Source: an uncultured Fluviicola sp. (GTDB taxonomy: Bacteria > Bacteroidota > Bacteroidia > Flavobacteriales_D > Crocinitomicaceae). From it: a DNA stretch of 64,000 nucleotides. Positions within the stretch are counted from its first letter, which is position 1. Every line of letters starts with the position of its first letter. The notes beneath the pieces were generated by a model that ran no database searches, was not told the DNA's origin, and saw nothing but the letters and a program-made list of their open reading frames with translations. Below are positions 1 through 64,000 of the stretch, in pieces. A program made the translations under genes and the position numbers. The stretch covers positions 1 to 64,000 of the forward strand of contig CAJVYC010000008.1 in the NCBI GenBank assembly GCA_913009205.1. Reading direction: 5' to 3'.

Positions 1-2
1 AA

Positions 3-179
3 TTTCATAAAATAATAAGAAATTCTGGATTTGTAGTTTCAACGATTTTAATCCGCATGTCATTCGGAGTAAGCGGATTAACAAGTACAATTTTAATTGT
101 ATTAGCTGTCCTGTTTGGATTAGCAATAATAATGATTCATAATAAATATGAAAAAAACACTTCTCCTAACAATGTATAA
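3..179 (+). CDS. C-terminal fragment of a hydrophobic membrane protein (truncated by window start)
   Basis: Open frame from base 3 to TAA 177-179: FHKIIRNSGFVVSTILIRMSFGVSGLTSTILIVLAVLFGLAIIMIHNKYEKNTSPNNV. Confidence 0.45.
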   Translation, partial: FHKIIRNSGFVVSTILIRMSFGVSGLTSTILIVLAVLFGLAIIMIHNKYEKNTSPNNV

Positions 180-721
180 GATTAGGCACAGGAAGAAAAG
201 TTAAAAAAACATACATAAATAAAACTAGAGAAGAATTCATTTATCAAGAACTTTAGAAGAATTCAAGGATGGAAACCTTTCGCTGGAACAGTATATATTG
301 ATAAGCAAAATAGTATAGTCAAAAGTATTAATTGAAAGACTCAAAGGCCAACAAGCTTTAAATATGGGAAAAGAAAAAGGCATGTATCAATGTATAAAAA
401 CAACAGCGGTTCTTGTGCAAACTTGAACCGTTTTGCATTTAAATCCCATACTGCTTTTGTGCTAATCGCTAGAAATTCTCAAAATACCTTCTTAAATCTT
501 TCTCCAAAAATTTCAACTATCACTACTCAGTGTCACAAAGCAAAAAAGGCTTTCATTGATTTGAGAATCATTTTTGTTTAATGAAAAGCATAATAGATTA
601 AACGAAAATGTCTATTTTTAATTTCAGAGAGTGAAAAAATATGTTTTTTTCAAAAAGAATCACTCCTTTTATAGGATCTCATCAAAGGACGATTTAAGGA
701 AATAAAATAAGTAAACGTTAA

Positions 722-1840
722 GTGGAATTATCTGATCATAAAAATTCTAAGTTTCCAACTGGTTATGCTGAAATTATTCGTCGTGTTGGCGATATAGAGC
801 CTGTTAAGTATGGCTCAACGCGGAACTATGTAACAGGCCATGTTACCTTTTTATCTCCTTATATTTCAAGAGGTATCATTTCCACGAAATATATAATGAA
901 TGAGGTTTTAAATAGAGGCTATAATCCTGATCAAATAGAAAAATTTATTCAAGAATTAGCTTGGCGGGATTATTGGCAGCAAATCTGGATTTCAAAAGGT
1001 GATGCGATCAATCAAGATTTAAAAAACAAGCAAAGTCCTACTGAAAACGCGGCTATACCTGAAGCCATAGTGAATGCTAAAACTGGTGTTGTAGCAGTTG
1101 ATCAAGCAATTATTGAGTTCTATGATACTGGCTATTTACACAACCACTTAAGAATGTACATCGCCTCAATTGCTTGTAATATGGGGCGTAGTCATTGGAA
1201 AATTCCGGCGAAGTGGATGTATTATCACCTATTAGATGCAGATTGGGCAAGCAATGCTTTAAGCTGGCAGTGGGTTTCTGGAGCAAATTCCAACAAAAAA
1301 TACGTTGCCAATCAAGATAACATCAACAAATACTGTTTTACAAATCAAAAAGGAACTTTTTTGGATATTCCCTATGAAGGGTTTAGTGATTTTGAAATAC
1401 CTGATGTCCTTAAAGAAGTAAAGACTTTAGATTTGAAAACTACCCTACCCAAACAGGAACCTATAAACATTGACAAGACACTTCCAACATGTCTCTATAA
1501 TTTCTATAATCTAGACCCCATTTGGAAAAAAGATGTTTTAGCAAACAGAATTCTTTTACTCGAGCCCTCTCAATTTAAGGAATACCCTGTGTCTCAAAAA
1601 TCTATTGATTTTGTTCTAGAAATTTGCGAACGAAATATTGATAATATTCAAATCTATGTGGGAGAGTTCAATGATTTAATTTCTGATTATGAACTTACAA
1701 ATATCTATTACAAAGAGCATCCGTTGAGTATTCATTATCAGGGTGAAGAAGAGCCTAGAGATTGGATGTTTGATGTGAAAGGTTATTACCCTTCTTTCTT
1801 TGCTTTTTGGAAAAAATGTAAAAAACAGTTGACGTATTGA
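722..1840 (+). CDS. Photolyase/cryptochrome-like FAD-binding protein, apparently with permuted domain order
   Basis: Photolyase FAD-domain motifs [67 protein letters not shown] near the N-terminus; Rossmann-like [13 protein letters not shown]...FVLEI...IYVGEF after it; GTG start. Confidence 0.8.
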
Positions 1841-3321
1841 GTAATCAAGTCATAAATATCGTTTGGTTAAAACGTGATATTCGTTCTCAAGATCACGAAC
1901 CTCTGCTCAGGGCAGAGCAAGCCGGAATTCCATATAAAATTATCTATTTATTCGAACCTACGCTCATTCAATATCCGGACACAAACCTAAGGCACCTGCA
2001 GTTTGTTTACCATTCCATATTGTCGTTAAATAAGACTTTTGCAACGCATAAGAAATCCGTCGATGTCTTTTACGGGGAAGCAATTGATGTTATGGAGCAT
2101 CTCAAACTTCATTTTGATATCAAAGAAATTTTCAGTTATCAAGAAAGTGGAACACAGATTACTTGGGAGCGTGATAAAATGATAACTGCTTTTTGTAAAA
2201 AGCATACCATTCTGTGGAGTGAATCGCAACGGGATGGTATTATAAGAGGTATTAAAACTAGAACTGATTGGAACAAGCGATGGCATGAGGTTATGCACCG
2301 TCCAATTATTCAAAATGAATATTCTATTTCAGAAGTTGAAGCTTTTGAACATCCTTTTTCATTGCCAGAAAAGTTAAAGTTAGATCTAAATGATTACCCA
2401 AAATTATTTCAGCCTGCGGGAGAACAAAATGCTTGGCGGTATTTGAAATCGTTTGGAGCCAAAAGAGGTTTTAATTATCAAAGACACATATCAAAACCTT
2501 CTGAAAGTAGAGTTTCTTGCAGCCGATCATCTCCTTATTTAGCATGGGGAAACCTCAGTGTTAAACAAATATTTCATTTTATTGGGACACATCCGAATGG
2601 TAAAAAAAACGACAACGCATTTTCCGCCATGCTAACAAGATTGCATTGGCATTGCCATTTTATTCAAAAATTTGAAGTAGAATGCAGATATGAAACAGAT
2701 TGCATCAATAATGGATATGAATTATTAGAGCATTCAAAAAATGACGTTTTTATCAAGGCGTGGAAATCGGGTACTACAGGAATTCCTTTGATAGATGCAT
2801 GTATGCGAGCTGTTGAACAAACTGGGTGGATTAACTTTAGAATGAGGGCAATGGTTGTTTCATTTTTAACACTAAATCTAGATCAAGACTGGCGCGAAGG
2901 CACCTATCATTTGGCAAGACAATTTTTGGATTATGAGCCCGGAATTCATTACCCGCAATTTCAAATGCAAGCCGGCACCACCGGGATTAATACCGTGAGG
3001 TTATATAATCCTGTGAAAAACTCTAAAGAACACGACCCGGAAGGCATTTTTATTAAAAAATGGGTGCCCGAACTAGCTAATGTTCCTATCGTTCATGTTC
3101 ATGAACCTTGGAAAATGACAGCAATGGAGCAAACTTTTTGCGGTGTTATAATTGGCCAGGATTATCCGCTTCCTCTGGTTGATTTAGAAGAAAGTGCAAG
3201 GAAGGCTAAAACCAAAATTTGGGAACACAAAAATCATCCAGCTGTTCAAAAAGAAAAGAATCGTTTGTTAAATACACATGTAAACAGAAGACATAATGAT
3301 TTACAAGAAAAAAACAGGTAG
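1837..3321 (+). CDS. Cryptochrome/deoxyribodipyrimidine photolyase family protein
   Basis: [23 protein letters not shown]-terminus; [59 protein letters not shown] start overlaps the upstream TGA. Confidence 0.9.
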
Positions 3322-3358
3322 CAGTTAAATAGTGCAATCAACGCTTTAGTAGAAAGAA

Positions 3359-4846
3359 ATGAAAACAGTCAATATATTATTTCCCCATCAATTATTTCAA
3401 GAGTCTCCGCTTTTTGAGGAAGATGCTCCCTTTTACATTGTAGAAGAGTATTTGTTTTTTAAGCAATATCCTTTTCACAAGCAGAAAATAGCTTTTCATA
3501 GAGCAACAATGAAGCGGTATGCAGATTTTCTTAAAAAAGAGAAACACTTTAAGGTAAACTACATTGATTCCATCAAAGATAATTCGGACGTAAGATTACT
3601 GATTTCAGAATTGAAAACTCAAGGTGTAACTCAAATCAATTATATAGACCCAACTGACAATTGGTTGCAGAAAAGAATAATAGCAGCCTGCAATGAAAAC
3701 GAGATAAATTTAAAGCAATTTCATTCGCCTCTCTTTTTAAACACCAAGGAAGAACTTAACGATTTCTTTCGAGAGGATAAAAAGAAATACTATCAGACTA
3801 CATTTTATAAAGAGCAACGTAAAAAACAAAATATTCTCATTGAAAAAGATGGCAAACCCAATGGCGGTAAATGGACATTTGATGAAGAGAACAGAAAAAA
3901 GTATCCTGCAAAAAAAACACCGCCTGCGATTCAATTTCCTCAGAATGATGACTATTTTGAAGAGGCTACGGTTTATGTAGAAACTCACTTTTCAGATAAT
4001 TTGGGAACGTTGACAAAGCAGTCTTTATATCCAACGAATTTTGAATCCTCGAAATCCTGGCTTCAACAATTTTTTGATCAACGCTTTATGGAGTTTGGTG
4101 CTTATGAAGATGCCATTGTTGCAGAAAACTCGATATTAAATCATAGCGTAATATCACCGATGCTGAACGTTGGGCTGATTACACCTAAAGAAGTCATTGC
4201 TAATTGTTTGATTTATGCAAAAGAAAACAATATTCCAATTAACTCCACGGAAGGTTTTGTAAGGCAAATTATTGGATGGCGGGAGTTTATAAGGGGAGTC
4301 TATGAGGTAAAAGGAAGCGAAGAGCGCACAACTAATTTTTGGAACTTCAACAGGAAAATACCCGCTTCTTTTTATGATGGCACTACTGGTATCGCCCCCA
4401 TTGACCAAACGATTAAAAAAGTTTTACAAACAGGCTATTGTCATCATATTGAACGACTCATGATTCTAGGTAATTTCATGTTACTCTGTGAATTTGATCC
4501 AGACGAGGTTTATCGCTGGTTTATGGAGCTTTTCATCGATGCTTATGATTGGGTAATGGTTACAAACATATATGGAATGAGTCAATTCGCAGATGGCGGC
4601 ACAATGGCTTCAAAACCGTATATAAGTGGAAGTAACTACATCAAGAAAATGAGTAATTACAAGAAAGGTGAATGGCAAAATATTTGGGATGGACTGTTCT
4701 GGCGCTTTATGCACACGCATCGTGAATTCTTTTTGTCAAATCCTCGTTTAGGCATGCTCGTTCGAATGTTTGACAAAATGCCCGAAGAAACCCAGCAAAA
4801 ACATTTAGAGATTGGAAGACGGTACTTATTGTCAATTAATAATTAG
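3359..4846 (+). CDS. Cryptochrome/photolyase family protein, bacterial (6-4) photolyase / FeS-BCP-like
   Basis: NILFPHQLF...VEEYLFFKQYPFHKQKIAFHRATMKRYADFLK; GYCHHIERLMILGNFMLL; GMSQFADGGTMASKPYISGSNYIKKMSNYKKGEW. Confidence 0.88.
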   Translation: MKTVNILFPHQLFQESPLFEEDAPFYIVEEYLFFKQYPFHKQKIAFHRATMKRYADFLKKEKHFKVNYIDSIKDNSDVRLLISELKTQGVTQINYIDPTDNWLQKRIIAACNENEINLKQFHSPLFLNTKEELNDFFREDKKKYYQTTFYKEQRKKQNILIEKDGKPNGGKWTFDEENRKKYPAKKTPPAIQFPQNDDYFEEATVYVETHFSDNLGTLTKQSLYPTNFESSKSWLQQFFDQRFMEFGAYEDAIVAENSILNHSVISPMLNVGLITPKEVIANCLIYAKENNIPINSTEGFVRQIIGWREFIRGVYEVKGSEERTTNFWNFNRKIPASFYDGTTGIAPIDQTIKKVLQTGYCHHIERLMILGNFMLLCEFDPDEVYRWFMELFIDAYDWVMVTNIYGMSQFADGGTMASKPYISGSNYIKKMSNYKKGEWQNIWDGLFWRFMHTHREFFLSNPRLGMLVRMFDKMPEETQQKHLEIGRRYLLSINN

Positions 4847-4859
4847 TAAAAAAAACAAA

Positions 4860-5285
4860 ATGCTTTTCAATACAAGTTATAAAAATGAAGATTATGTAAA
4901 CGAATGCAATCGAACGCTTGGGAAAGCATATTCGTTTCTAGAAAAACTAAAAATCGGTGGCGTAGGCTCTCGTAGGTTAATTATAGAGGAACTAAGCCCC
5001 TCACTAAAACCTGAAAACATGCAAAAAACAGATGTTCATTACGCAAGTATCGAATTAAGACCGAAGGGCATTATTATTCATTTTAGCAACAGGTTAGATC
5101 GTTATTCTTGGATAGTGCCGTACTACCTTTTGGCTATTTTTAGCACACAAACGTATAGCATTCATTCCAATGGTCAATTTATCAAACTTAGGAAAGACAA
5201 AAACTATAAAGAAAATAAGAAGTTTATTAATAAAATGACGGGTTTTAAAAGTGCTTTCTTAAATCTTAATTACAAAATTTCTTAG
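4860..5285 (+). CDS. Conserved-looking hypothetical protein in the photolyase cluster
   Basis: ATG at 4860 inside the 4812 ORF; 14 nt after the photolyase stop, same strand. Confidence 0.6.
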   Translation: MLFNTSYKNEDYVNECNRTLGKAYSFLEKLKIGGVGSRRLIIEELSPSLKPENMQKTDVHYASIELRPKGIIIHFSNRLDRYSWIVPYYLLAIFSTQTYSIHSNGQFIKLRKDKNYKENKKFINKMTGFKSAFLNLNYKIS

Positions 5286-5311
5286 CGTAGAATAATCGTT
5301 ATGTAAAATAC

Positions 5312-6580
5312 ATGAATAAAAATAAAATGTATAAACAAGATACTAAGATACATATTATTGGAGCTGGAGTGAGTGGCTTAATAGCGGCCAAGGTTCTTGA
5401 GGAGAATGGTTTTCACCCAGTAATTTTAGAAGTAACAGATAAAGTAGGAGGCAGAGTAAAAACAGATTTGGTGGATGGCTATCAATTAGATCGTGGCTTT
5501 CAAGTGCTTTTAACAGCTTATCCGGCAGCGAATAAGCATCTTGATTTTGGGGACTTGGACTTGCAAGAGTTCATTCCAGGGGCTGTTATTTTTAAAAACA
5601 AGAAGCAAAAAATAATTGGAGATCCATTAAAAGATCGGTCTTTGTTATTTCCAACGCTGTTTTCTAGAATTGGTAATTTTTCAGATAAAATCAAAGTAGT
5701 AAAATTAAATTTTATACTCAAGAAAAAAAGCCTGTCAGATATATTCTCTGATAAAGAGCAATCTACATTTTCATATTTAATGGATTTTGGTTTTTCAAAG
5801 GAAATGATCAATGACTTTTTTAACCCTTTTTTTAGCGGTATTTTTCTTGAAACACAACTTGAAACATCTAGTAGAATGTTTGAGTTTGTTTTTAAGATGT
5901 TTGTTGAAGGAGGTACTGCAATACCCGAAAAGGGAATGCAGGCTATTCCAATGCAATTGCAACAAAAATTAAAGCATACAGCAATTAAATTCAATACAAA
6001 AGTCACAGCAATTACAGATGAAGAAATAACATTAGAAGATGGGAGTTCATTAGAAAGTCATTTTACAATCGTTGCTACTGAGGCAAGTAGTTTATTTGAA
6101 GGATTGAAAAAACATCCAACGGAATGGAAGTCATGTCACAACCTATATTTTGAAACAGAGGAGAAAATTATTAGCAAGAGATTAATTGGATTGATAGCTA
6201 AAAAAGGAGCGTTGATTAATAATATTTTTTATCCTAAAAGTTTAAAGTCCGAATCAAAAGGAAAAAAAGAGCTGCTTTCAGTAACAATCATTGATAAGCA
6301 AAATCTGTCACCAGAAGAACTCATTAAGCAAGTTAAAAGAGAACTAAAAGATTATTGTGGCATTGATGTAACTCGGCTGATAAAACAATATGATATACCA
6401 ATGGCATTGCCCAAATTAGAAGATTTGAAATATAAAGCGCTACCATCGGAAACATGTTTAAATACGAACTTGTTTTTAGCGGGGGACACACTATTAAATG
6501 GATCATTAAATGCCGCCATGCTTTCAGGAGAAAGCGCCGCTTATGGCCTTATGGAAAAATGGGCAACTAATCATTCTTAA
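5312..6580 (+). CDS. FAD-dependent amine oxidase / protoporphyrinogen-oxidase-like oxidoreductase
   Basis: IHIIGAGVSGLIAAKVLEENGFHPVILEVTDKVGGRVKTD dinucleotide-binding motif; C-terminal LFLAGDTLLNGSLNAAMLSGESAA. Confidence 0.87.
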   Translation: MNKNKMYKQDTKIHIIGAGVSGLIAAKVLEENGFHPVILEVTDKVGGRVKTDLVDGYQLDRGFQVLLTAYPAANKHLDFGDLDLQEFIPGAVIFKNKKQKIIGDPLKDRSLLFPTLFSRIGNFSDKIKVVKLNFILKKKSLSDIFSDKEQSTFSYLMDFGFSKEMINDFFNPFFSGIFLETQLETSSRMFEFVFKMFVEGGTAIPEKGMQAIPMQLQQKLKHTAIKFNTKVTAITDEEITLEDGSSLESHFTIVATEASSLFEGLKKHPTEWKSCHNLYFETEEKIISKRLIGLIAKKGALINNIFYPKSLKSESKGKKELLSVTIIDKQNLSPEELIKQVKRELKDYCGIDVTRLIKQYDIPMALPKLEDLKYKALPSETCLNTNLFLAGDTLLNGSLNAAMLSGESAAYGLMEKWATNHS

Positions 6581-6979
6581 CCTTTTAAACCCTCCAAAAA
6601 GTTTGAAATCTTACCTCTTGAATACCCTTCTAAAACTTTCGCAGTCACCAGAAGCCCAGGTGATAATTACAGGAGCAGGTGAAACGCCAATAATCGTAGA
6701 ATAGTGAGAACACGAAAACGACTTTAATTTATAAAGTGCAAAGCGCAGGACGATTGATTTTAATTTCTATCTGACTAGTGCATAACGAATCCCATGCCAT
6801 GCTCAAATTAATAATTACAAGGGGCCCCTTAGCATTCAAAAAACAACTTGCTAAAACTTATTCCTCTAAAAAGTTTGGCAGCACTAGGATAAGCTATATT
6901 GAGTTTCTTGCTTTTGTACTCCAAAAAGTCTTTATCAACTTGGCGCGATAATTGAAACAAAATCCGTAAATTTAGACTT

Positions 6980-7321
6980 ATGAAAAGTATAGCTAGTTTA
7001 TTTTTAATGTTCTTCCTTGTGGGGTTTTCTCATTCTCAGAAGACTGAAAAAATACAGACTGTTAAGATCAAAACTTCTGCGGAATGTGGTCAATGTAAGG
7101 ATCGCATTGAGGAAAAGCTCAATTACACCAAGGGTGTTAAATTTTCCGAGTTGAACTTAAGAGAAAATTTCTTGGAAGTTAAATTCAACAGTGAAAAAAT
7201 CAGCCTCGAACAAGTAAAGAACGTAATTGTAGCCTTGGGTTATGATGCAGACGAGCTGAAAGCCAATTTAAAAGCAGTTGAGAACCTCCCGCTATGTTGC
7301 AGGCCGGGTGGAATGAAATAA
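6980..7321 (+). CDS. Secreted heavy-metal-associated (HMA) domain protein
   Basis: Signal peptide then VKIKTSAECGQCKDRIEEKLNYTKGVKFSELNLRENFLEVKFNSEKISLEQVKNVIVALGYDA. Confidence 0.85.
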   Translation: MKSIASLFLMFFLVGFSHSQKTEKIQTVKIKTSAECGQCKDRIEEKLNYTKGVKFSELNLRENFLEVKFNSEKISLEQVKNVIVALGYDADELKANLKAVENLPLCCRPGGMK

Positions 7322-7572
7322 TAAGTGCGCAACAACTAATAAGGAAGAGACCCTCTCTTCTTTTTACTAATTATTTCTGCTTCAATTTCTATCATTGTCA
7401 AATCAACGGTTTTATTCTGACCAACCAAAAATTATTTTTGAGTTCTATAATCACACAATCTTAATTCATAAATTGTGCGTTTAAATAATTATTGTTCAGG
7501 CTTAAAATTCCAAGGAACCAAATTTTACATAACGATTGATTCTAAGCCTAACTGACTGGTAAATTTTGCAAT

Positions 7573-8232
7573 TCACTCAATCGGCTCAACGAGCAGTCGT
7601 TGGCAAACATCATTGCTGAGCACAACGGGAGACATATTGTTATAAGCTACTTTCATGCTTTTGTCAAACGGTTCGGAGCGAACAATTTCTACGGTCGTTC
7701 CTAATTTAATTTGTTGTCTATTGAGGTAATGCAAAAACTCCTGTGAGCTGTCCTTCAAAGCGCAAATCCTATAATTGTCGCCAGCAACCGCATCAGACAT
7801 TGGAATGTATTCCCGTTCGACAACATTTCCTTCTTTGTCTGGAATTGGCGAGCCGTGAGGATCCACAGAAGGATGACCAAGAAGCTCGTCCATTCTATCG
7901 AAGAAATTGTCAATTTTTATATGCTCAATTTCCTCTGCGATATCATGCACTTCCTCCCAACCAAAACCCATAAATTTCTCAAGGAACATTTCGGTTAATC
8001 GGTGCTTTCTAATAATTAAGGCCGCTTGCTTTCTCCCTTTCGGAGTGATTTTTAAAGGTTTGTATTTGGCGTAAATCACCCACTTTTCTTCTTGAAGACG
8101 CTTTACCATACTGTTAACCGTTGGAATGCTCACGCCCATTTCCTTGCTCAATTCGGACAAAGAAATATCGTGATCCTTCTGGTCGAGGAAGTAGATTGCC
8201 TTCAAATAATTTTCCTTAATGTGGGTCGCCAT
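7573..8232 (-). CDS. DtxR/MntR-family metal-dependent transcriptional regulator
   Basis: MATHIKENYLKAIYFLDQKDHDISLSELSKEMGVSIPTVNSMVKRLQEEKWVIYAKYKPLKITPKGRKQA; start reassigned from 8316 to 8232. Confidence 0.88.
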   Translation of the reverse strand: MATHIKENYLKAIYFLDQKDHDISLSELSKEMGVSIPTVNSMVKRLQEEKWVIYAKYKPLKITPKGRKQAALIIRKHRLTEMFLEKFMGFGWEEVHDIAEEIEHIKIDNFFDRMDELLGHPSVDPHGSPIPDKEGNVVEREYIPMSDAVAGDNYRICALKDSSQEFLHYLNRQQIKLGTTVEIVRSEPFDKSMKVAYNNMSPVVLSNDVCQRLLVEPIE

Positions 8233-8335
8233 TATTTCTTTGATTGAATACGAATATACACAAAATGTAGTGACATCGAATTCCCAAATCCTTGGCCTTT
8301 GGACATCAAAAAGCATTATATCTCAAATTATAATT

Positions 8336-8363
8336 GTTAGACCCATCTAACTTATTATCTTTG
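8336..8363 (+). promoter_or_regulatory. Promoter with candidate metal-repressor operator upstream of the TonB receptor
   Basis: Inverted repeat GTTAGA-CCCA-TCTAAC (8336-8351) between TTG (8334-8336) and TATCTTTG (8356-8363). Confidence 0.55.
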
Positions 8364-8392
8364 TCCACTAAATCAATCAATGTCATTGAAAT

Positions 8393-10696
8393 ATGAAGGA
8401 ACTTCTTTTTGCCGTATTCATTCTTTCTTCCAGTCTAATAGTCGCTCAATCAGGTGTTATTGCAGGACATGTGAGCAGCCAGAACGCTGACCAAGAATTT
8501 GTAAAAATCAAATTGAGCAATGGGTATGGTGCTGTTAGCGATAGTGTTGGAAACTATGCGATCACAAAATTACCTTTCGGAGAATTCATATTGACCGTTT
8601 ATTCTTCTGAATTTCTAGCTGTAGAAAAAACGATTGTCCTAGATTCATTAAATCCTTTTCTATTCATCAACTTCGAGTTGGAACCGATCTCTCTATTCAT
8701 TGATCAAGTTGTTGTAACTGGAACGAGAACAAACAAACGACAAACAGATTCACCCGTAATCGTTGACATCATAGACACGAAAACATTGGAAGCCGTTCAG
8801 GCCTGTAACCTATCGGAAGGCTTAAAGTTTCAGCCCGGCTTACGCGTTGAAACAGATTGCCAAACATGCAACTACACGCAACTTCGAATGAACGGATTGG
8901 CAGGTGGGTATTCTCAGATACTCATAAATGGACGGCCTGTTTTTAGCCCGCTAACTGGATTGTATGGCCTGGAGCAGATTCCTGCAAATATGATTGACAG
9001 AATTGAAGTTGTTCGAGGTGGAGGATCGGCGTTGTATGGATCATCTGCAATCGGCGGTACAGTTAACGTGATCACTAAAATTCCAAAGGAGAGCGCCTTT
9101 AGTATCTCGAACAATTATCAGAACATCAACGGATTGGCTTCAGATAATATCATCAGCGGAAATGCGAATGTACTAACACACAAACGCAATGCAGGAGCGT
9201 CTTTCTTCGTCAACAACCGAAACCGAGAAGCATACGATCACAACCGAGATAATTTCTCTGAATTGCCCGCATTAAAAACTACTTCATTCGGAACCAATTT
9301 GTTTGTGCGCCCCAACGATCAACAAAAATTAGAAATTACCTTAAGTACGATAAACGAATACCGCTACGGAGGCGAAATGGTTAAAAAAGCGGCACATTTG
9401 GCGCAACAATCAGAAGAAAGAACGCACAACGTTATGGTGGGTGGAATTGATTATCAATACAATTTCAAAAATGAGAATTCATCCATTATCATTTATAGTG
9501 CGGGGCAAAGAACAACGCGTTTACATTACACTGGTATTTATCCCGACGACAGCTTGGAAATTATCGGTCATCTTACCGATCCCCCTTATGGAAACTCCTT
9601 GGTAACAACGATTCAAGGAGGAACGCAATTCAACCACCGTTTTGAAAAATTCATCAAAGGATCGAATGTTTTTACAGTCGGCGGTGAGTATTTAGAGGAC
9701 ATGGTTAAGGATGATATTGTAGCTTATAATTACAAAATCAATCAGTTAACCGCCAATCTTGGAATGTTCTTACAAAGCGACTGGGAGATCTCAAAATCTA
9801 TCAAATTGTTGCTCGGCGCAAGAGCGGACAAACACAACATGCTGGACAATTTAGTCGTAAGTCCACGGGCTTCGTTCATGTACAAACTAAAAGAATCAAC
9901 TCAGTTCAGAGCAACTTGGGGAACAGGGTTTAGAGCACCACAAGCATTCGATGCCGACCTTCACATTGCATTCGCAGGAGGAGGAGTTTCCAGAATCACC
10001 TTGGCCGATGACCTTGTCGAAGAACGATCACAAAGCTTCGGTGCTTCGGTTAACTACGATAAAAAGACAATGAAATACATCGCTGGATTCACGGTTGAGG
10101 GATTCTATACCTATTTGAAAAATGCATTTTACCAACATCCTTTGGGCGAAGATGCTTTTGGTGAATTGTATGAAAAGCGAAATGGTGCTGGGGCAACGGT
10201 AACAGGAGTATCTCTTCAGTTAAGAGCTAATTTCAACAAGAAAGTAGAGTTCGACGGCGGGATCACTTTCCAAAGTAGTTTATTCGATGCACCTATCGAA
10301 TATTCAGATGTTTTACCCGCAACAAATGCCTTTTTAAGAACACCTAATGTATATGGATACGGAACCTTGTTCTATACACCAAACAAGAAGTTTAGCGCTT
10401 CAATGAATACCGTTTATACGGGACCAATGAAAGTGTTGCACCTCGCTGGAGCACCCGAACAATTGGTGGATGAAATCATCACATCAAAATCATTTATTGA
10501 TTTGAGTTTAAAAGTAGGCTACACCTTTTTATTTAAAAAATTAGAATCTGGACTTGAACTCTTTGGGGGTATAAAGAACATCTTTAACTCCTATCAAGAG
10601 TCCTTCGATATTGGGAAAAACAGAGATAGTAATTTTGTTTACGGACCGTCTCTGCCTAGAACATTTTATATTGGTATGAAGGTGTTTTCGCTTTAA
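8393..10696 (+). CDS. TonB-dependent outer-membrane receptor (metal-uptake type)
   Basis: N-terminal carboxypeptidase-regulatory-like domain, plug GRPVFSPLTGLYGLEQIPANMIDRIEVVRGGGSALYGSSAIGGTVNVITK, beta-barrel; divergent from DtxR-like gene. Confidence 0.9.
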   Translation: MKELLFAVFILSSSLIVAQSGVIAGHVSSQNADQEFVKIKLSNGYGAVSDSVGNYAITKLPFGEFILTVYSSEFLAVEKTIVLDSLNPFLFINFELEPISLFIDQVVVTGTRTNKRQTDSPVIVDIIDTKTLEAVQACNLSEGLKFQPGLRVETDCQTCNYTQLRMNGLAGGYSQILINGRPVFSPLTGLYGLEQIPANMIDRIEVVRGGGSALYGSSAIGGTVNVITKIPKESAFSISNNYQNINGLASDNIISGNANVLTHKRNAGASFFVNNRNREAYDHNRDNFSELPALKTTSFGTNLFVRPNDQQKLEITLSTINEYRYGGEMVKKAAHLAQQSEERTHNVMVGGIDYQYNFKNENSSIIIYSAGQRTTRLHYTGIYPDDSLEIIGHLTDPPYGNSLVTTIQGGTQFNHRFEKFIKGSNVFTVGGEYLEDMVKDDIVAYNYKINQLTANLGMFLQSDWEISKSIKLLLGARADKHNMLDNLVVSPRASFMYKLKESTQFRATWGTGFRAPQAFDADLHIAFAGGGVSRITLADDLVEERSQSFGASVNYDKKTMKYIAGFTVEGFYTYLKNAFYQHPLGEDAFGELYEKRNGAGATVTGVSLQLRANFNKKVEFDGGITFQSSLFDAPIEYSDVLPATNAFLRTPNVYGYGTLFYTPNKKFSASMNTVYTGPMKVLHLAGAPEQLVDEIITSKSFIDLSLKVGYTFLFKKLESGLELFGGIKNIFNSYQESFDIGKNRDSNFVYGPSLPRTFYIGMKVFSL

Positions 10697-10909
10697 TTAA
10701 AATAGCTTGCTGAAAATATAGATCACTCTGACCAAGGAGTTTTATCTAACCACCAAGACATAAGGGCACAATTTGAAGATCATGCTGTTTGACTAACATC
10801 CCTTATGGTATGCAGAGCTTTGTGCCCTGGTTATTCAGCCTTCTGCAAATAAATCAAGCGGGTCTGCCAAATAAAACCCGCTTAGGTTCTCCTTTTGTCT
10901 GATTGAAAA

Positions 10910-12115
10910 TCACAATAATTTTCCTGCAACGAAAGCGGTCGTCCAAGCAGCTTGGAAGTTATAGCCTCCCGTTATTCCGTCGATGTCCATTACTTCTCCT
11001 GCGAAATACAAATTCGGACATGTTTTGCTTTGCATTGTTTTAAAGTCAATACTCTCTAAACTCACTCCTCCACACGTAACAAACTCTTCCTTAAACGTTG
11101 TTTTTCCGCTGACCTCATAGATGTCATTGGTTAGAATGTTCACGATTTTATTGAGTGCCTTTTTTCCCGTCTGGCCCCAAGTTGATTGCTTTGAAAGACC
11201 GCAACGCTCAATAAGGTAATGCCACAAACGTTCGCGCAACATATACGGCCTGAAATTGGACAAAATCTTATTGGGATGGTCCGCGGCAATTGCTTTCAGT
11301 CCTGATAAAACCAAATCAGTATTCTGAACATTGATCCAATTGACTTGCGTTTTGAATTCGTAATTCATCTCGCCTAAAATGCGCGCACCAAATGCTGAAA
11401 GCTTCAAAATTGCAGGCCCACTCATACCCCAATGTGTGATTAACAACGGACCATCAGATTTCAATTTCGTTCCCTGAATTGTAACAGAAGGGTTTTCAAT
11501 CACTATTCCCATTAATTCGCGAATCGATTCGTTGGGCATGTTGAAGGTAAACAAGGATGGCACTGGCTCTTCAATTTGATGTCCAAGCTTTTCTAGCCAA
11601 TCCAAACCCGACCGTTTTGGAGAACCTCCTGTTGTGACAATCACCTTGTCAAAAACGAGCGTTTGCTCAGAAAATGCAAGTTCGATTTGTTCTCCTAAAG
11701 ATTCAATTCGTTTGACGCCTTTGCTCATCTCTAAATTGATCTCAAGCCGTTTTATTTCATTTAGAAAGCAGTCGATAATACTTTGTGAATCTTGTGAAAC
11801 AGGAAATACACAGTTGTCATCTTGCGTCACCAAAGCCACTCCGCGCGATTCGAACCATTCCATTGTGTGCTTCGTGTTAAAAGTTCCAAAAGCCTTACGC
11901 AGTTTTCGGTTTCCCCTTGGATACGCCTCTGAAAGCTCCTTGATGTCTGTGCATCCATTGGTAACATTGCACCTTCCACCACCAGAAATTTTGACCTTCG
12001 CAAGCACCTTCTTTGATTTCTCAAAGATCGTTACAGTAGACTGAGGATGGTTTTCCTTTGCATGAATTGCAGCAAAAAATCCTGCTGCTCCGCCTCCAAT
12101 GATTGCAATTTGCAT
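10910..12115 (-). CDS. NAD(P)/FAD-dependent oxidoreductase, HI0933/BaiN-like
   Basis: MQIAIIGGGAAGFFAAIHAKENHPQSTVTIFEKSKKVLAKVKISGGGRCNVTNG and C-terminal NLYFAGEVMDIDGITGGYNFQAAWTTAFVAG. Confidence 0.92.
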   Translation of the reverse strand: MQIAIIGGGAAGFFAAIHAKENHPQSTVTIFEKSKKVLAKVKISGGGRCNVTNGCTDIKELSEAYPRGNRKLRKAFGTFNTKHTMEWFESRGVALVTQDDNCVFPVSQDSQSIIDCFLNEIKRLEINLEMSKGVKRIESLGEQIELAFSEQTLVFDKVIVTTGGSPKRSGLDWLEKLGHQIEEPVPSLFTFNMPNESIRELMGIVIENPSVTIQGTKLKSDGPLLITHWGMSGPAILKLSAFGARILGEMNYEFKTQVNWINVQNTDLVLSGLKAIAADHPNKILSNFRPYMLRERLWHYLIERCGLSKQSTWGQTGKKALNKIVNILTNDIYEVSGKTTFKEEFVTCGGVSLESIDFKTMQSKTCPNLYFAGEVMDIDGITGGYNFQAAWTTAFVAGKLL

Positions 12116-12525
12116 GTGGCAAAGATAGGGATTGTTCCCTTAAAAATAATTTTATTATTACTCCCTATTAAACATCTAATCGGAAGTTTTTTTAACCAAC
12201 AAGAAACTGGAGTTGCTAAATTTAAATGGACAATTTAGCTAAGGCAAATATTCCTGCTGAAGTTCGAAAAGGTGAGTTCAGCCTGGTTCCAGAATATGGA
12301 GGTGCCGCTGTTAATAGTAACTATGAAGTTCTTGTTCGTCTTGGCAGTCTTTTATCCGCTGAATTATTTTCTTTAGTCTGAAAATTGTTAAATCCTTCTT
12401 AATACTCCATTTCTGGCACGTGTATTGTCTTTCAATACTTTAATTATAGGAACTACAAAGTCACTCTTTTTGAAAGAACGGTGATACTTAGAGAAAATTA
12501 ATAAATTTACAGAAAATCAATTACT

Positions 12526-13752
12526 ATGAAAAATATTCTACTCACGGCAACATTGCTTTTGGGCGTCAATTTTGCACATTCGCAGAATATAAATGACAAC
12601 AAAATCAACTTCAAGTATATCCAATTGCCATTAATTAAAATTGACGATCAGTTTACGAACTATCAAATCCTCGTAGAGCATGATTACAATCAAGCGAACA
12701 CAGACAGTTTGGCCTTGTTTCAAGCACGTAAAGATTTGGCAATCAATGATTTTGAAAGTAAAATAGTTTTATATCAATCCTCTAGAGATTCTTTAGATAA
12801 GATCTATTTGGGAAAATTGGCGACTTGGGAAAAGAACGTTAATGCGGGGCTTTTAAAGCCTGATGGATCCGCAATAGATAAGCCATTTCCACCCAATTAT
12901 CCAACACAGCCTGCATATCCAAACGTAGAAGCTCCTCATTTACACACTGCATTTACGGATGAAAGTGTGAAGCAAAAGATTGCGCTTTCTGGTTTCGAAG
13001 ATGGATTGGGAGGAATTCAAATAACAATTAAGTTATTGCCGATCCAAAACATCAGCATTGTTAAAACTAAAAAAGGAACAGGAGCCACTACTAAATACTT
13101 ATACAGCGCACGATATGCTATGCCTGTTGCAGTTAAGCTTGCAAGTCCGACACAAGGAATTTTGCTAGAAACGACACTATTTACAAGCGCCAAGGCCTAT
13201 AAAATGTCAGATCAAAAAAGTCAGTACGACCATCAAATTTATATGTTAGATCACAAAGATGAGTTTTACAATAAACTTGAATTGTATGCTAGAAATGCTG
13301 CTCTTTTAGAAACAAACAACTATTTAAACAACCGATTCGGGTATATTAATAAGAGTCGTGCAACTGAAATTTATTCGGTGAAGAGTTTCAAAAACTACGA
13401 TTACACGGATGTAACACAGGCGTATTCTTTGGCTGTTCAAGCGTTACAGGTTGTTGGTGTAGAAAGAGATCGCGATGTTGCAATGAATCGGTTAGACGGA
13501 GCTATCGATGCAATCAAAATGATTTTGGAGGAAAGCAATTTTTCAGATAAAAAGGCGAGAATTAACACAAAGGTTACTGCAATGCTTCAATGTAATTTAG
13601 CAGAACTCCTTATTTGGCAAGGAGAATACGACAAAGCAGATGCAACAATTAACATAGCTCTAAATAGTAGAGAAGGTAAAGCCAAAAGACATTGTAAAGG
13701 TGTTACTGGTTTTTATGCGGACCAGCGCAAACGCTGGAACGTACATTATTAG
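12526..13752 (+). CDS. Secreted hypothetical protein, possible TPR-like C-terminus
   Basis: Signal peptide MKNILLTATLLLGVNFAHSQ; 408 aa ORF. Confidence 0.7.
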   Translation: MKNILLTATLLLGVNFAHSQNINDNKINFKYIQLPLIKIDDQFTNYQILVEHDYNQANTDSLALFQARKDLAINDFESKIVLYQSSRDSLDKIYLGKLATWEKNVNAGLLKPDGSAIDKPFPPNYPTQPAYPNVEAPHLHTAFTDESVKQKIALSGFEDGLGGIQITIKLLPIQNISIVKTKKGTGATTKYLYSARYAMPVAVKLASPTQGILLETTLFTSAKAYKMSDQKSQYDHQIYMLDHKDEFYNKLELYARNAALLETNNYLNNRFGYINKSRATEIYSVKSFKNYDYTDVTQAYSLAVQALQVVGVERDRDVAMNRLDGAIDAIKMILEESNFSDKKARINTKVTAMLQCNLAELLIWQGEYDKADATINIALNSREGKAKRHCKGVTGFYADQRKRWNVHY

Positions 13753-13779
13753 ACTACAACTACGCCCAAATATAAAAAA

Positions 13780-13810
13780 GCCGCGTCTCGTTAAATGGGA
13801 CGGGGTTTTT
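13780..13810 (+). terminator. Rho-independent terminator
   Basis: CCGCGTCTC-loop-GGGACGGGG followed by TTTTTT, just after 12526..13752. Confidence 0.65.
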
Positions 13811-13930
13811 TATGCTCTTGTTATGGAAAGGAAAGGGGGCTAAACTTGTGTCAAATCAAGTTAAGCGGAAACAAATAGTTTGTAAAGAGTTTCTTTTGTC
13901 TTAATTTGGACACAATTAATTACCCCCCTT

Positions 13931-15742
13931 ATGAATTTTAAATACCTCCCCGGTCAATCAAACTTTCTCAAAATCACCTTTGGTTTAGTCATCTCCTTCG
14001 GACTTGTCTCAGCTGGATATTCCGCTAAAAAGATGTTGCGTGGAGAAATAATTACATATGTACCTTCTCCGCCAAGATCAAATGGAGCCGCGGCAATGGG
14101 CTTAGGCGATCGGACTGGAAGTCCAATTGGAGGAGCCGGTTCTTCTTGCGCAAATTGTCACAGTGGAGGTTCTTTTAGTCCATCGATTTCAATCGATGTT
14201 AAAGATGGTGCTTCAAACTCCGTTACTAGTTATATTCCTGGAACCACATACACGATAGAATATATGGTTTTAGCTGGTTCAGGTTCTCCATCGGGATATG
14301 GAATGCAGGGAGTCGCGCTTAACTCATCAAATGGCGCAGCTGGAACACTTTTTTCACCAGGCACACCGAATACACAAATCACGGCTTTTGGCGGTGTGCA
14401 ATACTTGGAACATGTCGGAACGTCTTTATCAGGTTTATTTCTAACATCATGGACGGCGCCAGCGGCGGGTACCGGATCCGTTTCAATCTTCGCACGAGGT
14501 TTAGCAGTAAATCAAAATGGTGGTACATCAGGAGATCAGGCGACCGCTTCGCAATTGTTCTCATTAACCGAAGCTGTGCCAACAACAATTAGTTTTCCTG
14601 GAACACCATTTTGTGCAAATGAACTGAATCAGTCCCCTACTCAAACAGGAGAAACAGGTGGTGCCTTTTCAGCTCCGGCAGGTTTAATTATTGACCCAGG
14701 TACAGGAGTTATAGATATTAGTAACTCAACAATTGGAACGTATCAAGTTGATTATGCATACTCTATGGGCACTACTTCTTTCAGTATTACAATCAATCCC
14801 ACTTACATCGAGACGGCTGTGGCAGCGATTTGTAGTAATGAGACATTGATCTTCGGTTCACAAACTTTGAATGCTTCAGATGTCGGCTTGAATACTGAGT
14901 TTTTTCAATCAATTGATGGTTGTGATTCCATCGTGAACTTAACCTTAACGGTAAATACTGCATCACTTATACAGGAATCAGCAACGATCTGCGACAACGA
15001 GACTTTATCTTGGGCATCGCAAACATTGGATGCTTCCAATGCTGGTTTAAATACTGCAGTATTAACTACAGTTAACGGTTGTGATTCGACTTTAGAAATG
15101 AATTTAACTGTGCTTCCTACGTATTCAGAAACAACAACGATTACGATTTGTGAAGGAGAAACCTTCGACTTTAACGGGCAAACTTTGGACTCTACAAATG
15201 CGGGATTGAACACTTCTACATTCCAATCTGCGAACGGCTGTGATTCATTGGTAAGCCTTACACTGAATATTGAAACAATAGACGCTCAAGTTACGGTGGC
15301 TAGCGGCCAAATAGCAGCAGATCAATCGGGAGGGGCCTACCAATGGTTGGATTGTGATAATGGAAACATTGAAATAGTTGGTGCAACAAGCCAATCATTT
15401 TCACCGCTCGCTTCAGGGAATTACGCTGTAGAAATAACAATTGGAAACTGCTCTAAAACATCCGCATGTGCTGAGGTGACAGTCTTTACTAGTTTACATG
15501 AAAATAACCTGAGCTTGATTTCAATATCACCAAATCCAGTAAAAGATGTGTTACATATTGAAAACTATAATGAATTGCTTCAAGTAATTTCTATTGAAAT
15601 TGTAGATGCCTTTGGAAAACGAGCACTAAAAGTAGCTTCGGCAGACGAAACAATTAATATTTCAAAATTACCCGCTGGAACTTATTTCTTAACGATAAAT
15701 CATGATGCAGGTCAAGAGGTAGTGAAATTTATCAAGATATAA
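13931..15742 (+). CDS. Choice-of-anchor-V-like protein with repeats and T9SS type A sorting domain
   Basis: GAGSSCANCHSGGSFSPSISI; three ICxxETxxxxxQTLxxSxxGLNTxxxxxxxGCDSxxxLTL repeats; C-terminal SPNPVKDVLHI...LPAGTYFLTINHDAGQEVVKFIKI. Confidence 0.85.
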   Translation: MNFKYLPGQSNFLKITFGLVISFGLVSAGYSAKKMLRGEIITYVPSPPRSNGAAAMGLGDRTGSPIGGAGSSCANCHSGGSFSPSISIDVKDGASNSVTSYIPGTTYTIEYMVLAGSGSPSGYGMQGVALNSSNGAAGTLFSPGTPNTQITAFGGVQYLEHVGTSLSGLFLTSWTAPAAGTGSVSIFARGLAVNQNGGTSGDQATASQLFSLTEAVPTTISFPGTPFCANELNQSPTQTGETGGAFSAPAGLIIDPGTGVIDISNSTIGTYQVDYAYSMGTTSFSITINPTYIETAVAAICSNETLIFGSQTLNASDVGLNTEFFQSIDGCDSIVNLTLTVNTASLIQESATICDNETLSWASQTLDASNAGLNTAVLTTVNGCDSTLEMNLTVLPTYSETTTITICEGETFDFNGQTLDSTNAGLNTSTFQSANGCDSLVSLTLNIETIDAQVTVASGQIAADQSGGAYQWLDCDNGNIEIVGATSQSFSPLASGNYAVEITIGNCSKTSACAEVTVFTSLHENNLSLISISPNPVKDVLHIENYNELLQVISIEIVDAFGKRALKVASADETINISKLPAGTYFLTINHDAGQEVVKFIKI

Positions 15743-15758
15743 AGAAACCCTTTATTGA

Positions 15759-16298
15759 ATGAGCATTTCTCCAGTAAAAGAATATTACAATCAATATAGC
15801 GAAAGACTAGTTTTTAGGCCTTTGGAACTTGAAGATATCAATCGTTGGGAAGCCTTTTTTAATGATAACCCTTCTTTAGAATATTTAGGTGGAAAGATGC
15901 TTGAACACCTTTCTTCTTAGGAAAAATCAGAAAATTGGATTCAACGCCAAATTGATCGTCAAAAAAATGGAGTGTTTGATCAATTGGCCGCACTTGATAA
16001 AAAGACAGGTAAGTTAGTTGGAGTTGGAGGAATTATTTTTCGTGATCTTGAAGCAGGCGGTGAAAATGAAATTACATATTCGCTTTTACAAGAACATTGG
16101 GGAAAAGGGCTTGGAACAGAACTTGCCAATCACTTCCGTGATTATTTGAAAAACGTTTTTGGCCTTGACTCTGTAATTTCTATCATTCACGTTGAAAACG
16201 AAGCGTCGATCAATGTGGCTAAGAAAAACAGCATGGTTGTCGAAACGGAATTTGAGTTTATGGAAATGCCTGTTGCCGTTTATCGGGCTACTTTATAA
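15759..16298 (+). pseudogene. GNAT N-acetyltransferase interrupted by an in-frame TAG
   Basis: MSISPVKEYYNQYSERLVFRPLELEDINRWEAFFNDNPSLEYLGGKMLEHLSS*EKSENWIQRQIDRQKNGVFDQLAALDKKTGKLVGVGGIIF...; TAG at 15918-15920, frame otherwise continuous. Confidence 0.85.
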
Positions 16299-16307
16299 AT
16301 CAAAAAA

Positions 16308-16334
16308 CCCTCGGCCACCAAAAGCGACCGAGGG
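16308..16334. terminator. Bidirectional terminator hairpin
   Basis: CCCTCGG (16308-16314) / CCGAGGG (16328-16334), A-run before and TTT after, between convergent genes. Confidence 0.75.
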
Positions 16335-16356
16335 TTTCCTTATAATATCCTTGAAC

Positions 16357-18831
16357 CTATAACTTAATCGTCAATCTCGTCATGATGTTCGTTCCCGCTT
16401 GAGGGTAATAAAAGTTCTCACTGATTCTTTGTCCGCCAGCAATGTATCCCCAAGTGTATCCGTTGTTTTCGTACAAATGGTTAAAAGCATTGTTCAACTG
16501 AACTCCAACTGTGATTTCTCTAAACAACACATCTTTGATTGTATATGAAACTTGGAAATTCGTAAAGAAATACGATTCAATTTTCCGAGTTTCACTTGAA
16601 GTATTGTCTAAATATTGATCGCTCACAAACTTAGATGAAGCTCCAAGGACAAGTCCATTTATCGGCTCATAATTCAATCCAAGCGCCGCAATTAAATTCG
16701 GCGAAAAAGCCAAGTCTGTCTTCGTATGCTCAATCTCATCTTCAGTATAAGTATCGTAATTAGACACATACTCCGTGAATGAATTGATCTTGTTTTGACT
16801 AAATGTTGCGTTTCCAGTAACACTCAAGTTTTTAAGAATCATGTATCCAACTTCAAGTTCAACTCCTGCTCTGTAGCTCTTGTCAACGTTTGTTCGCGTG
16901 CTACCACCAACGTCGTTAAGTTGGCCCGTAAGAACCAATTGATTCTTGTAATTCATGAAATAACCGTTCACGTTTGCCATCAACTTGCGCCCTTTGTAAC
17001 GATAACCAGCTTCAATATTCAATAACTCTTCATGTTCTGGACGGTTTTCAGGAGTATTTTCTCTAAAATCAGAACGAACAGGCTCTCTATTCGCAATTGC
17101 AACAGAAGCGTAAACGTTGTTTCGATTGTTGAAATCGTACATCACACCGGCTTTTGGATTAAAGAAGTTATACGTCGCCGATTGCGTTATGTCTTCCAAT
17201 TCGCCATTGACTTCATCTATACCTAAATATTGATAATTGATGTAGCGAAACTGGAAATCAGCATAATACGTAAATTTATTGCGCTTATAAGTTCCTTTCA
17301 AATAAGACTGAATCTCGCTCTTAACACCGTCGTTGTCGTAATAGTTGTCTCTAATTTCTCCGTTCGACGCATATTCCGCCCAAATAACTTCTCCAAAGTG
17401 TGCACCCAAATATTGATTGGCTCCGCCTCCAAGGGTAATATCGAATCCTTTGTTTTTGTAATTCAAAGCGTAAATTCCACCGTAGAAATGATTATCTAAC
17501 CATCTTCTTCGAATGAAATCGCCTGTAGTAACTGTATCAAGTAAAAACAACGGCGGAGCTGAAACTGCTAATATTATAGGGTCCAAACCATACGTTGAAA
17601 AGTCATCATCTGCTCTGAATTGCTCGAAATAACCTCTTCCTCTCGTATAATGTCCTTTCACTTTCAATGTTAATTTTTCCGTTAGAAAATGAGAAAAATG
17701 CAATTGATAGTGATCTTGTTGGTAATTGTCAACTTCATTTTCATAGGTGTAAGCGTTGTATCTTCTTCCTGAACTTTTCAAGCTTTCCAAATCGGCATCA
17801 GAAACTCCATTTCTATCTGCATACGCTTGAATTTCATTCTGATCTCCATTCACTGCAGACTCTGGAACTCCATTCCAAGCTTGATACGTTCGTTCTTGTC
17901 CACTGAAAATGTTTGCTGTTAAAGTTGATTTCTTTCCAATCCACGATGCGGCAATGTAAAACGATTTAAGATCTGAAGTCGCTCGATCAATGTAGCCGTC
18001 AGAAGCAATTTTAGACAAACGAGCATCGACGGTAAATTTATTGTTGATCAATCCTGTTCCCGCTTTAACAGTGTGTCTCCACGTATTGAACGAACCAAAT
18101 CCGTTGTCAATTACGCCATATGCTTTTTTGTTCGTCTTATTCGTGTTGACGTTGATACTTGCGCCAAAAGCCGAAGCTCCATTGGCCGATGTTCCCACGC
18201 CACGCTGGATTTGAATTCCATCCGCAGACGAAGAGAAATCGGGCATGTTCACCCAAAAAACACCGTGCGATTCTGAATCGTTTATTGGTATCCCATTCAC
18301 CGTAACGTTCGTTCTTGTTGGATCTACGCCTCGAATTCGAATTCCTGTATACCCAACGCCCGCTCCAGCGTCAGATGTTACAACTGCTGAAGGCGTGAAC
18401 CTCAAAAGCATCGGAAGGTCTTGTCCGAAATTCGCCTTTTCGATGTCATTCGTCTTTAACTCCGTGTACGTCGTTGGCGTTTTGAAATTAACAGGCTGGT
18501 AAACTACCATTTCCATAATTTCTTGCGGAGCTGCTTTAAGAGAAAAGTCCATCTTGTTTTCTCCAGCTCCAATTGTTACCTCTTTTTCAATGGGTTCATA
18601 CCCCATTCTGTTCACTATAATTCGGGTTGGCCCAGATCGAAGCTTGGTCAGTGTGTAATAGCCTTCTTCGTCGGCAATTGTTCTTAAAAAGGATTCTTGC
18701 ACTTCAATTTTGGCGCCAATAACGGGCTGTCCAGTTTCGTCAGTTACTCTTCCTTCTAATTTGGTTTGTGAAAATGTAGCGAGCGGAATAAACAGCAAAC
18801 CACAAATCATAGATACTAGTCTTGTTTTCAT
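16357..18831 (-). CDS. TonB-dependent receptor, predicted thiamin-related transporter
   Basis: Carboxypeptidase-regulatory-like domain, plug and barrel motifs; preceded by a TPP riboswitch. Confidence 0.9.
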   Translation of the reverse strand: MKTRLVSMICGLLFIPLATFSQTKLEGRVTDETGQPVIGAKIEVQESFLRTIADEEGYYTLTKLRSGPTRIIVNRMGYEPIEKEVTIGAGENKMDFSLKAAPQEIMEMVVYQPVNFKTPTTYTELKTNDIEKANFGQDLPMLLRFTPSAVVTSDAGAGVGYTGIRIRGVDPTRTNVTVNGIPINDSESHGVFWVNMPDFSSSADGIQIQRGVGTSANGASAFGASINVNTNKTNKKAYGVIDNGFGSFNTWRHTVKAGTGLINNKFTVDARLSKIASDGYIDRATSDLKSFYIAASWIGKKSTLTANIFSGQERTYQAWNGVPESAVNGDQNEIQAYADRNGVSDADLESLKSSGRRYNAYTYENEVDNYQQDHYQLHFSHFLTEKLTLKVKGHYTRGRGYFEQFRADDDFSTYGLDPIILAVSAPPLFLLDTVTTGDFIRRRWLDNHFYGGIYALNYKNKGFDITLGGGANQYLGAHFGEVIWAEYASNGEIRDNYYDNDGVKSEIQSYLKGTYKRNKFTYYADFQFRYINYQYLGIDEVNGELEDITQSATYNFFNPKAGVMYDFNNRNNVYASVAIANREPVRSDFRENTPENRPEHEELLNIEAGYRYKGRKLMANVNGYFMNYKNQLVLTGQLNDVGGSTRTNVDKSYRAGVELEVGYMILKNLSVTGNATFSQNKINSFTEYVSNYDTYTEDEIEHTKTDLAFSPNLIAALGLNYEPINGLVLGASSKFVSDQYLDNTSSETRKIESYFFTNFQVSYTIKDVLFREITVGVQLNNAFNHLYENNGYTWGYIAGGQRISENFYYPQAGTNIMTRLTIKL

Positions 18832-18903
18832 TTTAAAAAATGTTTAACAAGAACAAGGGGCTAATCCTTTGTGTAAATTAATAATTAGCTAATTGGTCAT
18901 CAT

Positions 18904-18977
18904 TTCCCTTCGCAGGCATTATCCTGAGCAGGTCAATGGGTATAATCTCAGCCACTGATTTCTCAGCAGCACCCCTT
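18904..18977 (-). promoter_or_regulatory. TPP (thiamin pyrophosphate) riboswitch, THI element
   Basis: Minus strand AAGGGGTGCTGCTGAGAAATCAGTGGCTGAGATTATACCCATTGACCTGCTCAGGATAATGCCTGCGAAGGGAA matches conserved GGGGTGC, CTGAGA, ACCC, GACCTG and TAATGCC..GCGAAGGGAA. Confidence 0.95.
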
Positions 18978-19005
18978 AGAGACGGCGCAAAACTACATAA
19001 ATTAT

Positions 19006-19548
19006 TTAAAATTGATCTATTGCTTGAATACTTTTTTTTAATCTTTCTTCAGGGGCACCATTCACAATAATGAAATCTTTTTTGAATACATTGAGCACGG
19101 AGATGTACTTCTCAAACAATGTATGGCGGTCATCAGGATTCTCACGAAGAGGATCTACTTCCCATGGAATGTCAGGTGCGCAGAGCACGTGCAGGTCGAA
19201 ATGGTTCTCGCTCACTAGTTCATTGATATACGTTGAAGCAAAACCGTACTTGTGTTCAGACCATACTTTGAGCACAACAAAATCGGTGTCAACAATATTA
19301 ACTCGGCTTTTTTCGGTAGAGAATATTTGTAAGTTTTCTTCATGACCTTCAGCAATATCATCCAAATCGCCATGTGAATATTCATAATCGGGCCCATTTT
19401 CGTCTAGGAACTCTCGCGCATATTCTGGGATTACATTAACGCCATAATGTGATGCCAAAGCATTTGCAAGTGTCGTTTTTCCACTTGATTCAGGTCCAGT
19501 AATTGCAATTTTCATAGTTCCTGCTGAAGTTTGAGTTGCTTGCGCCAA
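19006..19548 (-). CDS. NadR-like P-loop kinase/ATPase
   Basis: MKIAITGPESSGKTTLANALASHYGVNVIPEYAREFLDENGPDYEYS; true start probably about 19515, internal to the ORF. Confidence 0.82.
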   Translation of the reverse strand: MAQATQTSAGTMKIAITGPESSGKTTLANALASHYGVNVIPEYAREFLDENGPDYEYSHGDLDDIAEGHEENLQIFSTEKSRVNIVDTDFVVLKVWSEHKYGFASTYINELVSENHFDLHVLCAPDIPWEVDPLRENPDDRHTLFEKYISVLNVFKKDFIIVNGAPEERLKKSIQAIDQF

Positions 19549-20117
19549 GATAAATAGCCAAACAAAGCCAAAACAGTAAATATCAGCATTTGCAACGCCA
19601 GCAATTCATAGCCACGGCCAGAATAGAGGTAAATTGAAAAAATGTCAATTACGATCCAATACAGCCAATTTTCTAACACACGGCGTGTTACCATAAACGT
19701 TGCTGCCAAACTAAATACAGTTGTAAGGGCATCAATATAGGGCGCTTTTTGATCCGTGAATGAATCGAACATCCATCCCACCACAAAAGCCACAATACCA
19801 CTTATGATAAGGTTTGCCAAATGTTGCCCAGTCGTCCAACGGTGTATTGTCTTGCCTTTACCTTTTGAATTGTTCCAAGAAATCCAACCAACAATTGCCA
19901 TTGCCACATAAAACAACTGAAGAATACTTTCCAAGTACAGCTTCCCTATAAAGCAGAGATAAACAAACAAAATGGAGGAAATAAGAGCAAACGGCCAACA
20001 TGAAATATGTCGCATTGCGGCGAGAATTACATATAAAATGCCCGTGACGAATGCTAGCCATTCCCACATCGAGGTGGCCACCATCGCACTCCAAAGGGAA
20101 TCAAAAAAAAATGTCAT
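19512..20117 (-). CDS. PnuC-family vitamin transporter (nicotinamide riboside or thiamin)
   Basis: WEWLAFVTGILYVILAAMRHISCWPFALISSILFVYLCFIGKLYLESILQLFYVAMAIVGWISW. Confidence 0.88.
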   Translation of the reverse strand: MTFFFDSLWSAMVATSMWEWLAFVTGILYVILAAMRHISCWPFALISSILFVYLCFIGKLYLESILQLFYVAMAIVGWISWNNSKGKGKTIHRWTTGQHLANLIISGIVAFVVGWMFDSFTDQKAPYIDALTTVFSLAATFMVTRRVLENWLYWIVIDIFSIYLYSGRGYELLALQMLIFTVLALFGYLSWRKQLKLQQEL

Positions 20118-20626
20118 TACGATTTAGGTACGGTTACCTTAACGGAAACTTTATTTTTTTCACGGCCTTTCTTTACTTCAATATTAAAGTCAGAAGCGTA
20201 AACAGTTGTTTTGAAGACCATATCTTCACCTTCCATTTTCAAAGTAAAGCTTACTTCTTTGGTAATTCCTTTAATTGTTAAGGTTCCATTGGCTTTGTAA
20301 TCATCTCCATCTTTTGTGATAGAGCTGCTCGTAAAATTCATCGTTGGGTACTTTTCGGCATTAAAGTATTCCTTTGATTGTAAATGCTTATTTCGCATTT
20401 TGTTTCCGGTATCGATAGCGCCAACTAAGGCCGACCCTTTAATAACAGAACTCCCTAAATTCATAGGGTTCAAGGCAATGCTTGCCGTAATTCCAGTAAT
20501 CGTTCCTTTCGTGTTATCAGCTTCAAATACGAAAGAAACAGATGCAGTCTTTGTGTTTAATTTTACTTCTTGACTCAGTCCTAAAATAGGAATCAAAAGC
20601 ATCAATGTGAAAATTGTTTTTTTCAT
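20117..20626 (-). CDS. YceI-family protein
   Basis: SVSFVFEADNTKGTITGI...GNKMRNKHLQSKEYFNAEKYPTMNFTSSSI...GTLTIKGITKEVSFTLKME. Confidence 0.9.
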   Translation of the reverse strand: MKKTIFTLMLLIPILGLSQEVKLNTKTASVSFVFEADNTKGTITGITASIALNPMNLGSSVIKGSALVGAIDTGNKMRNKHLQSKEYFNAEKYPTMNFTSSSITKDGDDYKANGTLTIKGITKEVSFTLKMEGEDMVFKTTVYASDFNIEVKKGREKNKVSVKVTVPKS

Positions 20627-20749
20627 CGAGCGTTGTTTCGTTTAAAAGTCCAAACCTATTCAATTATCTCGCCAAAAAAAAATAAATTATTAGTTCTCTA
20701 AATAAACCCTTAATTTTGGCGTTCTTATAAGTTATACAATCAGGCCTTT

Positions 20750-20959
20750 ATGAAATATATTCTCTCTCTCGCAGTAATTTCGATGTCTTTCCTGACTTCG
20801 GCAGGCACAGAATTAACTCTTGACTGTCAAAATTCCAGTTTAATAGAAGCCGCTTTGTATCCTGGAGGCCCGGGAAAGAAAGGTAAGAAAGGAAAACGTG
20901 CCAGGAAGAAAAGAAAGCGCAAATGTGCGAAGTGGAGCCGTAAAGGTTACACTGGATAG
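20750..20959 (+). CDS. Small secreted protein with a Lys/Arg-rich C-terminal tail
   Basis: MKYILSLAVISMSFLTSAGTELTLDCQNSSLIEAALYPGGPGKKGKKGKRARKKRKRKCAKWSRKGYTG. Confidence 0.6.
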   Translation: MKYILSLAVISMSFLTSAGTELTLDCQNSSLIEAALYPGGPGKKGKKGKRARKKRKRKCAKWSRKGYTG

Positions 20960-21419
20960 GCATCTATTTTATTTCTTGAATATTAGAATAATGGAATTTT
21001 TGCTGTCCTTGTTTTGACGTTTTTTGTTTAGCTAAATAGACAAATTTTAACCGCGGAGGCGCAAGTAAGCACTGTATGACCATCGTATGGTCGCAAGAAT
21101 CACTTAAAGGTGTCTCACCTTGGTTTGAAACAATCTGAATAGAACCTTTTTAGAAGCTAATAATACCGGTTTCCTCACCAATTATTGGCACATGCCATTA
21201 GTATAATTCCTAGCGTCAAACAAACCCGCTTCATAGTGCCCAACGGAAAGGTACGTTCTGCCTGCCTAAGCTCTTATATCGTTCCTCCGTTCGTCTTCAA
21301 AAGCTTGACTTTTTCTTCTGTGGTTAGAAAATAAGCTGTCGCCTTCAAATAAACTTTTCCTCTGTAGTAATCCAAATAATGACCATCAATTTAATTACTT
21401 TTAATCATTCTTAAATTCT

Positions 21420-22781
21420 ATGGCGAAAATAAAATCAGCTTTTTATTGTCAAAATTGTGGCCACGATACTCCAAAATGGTTAGGAAAGTGTCCATCATGC
21501 AATGAATGGAATACATTCGTAGAAGAACTTGTTCAAAAGCAGGTCCCTCAAGTCGTTGCCTTTTCTCGGTCTGGAGAGAGCGCAAAACCTCAACCCTTGG
21601 AGGAAATTGAACAAAGAGAACATCCAAGAATTACTCTCAATGATAAAGAACTGAACCGCGTTTTAGGCGGTGGTTTGGTACATGGATCTCTCATCTTGTT
21701 TGGTGGTGAACCTGGCATAGGTAAGTCAACCCTAATTCTTCAACTCGCTGTTACAACGACGAATTTAAAGGTTTTGTATGTTTCAGGAGAAGAGAGCGAT
21801 CAGCAAATTAAAATGCGTTCGGAAAGAATTGGGGTAACGAACAAAGATTGTTTTATTCTCACCGAAACGAACGTTCAAAACATCTTCAAGCAAGCAGAAC
21901 AAGTTCAACCGGAAATATTGGTTATTGATTCGATTCAAACATTGTACTCTTCACAAATTGAAAGTTCCCCGGGAAGTATTTCTCAAGTTAGGGAATGCAC
22001 AGCACAACTTCTTCGGTATGCAAAACAAAGTAACGTTCCTGTTTTCTTAATTGGACACATTACCAAAGAGGGATCACTTGCCGGACCTAAAGTTCTGGAA
22101 CATATGGTTGATTGTGTTTTACAGTTTGAGGGAGATAGAAATCATGTTTACAGACTTTTAAGATCCATAAAAAACAGGTTTGGAAGCACAAACGAATTGG
22201 GAATCTACGAAATGTTAGGAACAGGCTTGAGAGAAGTGGCGAACCCATCTGAAATCTTAATAAGCAATTCAGACAGTTCGTTGAGTGGGGTTTCCATAGC
22301 CGCAACAATAGAAGGAACACGACCAATGCTCATAGAAGTGCAAGCTCTTGTAAGCACGGCTGCATATGGCACGCCTCAGCGCTCATCAACTGGTTTTGAT
22401 AGCAAACGCTTGAATATGTTACTTGCGGTTATGGAAAAACGCTGCGGTTTCAAACTGGGTGCGAAAGATGTTTTCCTAAACATCGCAGGAGGAATTAAAG
22501 TTGACGATCCAGCGATTGATTTGGCAGTTGTGGCTGCTGTTCTTTCCTCAAATGCTGATATTGCTATTCAAAAGAAAGTTGCTCTATCAGCAGAAGTTGG
22601 TTTGTCTGGAGAAGTTCGGCCTGTCAATAGGGCTGACCAACGGATTCATGAGGCGGAAAAACTAGGCTTCGAGAAAATCATCATATCCAAGTACAACAAA
22701 GGAATTGATCAGAAAAACTTTAAGATTGAGCTGGTTCAGTGCGGGACAATGGTCGAGGTTGTAAAGGCCCTCTTCGCATAA
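21420..22781 (+). CDS. radA: DNA repair protein RadA
   Basis: N-terminal zinc finger CQNCGHDTPKWLGKCPSC, Walker A GGEPGIGKSTLILQLA, KNRFGSTNELGIYEM, Lon-like C-terminal domain. Confidence 0.97.
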   Translation: MAKIKSAFYCQNCGHDTPKWLGKCPSCNEWNTFVEELVQKQVPQVVAFSRSGESAKPQPLEEIEQREHPRITLNDKELNRVLGGGLVHGSLILFGGEPGIGKSTLILQLAVTTTNLKVLYVSGEESDQQIKMRSERIGVTNKDCFILTETNVQNIFKQAEQVQPEILVIDSIQTLYSSQIESSPGSISQVRECTAQLLRYAKQSNVPVFLIGHITKEGSLAGPKVLEHMVDCVLQFEGDRNHVYRLLRSIKNRFGSTNELGIYEMLGTGLREVANPSEILISNSDSSLSGVSIAATIEGTRPMLIEVQALVSTAAYGTPQRSSTGFDSKRLNMLLAVMEKRCGFKLGAKDVFLNIAGGIKVDDPAIDLAVVAAVLSSNADIAIQKKVALSAEVGLSGEVRPVNRADQRIHEAEKLGFEKIIISKYNKGIDQKNFKIELVQCGTMVEVVKALFA

Positions 22782-22811
22782 TCTTACAAATAAATTTCAA
22801 TCGTAATTCGA

Positions 22812-23190
22812 ATGACCAAAAACAAATTGATGTTATCCACCATAAGACTTCACGTACGCCCCTTGCAAAATTCCGACTCTGATATAGTTCCTTTGATAGG
22901 ATATCGAACTCATAGGATTATTTGCTCTGCTTGTTAATAATGAGGGGCAAGATGAAATAGGATACCGCTTAAGAGAACAGTATTAGAGACAGGGCTATGG
23001 AACTGAAATTACCACAGGCCTGATCGACTATTGTTTTCAAGAATTAAACTTTAGTTTGTTGACTGCGGATGTGAATATCGAGAATGTTCCTTATGTTAAG
23101 ATCTTGGGGGAATTCATGAAGCCAGTTCGGGAGTTTTACAACGAAAACGATCAATGTACGAATCAACGGTATAATTTGATGAACATATAA
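22812..23190 (+). pseudogene. Degraded GNAT N-acetyltransferase (internal loss, frameshift, in-frame TAG)
   Basis: MTKNKLMLSTIRLHVRPLQNSDSDI ... LFALLVNNEGQDEIGYRLREQY*RQGYGTEITTGLIDYCFQELNFSLLTADVNIENVPYVKILGEFMKPVREFYNENDQCTNQRYNLMNI*. Confidence 0.8.
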
Positions 23191-23205
23191 TTCTTTAACT
23201 GCTAT

Positions 23206-23988
23206 TTAATACAAAAAATAACTAAAGCCAAGCAATGCTATAGATCCATCTATCATTCCTGCGCAATAGATATCCGATCGTTTTTCATTCATAAAAAGCA
23301 CCAATACAATTTGGACGAAAATGCTGATGAAAAACCACGGATTCAAGAGCAGGAAAGGTTCTACAAAGTACAGTATCGTCATTGCAAAGCAAAGCAAAAG
23401 CACTATTGATATAAATTTTGAAACCCTAACCCCAACGACTTGTGGGATGGTTCTCTGTTCGGGAATATCGTATTTCAAATCACGAATATCAAAGGGAATA
23501 GTCACAGCCAAGACATACATGTAGTGCGCAACCGCCGACCAAACAAGAGCTTCTTCTTTTGATTCATTAACGGCTGGAAAAGCAATTACCACAGCAACCC
23601 ATGAAATCGCAATCAAATGAATTTTTAAATGCGGAATCTGACGCATATTCATCCCTTGGATTTTGAGAACATACAGCGTTGAAATTAAACCTGAACAACC
23701 CAATAACACGATGGTAACAGGCTCAATTTTCGGAAGGAGCAACAGGGTCACACAGGCACCAATTCCACTTGTGACGGACAAAATTAGAAGTCCCGCACGG
23801 TTCTTATCTACCCATTTTAACCATGGTGTTTGTTCAAAAGATTTTGCCTTAAACAAACGTTGTCCATTGTAAACGGCGAGCGTTGAAAAGAAACTGAAAA
23901 AGCCGTAGATCAACCATGAATCAATCGCATTAGAATAAGCATATCCACCACTAAGAACTCCCGTTGAGAGAGCTACAATAATGTTCAA
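23206..23988 (-). CDS. UbiA-prenyltransferase-like integral membrane protein
   Basis: Multiple TM segments; PFDIRDLKYDIPEQRTIPQVVG resembles the second Asp-rich UbiA motif. Confidence 0.65.
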   Translation of the reverse strand: MNIIVALSTGVLSGGYAYSNAIDSWLIYGFFSFFSTLAVYNGQRLFKAKSFEQTPWLKWVDKNRAGLLILSVTSGIGACVTLLLLPKIEPVTIVLLGCSGLISTLYVLKIQGMNMRQIPHLKIHLIAISWVAVVIAFPAVNESKEEALVWSAVAHYMYVLAVTIPFDIRDLKYDIPEQRTIPQVVGVRVSKFISIVLLLCFAMTILYFVEPFLLLNPWFFISIFVQIVLVLFMNEKRSDIYCAGMIDGSIALLGFSYFLY

Positions 23989-24040
23989 ATAAACAATATG
24001 TTGGAGAAGCTTTTTGATCTTGCGTTTCTTAATTCAGAAA

Positions 24041-25036
24041 CTAATTTAAGCTTTTTAAAACACGCTCGACCTCTATTTCCAAGACGCAATTGCAATCTTT
24101 CTCTTCAGCACAGGGCTTGCAGTTTTCATCAAAAACAATAATTCGAACGTTTTCGCCAAGCGCTTTCCAACGTCCAGGATGAATCGGTCGCTTTGGTGAA
24201 TACAATCCTACCGCATTGACGCCCAAATAGCCAGCAATATGCAATGGACCCGTAGAACAAGCCACTAAATTTTTCGAGTTCTGAATCAAAGCCATGAGTT
24301 GTTCTAGACTCAATTTGCCTGTTGAGTCAATCACATTCTCATTTACTGGGATCCTTTCTCTAAACTGTTTTCCCTCGTCTTCTGTCCCAGTAAAAACAAC
24401 TTGTTTTCCTTCTTCAACAAGCGTGGAAGCCAATTCCATATACTTTTCCAAAGGCCATTCTTTGGCGCTTCCTTGCGATTTTGGATGTAAGATCGTAAAG
24501 TTTTTAAGGTCTTTGAGCGCGTTTGGTAATTCAACTTGATCTACTTTAAAATGAGATGTCGTTTTCACTATTTCATCCAGTGAAGGAATCTCCTTAAGCC
24601 CAAGTGGTCTCAGCAATTCATGATTCAATTGTACCTCGTGCAAATTCGATTTTCTTCGCGTAAAATTCACGCGATGCGAACACGTCAAGAGGTGATGCGC
24701 TTTGTGCGCCGTTCCAATTCGAGTTTCAATTCTCGCTTTTTTCGCCAATGATGCGATTTCCTTATCGGGAAACACATGAATAATAACATCGGCATTGAGC
24801 TTTCTAAACGATTGAATTTTATCAGTTTTTGGAACATTTAAGTAATCATTCCAATCTTCAAATTGATCCACAAGGTCATAGGCTTCAACAATTGATTTGG
24901 TGTATCCTTTTCCAAGAAAAATAATGTTCACGTCTGGAGATTGCTCTTTTAACCAAGAACAGATCGGCAGTGTGAGCATTACATCTCCAATGCTATCGGT
25001 TCTGCTAATTATAACTGTTTTATTATTTAAATCCAC
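24041..25036 (-). CDS. Glycosyltransferase family 9 (heptosyltransferase-like)
   Basis: TVIISRTDSIGDVMLTLPICSWLKEQSPDVNIIFLGKGYT; LVACSTGPLHIAGYLGVNAVGLYSPKRPIHPGRW. Confidence 0.9.
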   Translation of the reverse strand: MDLNNKTVIISRTDSIGDVMLTLPICSWLKEQSPDVNIIFLGKGYTKSIVEAYDLVDQFEDWNDYLNVPKTDKIQSFRKLNADVIIHVFPDKEIASLAKKARIETRIGTAHKAHHLLTCSHRVNFTRRKSNLHEVQLNHELLRPLGLKEIPSLDEIVKTTSHFKVDQVELPNALKDLKNFTILHPKSQGSAKEWPLEKYMELASTLVEEGKQVVFTGTEDEGKQFRERIPVNENVIDSTGKLSLEQLMALIQNSKNLVACSTGPLHIAGYLGVNAVGLYSPKRPIHPGRWKALGENVRIIVFDENCKPCAEEKDCNCVLEIEVERVLKSLN

Positions 25037-25785
25037 TAGAGTTGATTTAGTCTTCTTAGTTCTTTGTATTTAAAAATGTTGGATTGAGCACTTATCTTCG
25101 CAATCTTAAAGCCCATTTTGCCATCTCGAATCCCACCATTAACAATATACATTGAAATAAATCGAGTCCACCCGCTTAGATAAGGCTTGAGAATAGAAGC
25201 TTTCTTACCCGCTTTATGCATCTTCATTGCTGTAAGGGTAGAATATTTATCCGCCCGCTCTCTGTGGCCTTTAAATGAATAATAAGAAAAGTGTTCCAGG
25301 TGTCCTGGCAATTGCTGAATGCTTAGGTTAAATGGATAAACCAATTCCTCATGAACAAACTCTCCTTCCCATGAACATCCATTTTTTGGAAACAACCTTA
25401 ACTTGACGTCAGGATACCAGCCGCTGTGCTTGATCCATTTCCCGCAATAATTCGTTAATCGATTCATTGAATAAATCTCAGGGTCGTTGAGCTTTTTAAG
25501 GTTGAGAATTGCTTGCTTCAGATCCGCATCCAACGCTTCATCGGCGTCGATTGAAAGAATGTAATTGCAGTTTGCTAAAGAGTTCAAATAGTTCTTGCTC
25601 TCTGAATACCCTTCCCATTCTCGTTTTTCAAAAACTACACCGTGCTCCAAGCAAATCTTCTCTGTGTTATCCGTTGAGAAGGAATCGAGCACAATAATTT
25701 CGTCAGCAACGCCTTTTAAAGACCGAATGCATCGGTCAATGTTCCGCTCTTCATTTAAGGTGATTATAGTGGCAGAAATTTTCAT
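25036..25785 (-). CDS. Glycosyltransferase family 2 (WaaE/KdtX-like)
   Basis: MKISATIITLNEERNIDRCIRSLKGVADEIIVLDSFSTDNTEKICLEHG; LSIDADEALDADL; start reassigned to 25785. Confidence 0.92.
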   Translation of the reverse strand: MKISATIITLNEERNIDRCIRSLKGVADEIIVLDSFSTDNTEKICLEHGVVFEKREWEGYSESKNYLNSLANCNYILSIDADEALDADLKQAILNLKKLNDPEIYSMNRLTNYCGKWIKHSGWYPDVKLRLFPKNGCSWEGEFVHEELVYPFNLSIQQLPGHLEHFSYYSFKGHRERADKYSTLTAMKMHKAGKKASILKPYLSGWTRFISMYIVNGGIRDGKMGFKIAKISAQSNIFKYKELRRLNQL

Positions 25786-26858
25786 TTTATAAACTCCACG
25801 CTTCGAATTATGGCTTGAATTTCTCGCAAAGGATGCGTCCAACTTGTTGTTACAGGAGCATCTACATACCCGCTAAAACAAATCAACTTCTTTGTTTTTG
25901 GATTTATAAAATGATAGGACCAGAAGGCTCCACCTGTACTTTGAATCGGTCTTCCAGTAAACATAAACATGCCTCGCATTTCATATCCATTAATTGTTTC
26001 CGAAGCATTCTTAACAACATTTCCTTCGGGATAAACAGCAGAATAGTATTGTGTTCCCATAAACAAACCGTCAATTTCGTGTGGCACATTGTGTTTCAGC
26101 ATTGTATCTCTTGCTCTCAAAAGCGCTTCTTGACTAAATTGAGCCGAGTCAATAAAATCATATTGGTATATCATCAATCCGGAAAGGATAGATCCTACAT
26201 CTTGCGTTCCAGTTCCCGCAAATTCAATCGGTCGAGAAGATGGTGGAAACTCAATGCGGTAAAAGTTGTCTCGGCTTGTTACAATGGATGAATTCGATGG
26301 TAAAACAACATCAACTCCAAAATTTTCCTTGATTTTAGAACGGGATGTTTGCGTTTTCGTTTTTTTGAAATTTCTAATTAATCGACGCCATTCAATTTCA
26401 TCAAACGCATCGTGTACTTCATCCAAACCTTCAACGCAGGTCTTTACAAGTTGCGTATAATCTTTCGCTTTAATATCAATAACCAATTGTCCTTTTGCCC
26501 AAACATCTTTTCTTTTGACAATTGATCCAATCTTTCCTTTGAATTTTGGAGCGATGTTAATGAACAAAACATTTCGGTACCGCTTAACTCCCCGCGAAAA
26601 ATGGCTGGGCGTTTTGTGAATTAATTCAAATGTTGCAACATCGGGCATATAAGGCATGATCCATTGTGTAAGGCTGGTGTCTAGGCATTCTTTCAAATCC
26701 GACTCCCAAATCCCTTTATCTGTTACAATAAGAATTTCTCCGATTTTTCCTGCTACTGCTACTTCAGAGCTTTTCATGTCACAACTAAGTGATCCAAAAA
26801 TGAATAAAGCAGAAAATATAAGGACGTATGCTTTCATAGGTAATACTTTAGAGAACAA
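25782..26858 (-). CDS. DUF4837-family lipoprotein
   Basis: ALFIFGSLSCDMKSSEVAVAGKIGEILIVTDKGIWESDLKECLD...; Bacteroidota family recognised from memory. Confidence 0.8.
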   Translation of the reverse strand: MFSKVLPMKAYVLIFSALFIFGSLSCDMKSSEVAVAGKIGEILIVTDKGIWESDLKECLDTSLTQWIMPYMPDVATFELIHKTPSHFSRGVKRYRNVLFINIAPKFKGKIGSIVKRKDVWAKGQLVIDIKAKDYTQLVKTCVEGLDEVHDAFDEIEWRRLIRNFKKTKTQTSRSKIKENFGVDVVLPSNSSIVTSRDNFYRIEFPPSSRPIEFAGTGTQDVGSILSGLMIYQYDFIDSAQFSQEALLRARDTMLKHNVPHEIDGLFMGTQYYSAVYPEGNVVKNASETINGYEMRGMFMFTGRPIQSTGGAFWSYHFINPKTKKLICFSGYVDAPVTTSWTHPLREIQAIIRSVEFIK

Positions 26859-26880
26859 AATAGCAAAAATGATGCAGAGT

Positions 26881-28341
26881 TTATTTCACTCTGATTTTCT
26901 GACCAACACTTAGTCGGCTAATGTTAATGCTTGGGTTCAATCTTTTCAACTGAGAAATAGACAATTTATGTCTTTGAGCGATTCTTCCAAAGGTATCTCC
27001 AGATCGAACTGTATAGTACTTTTTTGCTGCAGTACTTTGTGGTTTTGTCGTTGTTGGAGTAGCTGTTCCACCTGCCTTAACCTTCAAACGCTGACCAACA
27101 TAAATTTTAGTTGAACTCAGCCCGTTAATCCGCTGAACTTCTCGAACTGTTGTTCCATATCTCGAAGCAATTGTACCCAGGGTTTCACCGCTCTTCACTT
27201 TATGATAATCGTAAGAAGTGTTTGTCGTTGGTGTTGTGTTTGGGCTCGTTGTCGGTTTGATTTCGGGCTGATTTACTTTTACGAACATTTCATATTCCAA
27301 CTCGTACAAGCTGTCTTCAAGCGTTACCAAATTTCCAATCTCATCAATAGGTAACGTGATGCAATACAGACGGTTGACTCCTACAGGTATGTAGCTTTTC
27401 TTGTAAATAGGATTCAATCCTTCAATTTCTTCCTCATCAATTTCCAAGAGTTTCGCAACCGTTGCTATATGAACTCCTTTCTTTACACACATGGTGTCGA
27501 GTTCATTATATGTTACCGTCGCTTCGGCAGGAATAATGTTGTGTTCTGCGAAATGCGTCAATAAGTACGATGCCGCTATAAAGTTGGGAACGTATCCTTG
27601 TGTTTCTCTAGGCAAGAAAGGGCGAACTTCCCAATATGTTAATTTATTCCCAGAACGACGAATGGCTTTGTTTACGTTTCCCGGACCAGCATTGTATGCT
27701 GCCAAAGCCAAATTCCAATCGTTGTACATTCCGTATAGACTCTTTAAATACATACATGCCGCTTCTGTAGCCTTTTCAGGATCCATTCGCTCATCGATGT
27801 ACGAGTTTTCCTCTAGGCCCATCCATCGGCCTGTGCGGTACATGAATTGCCAAAGACCTAATGCTCCCGCTCTTGATTTAACCTGCGGACGAAGCCCACT
27901 CTCAATCACTGATAAATATTTAAGCTCGATTGGAAGACCGTGTTTCGTAAGTTTTTCCTCAAACATATCGAAATACAGTTTAGATCTCCCCAGAACAACT
28001 CTTGCAAAACCTCTCCGTTTTTCAACAAAGAACTTTATTGTTTTTAAAGTTGTTTCGTTGCATTCTAAATGAAATGGACTCATTTCATTCATTTGGTTCA
28101 AACGCTCGCAATAAACTTCGTCAGAATAAGTAGGAACATCAGAAGATTCAAACTCCAACGCTTCAATTATTGAATCATAATTTCCATTTGGCGACTGCCC
28201 AGCGTAGTACATTCTTAAGCTTTGCTCAATTGTTTCAATCATTCGTTGCCCACGAATACTGTCTTCTAAAGTCGAGTCCGGTTGTCCAAACGCTCCTAGC
28301 GAAAGGCCCACAAATACTATTAGTACTAAGTCTCTCATCAC
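26881..28341 (-). CDS. Lytic transglycosylase with two C-terminal LysM domains (MltD-like)
   Basis: LKYLSVIESGLRPQVKSRAGALGLWQFMYRTGRWMGL; LALAAYNAGPGNVNKAIRRSG; YHKVKSGETLGTIASRYGTT and YYTVRSGDTFGRIAQRHKLS. Confidence 0.95.
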   Translation of the reverse strand: MMRDLVLIVFVGLSLGAFGQPDSTLEDSIRGQRMIETIEQSLRMYYAGQSPNGNYDSIIEALEFESSDVPTYSDEVYCERLNQMNEMSPFHLECNETTLKTIKFFVEKRRGFARVVLGRSKLYFDMFEEKLTKHGLPIELKYLSVIESGLRPQVKSRAGALGLWQFMYRTGRWMGLEENSYIDERMDPEKATEAACMYLKSLYGMYNDWNLALAAYNAGPGNVNKAIRRSGNKLTYWEVRPFLPRETQGYVPNFIAASYLLTHFAEHNIIPAEATVTYNELDTMCVKKGVHIATVAKLLEIDEEEIEGLNPIYKKSYIPVGVNRLYCITLPIDEIGNLVTLEDSLYELEYEMFVKVNQPEIKPTTSPNTTPTTNTSYDYHKVKSGETLGTIASRYGTTVREVQRINGLSSTKIYVGQRLKVKAGGTATPTTTKPQSTAAKKYYTVRSGDTFGRIAQRHKLSISQLKRLNPSINISRLSVGQKIRVK

Positions 28342-29756
28342 TTATTATCTGTTTTAGCTAATTGTTTAGAGAAGCCCAACATCTCTTTCTCTTTAAAGAG
28401 GTCCCCTATTACTTGAATTCCAAAGGGCATTCCGTTCGAATGGTTACCAAGCGGTAATGAAATCGCTGGGTTTCCAGAAAGGTTTGCATGAACTGTGTAA
28501 ATGTCTTGCAAATACATTGAAATAGGATCCGAAACAGCATCTAGCTCAAATGCTGTTGATGGCGTGGTCGGTAAAATAATGAAATCGTATTTTTCGAAAA
28601 TTTCATTTGTCTTATTCTGTAAAACACGTCTAACTTTTTGTCCTTTCGTGTAATACGCATCGTAATACCCATGTGACAAAACAAATGTTCCAGCCATGAT
28701 TCGTCGTTGAACCTCAACCCCAAAACCTTCAGATCTCGATTTCTTATATGTTTCTTCAACACCTTTGGCCTCTTCGTTTCTATACCCAAAATGAACTCCG
28801 TCAAATCGAGATAAGTTTGATGACGCTTCCGCCGTTGTTAATACATAATAAGCAGGTACCATATAGTCTAAATAAGGAAATGAAACCGGTTCTACCTGAT
28901 GACCGTTAGCCTTAAGTGTATCGATAACGTTACTCATTTTAGCTTTCACTTCTGGATCAATTCCATCCATATCAAGGCTTTCCTGAATAACTGCAACTTT
29001 TAAGTTTTGACTGTCGTCAGGTGCTTGAGAATACGCTTCCACCACCTTTGAAGATGCAGTAGAGTCAAAATCATCAGGGCCAGCCATGACTTCCAACAAA
29101 AGAGCGGCATCGTCCACATTATTTGTGAATGGACCAATTTGGTCAAATGAAGAAGCATAAGCGATCAAACCATAACGACTAATTCGACCATAGGTTGGTT
29201 TCAAACCGTACGTTCCTGTAAAGCTAGCTGGTTGGCGAATTGAACCTCCAGTATCACTCCCCAAAGCGACAGTACATAGTCCAGCTGCAACTGCTGATGC
29301 AGAGCCTCCAGACGAACCTCCTGGAACAAATTTATTATTGATTGGGTTTAGAACAGGACCAAAAGCAGAATTTTCATTTGAGCTTCCCATTGCGAATTCA
29401 TCGCAGTTGAGACGTCCGATTATGATTGCGTCCTCATCCAATAATCTTTGAACCGCAGTACCTGTGTACAATGATTCAAAACCTACTAAAATTTTTGAAG
29501 ATGCAGAAACTTTGTGTCTTTTATAGCAAAGGTTATCTTTCAATCCGATAACCATTCCCGCCAGCCTTCCTGCTGTACCGTCTTTAATCTTTTCATCCAC
29601 TTCAATTGCCTGAGCGCGACCCGTTTCCTCGAAAACTTCAAGGAATGCATTCAAATGTTCGTTTGATTTTATTACCGATAGATATTCTTCAAAAATACTT
29701 ACAACAGTATTTCCTGAAGAAATCGCTTGCTTTACTTCAGCGTAAGTGCGCAGCAT
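28338..29756 (-). CDS. gatA: Asp/Glu-tRNA(Asn/Gln) amidotransferase subunit A
   Basis: Amidase signature GSSGGSASAVAAGLCTVALGSDTGGSIRQPASFTGTYGLKPTYGRISRYGLIAYASSFDQIGP. Confidence 0.96.
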   Translation of the reverse strand: MLRTYAEVKQAISSGNTVVSIFEEYLSVIKSNEHLNAFLEVFEETGRAQAIEVDEKIKDGTAGRLAGMVIGLKDNLCYKRHKVSASSKILVGFESLYTGTAVQRLLDEDAIIIGRLNCDEFAMGSSNENSAFGPVLNPINNKFVPGGSSGGSASAVAAGLCTVALGSDTGGSIRQPASFTGTYGLKPTYGRISRYGLIAYASSFDQIGPFTNNVDDAALLLEVMAGPDDFDSTASSKVVEAYSQAPDDSQNLKVAVIQESLDMDGIDPEVKAKMSNVIDTLKANGHQVEPVSFPYLDYMVPAYYVLTTAEASSNLSRFDGVHFGYRNEEAKGVEETYKKSRSEGFGVEVQRRIMAGTFVLSHGYYDAYYTKGQKVRRVLQNKTNEIFEKYDFIILPTTPSTAFELDAVSDPISMYLQDIYTVHANLSGNPAISLPLGNHSNGMPFGIQVIGDLFKEKEMLGFSKQLAKTDNK

Positions 29757-29767
29757 TAGCGGTCTTT

Positions 29768-29956
29768 TTATTTCTTTTCTTCAGTGTCTAACGCTTCTGC
29801 CTTGTCTTCTTCTTTCGCAGATGCATCCTTAAACTCCTTTACTCCTTTGCCAAGACCCTTCATTAATTCTGGGATCTTTTTTCCACCGAATAAAAGAAGA
29901 GCAACTACTAAAATTGCAATAACTTGCCAAGGTCCGAAAATTCCTAATACCATCAT
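29768..29956 (-). CDS. tatA: Sec-independent protein translocase TatA/E
   Basis: MVLGIFGPWQVIAILVVALLLFGGKKIPELMKGLGKGVKEFKDA. Confidence 0.93.
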   Translation of the reverse strand: MMVLGIFGPWQVIAILVVALLLFGGKKIPELMKGLGKGVKEFKDASAKEEDKAEALDTEEKK

Positions 29957-30418
29957 ATCTGATTTTTTATTATTTCAAAGGTACTTAATATTCGCTAATG
30001 AATCCCTTAACAGCGTGGCTTTCTGTTAATTTATTAAAAACAATGACTTGTTCATTAAATCGTGACAGTAGTGTGACAAAACCGAGCAGATAATAGACAG
30101 ATTTGACTAAAAAAGAGGAGTAAATGGAGTAAGTAGAACTTCGGCCCACTAAAATATGGGCTCCTTTTTATCACAGCTTTAAGATTCTAGCAACTAAATC
30201 ATCCAATAAAAAGGAAATTGAATATGTTCAAATAACAGAAACATTCGAAGATAAAAAACGCGCTTTTGTATTACTAATTCCTGGGATCAGATGGCATCAA
30301 TCTGAGGGTAAAGCATTACAGTTTGGATTTACAGGTGTTTACATGGATGATGACATAGTGCCAATTCCTATTCCAATGGTACAATGGTACCGGTCAATCT
30401 AATTACTAAACAAAAAAA

Positions 30419-30441
30419 CCGTATTAGCTAAGCTAATACGG
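30419..30441. terminator. Terminator hairpin downstream of infB
   Basis: CCGTATTAGCT-A-AGCTAATACGG, A7 on one side and TTTT on the other. Confidence 0.85.
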
Positions 30442-30462
30442 TTTTCAATATAATTTTGAAGT

Positions 30463-33312
30463 TTACTTAAGCTTTCTAGCTACTTCCACTTCTTCGTAAG
30501 CTTCAATAATATCACCTTCCTTGATATCGTTGTATTTTTCTATGTTCAAACCACATTCGTAGTTGTTCTTCACTTCTTTCACATCATCCTTAAATCGTTT
30601 CAGAGAACCTAGAAGTCCTGTGTGGACAACTATACCGTCTCTAATAATTCTAATTTTAGATGTACGTTTGATCACGCCGTCTGTCACAAAACAACCTGCA
30701 ATTGTACCCACCTTCGAAATTTCGAAGACTTCTCTAATTTCAGCTGTACCAAGAGTGTTTTCTTCGATATCTGGAGAAAGCATTCCCTCCATCGCAGACT
30801 TGATTTCATCAATCGCCTTGTAGATTACTGAATACAATCGAATATCAATTTGTTCTTCATCAGAAAGTCTTCTTGCACCTAAAGATGGTCTTACTTGGAA
30901 ACCAAGAATAATTGCATCGGACGCAGAAGCCAAGTTGACATCAGCCTCAGAAATTGCACCAACTCCCTTGTGCACAATATTCACTTGAATCTCTTCTGTT
31001 GAAAGTCCTAGTAAAGCATCTGAAAGCGCCTCAATAGAACCATCAACATCACCTTTAATGATCAAATTCAACTCTTTAAAGTTACCCACCGCCAAACGAC
31101 GGCCAATTTCCTCAAGAGTAAGATGTTTATTTGTACGAAGACCTTGTTCACGATACAGTTGCTCACGTTTTGCGGCAATTGCTTTGGCTTCGCGCTCATC
31201 ATCCATAATATGGAACTTGTCACCCGCAGAAGGAGCTCCGTTAATTCCCAAAATGGCTACTGGCATAGCAGGCCCCACTTCAGTCATTTCCTTACCATGC
31301 TCATCGTGCATCGCTCGAACCTTTCCGTGATTTCTTCCCACCAAAACAATATCTCCGACATGCAATGTCCCGGCTTCAACCATCATGTTGGTAACATAAC
31401 CCTTTCCTTTATCAAGAGAAGATTCAATTACAGTGCCAGTTGCGTTTTTATTTGGATTTGCTTTAAGCTCTAAAAGCTCTGATTCCAATTGTATTTTTTC
31501 AAGAAGCTCTTCGATGTTCAAGTTTTTCTTTGCAGAAATTTCTTGACATTGGTATTTACCTCCCCAATCCTCTACCAGAATATTCATCTGCGACAATTGT
31601 TCTTTAATCTTGTCTGGGTTTGCTCCTGGTGTATCAATCTTGTTGATTGCAATAACCATTGGCACTTCCGCTGCCTGTGCGTGAGATATTGCTTCTTTCG
31701 TTTGAGGCATTACATCATCATCTGCTGCAATAATAATTACTGCTATATCTGTTACTTGAGCACCACGTGCACGCATTGCTGTAAAGGCTTCGTGACCAGG
31801 CGTATCAAGGAATGTCATTCTGTTTCCGCTCTTAAGTGTAACGCTATACGCACCAATATGCTGTGTAATTCCACCAGCCTCACCCGCTATTACATCTGCG
31901 TCACGAATTCTGTCAAGTAAAGATGTTTTACCGTGATCGACGTGACCCATAACCGTAATAATTGGCGCTCTCGGCATTAGTTCTTCTTCCTTGTCTTCAA
32001 CAACAGGAATCGATTCTTGAACTTCCGCACTTACGAATTCAGCTTCAAATCCGAATTCTTCCGCTACAATCTTAATCGTTTCCGCATCCAATCGTTGATT
32101 GATCGAAGCAAAGATTCCAAGAGACATACACGCTGAAATAACGTCAGTAGAACCAACATTCATCATCGTTGCCAATTCTGAAACCGAAACGAATTCCGTT
32201 AATTTCAAAACTTTCTCATCGTAGGCAGCTAAAATTTCTTCAGCTTCACGACGGTGTGCTACGTTTTCTCTTTTTTGTTTTCGATTCTTCGCTGCTTTCG
32301 ATTTACCTCCTTTATTTGATAATCGAGCAAGCGTATCTTTAATTTCTTTTTGGATGTCCTTTTCAGTAATCTCAGGTCTGTCTGCACGATTACCACCCCC
32401 TTTTTTATAATTCGCTCCTAGAGCTCCTGTTCCTTTCGGTCTTACTGCTTGATTTCCTCCTCCGGTTGGTCTTGCTGGTGAAGATTTACTAGCGTCAACT
32501 TTACGAACTCGTTTACGTTTCTTGCGATCTGCTGATGACGGGCCAGGTGTTCTTGGTTTTTCAACTGGAAGTACGATTTTTCCGACAACGTTAGGTCCTG
32601 CCAATTTTGTTCGCTGAACACGAATTGTTTCCGTTTCAGGTTTTTTTATAACGTTGGGGCCCTCTTTTTTAGCTTCTTCTTTTTTAGGAGCGTCATCTTT
32701 CACTGACTTTTCAGCAGTTTTCGGTGCATCATCCTTCTTCGCTTCAACAACAGGTGTTGCCTTCGGCGCAGCTGGCTTCGATTCTTTCTTCTTAGCAGCT
32801 TTTGGTTTCTTATCAGGTCGTGTTTTAGAATTAATTGAATCCAGGTCTATTTTACCGACCATTTTCACTTTCATACCTTCATCAGCTGGTTCTTCTTTTA
32901 CTGGTTCTGTAGTTTGTGTTGGTTCCGGCGTTGAAACTGGATCTGGTTCTTCAGCAAAAGTTTCGACAACCTCCTCAACGACAGGAGTTGGCTCTGGTGT
33001 TGGCTCTGGAGCTTTCACTTCTTCTAAAATAGCCGCAGGAGCTGCTTCTTCAACTTCAGGAGTATCCTCCTTCTTGTCTCTCAGCGAGATTGTTTCACGT
33101 TTTTCACGTGACGGAGTCGCCATTTTAGATTGCTCCTTCAGATCTTGGTCCGCAGCAAACTCTTTACGTAACATTTCGTACTGTTCCGGTACTAGCTTCG
33201 TATTCGGGCTAGCATCTATCGTTACTCCATTGCCTTCAAGAAACTCAACGATGGTAGACATACCTACGTTTAATTCCCCTGCTGCTTTTCCTAGTCTTAT
33301 TGGTCTTGCCAT
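30463..33312 (-). CDS. infB: Translation initiation factor IF-2
   Basis: [59 protein letters not shown]. Confidence 0.98.
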
Positions 33313-33372
33313 CTAATTATGCGTCCTTTGATTATCTATTAAATCGTGTTAAATATACTGTTTTATGCTGAT

Positions 33373-34608
33373 TTACTCGAATTCAGACCTCAGTATCTTA
33401 AACACTTCTTGGATCGTTTCGTCTTCCAAGTCTGTTCTCTTAATCATGTCTTCAACTGTTATCTTCAATACTGATTTCGCAGTATCACATCCAATTGCTT
33501 TCAACTCATCCAGAATCCAGCCATCAATCTCATCTGCAAATTCTTCTAAATCTACATCTTCAATATCTACTTCGCCTTCTCTATATACATCCAACTCGTA
33601 ACCAGTTAATCGGCCACCAAGTTTAATATTATGTCCTCCTTTACCAATAGCCAAGGAAACTTGGTCTGGTTTTAAGAAAACTTTTGCTCTTTTGTCTTCC
33701 TCATCGATTTCAATTGAAGTAATCTTCGCTGGTGAAAGTGCACGTTGAATAAACAGTTGAGGATTGTTTGTGTAGTTAATTACATCAATGTTCTCATTTC
33801 TCAACTCACGAACAATTCCGTGGATACGTGATCCTTTCATACCAACACAAGCTCCAACTGGATCCACACGATCATCGTAAGATTCAACTGCTACCTTTGC
33901 TCTTTCTCCTGGCTCACGAACAATTCGTTTGATTGTAATCAAACCATCGAACACCTCTGGAACTTCCAATTCAAATAATCTTTCAAGGAATTCCGGAGCT
34001 GTGCGTGAAAGAATAATAACTGGGCTACTATTTCTCATGTCAACTTTCGCAACTACTGCGCGAATTGATTCTCCTTTTTTGAAGTAATCTGATGGAATTT
34101 GCTCTGACTTAGGAAGTATTAATTCGTTTCCTTCATCATCAAGCACCATGATTTCTTTCTTCCAAACTTGGTAAACCTCACCAGTAATGATGTCTCCAAC
34201 ACGTTCTTTGTAGATTTTATAAAGGTGATCCTTCTCCAGCTCCATGATTCTAGAAATCAAGTTTTGGCGCAATGAAAGAATATTACGTCTTCCGAAATCT
34301 ACAAACTTGAACTCTTCTGTTACTTCTTCTCCTATTTCAAAATCGGGTTCGATTTTGACTGCATCTGAATAAGCAATCTCAGTATTTTGATCTTCAACTT
34401 CACCGTCGTCTACAATTTCCTTGTTTAAGAAAATTTGAACATCCCCTTTATCAATGTTTACAATAACATCGATGTGCTCATCTGTATTGAACTTTTTCTT
34501 CAACATTGCACGAAAAACGTCTTCTAAGACGTGTTGCATCGTTTGTTTATCGATGTTCTTTAATTCTTTGAATTCCGAAAACGACTCCGTCAACTCTAAG
34601 CTATCCAT
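33373..34608 (-). CDS. nusA: Transcription termination/antitermination factor NusA
   Basis: VAVESYDDRVDPVGACVGMKGSRIHGIVRELRNENIDVINYTNNPQLFIQRALSPAKITSIEIDEEDKRAKVFLKPDQVSLAIGKGGHNIKL. Confidence 0.97.
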   Translation of the reverse strand: MDSLELTESFSEFKELKNIDKQTMQHVLEDVFRAMLKKKFNTDEHIDVIVNIDKGDVQIFLNKEIVDDGEVEDQNTEIAYSDAVKIEPDFEIGEEVTEEFKFVDFGRRNILSLRQNLISRIMELEKDHLYKIYKERVGDIITGEVYQVWKKEIMVLDDEGNELILPKSEQIPSDYFKKGESIRAVVAKVDMRNSSPVIILSRTAPEFLERLFELEVPEVFDGLITIKRIVREPGERAKVAVESYDDRVDPVGACVGMKGSRIHGIVRELRNENIDVINYTNNPQLFIQRALSPAKITSIEIDEEDKRAKVFLKPDQVSLAIGKGGHNIKLGGRLTGYELDVYREGEVDIEDVDLEEFADEIDGWILDELKAIGCDTAKSVLKITVEDMIKRTDLEDETIQEVFKILRSEFE

Positions 34609-34614
34609 AGTTGT

Positions 34615-35091
34615 CTATTTAAATGAAATAACAATTTTTGTTTCTTTTATTTTGTCCATCGTAAACGTATAGTCTTCGATGATTGTCTCCTTTTTCTTTT
34701 TCCCTTCAATCCTCTCTTTACGAGTGGTTTGAATGGTAATTTGCTCGTGCGATGCTGCAGTAAGCTCTCCTTCTAAAGAGCCTCCTTCGTGCAATTTCAC
34801 TTTCACTTGGCGTCCGATATTCTTCGTGTATTGCGGAAGAACCCTTAATCCCCTGTCTAATCCGGCAGATGAAACGTGCAATTCAAAATCTTCATCTTCT
34901 CGATCCAAGTTGTGCTCAACATTTCTCGATACCGACATACAATCTTTCATTGATACATTGCCTTCATACTTATCAATTTCAACATTTATAATGCCTGATT
35001 CCGAAACGTTTAGATGAACAATAAATAACCCGTTATCCAGCTCGGCCATGCGCTCCTTAATTAATGCTGCTACGTTTTTCTTACTAATCAT
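34615..35091 (-). CDS. rimP: Ribosome maturation factor RimP
   Basis: Position upstream of nusA-infB; VSRNVEHNLDREDEDFELHVSSAGLDRGLRVLPQYTKNIGRQVKVKL. Confidence 0.93.
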   Translation of the reverse strand: MISKKNVAALIKERMAELDNGLFIVHLNVSESGIINVEIDKYEGNVSMKDCMSVSRNVEHNLDREDEDFELHVSSAGLDRGLRVLPQYTKNIGRQVKVKLHEGGSLEGELTAASHEQITIQTTRKERIEGKKKKETIIEDYTFTMDKIKETKIVISFK

Positions 35092-35103
35092 TGGCTATAA
35101 AAA

Positions 35104-35123
35104 GAGGGGACAGCCGTCCCCTC
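35104..35123 (-). promoter_or_regulatory. Terminator-like hairpin in the rimP-nusA-infB leader (candidate attenuator)
   Basis: Minus strand GAGGGGAC-GGCT-GTCCCCTC-TTTTT, 12 nt before the rimP ATG; candidate -7 box TATATTTG at 35151-35158. Confidence 0.65.
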
Positions 35124-35185
35124 ATTAATCTTTTTAAAATATGTTCGGTACAAATATAGTGTTTTTTAGATAAGAAAAGTTAATC

Positions 35186-35494
35186 CTATGGAAAGTAATC
35201 ATTGTAAGCTTCTCGCCCTTTCGGGTTATTTTTCTGTTTTTCCTCATATTCTACAATTAGTTCGACAAACTCGATTAACACCTTCTACCGAACATTCTCG
35301 GCCTTATAGTGATCTACTGTTTTCGAACATTCACAAACTTCTTTTGCCGTTTTTTCACCATCAACAAAAAAGCTACACACTTTAAAAAGAGAACATCTCA
35401 GCGCTACAATTGTGACAAAATTAATCCCGTCTTTTTTCGTACTTAACCAGGATTCTCTTTGATAAAACACATTCCTTATTGGCGATGTAAACAA
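35186..35494 (-). pseudogene. Small Cys-containing ORF interrupted by in-frame TAG (35285-35287)
   Basis: ...FKVCSFFVDGEKTAKEVCECSKTVDHYKAENVR*KVLIEFVELIVEYEEKQKNNPKGREAYNDYFP*; same frame on both sides of the stop. Confidence 0.55.
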
Positions 35495-35522
35495 TTTGAT
35501 TTCTTTTTATCAACTTTGTCCC

Positions 35523-36092
35523 ATGCTTGTAGAAATCAGAGATAAAGTTGTGTCCACTCAAATTTTTGAAAAAAAGTTCGTGTGTGATTTAGCGGCCTGC
35601 AAAGGTGCTTGTTGTATTGAGGGCGACGCTGGCGCCCCTCTAACGGTCGAAGAGGTTTCAATCCTTGAGGATGATCTCGAGGCGATTAAGCCCTACATGA
35701 GAGAGGAAGGTTTAAAAGCAATTGAGGAGCAAGGCGTATTTTATATGGACCAAGATAATGAACCTGTAACGACTTTAGTTAATGGCGCTGAATGTGCATT
35801 TGTGTTTTTCGATGAGCAAGGAATAACGAAATGTTCGATTGAGCAGGCGAATAGGGAGGGAAAAACGGACTTCAAAAAGCCCATTTCCTGCCACCTATAT
35901 CCGATTCGTGTTAAGGAGTTTGATGATTTTACGGCCTTGAACTTCGATAAGTGGGACATTTGTTCACCGGCTTGTGCTTGTGGAGATGAACTGAATGTTC
36001 CTGTCTACAAATTCCTAAAGGAGCCAATTATCAGGGCTTTTGGAATGCCCTTTTTTGATGAATTGGAAATTGTAAATAAGGAGCTAAAATAA
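35523..36092 (+). CDS. DUF3109-family protein (Cys-rich)
   Basis: MLVEIRDKVVSTQIFEKKFVCDLAACKGACCIEGDAGAPLTVEEV; CSPACACG. Confidence 0.88.
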   Translation: MLVEIRDKVVSTQIFEKKFVCDLAACKGACCIEGDAGAPLTVEEVSILEDDLEAIKPYMREEGLKAIEEQGVFYMDQDNEPVTTLVNGAECAFVFFDEQGITKCSIEQANREGKTDFKKPISCHLYPIRVKEFDDFTALNFDKWDICSPACACGDELNVPVYKFLKEPIIRAFGMPFFDELEIVNKELK

Positions 36093-36156
36093 CCTTCACT
36101 AACAAAAAAACCTTTGTCTTTGTTGGCCCAAAACAAAGAGGCTTCGTGTTTTTGTA

Positions 36157-36489
36157 TTATTCCTTAAAGACACCATCTTTAACTGCCATGCTGTAAACTC
36201 CGTTGTTTTTCTTTTTGACTTCTTCTTGGAACAATTTCAAGTCAACTTTCCCGTTGTATTTTTCGTCCCAACCTTTCCGACATTTACTTGCTTTAAGGCC
36301 TACTTCTTTCATTTCTTCAGCATATTCAAAGATTGTATCAGTATTTGTCGAATTTGCTGCAACTTCATTTGCCTCGGCCATATCTGTATAACAATCACAA
36401 AATGCTTCTGCTGCTTCTTTTTCTTGTCCCCCTCCACATGAAACTAAAAATATTCCTGCAAGCACAATTAGTAGTAATCCTTTTTTCAT
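36157..36489 (-). CDS. Small lipoprotein
   Basis: Lipobox MKKGLLLIVLAGIFLVSCGGG. Confidence 0.72.
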   Translation of the reverse strand: MKKGLLLIVLAGIFLVSCGGGQEKEAAEAFCDCYTDMAEANEVAANSTNTDTIFEYAEEMKEVGLKASKCRKGWDEKYNGKVDLKLFQEEVKKKNNGVYSMAVKDGVFKE

Positions 36490-36754
36490 TCTAGTTAAAT
36501 TTTATTGATCCCAATATACAGTTTCCCAAGAAGGTACAGGGTCATTTTAAACAATTGTTCCTCTTATTTGTTTGTTTCTCCTAAAATTACTTGAAACTCG
36601 TGTTTTTGATCCTGTTTTATCAAATTTTTGCTCGTTTTTCACCGAAAAACACTATAAATTGCATAACTTAGAAGAATTATAGAAAATATTCCGTGTAAAT
36701 TTTTGGGCTGATCCCTTGAATTTATTTTGATCATAAAGGACAAAAACTCCAGTT

Positions 36755-37303
36755 TTGAGCACAGACCAAACAACTACACAAACGATACGATCATTTACTG
36801 AGTTGATTACGACACTTTCCGAAGAGGAGAGGACGAATTATGTCGAAATACTGCATTCCCTTTCTATAGACCCTGAAGAAGTTGATTCTTACCATTCATG
36901 GTCAGACGAAAAATACACCCGTAACTGCGTTGTAGAAAATGACGCTTTCGAACTGATTTTAATTTGTTGGGAACCGGGGCAATCAACCCCAATCCATGAT
37001 CATGGCGGCGAGAAGTGCTGGGTATATGTAATGGAAGGAGCAATTAAAGAGATCTTATTCGATAAGGGCGCTGAGGGCGAGCCGATGGTTAAACGTTCAA
37101 CACTATCCAAAGCGGGGGACGTTTCATTCATTTCCGATGTTATGGGTTGTCATTCACTTCAAAACCCAACTGACAGCCGAGCTTGTACCCTTCACCTTTA
37201 TGCCAGGCCTATTCGCAACTGCAATGTATACGATGAGAGCATAGGTGAATTCGCTAACCGCGAGTTATCATACGACACTGTATCAAAAAATCATCCAGAT
37301 TAA
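36755..37303 (+). CDS. Cysteine dioxygenase type I (cupin)
   Basis: WEPGQSTPIHDHGGEKCWVYVMEGAIKEI; GCHSLQNPTDSRACTLHLYARPI; TTG start. Confidence 0.9.
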   Translation: MSTDQTTTQTIRSFTELITTLSEEERTNYVEILHSLSIDPEEVDSYHSWSDEKYTRNCVVENDAFELILICWEPGQSTPIHDHGGEKCWVYVMEGAIKEILFDKGAEGEPMVKRSTLSKAGDVSFISDVMGCHSLQNPTDSRACTLHLYARPIRNCNVYDESIGEFANRELSYDTVSKNHPD

Positions 37304-37329
37304 ATAAAGACTTTCTTAGAAAGAAAAAA

Positions 37330-37356
37330 CCCCTCTTAGGATTAACCTAAGAGGGG
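37330..37356. terminator. Bidirectional terminator hairpin
   Basis: Perfect 11-bp stem CCCCTCTTAGG-ATTAA-CCTAAGAGGGG flanked by A-run and TTTTTT. Confidence 0.92.
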
Positions 37357-37443
37357 TTTTTTATTGTGATTAATATTTTTGGATCAGTTATTAATCAAAT
37401 TAGACCTATTATAACATCGCTGCCACTTGCTTTATAAAATCTT

Positions 37444-39807
37444 CTAGCTTCCGCAGGCTTCACAATCATCGCCGTTCTCGATTGAACACGCCAATGCTTC
37501 TGCCTCTGCTTCTTTTATTGCTTTTTCTGAAGGCTCTTCAGTTGCGATTTTGTCAACAGTAAACTTGATTGCATCTGTTGCTGCTTTAGTACGCAAGTAA
37601 TACATTCCCGTTTTCAATCCTTTTTCCCATCCGTAGAAGTGCATAGACGTCAGTTTCCCAAAGTTTGCATTTTCCATAAAGATGTTCAATGATTGAGATT
37701 GACAAATGTAAGCTCCTCGATCCGCAGCTAGATCAATAATCGCTTTTTGCGAAATCTCCCATGCTGTTTTGTAAAGATCTTTTAGTCTTTGAGGAACGAT
37801 GTCTATATTTTGAATAGAACCATTCGCCGTCATAATCATACGCCGCATTTCTTTGTTCCACAATCCTTCTTTAACTAGATCTTTCAATAAGTGCTTGTTT
37901 ACGATGATGAACTCACCTGACAATACACGTCTTGTATAGATATTCGAAGTATATGGTTCGAAACATTCGTTATTTCCAAGGATTTGAGCTGTTGAAGCTG
38001 TTGGCATTGGAGCCAATAACAATGAGTTACGCACACCGTGCTCCATCACTTCTACTTTCAACACGTCCCATTCCCATCTGTTTGTTGGAGTAACATTCCA
38101 CAAATCGAATTGGAATTCACCTTTTGAAACTGGTGATCCTTCATAAGATTCGTAAGCTCCATCAACTTTAGCTAAGTCCTTAGACGCCGTCATTGAAGCA
38201 TAATAGATTGTTTCAAAAACTTCTTTATTCAACGCTCTCGCTTCTTCTGATTCGAATGGCAGCCCCATTAAAATGAAAGCATCAGCCAATCCTTGAACAC
38301 CTAATCCAATTGGACGATGACGCATGTTAGAGTTTCTAGCTTCTTCAACCGGGTAGAAGTTACCGTCGATAATTTTATTCAAGTTCAATGTCGCTTGGTA
38401 GGTTACTTCGAACAATTTGTCGTGATCGAATTTCCCTTCATCCGTAACGTATTTAGGCAATGCTAAAGAAGCCAAGTTACAAACTGCGACCTCATCTGGC
38501 GCAGTGTACTCTATAATTTCAGTACATAAGTTTGAAGACTTAATTGTACCTAGGTTTTTTTGGTTTGATTTTGAGTTTGCTGCATCCTTGTACAACATGT
38601 AAGGAGTACCTGTCTCAATTTGAGATTCTAAGATTTTAAACCAAAGGTCTTGTGCTTTGATTGTTTTTCTTCCTTTCCCTGCTTTTTCATACTTCGTGTA
38701 CAACGCTTCGAATTCAGCACTGTGCACATCTGAAAGACCTGGACATTCGTGCGGACACATTAAGGTCCACTCTCCATTTTCTTTCACACGTTGCATGAAT
38801 AAATCTGGAACCCATAAAGCGTAGAATAAATCTCTTGCTCTTTGCTCTTCTTTACCGTGATTTTTCTTCAAATCTAAGAAGTCAAAGACATCAGCATGCC
38901 AAGGCTCTAAGTACATTGCAAAAGAACCCTTACGTTTTCCCCCACCTTGATCTACGTATCTAGCAGTATCGTTAAATACTCTTAACATTGGAACGATACC
39001 GTTAGAAGCACCGTTTGTTCCTTTGATGTATGAACCTGTTGCACGAATGTTGTGCATAGCCAATCCAATTCCACCAGCTGATTGAGAAATCTGAGCACAT
39101 TGCTTTAATGTGTCATAAATTCCTTCAATACTATCCTCCTTCATTGTTAAAAGAAAACATGATGACATTTGCGGTTTAGGCGTTCCAGAGTTAAACAAGG
39201 TTGGTGTTGCGTGAGTGAACCATCCTTCTGACATTAGGTTATATGTCTTAATTGCCGAGTCAATATCTTTTTTGTGAATTCCAACAGAAACACGCATTAA
39301 CATTTGCTGTGGGCGTTCTGCAATCATTCCGTTCAATTTCATTAGGTACGAGCGCGTCAATGTTTTAAAACCAAAATAATCGTATCTAAAATCTCTGTCA
39401 TAAATAATACTTGAATCAAGACGGTCTTTATTCTCCATCATGATCTCATAAACATCATCTGCAACTAACGATGCATTTTCTCCAGTTTTTGGATCAATGT
39501 AATCGTGCATATCTGTCATTACTTCAGAGAAAACTTTCTTTGTTTCTTTGTGCAGGTTCGATACAGCGATACGTGAAGCCAATAACGCATAATCAGGATG
39601 GTCAATTGTTTTTGCGGCCGCCACTTCTGCTGCAAGGTTGTCTAATTGTGTTGTTGTAACTCCATCGAATAATCCTTCTATTACCTTCATGGCAACTGCT
39701 TCAGGGGATACTAATGGGTCTAGTCCGTAACACATCTTTATGATGCGCGCTGTAATCTTGTCGAACTTTACAGCCTCTTTTCTTTCGTCTCTTTTTATTA
39801 CGTACAT
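37444..39807 (-). CDS. nrdA: Class I ribonucleotide reductase alpha subunit
   Basis: ATP-cone N-terminus, [66 protein letters not shown], Cys-containing tail CEACGS. Confidence 0.97.
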
Positions 39808-39861
39808 GGGCGCTAGTCTATTTTGTGATTCTGTGTGTGTCTGGTCTCTTATTTTCTTTAT

Positions 39862-40836
39862 CTAAAAGTCTTCATCGATTGTGAAAGTTTGATCTGCATC
39901 ATTATTCAAAACTCCAGATTTTTGATATTCACCTACTCTTTTTTCAAAGAAGTTCGTTTTCCCTTGAATTGAAATCATTTCCATGAAATCAAATGGGTTC
40001 GTTGCGTTGTATACTTTTTCGTTTCCTAATTCCAACAATAACCTGTCAGCAACAAACTCAATGTATTGCGACATCAAATCACTATTCATTCCGATTAATT
40101 TAACAGGAAGTGCTTCAAGAATAAATTCTTTTTCAATATCAACAGCGTCAATAATAATTTTCTGAACCGTTTCTTTTGGAAGCTTATCGACGATGTGGTT
40201 GGTGTATAATAAACATGCGAAATCACAGTGCAGCCCCTCATCTCTTGAAATTAACTCGTTAGAGAAAGAAAGTCCTGGCATTAGGCCTCTTTTCTTCAGC
40301 CAGTATATTGAACAGAAAGAACCTGAGAAGAAAATTCCTTCTACTGCTGCAAATGCAACGAGTCTTTCTGCAAATGAACCTTCATCAATCCAGCGTAAAG
40401 CCCAATCTGCTTTTACCTTAACACAATCCATTGTGTCAATAGCATTAAACAGATATTCTTTGTCCTTCGTGTCTTTAATGTAAGTGTCTATTAAAAGCGA
40501 ATACGTTTCAGAGTGAATATTTTCAACTGCCACTTGGAACCCGTAGAAAAATTTTGCCTCAGTGTATTGAACTTCCGACAAGAAATTCTCTGCTAAGTTT
40601 TCATTTACAATTCCGTCTGATGCCGCGAAAAAAGCCAATACGTGTTTAACAAAATGACGTTCATTATCGTTCAGCTTCGTGTCCCAATCAATTAAGTCGG
40701 CCTGAAGATCAATCTCTTCAGCTGTCCAGAAACTAGCTTCGGCTTTTTTGTAGAAAGCCCAAATGTCATCGTGTTGAATTGGGAATAGAACAAATCTGTT
40801 ATTGTTCGCTACTAATATTGGTTCTTTTTGCTCCAT
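39862..40836 (-). CDS. nrdB: Class I ribonucleotide reductase beta subunit
   Basis: [92 protein letters not shown]. Confidence 0.97.
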
Positions 40837-41283
40837 TACTCTAATTTTTAAAGTGTATATGTCCTGACGAAAAAATGTGATTTTTCGTTTTTTACTATTC
40901 TAAAAGTTTCTATTTCCTCTATTAAATCGGATGCGATGTTAGCAGATGATTCGTTTACTAGTAGCATTCAAATATTGTCAAAATTCTTCCCTTAACCAAC
41001 TAAAGAAATTCACAATTCATTAACGTTATTAACATTCGGTTTGTGAATCCCTTTAAAGACAATCGTTAAGGACTTTTTCAACACCTCTAATAAAGATATT
41101 CACAGTGCTTCTTCTTAAATTTGTCGATAAATATTCCGTATTCATCGTAACCTGCTGACTGTGGGTGCTTTGCTGTCTATTCCTTAAAAGTAAGGCTCTT
41201 TTGCCCCTTTGTCAATACATTATTATTGTTATTTTAAACACTCATTTGTTCATAGTTTTGATTCTCTTACTCAAACCCCCTGC

Positions 41284-41997
41284 ATGACTCAAAATAAATT
41301 TCTGAAACCTCTTTCGTTAATTAAAGACCTTGGACATTTAATCTATCCTTCCTCTTGTTTAGCGTGTGAAAATGAACTCGCCACCAATGAAAATCATATT
41401 TGTTCTATTTGTGATAACGATCTTGTTCGAACTTCGTTTCACTTATTTAATGAGCCTTCGGAAACGGACAAGCGTTTTTGGGGTCGTGTTCAATTAAAAC
41501 GGACCTATTCGCACTTCTATTATAAAAAGGGGGGGGCAATTCAACAGGTGCTATTCAATTTAAAATACAAGAACGACTCTGCCATCGGGGAACATTTCGG
41601 AAGAGAAATCGGGAAAAGTATCCGTTCAATTGATGATTTCAAAACAGCAGATGCCATAATTCCGATTCCCTTGCATTACAAGAAAGAATTTATTCGAGGT
41701 TACAATCAAAGTGAGGCTCTTGCGAAAGGTTTATCAGACATTATTAGCGTCCCTGTTAAATCCAATTATACAAAACGCACCAAGCATTCGGAAACGCAAA
41801 CTAAAAAATCAAGGTTTCAACGGTGGGATAATGTAAGTTCCATTTTTGCCATTCACAAGTCGATAAAAAATTTGAACCACATTATAATTATTGACGATGT
41901 TGTTACGACTGGCTCAACTATGGAAGCATTGATTCGCTCTATTCAAAATGTTGCACCAAAAATCGAGGTAAGCGTTGTCACTTTAGCAATTGCATAA
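41284..41997 (+). CDS. ComF-family phosphoribosyltransferase-like protein
   Basis: PSSCLACENELATNENHICSICDNDL; VPVKSNYTKRTKHSETQTKKSRFQRWDNV; HIIIIDDVVTTGSTMEAL. Confidence 0.92.
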   Translation: MTQNKFLKPLSLIKDLGHLIYPSSCLACENELATNENHICSICDNDLVRTSFHLFNEPSETDKRFWGRVQLKRTYSHFYYKKGGAIQQVLFNLKYKNDSAIGEHFGREIGKSIRSIDDFKTADAIIPIPLHYKKEFIRGYNQSEALAKGLSDIISVPVKSNYTKRTKHSETQTKKSRFQRWDNVSSIFAIHKSIKNLNHIIIIDDVVTTGSTMEALIRSIQNVAPKIEVSVVTLAIA

Positions 41998-42213
41998 ACC
42001 CGCGGTCTATCAAGGCTGAGTAAATACATAATTGTATTAAATATTTAAAGCATTTAGTTAATGCTTTAAAGAGTCAACCTTTGTTAGAATAGCTTAAGGA
42101 AGCGCTCGCTGCGACCCAAAGGGTTAATCCGCTTCGATTCAAACCAAATCATTGCACCGTAGAAATATTCGTTTTTTAACCCTAACAAAATGCTTTAAAC
42201 TACTTTTGACATA

Positions 42214-43281
42214 ATGTCAAGTTCAAAACGAAAATTTTTAATCATTGGCGCCGGACTCTCTGGTGTTAGCGTCGCTATTCAATTGATCCGAAAAGGGGCG
42301 GATGTTACCTTGATGGACAACGGTGTGAATTTCAGTTCTTACGTTGCTGCTGGCATGATTAACCCTCTTGTTTTTAGACGGATGACCAAAAGTTGGCGCG
42401 TGGATGAATTCATCCCTTATCTGAAAAAATTTTACAGGGGGCTCGAAACGGAAACGAATTCATCTTTCTTTCATGAGATTCCGATTCGACGGATGTTTTC
42501 AACTGAACAAGAGAGGGGTTTTTGGCTTAAGAAACAAGAGCGCGAAGATTTTGAGCCTTACATGAATAAGATGACTGAAGCAGATTATACTTTTTCTGGA
42601 GGTAAAAACCCATTTGGTTCTGGCCGTGTTAAGGAAACCTTCTATGTTGAAGTTCTACCTTTTTTTGAAAAAGTAAAAAAATGGATTTCTGATCGCGGAA
42701 AGATCGTAAACTCAGCATTTAATTCAGATGACCTTTCTGGAACCATGTACAATGGGGTCGAATATGATGATATCATTTTTTGTCAAGGGTATTTAAATCC
42801 CACTAATGAATGGTTTGGTTCACTTCCATTGGATCAAACGAAAGGAGAAACATTGACAATTAAGTCGGAACAGCTGCCCGAAGACTGCTCCTTGAACCGC
42901 AAGTGTTTTATTTTACCGAAAGGAAACCATACCTTCAAAATCGGGTCTACTTATGGCTGGAACGATCCTACAACGCATGTTACAGAGGATGCAAAAACTG
43001 AAATTTTAAACAACCTTTCCTATATCATAGATGAAACAGTTGAAGTTATTGATCACGCCGCTGGAATTCGACCGACTACAAGAGACCGCAGACCTTTGTT
43101 GGGAACGCATTCTGAGTTTCGAAACTATCACATTTTTAATGGCCTTGGTGCTAAGGGGTATATGCTAGCGCCTTTGATCTCTTCAGAGTTCGCAGAATAC
43201 CTGTTAGAAGGGAACGGTCTTGACAAAGAAGTAAACATTACACGTTACAATTCAACAATTCATAGCCCGAAGAGTAAATAA
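42214..43281 (+). CDS. FAD-dependent oxidoreductase (DadA/ThiO-like)
   Basis: KFLIIGAGLSGVSVAIQLIRKGADVTLMDNGVN; AGIRPTTRDRRPLLGTHSEFRNYHIFNGLGAKGYMLAPLIS. Confidence 0.88.
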   Translation: MSSSKRKFLIIGAGLSGVSVAIQLIRKGADVTLMDNGVNFSSYVAAGMINPLVFRRMTKSWRVDEFIPYLKKFYRGLETETNSSFFHEIPIRRMFSTEQERGFWLKKQEREDFEPYMNKMTEADYTFSGGKNPFGSGRVKETFYVEVLPFFEKVKKWISDRGKIVNSAFNSDDLSGTMYNGVEYDDIIFCQGYLNPTNEWFGSLPLDQTKGETLTIKSEQLPEDCSLNRKCFILPKGNHTFKIGSTYGWNDPTTHVTEDAKTEILNNLSYIIDETVEVIDHAAGIRPTTRDRRPLLGTHSEFRNYHIFNGLGAKGYMLAPLISSEFAEYLLEGNGLDKEVNITRYNSTIHSPKSK

Positions 43282-43426
43282 AAGCCGAAATACCTGTATA
43301 TTTATATTAACACTATTGCGTCAATGTTTTCAACATCGGGGTAAACCACATATTATTCCGTGGTTATTGGATCAATAACAATTGTTAAGTTTTCACCATA
43401 TTTAAATACTAATGCCGAATCCGCTT

Positions 43427-44218
43427 ATGAAATTCACACAAATATCTTTAGCCCTTGTCATAGTGGTGCTGAACATAACAGGCTGTACAAAAGAAACGAT
43501 CACGGGAACGTCTTCTGCATTTCTAACCGTAGAGGAAAAAAATGAAGCTCTTTATTTCCATTATTCACATGTTGACTCAATCAACAGCGGTGATATTGGA
43601 TATACTACTTTTTCTGCACAATTAGAGTCTTATGATTCTCTTCATGTTCTAGCAACCATTACCGGTGGTGTCTTAGACGGATCGAATAATGACACAATTT
43701 ATACTTCTCACATGGCGCAGCATGGAATTTTAACGCTTCCATTTTATCAAAGCAATTTAGGTGCTCTACCCTTCCAGCAGGCAATTATAAACCACACATT
43801 ATCGTCAACAGTTGTTGCAAATGCCGCTTATGAATTGAATTTTGATGATCCGAGTAAAATTGTAATCAATACGACAACTCAGTTTTTCGAAAACCTTGAA
43901 GACTCCGTCTTTTTATCTGTATATGTAATTGTTGATAGTATTGTTGCCAATCAAGCTGGCCATCCAGATGGTGCCTCGACAATTCATAGAAAAGTTATCG
44001 CTGATATTGGACGCATTGACGGTTTCAACGTGCCTCAATACCACGGATACAAAGTTGCTTCTGGAGTGATCGAAAAAGGATACAAATTCAACTTAACTTT
44101 CGAGGCAGATCGCCAACCAACTTGGACAGACACCTCTTTAATTTCAGTCGGTCTTGTAATTACAACTCGAGATGCAACTGGGAAGCCAGTATTCGTAAAT
44201 GCCCATACCCAACATTAA
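43427..44218 (+). CDS. Hypothetical lipoprotein
   Basis: Lipobox MKFTQISLALVIVVLNITGCTKETI. Confidence 0.7.
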   Translation: MKFTQISLALVIVVLNITGCTKETITGTSSAFLTVEEKNEALYFHYSHVDSINSGDIGYTTFSAQLESYDSLHVLATITGGVLDGSNNDTIYTSHMAQHGILTLPFYQSNLGALPFQQAIINHTLSSTVVANAAYELNFDDPSKIVINTTTQFFENLEDSVFLSVYVIVDSIVANQAGHPDGASTIHRKVIADIGRIDGFNVPQYHGYKVASGVIEKGYKFNLTFEADRQPTWTDTSLISVGLVITTRDATGKPVFVNAHTQH

Positions 44219-44230
44219 AACGATTTGATA

Positions 44231-44992
44231 ATGAAAAAAATTTTAACTGTTGCCCTAATCTGTTTATCCCTTTCGGCTTTCGGTCAGGAACGCAGAAACC
44301 GAGTTGGATTGAACCAATACATTCCTCTAGACATGCATCTTGGAATGAAGTTTAGTGCAAACAGTTCCTTTTCAGACTTCAAACTAGAAGCCTCAGACGC
44401 TGTAGCTTCAACAATTTCAGGTAGTGAGTCACTAGGAGGAGGTGGTGGTTTTTTTCTTCGCCGCGATTGGGCCAGTGGCTTCTCGATTCAGTCGGAACTT
44501 AACTTTCATTTTAGAACGGGAAAAGTGCGAACATCTCATGTTTTTACGCCGGATACAATGATGACAATTACAAAAGACCTCTTAACGAATTTCACAACCG
44601 TAACCGTTGAGATTCCCTTTTACCTTAAGTACAGATGGGAATTAATCCCAATACGCAAAGGGGCTTACAAGGCTGGAAGTGCCTTTTCTGTTTTCTTGGG
44701 GCCTAGAATCGCTCTTGCTCCTTATACAAAACGATCTGTTGGAAGAAATATTTTTACTCGAATTTACGATCAAGAATCCCATCTGGTGGAAACAGACGTT
44801 GAAGGAATACGAACCCGCTTCGCACCAGTTATATCGATGGGTGTTGCTGCAGGGGCCGACTATGAGTTACATGGCGGGTTTCTTGTGTTTGCGTCATACT
44901 ACCGTGGGTTGACATCACATTCGATTAAAGAGTACGGATATAGCCTTTTGGATAACCGTCTAGAAGTTGGAATTGGAGTGCGTTTCAAATAA
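44231..44992 (+). CDS. Outer-membrane beta-barrel-like protein
   Basis: Signal peptide MKKILTVALICLSLSAFGQ; alternating barrel-like strands ending VGIGVRFK. Confidence 0.75.
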   Translation: MKKILTVALICLSLSAFGQERRNRVGLNQYIPLDMHLGMKFSANSSFSDFKLEASDAVASTISGSESLGGGGGFFLRRDWASGFSIQSELNFHFRTGKVRTSHVFTPDTMMTITKDLLTNFTTVTVEIPFYLKYRWELIPIRKGAYKAGSAFSVFLGPRIALAPYTKRSVGRNIFTRIYDQESHLVETDVEGIRTRFAPVISMGVAAGADYELHGGFLVFASYYRGLTSHSIKEYGYSLLDNRLEVGIGVRFK

Positions 44993-45055
44993 ATGTATAC
45001 CAAGGAAGATATTTTTGTAATTTTGTATTTAGAATCAAACTAAAGAAGAAATATT

Positions 45056-45469
45056 ATGTACCCACCAGAATTAGTTAAACCAATGAAGGAGGATTTAACA
45101 GATGTTGGATTTAACCAACTAGTTACTCCTGATTCGGTAGATGAAATAATAGAAAACAGCGGTGAGAGTTTATTGTTGGTTGTAAATTCAGTTTGCGGAT
45201 GTGCAGCTGGAAACATGAGACCTGGAGTAAAGCTTTCATTGGCAAATGATAAAAAACCAAGCACATTAGCAACAGTATTTGCTGGAGTAGACGGTGAGGC
45301 AACAACTCAAGCCCGTAAGCACTTCTTGCCTTATCCTCCATCTTCACCTTCAATTGCTCTTTTTAAAGATGGAAAATTAGTTCACTTTTTAGAAAGACAT
45401 CACATTGAGGGCGGAACAGCTGCAATGATTGCTGAAAACTTATCAGAAGCTTACAACGAATACTTCTAG
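45056..45469 (+). CDS. BrxA/BrxB-family bacilliredoxin
   Basis: VVNSVCGCAAGNMRPGVKLSL (CGC active site), FLPYPPSSPSIALFKDGKLVHFLERHHIEG. Confidence 0.95.
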   Translation: MYPPELVKPMKEDLTDVGFNQLVTPDSVDEIIENSGESLLLVVNSVCGCAAGNMRPGVKLSLANDKKPSTLATVFAGVDGEATTQARKHFLPYPPSSPSIALFKDGKLVHFLERHHIEGGTAAMIAENLSEAYNEYF

Positions 45470-45490
45470 TTTTCCATTCAAATTTATTAA

Positions 45491-45516
45491 GGCGTCTGCG
45501 GTTCAACCGAGGCGCC
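45491..45516 (+). terminator. Rho-independent terminator after bacilliredoxin
   Basis: GGCGTCTGCGG-TTCAA-CCGAGGCGCC followed by TTTTTTATTT. Confidence 0.8.
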
Positions 45517-45533
45517 TTTTTTATTTCAATTAA

Positions 45534-45992
45534 ATGAACTTTATTCGCCTCGTAAGCGCAGACTCCGGTAACGAAGACTTCCTGACTTTAGTCAACCTGC
45601 TCGATGTCGATCTAGCAATTCGCGATGGTGACGATCATGAGTTTTACCAACAGTTCAATGGCTTACAAGCGCTGAAAAATGCAGTCGTGGCCTATTACAA
45701 CGACATTGCAATTGGTTGTGGTGCTTTTAAAGAGTTTGATGCTTGTTCCGCTGATATCAATCGACTGTATACAAAGTGAGAAACCCGAGGAAAAGGTTTG
45801 GCGACAATAGCTTTAAAAGAGCTTGAAGCTTGAACTAAAGAAAACAACTACACTTCAAGCATTCTAGAAACAGGGTTCAAACAACCAGAAGCCATCGCGC
45901 TCTATAAAAAGAATGGACGCTCACTCATTCCCAATTATGACCAATACGAGGATGTTCAGACAAGTGTTTGTTTTAAAAAACTGTTCCAATAA
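45534..45992 (+). pseudogene. GNAT N-acetyltransferase with two in-frame TGA codons
   Basis: MNFIRLVSADSGNEDFLTLVNLLDVDLAIRDGDDHEFYQQFNG...INRLYTK*ETRGKGLATIALKELEA*TKENNYTSSILETGFKQPEAIALYKKNGRSLIPNYDQYEDV...; TGA at 45777-45779 and 45831-45833. Confidence 0.88.
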
Positions 45993-46207
45993 GATCTCCG
46001 CAAGATTCTTAAGGTCTTTTTATTGTCGAGGTGTTGGCTTAGTAAATCCAATTTTCCATCTTTAAAAAGAGCAATTATAGTTTCTTCGTCGGAATAGTTC
46101 GAGTATTTCTGAATGCTCCAAGTTCCAAATAACCGTCGTCTCCACAGAAGTTCCCTCCACAATCCACGTATACGTCAGTATATAAGAGTTGGCAATCTTT
46201 TGGTTGC

Positions 46208-47008
46208 CTATTTTTCTTTTGTCGTTTTAAACTTTAAAACAACGCCCCCATTAAACGTGTTTGAGTCGCTACTATTTCTTCCTGAAAGAACAGTGCTTAA
46301 TGATAAAAAGGCCCCCCAGCGGTCTCCGATGGATGCATACACCACTCCGCCAACCCGTTCATAAGAGACTCCAAGTTCGCGAAATGATTCCAACCCAACT
46401 GTACCGTAATCCTTCCCTCCAATACCAAGTTGGTAATCGTACCAGACATCGAAGTACCATTTTTTGTAAATAAAGCCAGCCTTAGCTGAAGCAACATAAG
46501 CTGACGGAACACTATTTATTGAATAATTATAGCCTGTTTGGGCTTGAACAAACCAATTTCGGGCGTGTTTAAACTGCAGAACAAGTTTAGGTTGAACCGT
46601 TACTGCCTGTTGACCTATTGCCTGTCCTGATTCAGTATTGTAATTCCAAGCAGGAACAGAAACACCAAAAGCCGGAGCAAGGTTCACTTCACAAGCGTTA
46701 AACCTCGATTCATAAAGTTTGTATTTCGCATAAAGTGACAAATCTTGAGGTGTAAAATTTATAACCGGAAGACTTGCAATGAGGTTCCATTTATCACTTA
46801 ACCCATAAACACCATATAGCCCAATAATTGATTGGTCTCTTTTGTAAAAAATAGAGCTTACGCCTGCAAAATAGATTCTTGAATAAACATAAGTTCCAGA
46901 AATTGCTACATCCAAATCCCCTTTAGGTTTAAAAAACCCGTCTACGTTTCCTTGAGTGAAACCAAGACAACTCAGACACAAGAAAAAAGAAAGACAAACC
47001 GCCTTCAT
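46208..47008 (-). CDS. Secreted/outer-membrane beta-barrel-like hypothetical protein
   Basis: Signal peptide MKAVCLSFFLCLSCLGFTQG; barrel-like strands. Confidence 0.7.
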   Translation of the reverse strand: MKAVCLSFFLCLSCLGFTQGNVDGFFKPKGDLDVAISGTYVYSRIYFAGVSSIFYKRDQSIIGLYGVYGLSDKWNLIASLPVINFTPQDLSLYAKYKLYESRFNACEVNLAPAFGVSVPAWNYNTESGQAIGQQAVTVQPKLVLQFKHARNWFVQAQTGYNYSINSVPSAYVASAKAGFIYKKWYFDVWYDYQLGIGGKDYGTVGLESFRELGVSYERVGGVVYASIGDRWGAFLSLSTVLSGRNSSDSNTFNGGVVLKFKTTKEK

Positions 47009-47539
47009 CTAGTTCAACAATGCTGTGATTTTTTCACTCATTGGTTTCACTTGAGAATTGAAATGTCCGATCAACTGTCCATTTTCATCAATAAGGTACT
47101 TTTCGAAATTCCAATTTACTTTACTGCTGTCCGCGCCATTTTTCTCTTTAGACGTCAACCATTTATAAATTGGGTGTTGGTCATCACCTTTAACATTTAC
47201 TTTCGAAGCCATCAAGAAGGTTACACCGTAATTTTTTTCGCAAAAACTTTTAATTTCAGTTTCAGTTCCCGGCTCTTGTCCGCCAAATTGATCACAAGGA
47301 AATCCAATAAGAACTACTTCTTCGCCAAATTGTGCGTGCAACTCTTGTAGCTCCTTATATTGGCCCGTAAACCCACATTCGGAGGCAACATTCACAAACA
47401 AGATTTTCTTCCCTTTAAATTTTGAAAGACTTGTTTCGTTTCCTTCAATATCATTGAATGAAAGGGTATAAATTGTATCTGTTTGAGCGTTAGACATAAG
47501 CGTGACAAGTAATAGTGCTGTTGATAAAAATAATTTCAT
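47009..47539 (-). CDS. Glutathione peroxidase family protein
   Basis: KILFVNVASECGFTGQYKELQELHAQFGEEVVLIGFPCDQFGGQEPGTETEIKSFC; WNFEKYLIDENGQLIGHF. Confidence 0.95.
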   Translation of the reverse strand: MKLFLSTALLLVTLMSNAQTDTIYTLSFNDIEGNETSLSKFKGKKILFVNVASECGFTGQYKELQELHAQFGEEVVLIGFPCDQFGGQEPGTETEIKSFCEKNYGVTFLMASKVNVKGDDQHPIYKWLTSKEKNGADSSKVNWNFEKYLIDENGQLIGHFNSQVKPMSEKITALLN

Positions 47540-47725
47540 GAACTAAACCTACGCTTTCCTTTGTTAAAATAAAAGGCACAGATGAGAAGATTTAGTAAAT
47601 GATCTCATTTATTTAGATAACAAAAAAGTTATAAAGGCTTGAACTCAACGAATTGAACATTTTCTGTTGGTTTTTCCTAAACACATAATTACATTTAGAC
47701 GTATATCCTTTTAACCAATAGAAAT

Positions 47726-48219
47726 AAAAAAATATTTGAAAATAACGAAGAGTGAATCGCATCCAAACTTGAGAAGAATTCAGAATACTTCAAAAACTTA
47801 GACAAAAGACAAAATCCTGAAATATTGTACATCGGATGTTGCGACAGTATGGGTAAGCTGAGAACTTAATGGGAACAGAACCTAGAGAAGTTTTCGTTCG
47901 CCGTAACATTGCCTATATATTAACAAGTATAGATTTAAATGTAATGTCGGTTCTGAACTATGCTATTCGGCATTTAAAAATTAAAAGTATTGTTGTATGT
48001 GGGCATTACTCTTTTGGAGGAGTAGAGGCTGGAATGAAACCTGCCGATCTCGGAATTTTAAACCCCTGGTTGAGAAACATTCGAGATATTTACAGAATAC
48101 ACAAAAATGAGCTCAACGCTATCAAAGACGAAAAGAAAAAACACAATCGTTTGATTGAGCTTGGTGTTAATTGTTGTTTTTTTTTGATTGCTCCGTGTTA
48201 CTTTAAGAGTCAATACTAG
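47726..48219 (+). pseudogene. Degraded beta-carbonic anhydrase
   Basis: IFENNEE*IASKLEKNSEYFKNLDKRQNPEILYIGCCDS (stop) // MGTEPREVFVRRNIAYILTSIDLNVMSVLNYAIRHLKIKSIVVCGHYSFGGVEAGMKPADLG...; in-frame TGA 47753-47755 and a frame change after CCDS. Confidence 0.85.
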
Positions 48220-48234
48220 TGGGTAACCGTAAAA

Positions 48235-48723
48235 TTAAATCTGCCCCAAATACCACAATCCATTTCTGAGCACCAACACAAAAACTTCATCCAAGTCACC
48301 CTTTGGACCAAACTTAATTGGAACTGAAGCCGTATTTCCTTCGATTTTTCCTTCTCCTACAACCTGACCTTGGCTGAAGTATTCTACGAACTCTTTTTCG
48401 CGTTCTTGGGTGGCATTGGCGACATTACACATGTTTGAAGTTGGGTCATCATTGTCTCCCATCGGGTCACAGAGTGTTGATAATACGGAGTAATCCTTCG
48501 TTTTTGCAGCGTCAAAAACGGCTTCAACAACCTTAACGGGATCGTTCTGAAAGGTCTCCTTGGTGGCAATTTCCACTTGATAGTTCACTGTAGGCAAAAT
48601 TTCATTGTCAGTAGCGTCAATCACGTCCTCTGTTTGAAAAATAGGCTTTTGCGTACTCTGTTCTTCACTAGAACATGCTGTAAACAGGAAAGCAATTGGA
48701 ATTATTATCAACAAATACCACAT
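48235..48723 (-). CDS. Lipoprotein, hypothetical
   Basis: Lipobox IIIPIAFLFTACSSEEQ; TTG-type start. Confidence 0.7.
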   Translation of the reverse strand: MWYLLIIIPIAFLFTACSSEEQSTQKPIFQTEDVIDATDNEILPTVNYQVEIATKETFQNDPVKVVEAVFDAAKTKDYSVLSTLCDPMGDNDDPTSNMCNVANATQEREKEFVEYFSQGQVVGEGKIEGNTASVPIKFGPKGDLDEVFVLVLRNGLWYLGQI

Positions 48724-48727
48724 TGAG

Positions 48728-50119
48728 CTACTCTTCTATTTTAAATACTCTTTCGGTAGTTCCATCACTGTAAATGAAGATCAAAACTGTGTTGGTTTTG
48801 AACGGTGTTTCTCTCCCCATTAAATCCGTAATCTTAACGAGTTCTGCAGCACTAGTTGTGATTTCATCAATCGATACGTCATCCGGTGCAACGTAATGAA
48901 AGTGACAAGAAGAGGTGTCAACATGAACGGTTCCACAAGGGTCCGTGAAGGTAATCTCAACAGCATAAGACCCTGTTTCAATTGGGCTATACGTTTGGTT
49001 CGTTTCGTCAATAACGGCGAAGTTGTCATCGCAATCCAACCATTGGTAGGACGAGCCACTTTGTTCTGCAGTTAGTAAAGTCGCATCTTGATCTACGTCA
49101 TTGTTTAACGTAAAGAAACACGCAACATCAAAGCTTAAGCCCACATCATAGGAGGCGTTTGCTGCTGCCCAGGCCGTGTTTACAACAGTGGCGCAAACCA
49201 AAGGGTTGTTCGTACAATCAAGGTTAATGTTCAAGCCGTTGTTCGCTTGCAAACAAGCCAACTGATTGTTATTACAGAACAAATCATCAAGTGTTGGGTT
49301 TTGCGTTACATCCAATGATGTCAGCACGTTGTCATTGCACAATAACAAGTCCAATCCTGCACACTGCGTCACATCCAATGCTGTTAATGAGTTTCCATAA
49401 CAGCGCAAATCTGCCAACAAAGATGTCTGTGGTACAGTCAACGTCGTTAATAGATTGTCATGACAATAAAGGCTGTTGAGTGATAGGTTTTGAGAAGCAT
49501 CCAAGGTTGTCAATTGATTTTGGTGACAACGCAAGCTATTTAAGTTCGTGTTTTGCGTTACGTCCAAAGATGTCAATAGGTTGTCATAGCAAATCAGCAA
49601 GGACAAATTCGAATTGTTTGTTACATTAAGTGCGGAAATAAAATTATCATAACAGCTCAAATCCGACAGCCATGGGTTATTCGTTACATTAAGAACGGTT
49701 AAAGAGTTATTGAAGCAAAGCAATGTGCTTAATCCTGAACAATTCGACAGGTCCAACGCAAGAATATCGTTGTTATAACAGCGCAAATCCGAAAGGCTTG
49801 GACAATTCGTTACATCCAGTTGAGTCAGGTTGTTATCAAAACAATACAAGGTAGACAAAGATGTAAAGTCCTCAATACCGGTCATGTCGGCAATGCTATA
49901 CCCGCCACAGATCAAAGATCCTACTCCGCTAATGTTTGCCGTAGTAACGTAATCATCATTTGGAATTCCATTTCCCATTCCGTTGCTTTCCAAAAAGGCT
50001 TCAAAATTATTGTCTGGAACGTACGTTTGTTGCGCTTGAGTATAAGACGTTGCAACAAGAAGAAATGAAAGGAGTAACAATCTCATAGTGCTGTTTTTAC
50101 GCAAAAGTAAGCTATTCAC
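48728..50119 (-). CDS. Secreted leucine-rich-repeat protein with YQWLDC domain (ORF start; ATG at 50086 also possible)
   Basis: Ten in-register 21-aa repeats such as LSDLRCYNNDILALDLSNCSG; SYQWLDCDDNFAVIDETNQTYSPIETGSYAVEITF. Confidence 0.85.
   Translation of the reverse strand: MNSLLLRKNSTMRLLLLSFLLVATSYTQAQQTYVPDNNFEAFLESNGMGNGIPNDDYVTTANISGVGSLICGGYSIADMTGIEDFTSLSTLYCFDNNLTQLDVTNCPSLSDLRCYNNDILALDLSNCSGLSTLLCFNNSLTVLNVTNNPWLSDLSCYDNFISALNVTNNSNLSLLICYDNLLTSLDVTQNTNLNSLRCHQNQLTTLDASQNLSLNSLYCHDNLLTTLTVPQTSLLADLRCYGNSLTALDVTQCAGLDLLLCNDNVLTSLDVTQNPTLDDLFCNNNQLACLQANNGLNINLDCTNNPLVCATVVNTAWAAANASYDVGLSFDVACFFTLNNDVDQDATLLTAEQSGSSYQWLDCDDNFAVIDETNQTYSPIETGSYAVEITFTDPCGTVHVDTSSCHFHYVAPDDVSIDEITTSAAELVKITDLMGRETPFKTNTVLIFIYSDGTTERVFKIEE
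49229..49858 (-). repeat. Ten tandem 63-bp units encoding 21-aa LRRs
   Basis: Residues 88-297 of the 48728..50119 ORF; each unit fits L-x-x-L-x-C-x-x-N-x-L/I. Confidence 0.85.
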
Positions 50120-50231
50120 TATAGGAATTCATCCAAAAGCGGGGAATTATTGTGTGAAATTTTAATGTAGACTAGGTTTTCAAAGGACTATACGCTGACT
50201 AGCTAAGGTTTCTAATAACAATTTTAAGCCC

Positions 50232-50505
50232 TACTGTCCTGGAGAATTTACTAAAAAGCTTGGAGTCCAAAATATACTTATTTGAAGGTGCAAAGGGAGA
50301 GAAATGTAGCGCCACTAGTGTTTTAAGAATAATTCAAAAAGCGGCAAAAGCGGCTGGAATAAAAAGGAGTATTTCTTCTCATGTATTAAGACAAAGCTTT
50401 GTAACACATTTGCACGAGGCTGGAGCTGATTTGTCACCTGGAGTCTACCAATATCAACTTATTACAGAAGACGATTCTCAATTTGGAAAAATAGTGCTAG
50501 AATGA
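50232..50505 (+). pseudogene. Tyrosine recombinase fragment joined to a T9SS-tail-like fragment
   Basis: VLENLLKSLESKIYLFEGAKGEKCSATSVLRIIQKAAKAAGIKRSISSHVLRQSFVTHLHEAGADL followed directly by SPGVYQYQLITEDDSQFGKIVLE. Confidence 0.75.
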
Positions 50506-50512
50506 GTGCATA

Positions 50513-50636
50513 ATACAACATACACCCCATGCGGGTTTCTACTTCGAGAGATCACTTATGTGTTAAAAATACAATCCTTACCTTCGAGAAAACAATCTTG
50601 TAGCCCCGCACGGTGCGTAGCTTCAAAACGTTATAC
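50513..50636 (+). repeat. Dispersed imperfect palindrome, copy A (attC-like)
   Basis: ATACAAC...CCATGCGGGTTTCTACTTCGAGAGATCAC...GTAGCCCCGCACGGTGCGTAGCTTCAAAACGTTATAC; homologous to copy G. Confidence 0.65.
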
Positions 50637-50695
50637 TTCATAAATTGATAAATTTAGTCCAATAATCACTAATATTAATCTACCAATAAAAAAGA

Positions 50696-52006
50696 ATGGA
50701 ATCAACATCGAAAATTTTCATCATTTGTATAATGTCCATGCTGTCATTAAAGGGCTATTCTCAGGGCTGCCCTACTTCTGGCTATCCTTCTTTTTACAGT
50801 TGTTCTGATATAGCGCAATTTGTTATTGACTACCCAGGCTGCAACCGTTTACCAAGTACACTTCGATTGCCGTATGGTGGCGTCTCAAATTTAGCAGGCT
50901 TTCCTGGGCTAGCTCAATTAGATTCAATTAGCGGTAGCCTTATTTGTGATGAATGCGATCTGAGCTCTCTTGTAGGTTTAGAAAACCTGAACTATGTTGG
51001 TGGCAGCGTTACTATTGACGAACCTCATGGGACTCTTGTGAACTTACAAGGTCTTAACAATCTATCTTATATTGGAGGAGGGTTCAACTTATATGAATGT
51101 AGCGATTTAGTGAGTACTAATGGCCTTGACAATTTACTTTATATTGGAGACAGGATATGGCTCCTTGATAATACTGTGTTGAGCCAAATAACCGGCTTTG
51201 AAAACATCAGTCATCTGCCTGGACAATTTTGGTTTGACGAGATGGACGCCATGATTGACTTGTCTGGCTTTGATAGTTTAATTACCATAGGAGGTTACGT
51301 TCGAATATGGGATAATGCTTTGCTGAACTCTCTAGGGGGGTTTAATAAAATTGAGCTGATTGGAGGATATTTAGATATAGCCTACAACGATATGCTGATC
51401 CAGTTGGATGCATTGGATAATTTGAATACTGTTGGTAATGATCTTCATGTACGAGAGAACGAAACGCTTGATAACATTGAGGGGCTCTCTTCTCTCGTTA
51501 ATTTCAATGGCGAGATCTTAGTTTATCAAAACAGCCTATTAACGAATCTCGATGGAATTGAGAATATTGCTGCAGATAGCATAACGAATTTAATTTTAGG
51601 GGAATGTGATTCACTTAGTATTTGTTCACAACCGAACATTTGTCAATATCTCATTAATTCTATGGGGCCATCAACCATAAACTTAAACAATAGCGGGTGT
51701 AATTCAATACCTGAAATAACAGCAGCTTGCGCCGCAATAGGTGTTGATGAGATCAATCTGGGAGAAAAATTCAGTATCTATCCAAACCCTATAACGGATG
51801 CAACAATACTGAAGTCTGAAATTATAAAATCAGGTGCAATAGTGCATTTTTACAATTATCGCGGAGATCTGGTCAAAAGCGTTTATGGCCTGGATAGTAA
51901 TCAGATACTGATTGATAGAACTGGACTTTCAGAAGGTCTTTATTTACTTAGAATTGTGCAAGACAATGAAGTCATCGGTGCTGTAAAGATTGTAGTTATA
52001 ATTTAG
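50696..52006 (+). CDS. Secreted receptor-L-domain-like repeat protein with T9SS sorting domain
   Basis: Repeats LVGLENLNYVGGSVTI, LQGLNNLSYIGGGFNL; C-terminal IYPNPITDATIL...GLSEGLYLLRIVQDNEVIGAVKIVVI. Confidence 0.8.
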   Translation: MESTSKIFIICIMSMLSLKGYSQGCPTSGYPSFYSCSDIAQFVIDYPGCNRLPSTLRLPYGGVSNLAGFPGLAQLDSISGSLICDECDLSSLVGLENLNYVGGSVTIDEPHGTLVNLQGLNNLSYIGGGFNLYECSDLVSTNGLDNLLYIGDRIWLLDNTVLSQITGFENISHLPGQFWFDEMDAMIDLSGFDSLITIGGYVRIWDNALLNSLGGFNKIELIGGYLDIAYNDMLIQLDALDNLNTVGNDLHVRENETLDNIEGLSSLVNFNGEILVYQNSLLTNLDGIENIAADSITNLILGECDSLSICSQPNICQYLINSMGPSTINLNNSGCNSIPEITAACAAIGVDEINLGEKFSIYPNPITDATILKSEIIKSGAIVHFYNYRGDLVKSVYGLDSNQILIDRTGLSEGLYLLRIVQDNEVIGAVKIVVII

Positions 52007-52045
52007 ACCATGACCACGGCTTGACCAATTTAAAAAAGAATAAAA

Positions 52046-52112
52046 GCACAACAAAGTGTATAGTGCATAGCACCCTGCGGGAAGCTACGACACTATACAC
52101 TAACCGTTAGCA
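52046..52112 (+). repeat. Compact attC-like palindrome (site B)
   Basis: GCACAACAA-AGTGTATAGTG-catAGCaCCCtgcGGGaaGCTacga-CACTATACACT-AACCGTTAGCA; 11-bp perfect arms. Confidence 0.7.
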
Positions 52113-52125
52113 AACATAAATATAG

Positions 52126-54156
52126 ATGAAACTTAAATTATTAATCGCGTCCCTATTTATTGCTGTTCACGGGTATTCGCAGAATATGGACAGCCTTCTA
52201 ACCTCATTGTATTTTAACGATGGAGCTATAAGCTCCGATACTAATGGTTTTGATTTCAATTTAGTTTATAATACTTCCCCAACCTACTGGGCTATAGACA
52301 GTTTTCCTGAAAGCATCGTTTTTAACGCTGAGTTGAGTTACGATAACCCATTAGACTCTAATCAATCTTATCAAATTAGAATCGGAAAAGGCGGTCAATT
52401 GTATTCCTTCAGAAGTGCTTTCGGAGAATCTGTCCCACCGCAATGGAGAAGTAGTAACTGGGTTCAACCTTCGTATGGTGGAGGAACATCTTATGCTCCA
52501 TGGGTTGATGAAGTATGGCAAATGGTATGTGTTGATGAATCCCTAAATAATACTCCTGACTCTTCCTATTTTATTCACCAGGCGGGAGTATACTTAAAGA
52601 CACCCGCCCAAAATAAACCATTCTTTTCCCCAAAAATAGCTGAATATTATGATCATCAAAATCAATCTTATAGCATTGTAAACTGGGGTCAGCAAGCACA
52701 TACTGATGACCTTTTAAATATTAATCACACTTCAAACTTGCTGTATTACACCAAATACACAAATAAGGGAAGGGGGGTTATTCAAGTGGATAACATGATT
52801 TATAATTTTGGTCAGGATAACATTAGCTTTTTAAATATGCCTTGGGGAGGAGTACGAAATTCATCTTTAGATCATTTCTTTATATCTACTCCCATTAATG
52901 ATTATAATTTAACTTCTGGCCTCTATGGTCAAACACCTATTGTTCAAACCGCAAACACTGGTGGTTGGGTCGCTTGGGCAAATGATACAAATGGAAATTC
53001 ACCTGCGCTTGGGATGGCTCATCCAATTACAACTAATACATACGGCAATAAATTTAGATACGGTGATGCAGGTAATTTAAATGCTGCTTGGAACGAAAGG
53101 GATTATCATGTGTTTGAAATGGTTAAACAACCATTCCCTGGACAATTAGGCTTTGGCAAGTCAATGAGTTTCAGATATTTCTATGTACTTGGCGCAAATG
53201 TTGACTCCGTAAAAAACAAAATTCTGAATGAGAATTTAGTATACAACTCCCTTGATACCGCTTATATCCCAAGTGCAGTTAATGTTGACTCCGTTCGATA
53301 TCTTTTTCAACAGACTGGAACTAGCATTACCGAGAGTATCTCTAACACTAATAGCGGTTTGTTGCTGAGAACGAGCCCTTACCTTAACAGTTATCCATTA
53401 TTTAAAATAACCTCGGTAACGAATGAAGATGTAATTAGCTCTAATCCATACTTTTTTTCGACGGTTGCTTATGATGGTTCAGCTATAGCTATGGAACTAC
53501 TCGGTTTTCTTGATAACCCAAGCATTATATCTGTTTTTCATGATACTATTTGTAAGAATGAAAGCTATCTTTTTCCTGATGGTTCTGCGCTATCGAACAT
53601 CTCATCGGATACTATTCATCATAGCTTATTAGCTTCTACTCAAGGAGGCTGGGACAGCTTGGTTATTACAAACCTGGAGGTAACAGACATTAATGTTGGA
53701 GTCAATCAAGTAGGTATAAATTTAACAAGCGAAGAAACCATTGGCAGCTACCAATGGTTGGATTGTAACGGTTTTAACAGTCCAATTGTAGGCGAAACAA
53801 ATCAAAACTATATGCCAATTAGTAATGGGAGTTTTGCTGTTGAAGTCACAAAGGGCAATTGCACTGACACATCAAATTGCTATACTATTTCAAATTTAAA
53901 TATTATTGAAAATAATTTTGGAACAGATCTTCAAGTCTATCCCAATCCAACTGACGGCAAAATATTAATTGATTTATGTGATGCTTACGCAACCGTTTCC
54001 ATTTCCATTTCAGATATAAAGGGGAAGCTAATTCGCTCAGAGAAATATGTTCAAGAACAAGTAATTAGTTTGTCTATTCAAGAGCCGAATGGCTTTTATT
54101 TACTAACTATTCTTGCAGAAGATAAAATAGCTATTATTCGTCTAATAAAGAAATAA
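52126..54156 (+). CDS. Secreted hypothetical protein with YQWLDC domain and T9SS sorting domain
   Basis: Signal peptide; IGSYQWLDCNGFNSPIVGETNQNYMPISNGSFAVEVTKGNC; VYPNPTDGKILIDL...GFYLLTILAEDKIAIIRLIKK. Confidence 0.8.
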   Translation: MKLKLLIASLFIAVHGYSQNMDSLLTSLYFNDGAISSDTNGFDFNLVYNTSPTYWAIDSFPESIVFNAELSYDNPLDSNQSYQIRIGKGGQLYSFRSAFGESVPPQWRSSNWVQPSYGGGTSYAPWVDEVWQMVCVDESLNNTPDSSYFIHQAGVYLKTPAQNKPFFSPKIAEYYDHQNQSYSIVNWGQQAHTDDLLNINHTSNLLYYTKYTNKGRGVIQVDNMIYNFGQDNISFLNMPWGGVRNSSLDHFFISTPINDYNLTSGLYGQTPIVQTANTGGWVAWANDTNGNSPALGMAHPITTNTYGNKFRYGDAGNLNAAWNERDYHVFEMVKQPFPGQLGFGKSMSFRYFYVLGANVDSVKNKILNENLVYNSLDTAYIPSAVNVDSVRYLFQQTGTSITESISNTNSGLLLRTSPYLNSYPLFKITSVTNEDVISSNPYFFSTVAYDGSAIAMELLGFLDNPSIISVFHDTICKNESYLFPDGSALSNISSDTIHHSLLASTQGGWDSLVITNLEVTDINVGVNQVGINLTSEETIGSYQWLDCNGFNSPIVGETNQNYMPISNGSFAVEVTKGNCTDTSNCYTISNLNIIENNFGTDLQVYPNPTDGKILIDLCDAYATVSISISDIKGKLIRSEKYVQEQVISLSIQEPNGFYLLTILAEDKIAIIRLIKK

Positions 54157-54364
54157 AACGATTTGTAAACTTGAAGTATTGGCCTGAAAATTGTGTAAAT
54201 GTTATTTCTAAATAAAATTAGCTTATCAAACATTTACCCTGAATTAATTTCATTCTAAGCCTTACGCTTTCTACCGTTCAGATTAATAATATTCGTATAT
54301 TTTAAGATTATTAATCCTTTGCTTTTATTTATGGATTAGTTAGAAGTACTATACACTCACAGTT

Positions 54365-54414
54365 ATTAAAAACACTTATTGTTAAAACAACAATAAGTAT
54401 TTTTAATATATTTG
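54365..54414 (+). promoter_or_regulatory. Long inverted repeat abutting a candidate -7 box upstream of the GH16 gene
   Basis: ATTAAAAACACTTATTGTT-AAAAC-AACAATAAGTATTTTTAAT (18/19 paired) overlapping TATATTTG (54407-54414). Confidence 0.6.
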
Positions 54415-54451
54415 AGCTTTTATAATATCATTATTAAAATGAAATACTAGT

Positions 54452-55993
54452 ATGAAAAAAAGCTTCATAATTTCAATCTTCACCTTATTAATGTCGGCCC
54501 AATTTGCATTTTCACAACAAATGCCTCTCGATTTTTCAGATATCTCAGATGTGTTTAGCAACTGGGGAGGTAGCACATTTACAACGGTCCCTTCACCAAC
54601 AGACCCAAATAATACAGTAGGTCAATTTGGTCGTAATAGTTCTGTTTCAGAACAGGGGAATTATATGGATTTGGATAGATCTATTGACTTAGATTTTAAT
54701 GATGAAATAACATTAAAGTTTTATGCCTCTGATGCTAATTCTCATACAGTTACAGTTAAACTTGAGAACGGAACAAACGCAAATATAGAAGTAGGAGCAA
54801 CAACGACTCAGAATATGTGGACAGAACTGACCTTTGATTTTTCTACTATTGGAGGTAACGGCGAATATAATAGGTTAACTATTAGGATTGATGATGGAAG
54901 TTCAGTTGCTGGAACTTTTTTAATAGATGATATTGATGATGGTTCTGTACATTTAGACCTTAATGCAATTGATGTAGAGTACACGGATTTAGTTTGGTCT
55001 GATGAGTTTGATACACCCGGAAAAACAGCAATTAACTCTACAAATTGGTTTCATCAAACACAATTACCAGCAGGAGGAAGCTGGTTTAATGGAGAAGAGC
55101 AGCATTATACAAATCGCATAGAAAATTCTTTTGTAGAAAACGATAATTTAAATATTGTTGCCATAAAGGAATCTTTTACAGACCAAGGCGTAACAAAGCA
55201 ATATACGTCTGCAAGGTTAAACTCCAAGTTTGCATTTACCTATGGAAGAGTAGATGTAAGGGCTAAATTACCAGCAGGTAATGGTACCTGGCCAGCTATT
55301 TGGACCTTAGGTAAAAATATTAGCGAATCTGGAGCTTACTGGCAAACTCAAGGTTTTGGTAATACTTCATGGCCTGCTTGTGGTGAAATAGATATTATGG
55401 AGCATGGGTTAGGTGCTGTAAATCATACATCGAGTGCATTGCATACACCTTCAAGCTTTGGAAATACTATAAACACTGCTTCACAAGTAATTAGTGATGT
55501 TACTAATAATTATCATATATACTCTGTTAATTGGTCTCCAAATCAAATTACATTTTTAGTTGATAGTGTGGGATTCTATACTTATAATCCAGCTGTTAAA
55601 GATGCAAATACATGGCCATTTGATTTAGAGCAATATCTAATATTAAATATTGCAATGGGTGGAGTATCTGGATCAATTAGTCCTTCATTTACTCAAAGTC
55701 CAATGGTTATTGATTATGTCAGGGTCTATCAAAACAATGGTTTAGGTGTTAAGGATAATTCGCAATTAAATTCTTCTATTCAGGTTTATCCAAATCCAGT
55801 GAACGATATTATTTATTTAAACGCTAATGTGCCTCTTACTAAATTGACGCTTTGCGATGTTTCTGGTAAACATATTCTTACACAAGAAAAACCTAAAGAA
55901 AGCATTAATGTAAGTGCTTTAAGACCGGGTGTTTATATTCTTGAGATTTATTCAAGCCAAGAGAAATCACAGAAAAGAGTGATCATAAATTGA
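54452..55993 (+). CDS. GH16-family glucanase (laminarinase-like) with T9SS sorting domain
   Basis: Catalytic GEIDIMEH, WPAIWTLG, SVNWSPNQITFLVD; IQVYPNPVNDIIYL...LRPGVYILEIYSSQEKSQKRVIIN. Confidence 0.93.
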   Translation: MKKSFIISIFTLLMSAQFAFSQQMPLDFSDISDVFSNWGGSTFTTVPSPTDPNNTVGQFGRNSSVSEQGNYMDLDRSIDLDFNDEITLKFYASDANSHTVTVKLENGTNANIEVGATTTQNMWTELTFDFSTIGGNGEYNRLTIRIDDGSSVAGTFLIDDIDDGSVHLDLNAIDVEYTDLVWSDEFDTPGKTAINSTNWFHQTQLPAGGSWFNGEEQHYTNRIENSFVENDNLNIVAIKESFTDQGVTKQYTSARLNSKFAFTYGRVDVRAKLPAGNGTWPAIWTLGKNISESGAYWQTQGFGNTSWPACGEIDIMEHGLGAVNHTSSALHTPSSFGNTINTASQVISDVTNNYHIYSVNWSPNQITFLVDSVGFYTYNPAVKDANTWPFDLEQYLILNIAMGGVSGSISPSFTQSPMVIDYVRVYQNNGLGVKDNSQLNSSIQVYPNPVNDIIYLNANVPLTKLTLCDVSGKHILTQEKPKESINVSALRPGVYILEIYSSQEKSQKRVIIN

Positions 55994-56106
55994 TCTTTGT
56001 TCCTCCCCAGTTATTAAGTGCACATTTGGAAGAATTGATTCCTTATCTAATGGTAGTTCAAAATAAAAAGTATGATTTGAGCATAAACCTCACCGAATGA
56101 TAATAC

Positions 56107-56237
56107 TGCTAACATTACCTATACTTCATTGCTTAAATCTCGCTTCGAATGATAAATCATTCAAACTCGTAAGGCCGTACTCCGAAATTAGTTTTATCTT
56201 CAGTCAAACGCAAAAGCCCATAGCCAACACGTTAGCC
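56107..56237 (+). repeat. Weak attC-like palindrome (site D)
   Basis: TGCTAAC ... GTTAGCC termini 131 bp apart, short complementary blocks only (GCTAAC, CTAT, TTGC). Confidence 0.4.
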
Positions 56238-56288
56238 TCAATTAAAACAAGTAAGTCAAATAGCACTATTAATTAAAATACTTAACCA

Positions 56289-57578
56289 ATGAAAACGATT
56301 TTAATTATGTCAACATTCCTATTATTCACCTTTTCAGGAATAGCACAAATTAATCCCCAGTTCAACGCAATCCCTGCAAATTGGAATATAAACAGTCCAA
56401 ACCCGGTCTTTGTTCAAAATTTCAACTATGACAATATAGACGTAAATAAGCAAGTCTTTCACTTATTCTTACCAGATACCACAGGTAATTTTCCTCTTGT
56501 TATTTTTATTCATGGAGGGGGTTTTATATCAGGTACTCCGGATATTGTTTCAACTCCTGCAAGAAGACAAGATATTAAATATTTTCTGGAAAACGGAATC
56601 GCTTTTGCCAGTGTTGGATATCGCCTCATTAACAATGCTGGTCCAGATAATGAAGGTGTAATCAAATGTTTGAATGATGCAAAGAGAGCACTTCAGTTCA
56701 TACGTTATTATTCAAATGGCTTACATATAAATCCTTCAACAATAGCTTTGCAAGGACGGTCAGCTGGAGCAAGTAGTAGCTACTGGTTGGGAACACGACC
56801 TGACATGGCAGATCAAAATGCTACAGATCCTATTTTACAGGAATCAACAAGAGTTTGTGCGGTGGACTTATATGGACCTCAATCTACGCTAGATGTTTAT
56901 AAATGGGAGACACAAGTATTCAATAACTTCGACGGGAATGGCACCAACTATACGTTGGATAGTATGGAAAACTTAATGGGTTTTGATAGAGCTTCTAATT
57001 TTCATGGCGGATTTGACTCTATCTCGCAAATTTTAGTTGAGCCTGCTTTGATTCAGTATCGACAGGATATAGACCAACTTTTCTACTTGTCTAATGATGA
57101 CCCTCCATTGTTCATAAGCAGTCAATCCTCAGCAGTTCATCCAAGTCAGGACCTGTTTCATCATTCTTTTCACGGTCGAGAAATTCATAATACTGCTTTG
57201 GCGGTGGGTGTATCAGAAGTTAAGGCAGATATCCCGGCACTCTCCATTAATACAACTAATGGAGAGAGTGGGATTGAGTTTTTGGCAAGGCACTTGAATA
57301 GTTGTTCATTAACAACCTCAATACCAGATATAAAAGTCAGTGAAAATTATATTGACATTTCTCCAAATCCAGTAGTCAATCAATTTACTATTAATGGAAC
57401 ATTAACGCTGTATCAAATTGATGTTTTGGATGCTACTGGGCAATTCATACAAACAATCAATAATGTCGAAAATTCTCATACCATCGACATTTCAGTGCTT
57501 CCTGGCGGTTTGTATTTTGTCAGAGTGAGGGATCTTTCGAATAATTTATTGGAAGTTCAGAAGGTTATTAAGCTTTAA
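56289..57578 (+). CDS. Secreted alpha/beta-hydrolase (carboxylesterase-like) with T9SS sorting domain
   Basis: FPLVIFIHGGGFISGTP, nucleophile GRSAGASSSYW; ISPNPVVNQFTI...LPGGLYFVRVRDLSNNLLEVQKVIKL. Confidence 0.88.
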   Translation: MKTILIMSTFLLFTFSGIAQINPQFNAIPANWNINSPNPVFVQNFNYDNIDVNKQVFHLFLPDTTGNFPLVIFIHGGGFISGTPDIVSTPARRQDIKYFLENGIAFASVGYRLINNAGPDNEGVIKCLNDAKRALQFIRYYSNGLHINPSTIALQGRSAGASSSYWLGTRPDMADQNATDPILQESTRVCAVDLYGPQSTLDVYKWETQVFNNFDGNGTNYTLDSMENLMGFDRASNFHGGFDSISQILVEPALIQYRQDIDQLFYLSNDDPPLFISSQSSAVHPSQDLFHHSFHGREIHNTALAVGVSEVKADIPALSINTTNGESGIEFLARHLNSCSLTTSIPDIKVSENYIDISPNPVVNQFTINGTLTLYQIDVLDATGQFIQTINNVENSHTIDISVLPGGLYFVRVRDLSNNLLEVQKVIKL

Positions 57579-57633
57579 AAAAGTAGAACTTTAAAAAATT
57601 CCTTTAACAATAGGTCATATAAATTAAGACTAA

Positions 57634-57827
57634 GGCTAACACTGTATATAGCAAATAGGGCGTTGAGTGTTTAACGAAAAGTCAGTGCTACTTAAAATCC
57701 CGCCAAATTTTTAATTTGGCTTTTAAGAATGATGAAATTAAAAACAAAATATATAACTGTGGCTCAGAGAAAACCCGAAACTAGAATGCTTTCTACTGCC
57801 CTACTTGCCATATACTAACCGTTATGT
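57634..57827 (+). repeat. Long attC-like palindrome (site E)
   Basis: GGCTAAC-act-GTATATAGCAAATAGGGC ... GCCCTACTTGCCATATAC-TAACC-GTTATGT; 16/18 arm match; inner hairpin GCCAAATT-TTT-AATTTGGC. Confidence 0.6.
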
Positions 57828-57945
57828 GTAATTAAGAGTTAAAGAAATATATTATAGTATAAAGTTTGGTTCTTTTCTGCTATTTTTATTTTAAAACGGA
57901 AAGCATTAAAAAACTTTTGAGTCGGAAAATCAAATTTACCAGATC

Positions 57946-58644
57946 ATGAAAAAAACAACTCTTTTATTTATAACATTAATTGCCTGTTCAACTGCTATCT
58001 ATGGGCAAACTAAAAAGGATATAATTCTACAACAAACAAAGACCATAGATAGTTTGAATCTTGAATCATCTAAATTGATAAACCTTAATATTGAGATTTC
58101 GAATGAACTTGCAGAGAAAAACAAAGAGATCGATAACCTGGAAGAAAGTATTCGCTCCAAAGAAATGATTAACTCTACTAACACTGAAGAGATATCTAAA
58201 TTGAAAGATGTAATCGTATCGAAAGATGAAGAAACAGCTACGTTGAAAAATGCAATTGTTCTAAAAGATGATGAAATAGCTAGTTTGAAAAATGCAACCA
58301 TTTCAGAAAACACAATAATTGTAGAAGTTGAAGACCCAAAAGAGATCTATTTCGAAGGAACGGTCATACTAGAGTCGATGTATGATGGTGTTTTTTACAT
58401 TGATGTCGAAGTAAACAAAGGGAAATTAGCGGGTAAAACAGAGAGCCTCTACTTCAGGTCTGGAATGGAAGATACTAATTACATTGATTATACGGGAAAC
58501 GCAAATTTTGATGGCGGCGGTGAAGGAGAAGGAAAGAAGGTTTCAGGTGTAATTATCCGCTCCATTGGTAACTTTGAGAATTATGAAACCGGTGAAGATG
58601 ATTCAAAAGAAATTTACAGGGTTAAGGATTTGAATTACAAGTAA
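57946..58644 (+). CDS. Secreted coiled-coil hypothetical protein
   Basis: Signal peptide MKKTTLLFITLIACSTAIYGQ; heptad-like SKDEETATLKNAIVLKDDEIASLKNA. Confidence 0.75.
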   Translation: MKKTTLLFITLIACSTAIYGQTKKDIILQQTKTIDSLNLESSKLINLNIEISNELAEKNKEIDNLEESIRSKEMINSTNTEEISKLKDVIVSKDEETATLKNAIVLKDDEIASLKNATISENTIIVEVEDPKEIYFEGTVILESMYDGVFYIDVEVNKGKLAGKTESLYFRSGMEDTNYIDYTGNANFDGGGEGEGKKVSGVIIRSIGNFENYETGEDDSKEIYRVKDLNYK

Positions 58645-58698
58645 TGCTGTATAATCTCGATACGTTCTTCAATTCACTAGCAAGCCTCATAGCAAAAC

Positions 58699-58724
58699 CT
58701 AAACTGCATTAAAACGCAGTTTAG
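58699..58724 (+). repeat. Perfect inverted repeat
   Basis: CTAAACTGC-ATTAAAAC-GCAGTTTAG; not followed by a T-run. Confidence 0.6.
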
Positions 58725-58827
58725 CCTTGTCGTTGTAAGTAATAAAAGTTTAGACCCCGCCAGATTTAAATAAAAATTATGGAAATGATCTTTTATTGCA
58801 TGATTGTCAACCCCGTGTAAAGATCGG

Positions 58828-59358
58828 CTATTGTTTATATACAATCGAGTTCAAGGGCACAACTTTAATCCCCCACTTTTCACCCTTAAAATCAAATTTC
58901 TTCCGTTTTCCGTATGCTAAGTCAATCGTGTACGTCGACGTAAGACCCGATAAGGCTCCAACTTCCATAAGATCAATCCCCGTATCATCATGATCGGCAG
59001 AAAACACTAAAACAATACCCGCTGCGGCGGCGGTTACACCTACTCCCAAAATCCAAGCTGACAAATACTGTCCTATATGTCGTCGTTCTTTGCTATTCAT
59101 ACCTAAACGAACTAGATTTTCAAGTTTCACGTATGTTGAATCTAATTTAAATCCGTTTTCAGAAATATTGGAAATCCGCCCCTTTATCTTAGTGCCATCT
59201 TTTAAATTCACTTTCACAAAATCATTTCGTTCTAGAATGATATTTTTTGAAGTACTATTGTTTTTTTGTTTTGAAAAAATGAGGCAAAGAGTGTCTGTGT
59301 CTTGTGCGATAGCTGAGATGTTCATCAGTAAAAACGCGATTAAAAGTATTCGTATCAT
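58828..59358 (-). CDS. Hypothetical secreted/membrane protein
   Basis: Signal peptide MIRILLIAFLLMNISAIAQ; VKVNLKDGTKIKGRISNISENGFKLDSTYVKLENL; one TM segment. Confidence 0.7.
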   Translation of the reverse strand: MIRILLIAFLLMNISAIAQDTDTLCLIFSKQKNNSTSKNIILERNDFVKVNLKDGTKIKGRISNISENGFKLDSTYVKLENLVRLGMNSKERRHIGQYLSAWILGVGVTAAAAGIVLVFSADHDDTGIDLMEVGALSGLTSTYTIDLAYGKRKKFDFKGEKWGIKVVPLNSIVYKQ

Positions 59359-59420
59359 AAGCGAATTTAATTATTTACGTAATAGGTCCAATATTATGTT
59401 CGAATATTTATGACAGCACC

Positions 59421-59475
59421 TGCACTCCATGCGGGTTTTTGCTTCGAGAGATCATTTATGTGCTAACAAATCTTG
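59421..59475 (+). repeat. Dispersed repeat copy F (5' half only)
   Basis: TGCACTCCATGCGGGTTTTTGCTTCGAGAGATCATTTATGTGCTAACAAATCTT; nearly identical to 5' halves of copies A and G. Confidence 0.7.
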
Positions 59476-59631
59476 GTGAAAAGTCCATGCGTCTTTCTGG
59501 GCAATACTAGAATTTTAATACTAAAAACCAGAATCACTAAAAACTGATTTTTAGGACGACATAAAACATTGCTCAGAATAAAAAACACTCAACTGAAACA
59601 ACTGATTCAACTTTTTATCGTTAAAGGACTA

Positions 59632-60417
59632 ATGGAAGTATACAAAGGGCCTCATTTATTAATCGAACATAAAGAAGCGAATTCAAGGCTAATTTGTACT
59701 TGGAAATCTAGTCCGGTTAATGATTTAGCGTACAGAAAAGAGTTGATAGAACATTTAAACATAGCTCAGAAAATTAAGCCTAATCAAATAGTTTGGAATT
59801 TAGGTGAAAAAAGATTTACGCCAACTGTTACTTCAAAAAAATGGGTTGATGAAAGTATTTTAAAACCAATCTTTAAAGCTGGATTTGTAAGCAGAAGAAT
59901 AGATGGTTTTGATCAAATGGCGTTTGTTACCGGAAGAGATGTTTTAGTTTTGATGCAGGGCATAGAAAAACCTACTGCTGGATTTAACTCAAAGTATTTT
60001 GCAACTGAAAAAGAAGCTATAAGTTGGTTGAATGAAGAGCCAAAAACTAAAGATTATGAGAATCAGAATTTATCAATCACTTTTAAAGGAAGAGATGAAA
60101 ATGATAATATAGTTTTTGAGCTTAAAGAACAGGGGTCTGAATTTCATAGTACTATTAATGTATTTAAAACGATTATTGAACAAAATCATTTTATGAGGAA
60201 TAATGTTGAAAAATATTCTTCTTTAACTCCAAGAGAAAAAGAAACGCTCAAACTCATTATCAAGGGATATACTAATAATCAGATAGCTGAGAAACTGTGT
60301 ATTTCTAACCATACCGTCCGAACTCATAGAAATCGAATTTGGAAAAAACTTGGAGTTAAGCAACTCAATGATTGCTTAAAATATCAATGGTTTTTCGATA
60401 CCTCCAACTCCGCTTAA
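59632..60417 (+). CDS. LuxR-type HTH protein with a non-receiver N-terminal domain
   Basis: C-terminal SLTPREKETLKLIIKGYTNNQIAEKLCISNHTVRTHRNRIWKKLGV; N-terminal 130+ aa without an obvious receiver signature; start chosen at MEVYKGPHLL. Confidence 0.8.
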   Translation: MEVYKGPHLLIEHKEANSRLICTWKSSPVNDLAYRKELIEHLNIAQKIKPNQIVWNLGEKRFTPTVTSKKWVDESILKPIFKAGFVSRRIDGFDQMAFVTGRDVLVLMQGIEKPTAGFNSKYFATEKEAISWLNEEPKTKDYENQNLSITFKGRDENDNIVFELKEQGSEFHSTINVFKTIIEQNHFMRNNVEKYSSLTPREKETLKLIIKGYTNNQIAEKLCISNHTVRTHRNRIWKKLGVKQLNDCLKYQWFFDTSNSA

Positions 60418-60541
60418 GAGGTAAATATGCTGTTTGGTGATTTTTTCATGCTGAAATACGCCTACATGAGCAAAGGCGATTACGAAAATAACATGCATAT
60501 GTTTGGCTTAGCGTTTAATCATCAGTCTACGATAAAACAAC

Positions 60542-60672
60542 ACACAACCGCACCTGCACTTCATGCGGGCTTATGCTTCGAGAGATCACTGATTTGTTAA
60601 CAAATCTATTCTTAACTTCGAAAAACCAACCTTGTTAGCGAGCCGCAGATTGCGTAGCCCCAAACGTTAGAC
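60542..60672 (+). repeat. Dispersed imperfect palindrome, copy G (full length)
   Basis: ACACAAC...CATGCGGGCTTATGCTTCGAGAGATCACTGATTTGTTAACAAATCT...TTAGCGAGCCGCAGATTGCGTAGCCCCAAACGTTAGAC. Confidence 0.7.
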
Positions 60673-60680
60673 TCTTATCT

Positions 60681-62036
60681 CTATTTGCCGATACAAAATT
60701 TACTAAAGATATTGCCCAACAAATCATCCGTTGAAATATCTCCCGTAATCGTTCCGAGCTCAAACATCGCTTGGCGAATATCCATTGCTACAAAATCAGC
60801 GGTAACTTGAGTTTCCAATCCTTCATCCGCTTTTTCCAGCGCAACAGCTGTCTTTATCAACGCATCGTAATGTCTTGCATTTGAAACAATAGTCTCATTC
60901 GCCATGTTAAAATCGCCCTTAACCTCATCGACCAATTTTGATTTTAACACATCGATGTTGTCTCCGTTTTTAGCGCTGATTTGAATTCCTTCGTTTGAGG
61001 TTCCAGAGGTCAAATCGACTTTATTGGCGACCATGAAGATCTTCTTGTCCTCGTATTTTTGACTTAGTTCTTCAGCCCAGCTGGAAACTTCCGATAAGCT
61101 TGCTTGATTCGATCCGTCAGCCAAACAAAGAACGATAGAAGCTTGATCTATTTTCTCTAAAGAACGTTCAATTCCCATTGCCTCAATCGCTTCTGCGCCT
61201 TCTCGAATTCCGGCGGTATCGATGAGTCTGAACAGAATTCCCTCAATATTCAAAACCTCTTCAATAACGTCTCTCGTTGTTCCTTCAATATCGCTTACAA
61301 TCGCTCGCTCGTCGCCAAGTAATTGGTTCAACAAGGTGCTTTTTCCTGTGTTTGGAGCGCCAACAATTGCAACCGGAACTCCATTTTTAATCGCATTTCC
61401 TAGTTCAAATGATCTTGCCAATCGCTTAATGTGTGCAAGAACATCGCTTACGAGTTTCTTAAGCTGCGTTCGATCGGCAAATTCAACATCTTCTTCGGCG
61501 AAGTCCAATTCCAATTCTATTAAAGAAGCAAAGTTCATTAGCTCTGTTCGTAGGTCTTTTAACTCATTTGAGAATCCGCCTCGTAGTTGTTTTAATGCAA
61601 TTCCGTGTGCGCTTTTCGATTGAGACGCTATCAAATCCGCCACTGCTTCCGCTTGCGACAAGTCCATTTTCCCGTTCAAAAACGCACGTTGCGTAAACTC
61701 TCCTGGTTCTGCCATTCGGCCACCAACCTTAAGCAATTCTTGAATGATTTGTTGTTGAATGTACGGCGAACCGTGACACGATATTTCAGCACTTTGTTCT
61801 CCTGTAAAACTCTTTCCTTCGGCAAAAACGTTAATCAAAACCTCGTCAATCAATTCGCCCTTATCATTTGATATGATGCCAAAATGAGTCGTGTGAGAAG
61901 TTGCCGTTTCTAAAGGTTTAGAAAATACTTTTGATGCAATTGACCAACTTTCTTTTCCAGAAAGTCGAATCATCCCGATGGCACCAATTCCGTTTGGAGT
62001 AGCTAGAGCACAAATTGTTTCCTGAGAGTTTTTCAT
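60681..62036 (-). CDS. mnmE: tRNA modification GTPase MnmE
   Basis: ATPNGIGAIGMIRLSG; IVGAPNTGKSTLLNQLLGDERAIVSDIEGTTRDVIEE; C-terminal NIFSKFCIGK. Confidence 0.98.
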   Translation of the reverse strand: MKNSQETICALATPNGIGAIGMIRLSGKESWSIASKVFSKPLETATSHTTHFGIISNDKGELIDEVLINVFAEGKSFTGEQSAEISCHGSPYIQQQIIQELLKVGGRMAEPGEFTQRAFLNGKMDLSQAEAVADLIASQSKSAHGIALKQLRGGFSNELKDLRTELMNFASLIELELDFAEEDVEFADRTQLKKLVSDVLAHIKRLARSFELGNAIKNGVPVAIVGAPNTGKSTLLNQLLGDERAIVSDIEGTTRDVIEEVLNIEGILFRLIDTAGIREGAEAIEAMGIERSLEKIDQASIVLCLADGSNQASLSEVSSWAEELSQKYEDKKIFMVANKVDLTSGTSNEGIQISAKNGDNIDVLKSKLVDEVKGDFNMANETIVSNARHYDALIKTAVALEKADEGLETQVTADFVAMDIRQAMFELGTITGDISTDDLLGNIFSKFCIGK

Positions 62037-62285
62037 GCGGCAAAATTAACTAATAAAAAATCCCCAACCAATAAATGGATGGGGGCTTCAATATTATTGG
62101 TTTTGTCAATTACTCAACAAGAATTCTAAGTTATGAAATATAATCCGCGGTATGAACTGTCACCATATAAACTGTTGGAGGTGGGTTTACAACTAAGTAC
62201 GATCCGTTATCCGTTCCAACTGTGCTGGACTGCCTGAAACAACTCTTGAAGTAGGTTTCAAAAACGAATTGATAAGCGGTAAAAC

Positions 62286-62729
62286 CTACTTGCGCTTATT
62301 CCGAAAGAACTCTTGCATCAAAAGAGAGCACTCATCTTCTAATACTCCGCTAACCACTTTTGTTTTTGGATGGTACAATTCTCCAACTTTTCCTGCGCCT
62401 CTTTTTTCATCCGCCGCTGCAAAAACAATCTTGTCAATCTGGGACCAATAAAGCGCTCCTCCGCACATCACGCATGGCTCAAGTGTTACATAAAGCGTAC
62501 ATCCTTTTAAATATTTTCCGCCTAGAAAACTTGCCGCCGCAGTAATTGCCTGCATTTCTGCATGTGCTGTTACATCTGTCAATTTCTCCGTGAGGTTGTG
62601 GGCTCTTGCAATTATTTGATCATTTGCCACAATCACAGCTCCAACCGGAACCTCATCTTCATCATGCGCCTTTTGAGCCTCTTGCAAAGCCTGCCTCATA
62701 AAATACGCGTCGTTGTATGGAGAAATCAT
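62286..62729 (-). CDS. Nucleoside / tRNA-adenosine deaminase (TadA-like)
   Basis: VPVGAVIV...AHAEMQAI...LYVTLEPCVMCGGALYWSQIDKIVFAAADEKRGAGKVGELYHP. Confidence 0.94.
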   Translation of the reverse strand: MISPYNDAYFMRQALQEAQKAHDEDEVPVGAVIVANDQIIARAHNLTEKLTDVTAHAEMQAITAAASFLGGKYLKGCTLYVTLEPCVMCGGALYWSQIDKIVFAAADEKRGAGKVGELYHPKTKVVSGVLEDECSLLMQEFFRNKRK

Positions 62730-62750
62730 TTCAAATGTTTTGGTTTAACG

Positions 62751-62809
62751 AATTTAGAATTTAGAATTTAGAAAATCAGACTAAATTCTAATATCTAATA
62801 TCTAAATTT
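62751..62809. repeat. Heptameric direct/inverted short repeat block
   Basis: AATTTAG x3 followed by CTAAATT-CTAATAT-CTAATAT-CTAAATT. Confidence 0.8.
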
Positions 62810-62814
62810 ACCAC

Positions 62815-63711
62815 ATGAATCTAATCGTTCCTACTCTCAAGCCCGGTGACCTCATCGAAATTCTAGCTCCTGCTAAAGCAATTGAGGAAAACCACATTTT
62901 ATTTGCAAAGGATTTTTTCGAGTCAAAAGGATTTAAAGTGCGCATTAGCGAAAACTGTTTGGGTGTAGAAAATTACTTTTCTGGCTCTGTTTCACAGCGC
63001 TTGTTAGATTTTCAAAATGCACTGAACGATCCAGATGTTAAAGCAATTGTTTGTGCAAGAGGTGGTTATGGCTGCGTGCAACTCGTGGATAAAGTTCAGT
63101 GGGCAAACAGCCTACTAACGCCAAAATGGATTGTTGGGTTTAGCGATGTCACTGTCTTTCATCAAAGAGTAAACATTCTGGGAAACAATTCCATTCACGG
63201 AACAATGCCCTTAAACTTTGAAACAAATTCTCCGGAAGCCCTTCAAACCTTGGTCGACGCTCTAACGGGTCACCCTTACTCTATAGTAACTTCTGCACAT
63301 CCAAAAAACACACTTGGTAAAGCCAAAGGCCGATTGCTTGGAGGAAATTTATCCATCCTTTATAGCTTGTTGGGAACCAACGATCAGGTTGATTATTCAA
63401 ACTCAATCTTATTTATTGAGGACGTAGCGGAACAAATTTACCATCTCGACCGAATGTTCTACGCATTTGAAAAAGCTGGAATTTTGGATAAAATAAACGG
63501 CCTCGTTATAGGAGGAATGACCGATTTTAAAGATACCGCCACGCCATTTGGAATGAGTTATGAAGAAGTAATTCTTTCGCATTTCGAATATAGAAACATT
63601 CCTGTTTGTTTCAACTTCCCTGCCGGTCACATTGATGACAATCGTGCACTTATTTTAGGCGCAGGAGTCACATTATCTGTTCAAAAAGAAAAAGTACAAT
63701 TGACTTTTTAA
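62815..63711 (+). CDS. LD-carboxypeptidase (S66 family)
   Basis: LKPGDLIEILAPAKAIEENHI; IVCARGGYGCVQLVDKVQW; NILGNNSIHGTMP; GGNLSILYSLLGT; LFIEDVAEQIYHLDRM; FPAGHIDDNRALILGAGVTL. Confidence 0.95.
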   Translation: MNLIVPTLKPGDLIEILAPAKAIEENHILFAKDFFESKGFKVRISENCLGVENYFSGSVSQRLLDFQNALNDPDVKAIVCARGGYGCVQLVDKVQWANSLLTPKWIVGFSDVTVFHQRVNILGNNSIHGTMPLNFETNSPEALQTLVDALTGHPYSIVTSAHPKNTLGKAKGRLLGGNLSILYSLLGTNDQVDYSNSILFIEDVAEQIYHLDRMFYAFEKAGILDKINGLVIGGMTDFKDTATPFGMSYEEVILSHFEYRNIPVCFNFPAGHIDDNRALILGAGVTLSVQKEKVQLTF

Positions 63712-64000
63712 AGAATTACAACTCTATTTATTCTGTTAATGTTGTTGTAATTCACCGTCGCAATGTAAGACCCTGAAGGCAAATCTGAAAGAGAAAGTCC
63801 ATTTTCACTTACCGTCCAAGTGCCAACATACGTTCCTGTTGATGAATAAATTTGACATGTAGCACCTCGTGGGGCTTCGATTTTAATTAGTCCGTAAGAT
63901 GGATTTGGGTAGACCTTAACCTCACATTTTGAGCGTTCTACACATTCAGCTCTGAGTCGAGCCGTTCGATATATTTCGTTTTCCTCATCTTGAGAGAATG
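63708..64000 (-). CDS. C-terminal part of a T9SS-sorted secreted protein (truncated by window end)
   Basis: Minus-strand frame CEVKVYPNPSYGLIKIEAPRGATCQIYSSTGTYVGTWTVSENGLSLSDLPSGSYIATVNYNNINRINRVVIL*. Confidence 0.85.
   Translation of the reverse strand, partial: FSQDEENEIYRTARLRAECVERSKCEVKVYPNPSYGLIKIEAPRGATCQIYSSTGTYVGTWTVSENGLSLSDLPSGSYIATVNYNNINRINRVVIL

Follow-up and report, generated by a model that had tools for sequence, protein, structure and literature searches.

A Bacteroidota protein of the prokaryotic (6-4) photolyase type without [4Fe-4S] ligand cysteines belongs to a cluster-free clade

The window (the whole 64,000-nucleotide stretch of DNA analyzed here) carries a gene for a photolyase-like protein that resembles the FeS-BCPs (Fe-S bacterial cryptochromes and photolyases), its best-studied relatives, in sequence and has none of the cysteines that would ligate a [4Fe-4S] cluster. 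The locus raises the question of whether this protein is an exceptional FeS-BCP or something else, and of how it could work without the cluster. A structural role has been proposed for the cluster because PhrB becomes insoluble on loss of the cluster cysteines; any treatment that might remove the cluster gave poorly expressed or insoluble protein (PMC4619345). On the basis of distance and potential, cluster and flavin are considered to exchange electrons directly to a negligible extent, and the function of the cluster has been termed elusive (PMC12082625). Homologues without the cysteines were noted in 2015 (7% of 464; PMC4619345) and mentioned again in 2025 (PMC12082625). In 2022, 20 of 110 sequences, including PromaPL, were grouped as subgroup M; subgroups Chl, HC, Ac, and M share a broken PhrB electron chain and a Met at the Glu403 position, near FAD N5 (PMC9178010).

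The gene is an intact open reading frame with an ATG start.

3359..4846, + strand: cluster-free prokaryotic (6-4)-photolyase-type protein, 495 aa, assigned from its domains, PDB matches, clade, and AF2 model

Pfam recognized a DPRP domain at residues 6-221 (PF04244, E 3e-54) and a photolyase FAD domain (PF03441, E 8e-7), and all eight matches in a phmmer search against the PDB were FeS-BCP photolyases or cryptochromes (E 1e-71 to 1e-78). Together with the strings quoted in the preliminary description, which are all present (QFADGGTMASKPYISG, residues 409-424; YIKKMSNYKKGEWQNIWDGLFWRFM, residues 427-451; GTTGIAPIDQTIKKVLQTG, residues 341-359), these matches bear out the photolyase family and the retained signature that it had reported. 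The protein has the PF04244 N-terminal domain, FAD domain, and PhrB fold of the wider prokaryotic (6-4) photolyases and also their characteristic residues, H363, Y421, Y427, D175, and D251 (AfPhrB His366, Tyr424, Tyr430, Asp179, and Asp254). The four conserved [4Fe-4S] cysteines that define the FeS-BCPs are absent (0 of 4). Both traits of subgroup M were found, namely the lack of ligand cysteines and a broken PhrB electron chain with Met at the Glu403 position (F388, F392, and M400). Judged from its sequence, the protein is outside the FeS-BCPs by definition and is a further member of the already published cluster-free class.

Alignment to AfPhrB (4DJA) confirmed the absence of all four ligands: C350 is replaced by P347, C438 and C441 fall in gaps, and C454 is replaced by N441. 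Y434 and L446 flank the loop that had been described as shortened; it comprises 11 residues versus 21 in AfPhrB and is thus 10 residues shorter. The four cysteines that the protein does contain (C111, C283, C361, and C377) all lie outside the ligand columns.

To place the protein, homologues were gathered from 60 relatives, a sample of 398 genomes from its phylum, 80 named loci (almost all from Bacteroidota), plasmids, a second phylum reached via a Pseudobdellovibrionaceae metagenome-assembled genome (MAG), and PDB chains. The scan for named loci listed at least 598 stretches, at least 589 of which encode relatives. Two rows, L222 and L284, were left out as wrong-frame or fragmentary, and L174 is truncated. 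Among the 275 aligned homologues, 120 have all four ligand cysteines and 155 have none; no mosaic or intermediate cysteine state occurred in these 275. Since 155 of 275 homologues are in the same state and intermediates are lacking, the missing cysteines reflect neither chance nor sequencing error. In a tree built with the ligand cysteine columns omitted, a single branch with SH-aLRT support of 100 separates the FeS and cluster-free sets (275 homologues; also in a 195-row tree), and the protein lies deep within the cluster-free clade. The reading of the protein as an FeS-BCP lacking its cysteines was therefore correct as to the ligands and has to be revised in that the protein is no exception. 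Its nearest named relatives are Flavobacteriales, and the cluster-free set includes the genera Dyadobacter, Pedobacter, Winogradskyella, and Polaribacter. The state of the former cluster region differs consistently between the two sets:

4397..4399, + strand: P347, at the position of AfPhrB ligand C350 (Pro in 147/155 cluster-free, Cys in 120/120 FeS homologues)
4661..4693, + strand: residues 435-445, the 11-residue loop replacing the Cys loop (AfPhrB C438, C441, C454); 11 aa in 153/155 cluster-free, 21 aa in 118/120 FeS homologues
4673..4675, + strand: W439, a clade-specific Trp of the short loop (154/155 cluster-free; mostly Lys, Asp, or Asn in FeS homologues)
4685..4687, + strand: W443, a short-loop aromatic (Trp in 137/155 cluster-free; the Phe of CPF in the FeS type)

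Met at the Glu403 position (M400; 155 of 155) and Ser at 425 (149 of 155) are further hallmarks of the cluster-free set. Second-phylum members have most of these hallmarks, with some variability at the C350 position. The second-phylum cluster-free type (the Pseudobdellovibrionaceae MAG L043, L259-L279, and L285) mostly has variants of its own, with KPYICGSNY...DGLYW. One second-phylum copy (L043/L277) is nested among Bacteroidota sequences, by contamination or transfer. A phage origin was considered and dropped, since the matches to phages were no more than weak ones in two records of Acinetobacter phages.

Residues known or predicted to act in repair and electron transfer were then located in the protein.

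3881..3883, + strand: D175, Mg2+-site Asp (AfPhrB D179), invariant in 275/275; role predicted from Caulobacter D178 (PMC12082625)
4109..4111, + strand: D251, Mg2+-site Asp (AfPhrB D254), invariant in 275/275; Caulobacter D253 (PMC12082625)
4373..4375, + strand: Y339, at the position of the partner AfPhrB W342 (Tyr in 114/155, Trp in 40/155 cluster-free)
4442..4447, + strand: H362-H363, active-site His pair (AfPhrB H365, H366); H366 equivalent invariant in 275/275
4517..4519, + strand: W387, electron-transfer Trp (AfPhrB W390); W390 equivalent in 126/128 cluster-free
4619..4621, + strand: Y421, lesion-binding Tyr (AfPhrB Y424), invariant in 275/275; role from PMC4619345

PhrB repair requires H366 and Y424 (PMC4619345), and two Asp residues form a predicted Mg2+ site in the Caulobacter enzyme (D178 and D253; PMC12082625). 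The equivalents of AfPhrB D179, D254, H366, R369, L370, M410, Y424, and Y430 are invariant in all 275 homologues. The PhrB electron chain is altered in the protein (W342 to Y, Y391 to F, and Y395 to F). A dN/dS of ~0.07-0.10 against relatives indicates that the gene is under purifying selection. Since the genome encodes lumazine synthase, DMRL is a possible antenna; 8-HDF is unlikely because no match in the genome reached the cut-off for the FO-synthase CofH.

The AF2 model has a mean pLDDT of 91.1. Confidence is 92-95 over residues 431-450, the site of the former cluster loop, which leads into a helix at 439-453, and is lowest at residues 401-420. In a Foldseek search with this model, the FeS-BCP structures all ranked first (TMq 0.89-0.92; 0.91 to the PhrB structures), and other photolyases scored far lower (0.51-0.60).

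The gene is preceded by two others of the photolyase family.

722..1840, + strand: short photolyase-like protein, 372 aa, in which only the FAD domain is recognized (PF03441, E 3e-21); tblastn match near the gene in 42/81 relatives, remote photolyase matches included
1837..3321, + strand: photolyase/cryptochrome-type gene (PF00875 and PF03441) overlapping the preceding ORF by 4 nt; tblastn match near the gene in 31/81 relatives

Positions 722-4846 hold a photolyase-family triplet of a short FAD-domain-only protein, a full-length photolyase type, and the cluster-free PhrB type. In the first of these, the FAD domain is N-terminal and the C-terminal ~170 aa have no Pfam assignment; the domain order resembles that of the reversed-domain/Phr7-type proteins of picocyanobacteria, a resemblance only. 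Directly downstream of the photolyase, positions 4812-5285 hold a small conserved ORF with no match in Pfam or NCBIfam. In 15 of 81 relatives, tblastn matched it close to the photolyase at 34-73% identity, and the FeS-type islands L298, L291, and L300 contain homologues of it as well. Just beyond the island, at 7573-10696, a DtxR/MntR-like regulator ORF on the minus strand faces away from a TonB-receptor-like ORF, both judged by eye from their translations.

The distribution of the two types was examined in the 398-genome sample of the phylum, in which 134 genomes were positive for PF04244. Each has one match, except for one genome with 13% contamination, which has two. Within these 134 genomes, 93 FeS and 38 cluster-free types were read, and no genome of the sample had both. 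Both types do occur within a single family code, as in f17 (18 FeS and 4 cluster-free) and f35 (29 FeS and 7 cluster-free). The FeS locus L298 shares ~ten collinear genes with the cluster-free loci L078 and L111 at 58-79% identity; the photolyases inside this block are 33-34% identical. For the flanking photolyase-type gene, the tree pairs FeS locus L298 with cluster-free locus L055 (97/92) inside a cluster-free set. Changes of label between FeS and cluster-free number three on that tree, four on the tree of the other neighbor, and one on that of the photolyase itself. The simplest reading of these data is that one type was replaced by the other within a conserved photolyase island. Such exchange in place supports, and does not prove, interchangeable function; we found no report of it in a search limited to open-access text.

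Taken together, these results make it very probable, as far as sequence comparison and modeling go, that the protein, a member of the known cluster-free class, works as a (6-4) photolyase of the prokaryotic type and that packed aromatic residues stand in for a cluster whose role is mainly structural. FAD would be photoreduced via W387 and probably Y339, and excited FADH- would donate an electron to the (6-4) photoproduct, which Y421 and the Mg2+-site residues D175 and D251 would hold in place, with H363 as the putative proton donor. The protein is thus predicted to repair (6-4) photoproducts and would be expected to contain no cluster when purified. The structural job of the [4Fe-4S] cluster, which PhrB requires in order to fold, may here be done by the 10-residue-shorter loop with its Trp residues, W439 and W443 packing the roof subdomain together with P347, and no metal would be needed.

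Four other explanations were weighed against a cluster-free (6-4) photolyase. The best of them, still improbable, is that the protein is a light sensor rather than a repair enzyme, in the manner of the cryptochrome CryB of Rhodobacter. CryB is a close structural homologue with regulatory effects (as cited in PMC9178010), and the altered photoreduction chain fits a sensor; however, all of the PhrB repair residues checked are invariant, and the gene is located in an island of photolyase-type genes. A CPD photolyase with the prokaryotic (6-4) photolyase fold is somewhat less probable again. Picocyanobacterial Phr2 without the cluster cysteines has been described, and PMC9426592 suggests a CPD photolyase role for the Cys-less form, proposed for most picocyanobacterial Phr2 because the cluster is absent. 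Against such a role for the present protein, the equivalents of H366, Y424, L370, and M410 are invariant, three other FAD_binding_7 proteins encoded in the genome could repair CPDs, and it is with FeS-type (6-4) photolyases that the cluster-free type exchanges at the same locus. Binding of an Fe-S cluster through other ligands is very improbable: four cysteines are left, but none of them is in the cluster loop or a ligand column, and the C361 column is variable within the clade. A decaying or mis-assembled FeS-BCP gene, for which nothing speaks beyond the missing ligands, is ruled out by the intact ORF, a dN/dS of ~0.1, and 154 further cluster-free homologues.

We also considered whether the cluster-free clade lost the cluster or never had it. 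Membership in a subfamily in which the cluster was never present was the outcome that the preliminary description had named as speaking against it. The present result comes close to this, as subgroup M is separate from the FeS-BCPs in PMC9178010; "never" hinges on the root. When the tree was rooted on other-class photolyases, taken from the window and from relatives, the FeS homologues nested as a single clade (100/100), leaving the cluster-free homologues paraphyletic. A monophyletic cluster-free set is equally likely (log-likelihood difference 0.09, AU p 0.488), and a very long branch, of 3.7 changes per column, leads to the outgroup. That the cluster-free state is ancestral, with the [4Fe-4S] cluster gained once on the branch to all FeS-BCPs, is a tentative and on balance unlikely reading; if true, a single gain would reverse the usual view of loss. 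Marine iron limitation is unlikely as the sole explanation of the cluster-free state, because Dyadobacter, Pedobacter, Winogradskyella, Polaribacter, and a second phylum are in the cluster-free set.

The expectation that such a protein would be relevant to what the Fe-S cluster does was right. The retained catalytic residues, together with the exchange in place, argue that the cluster is dispensable for repair. Further, matched natural pairs of FeS and cluster-free photolyases offer a way to test what the cluster contributes to stability, DNA affinity, or redox sensing. In the open-access literature, we found no biochemistry on any Bacteroidota member.

Among known systems, the closest is subgroup M with PromaPL of Prochlorococcus marinus (PMC9178010; PMC9426592), a Cys-less protein regarded as a (6-4) photolyase in PMC9178010. 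The present protein shares with it the DPRP and FAD domains and the absence of the four ligand cysteines, and with subgroup M the Met near FAD N5 (M400, 155 of 155), the interrupted PhrB electron chain, and the spread over several phyla. It differs from PromaPL in coming from Bacteroidota; the two would be expected to branch together. The FeS-BCPs PhrB (4DJA), CryB (3ZXS), and those of Vibrio (7YKN), Caulobacter (9HNK), and Synechococcus elongatus (8IJY) have the same fold (TM ~0.9) and domain order, as well as the active-site His, lesion Tyr, and Mg2+-site Asp residues. In contrast with these proteins, with which it shares ~27-33% identity, the present protein has none of the four cluster ligands and a loop shorter by 10 residues, and it belongs to a separate clade.
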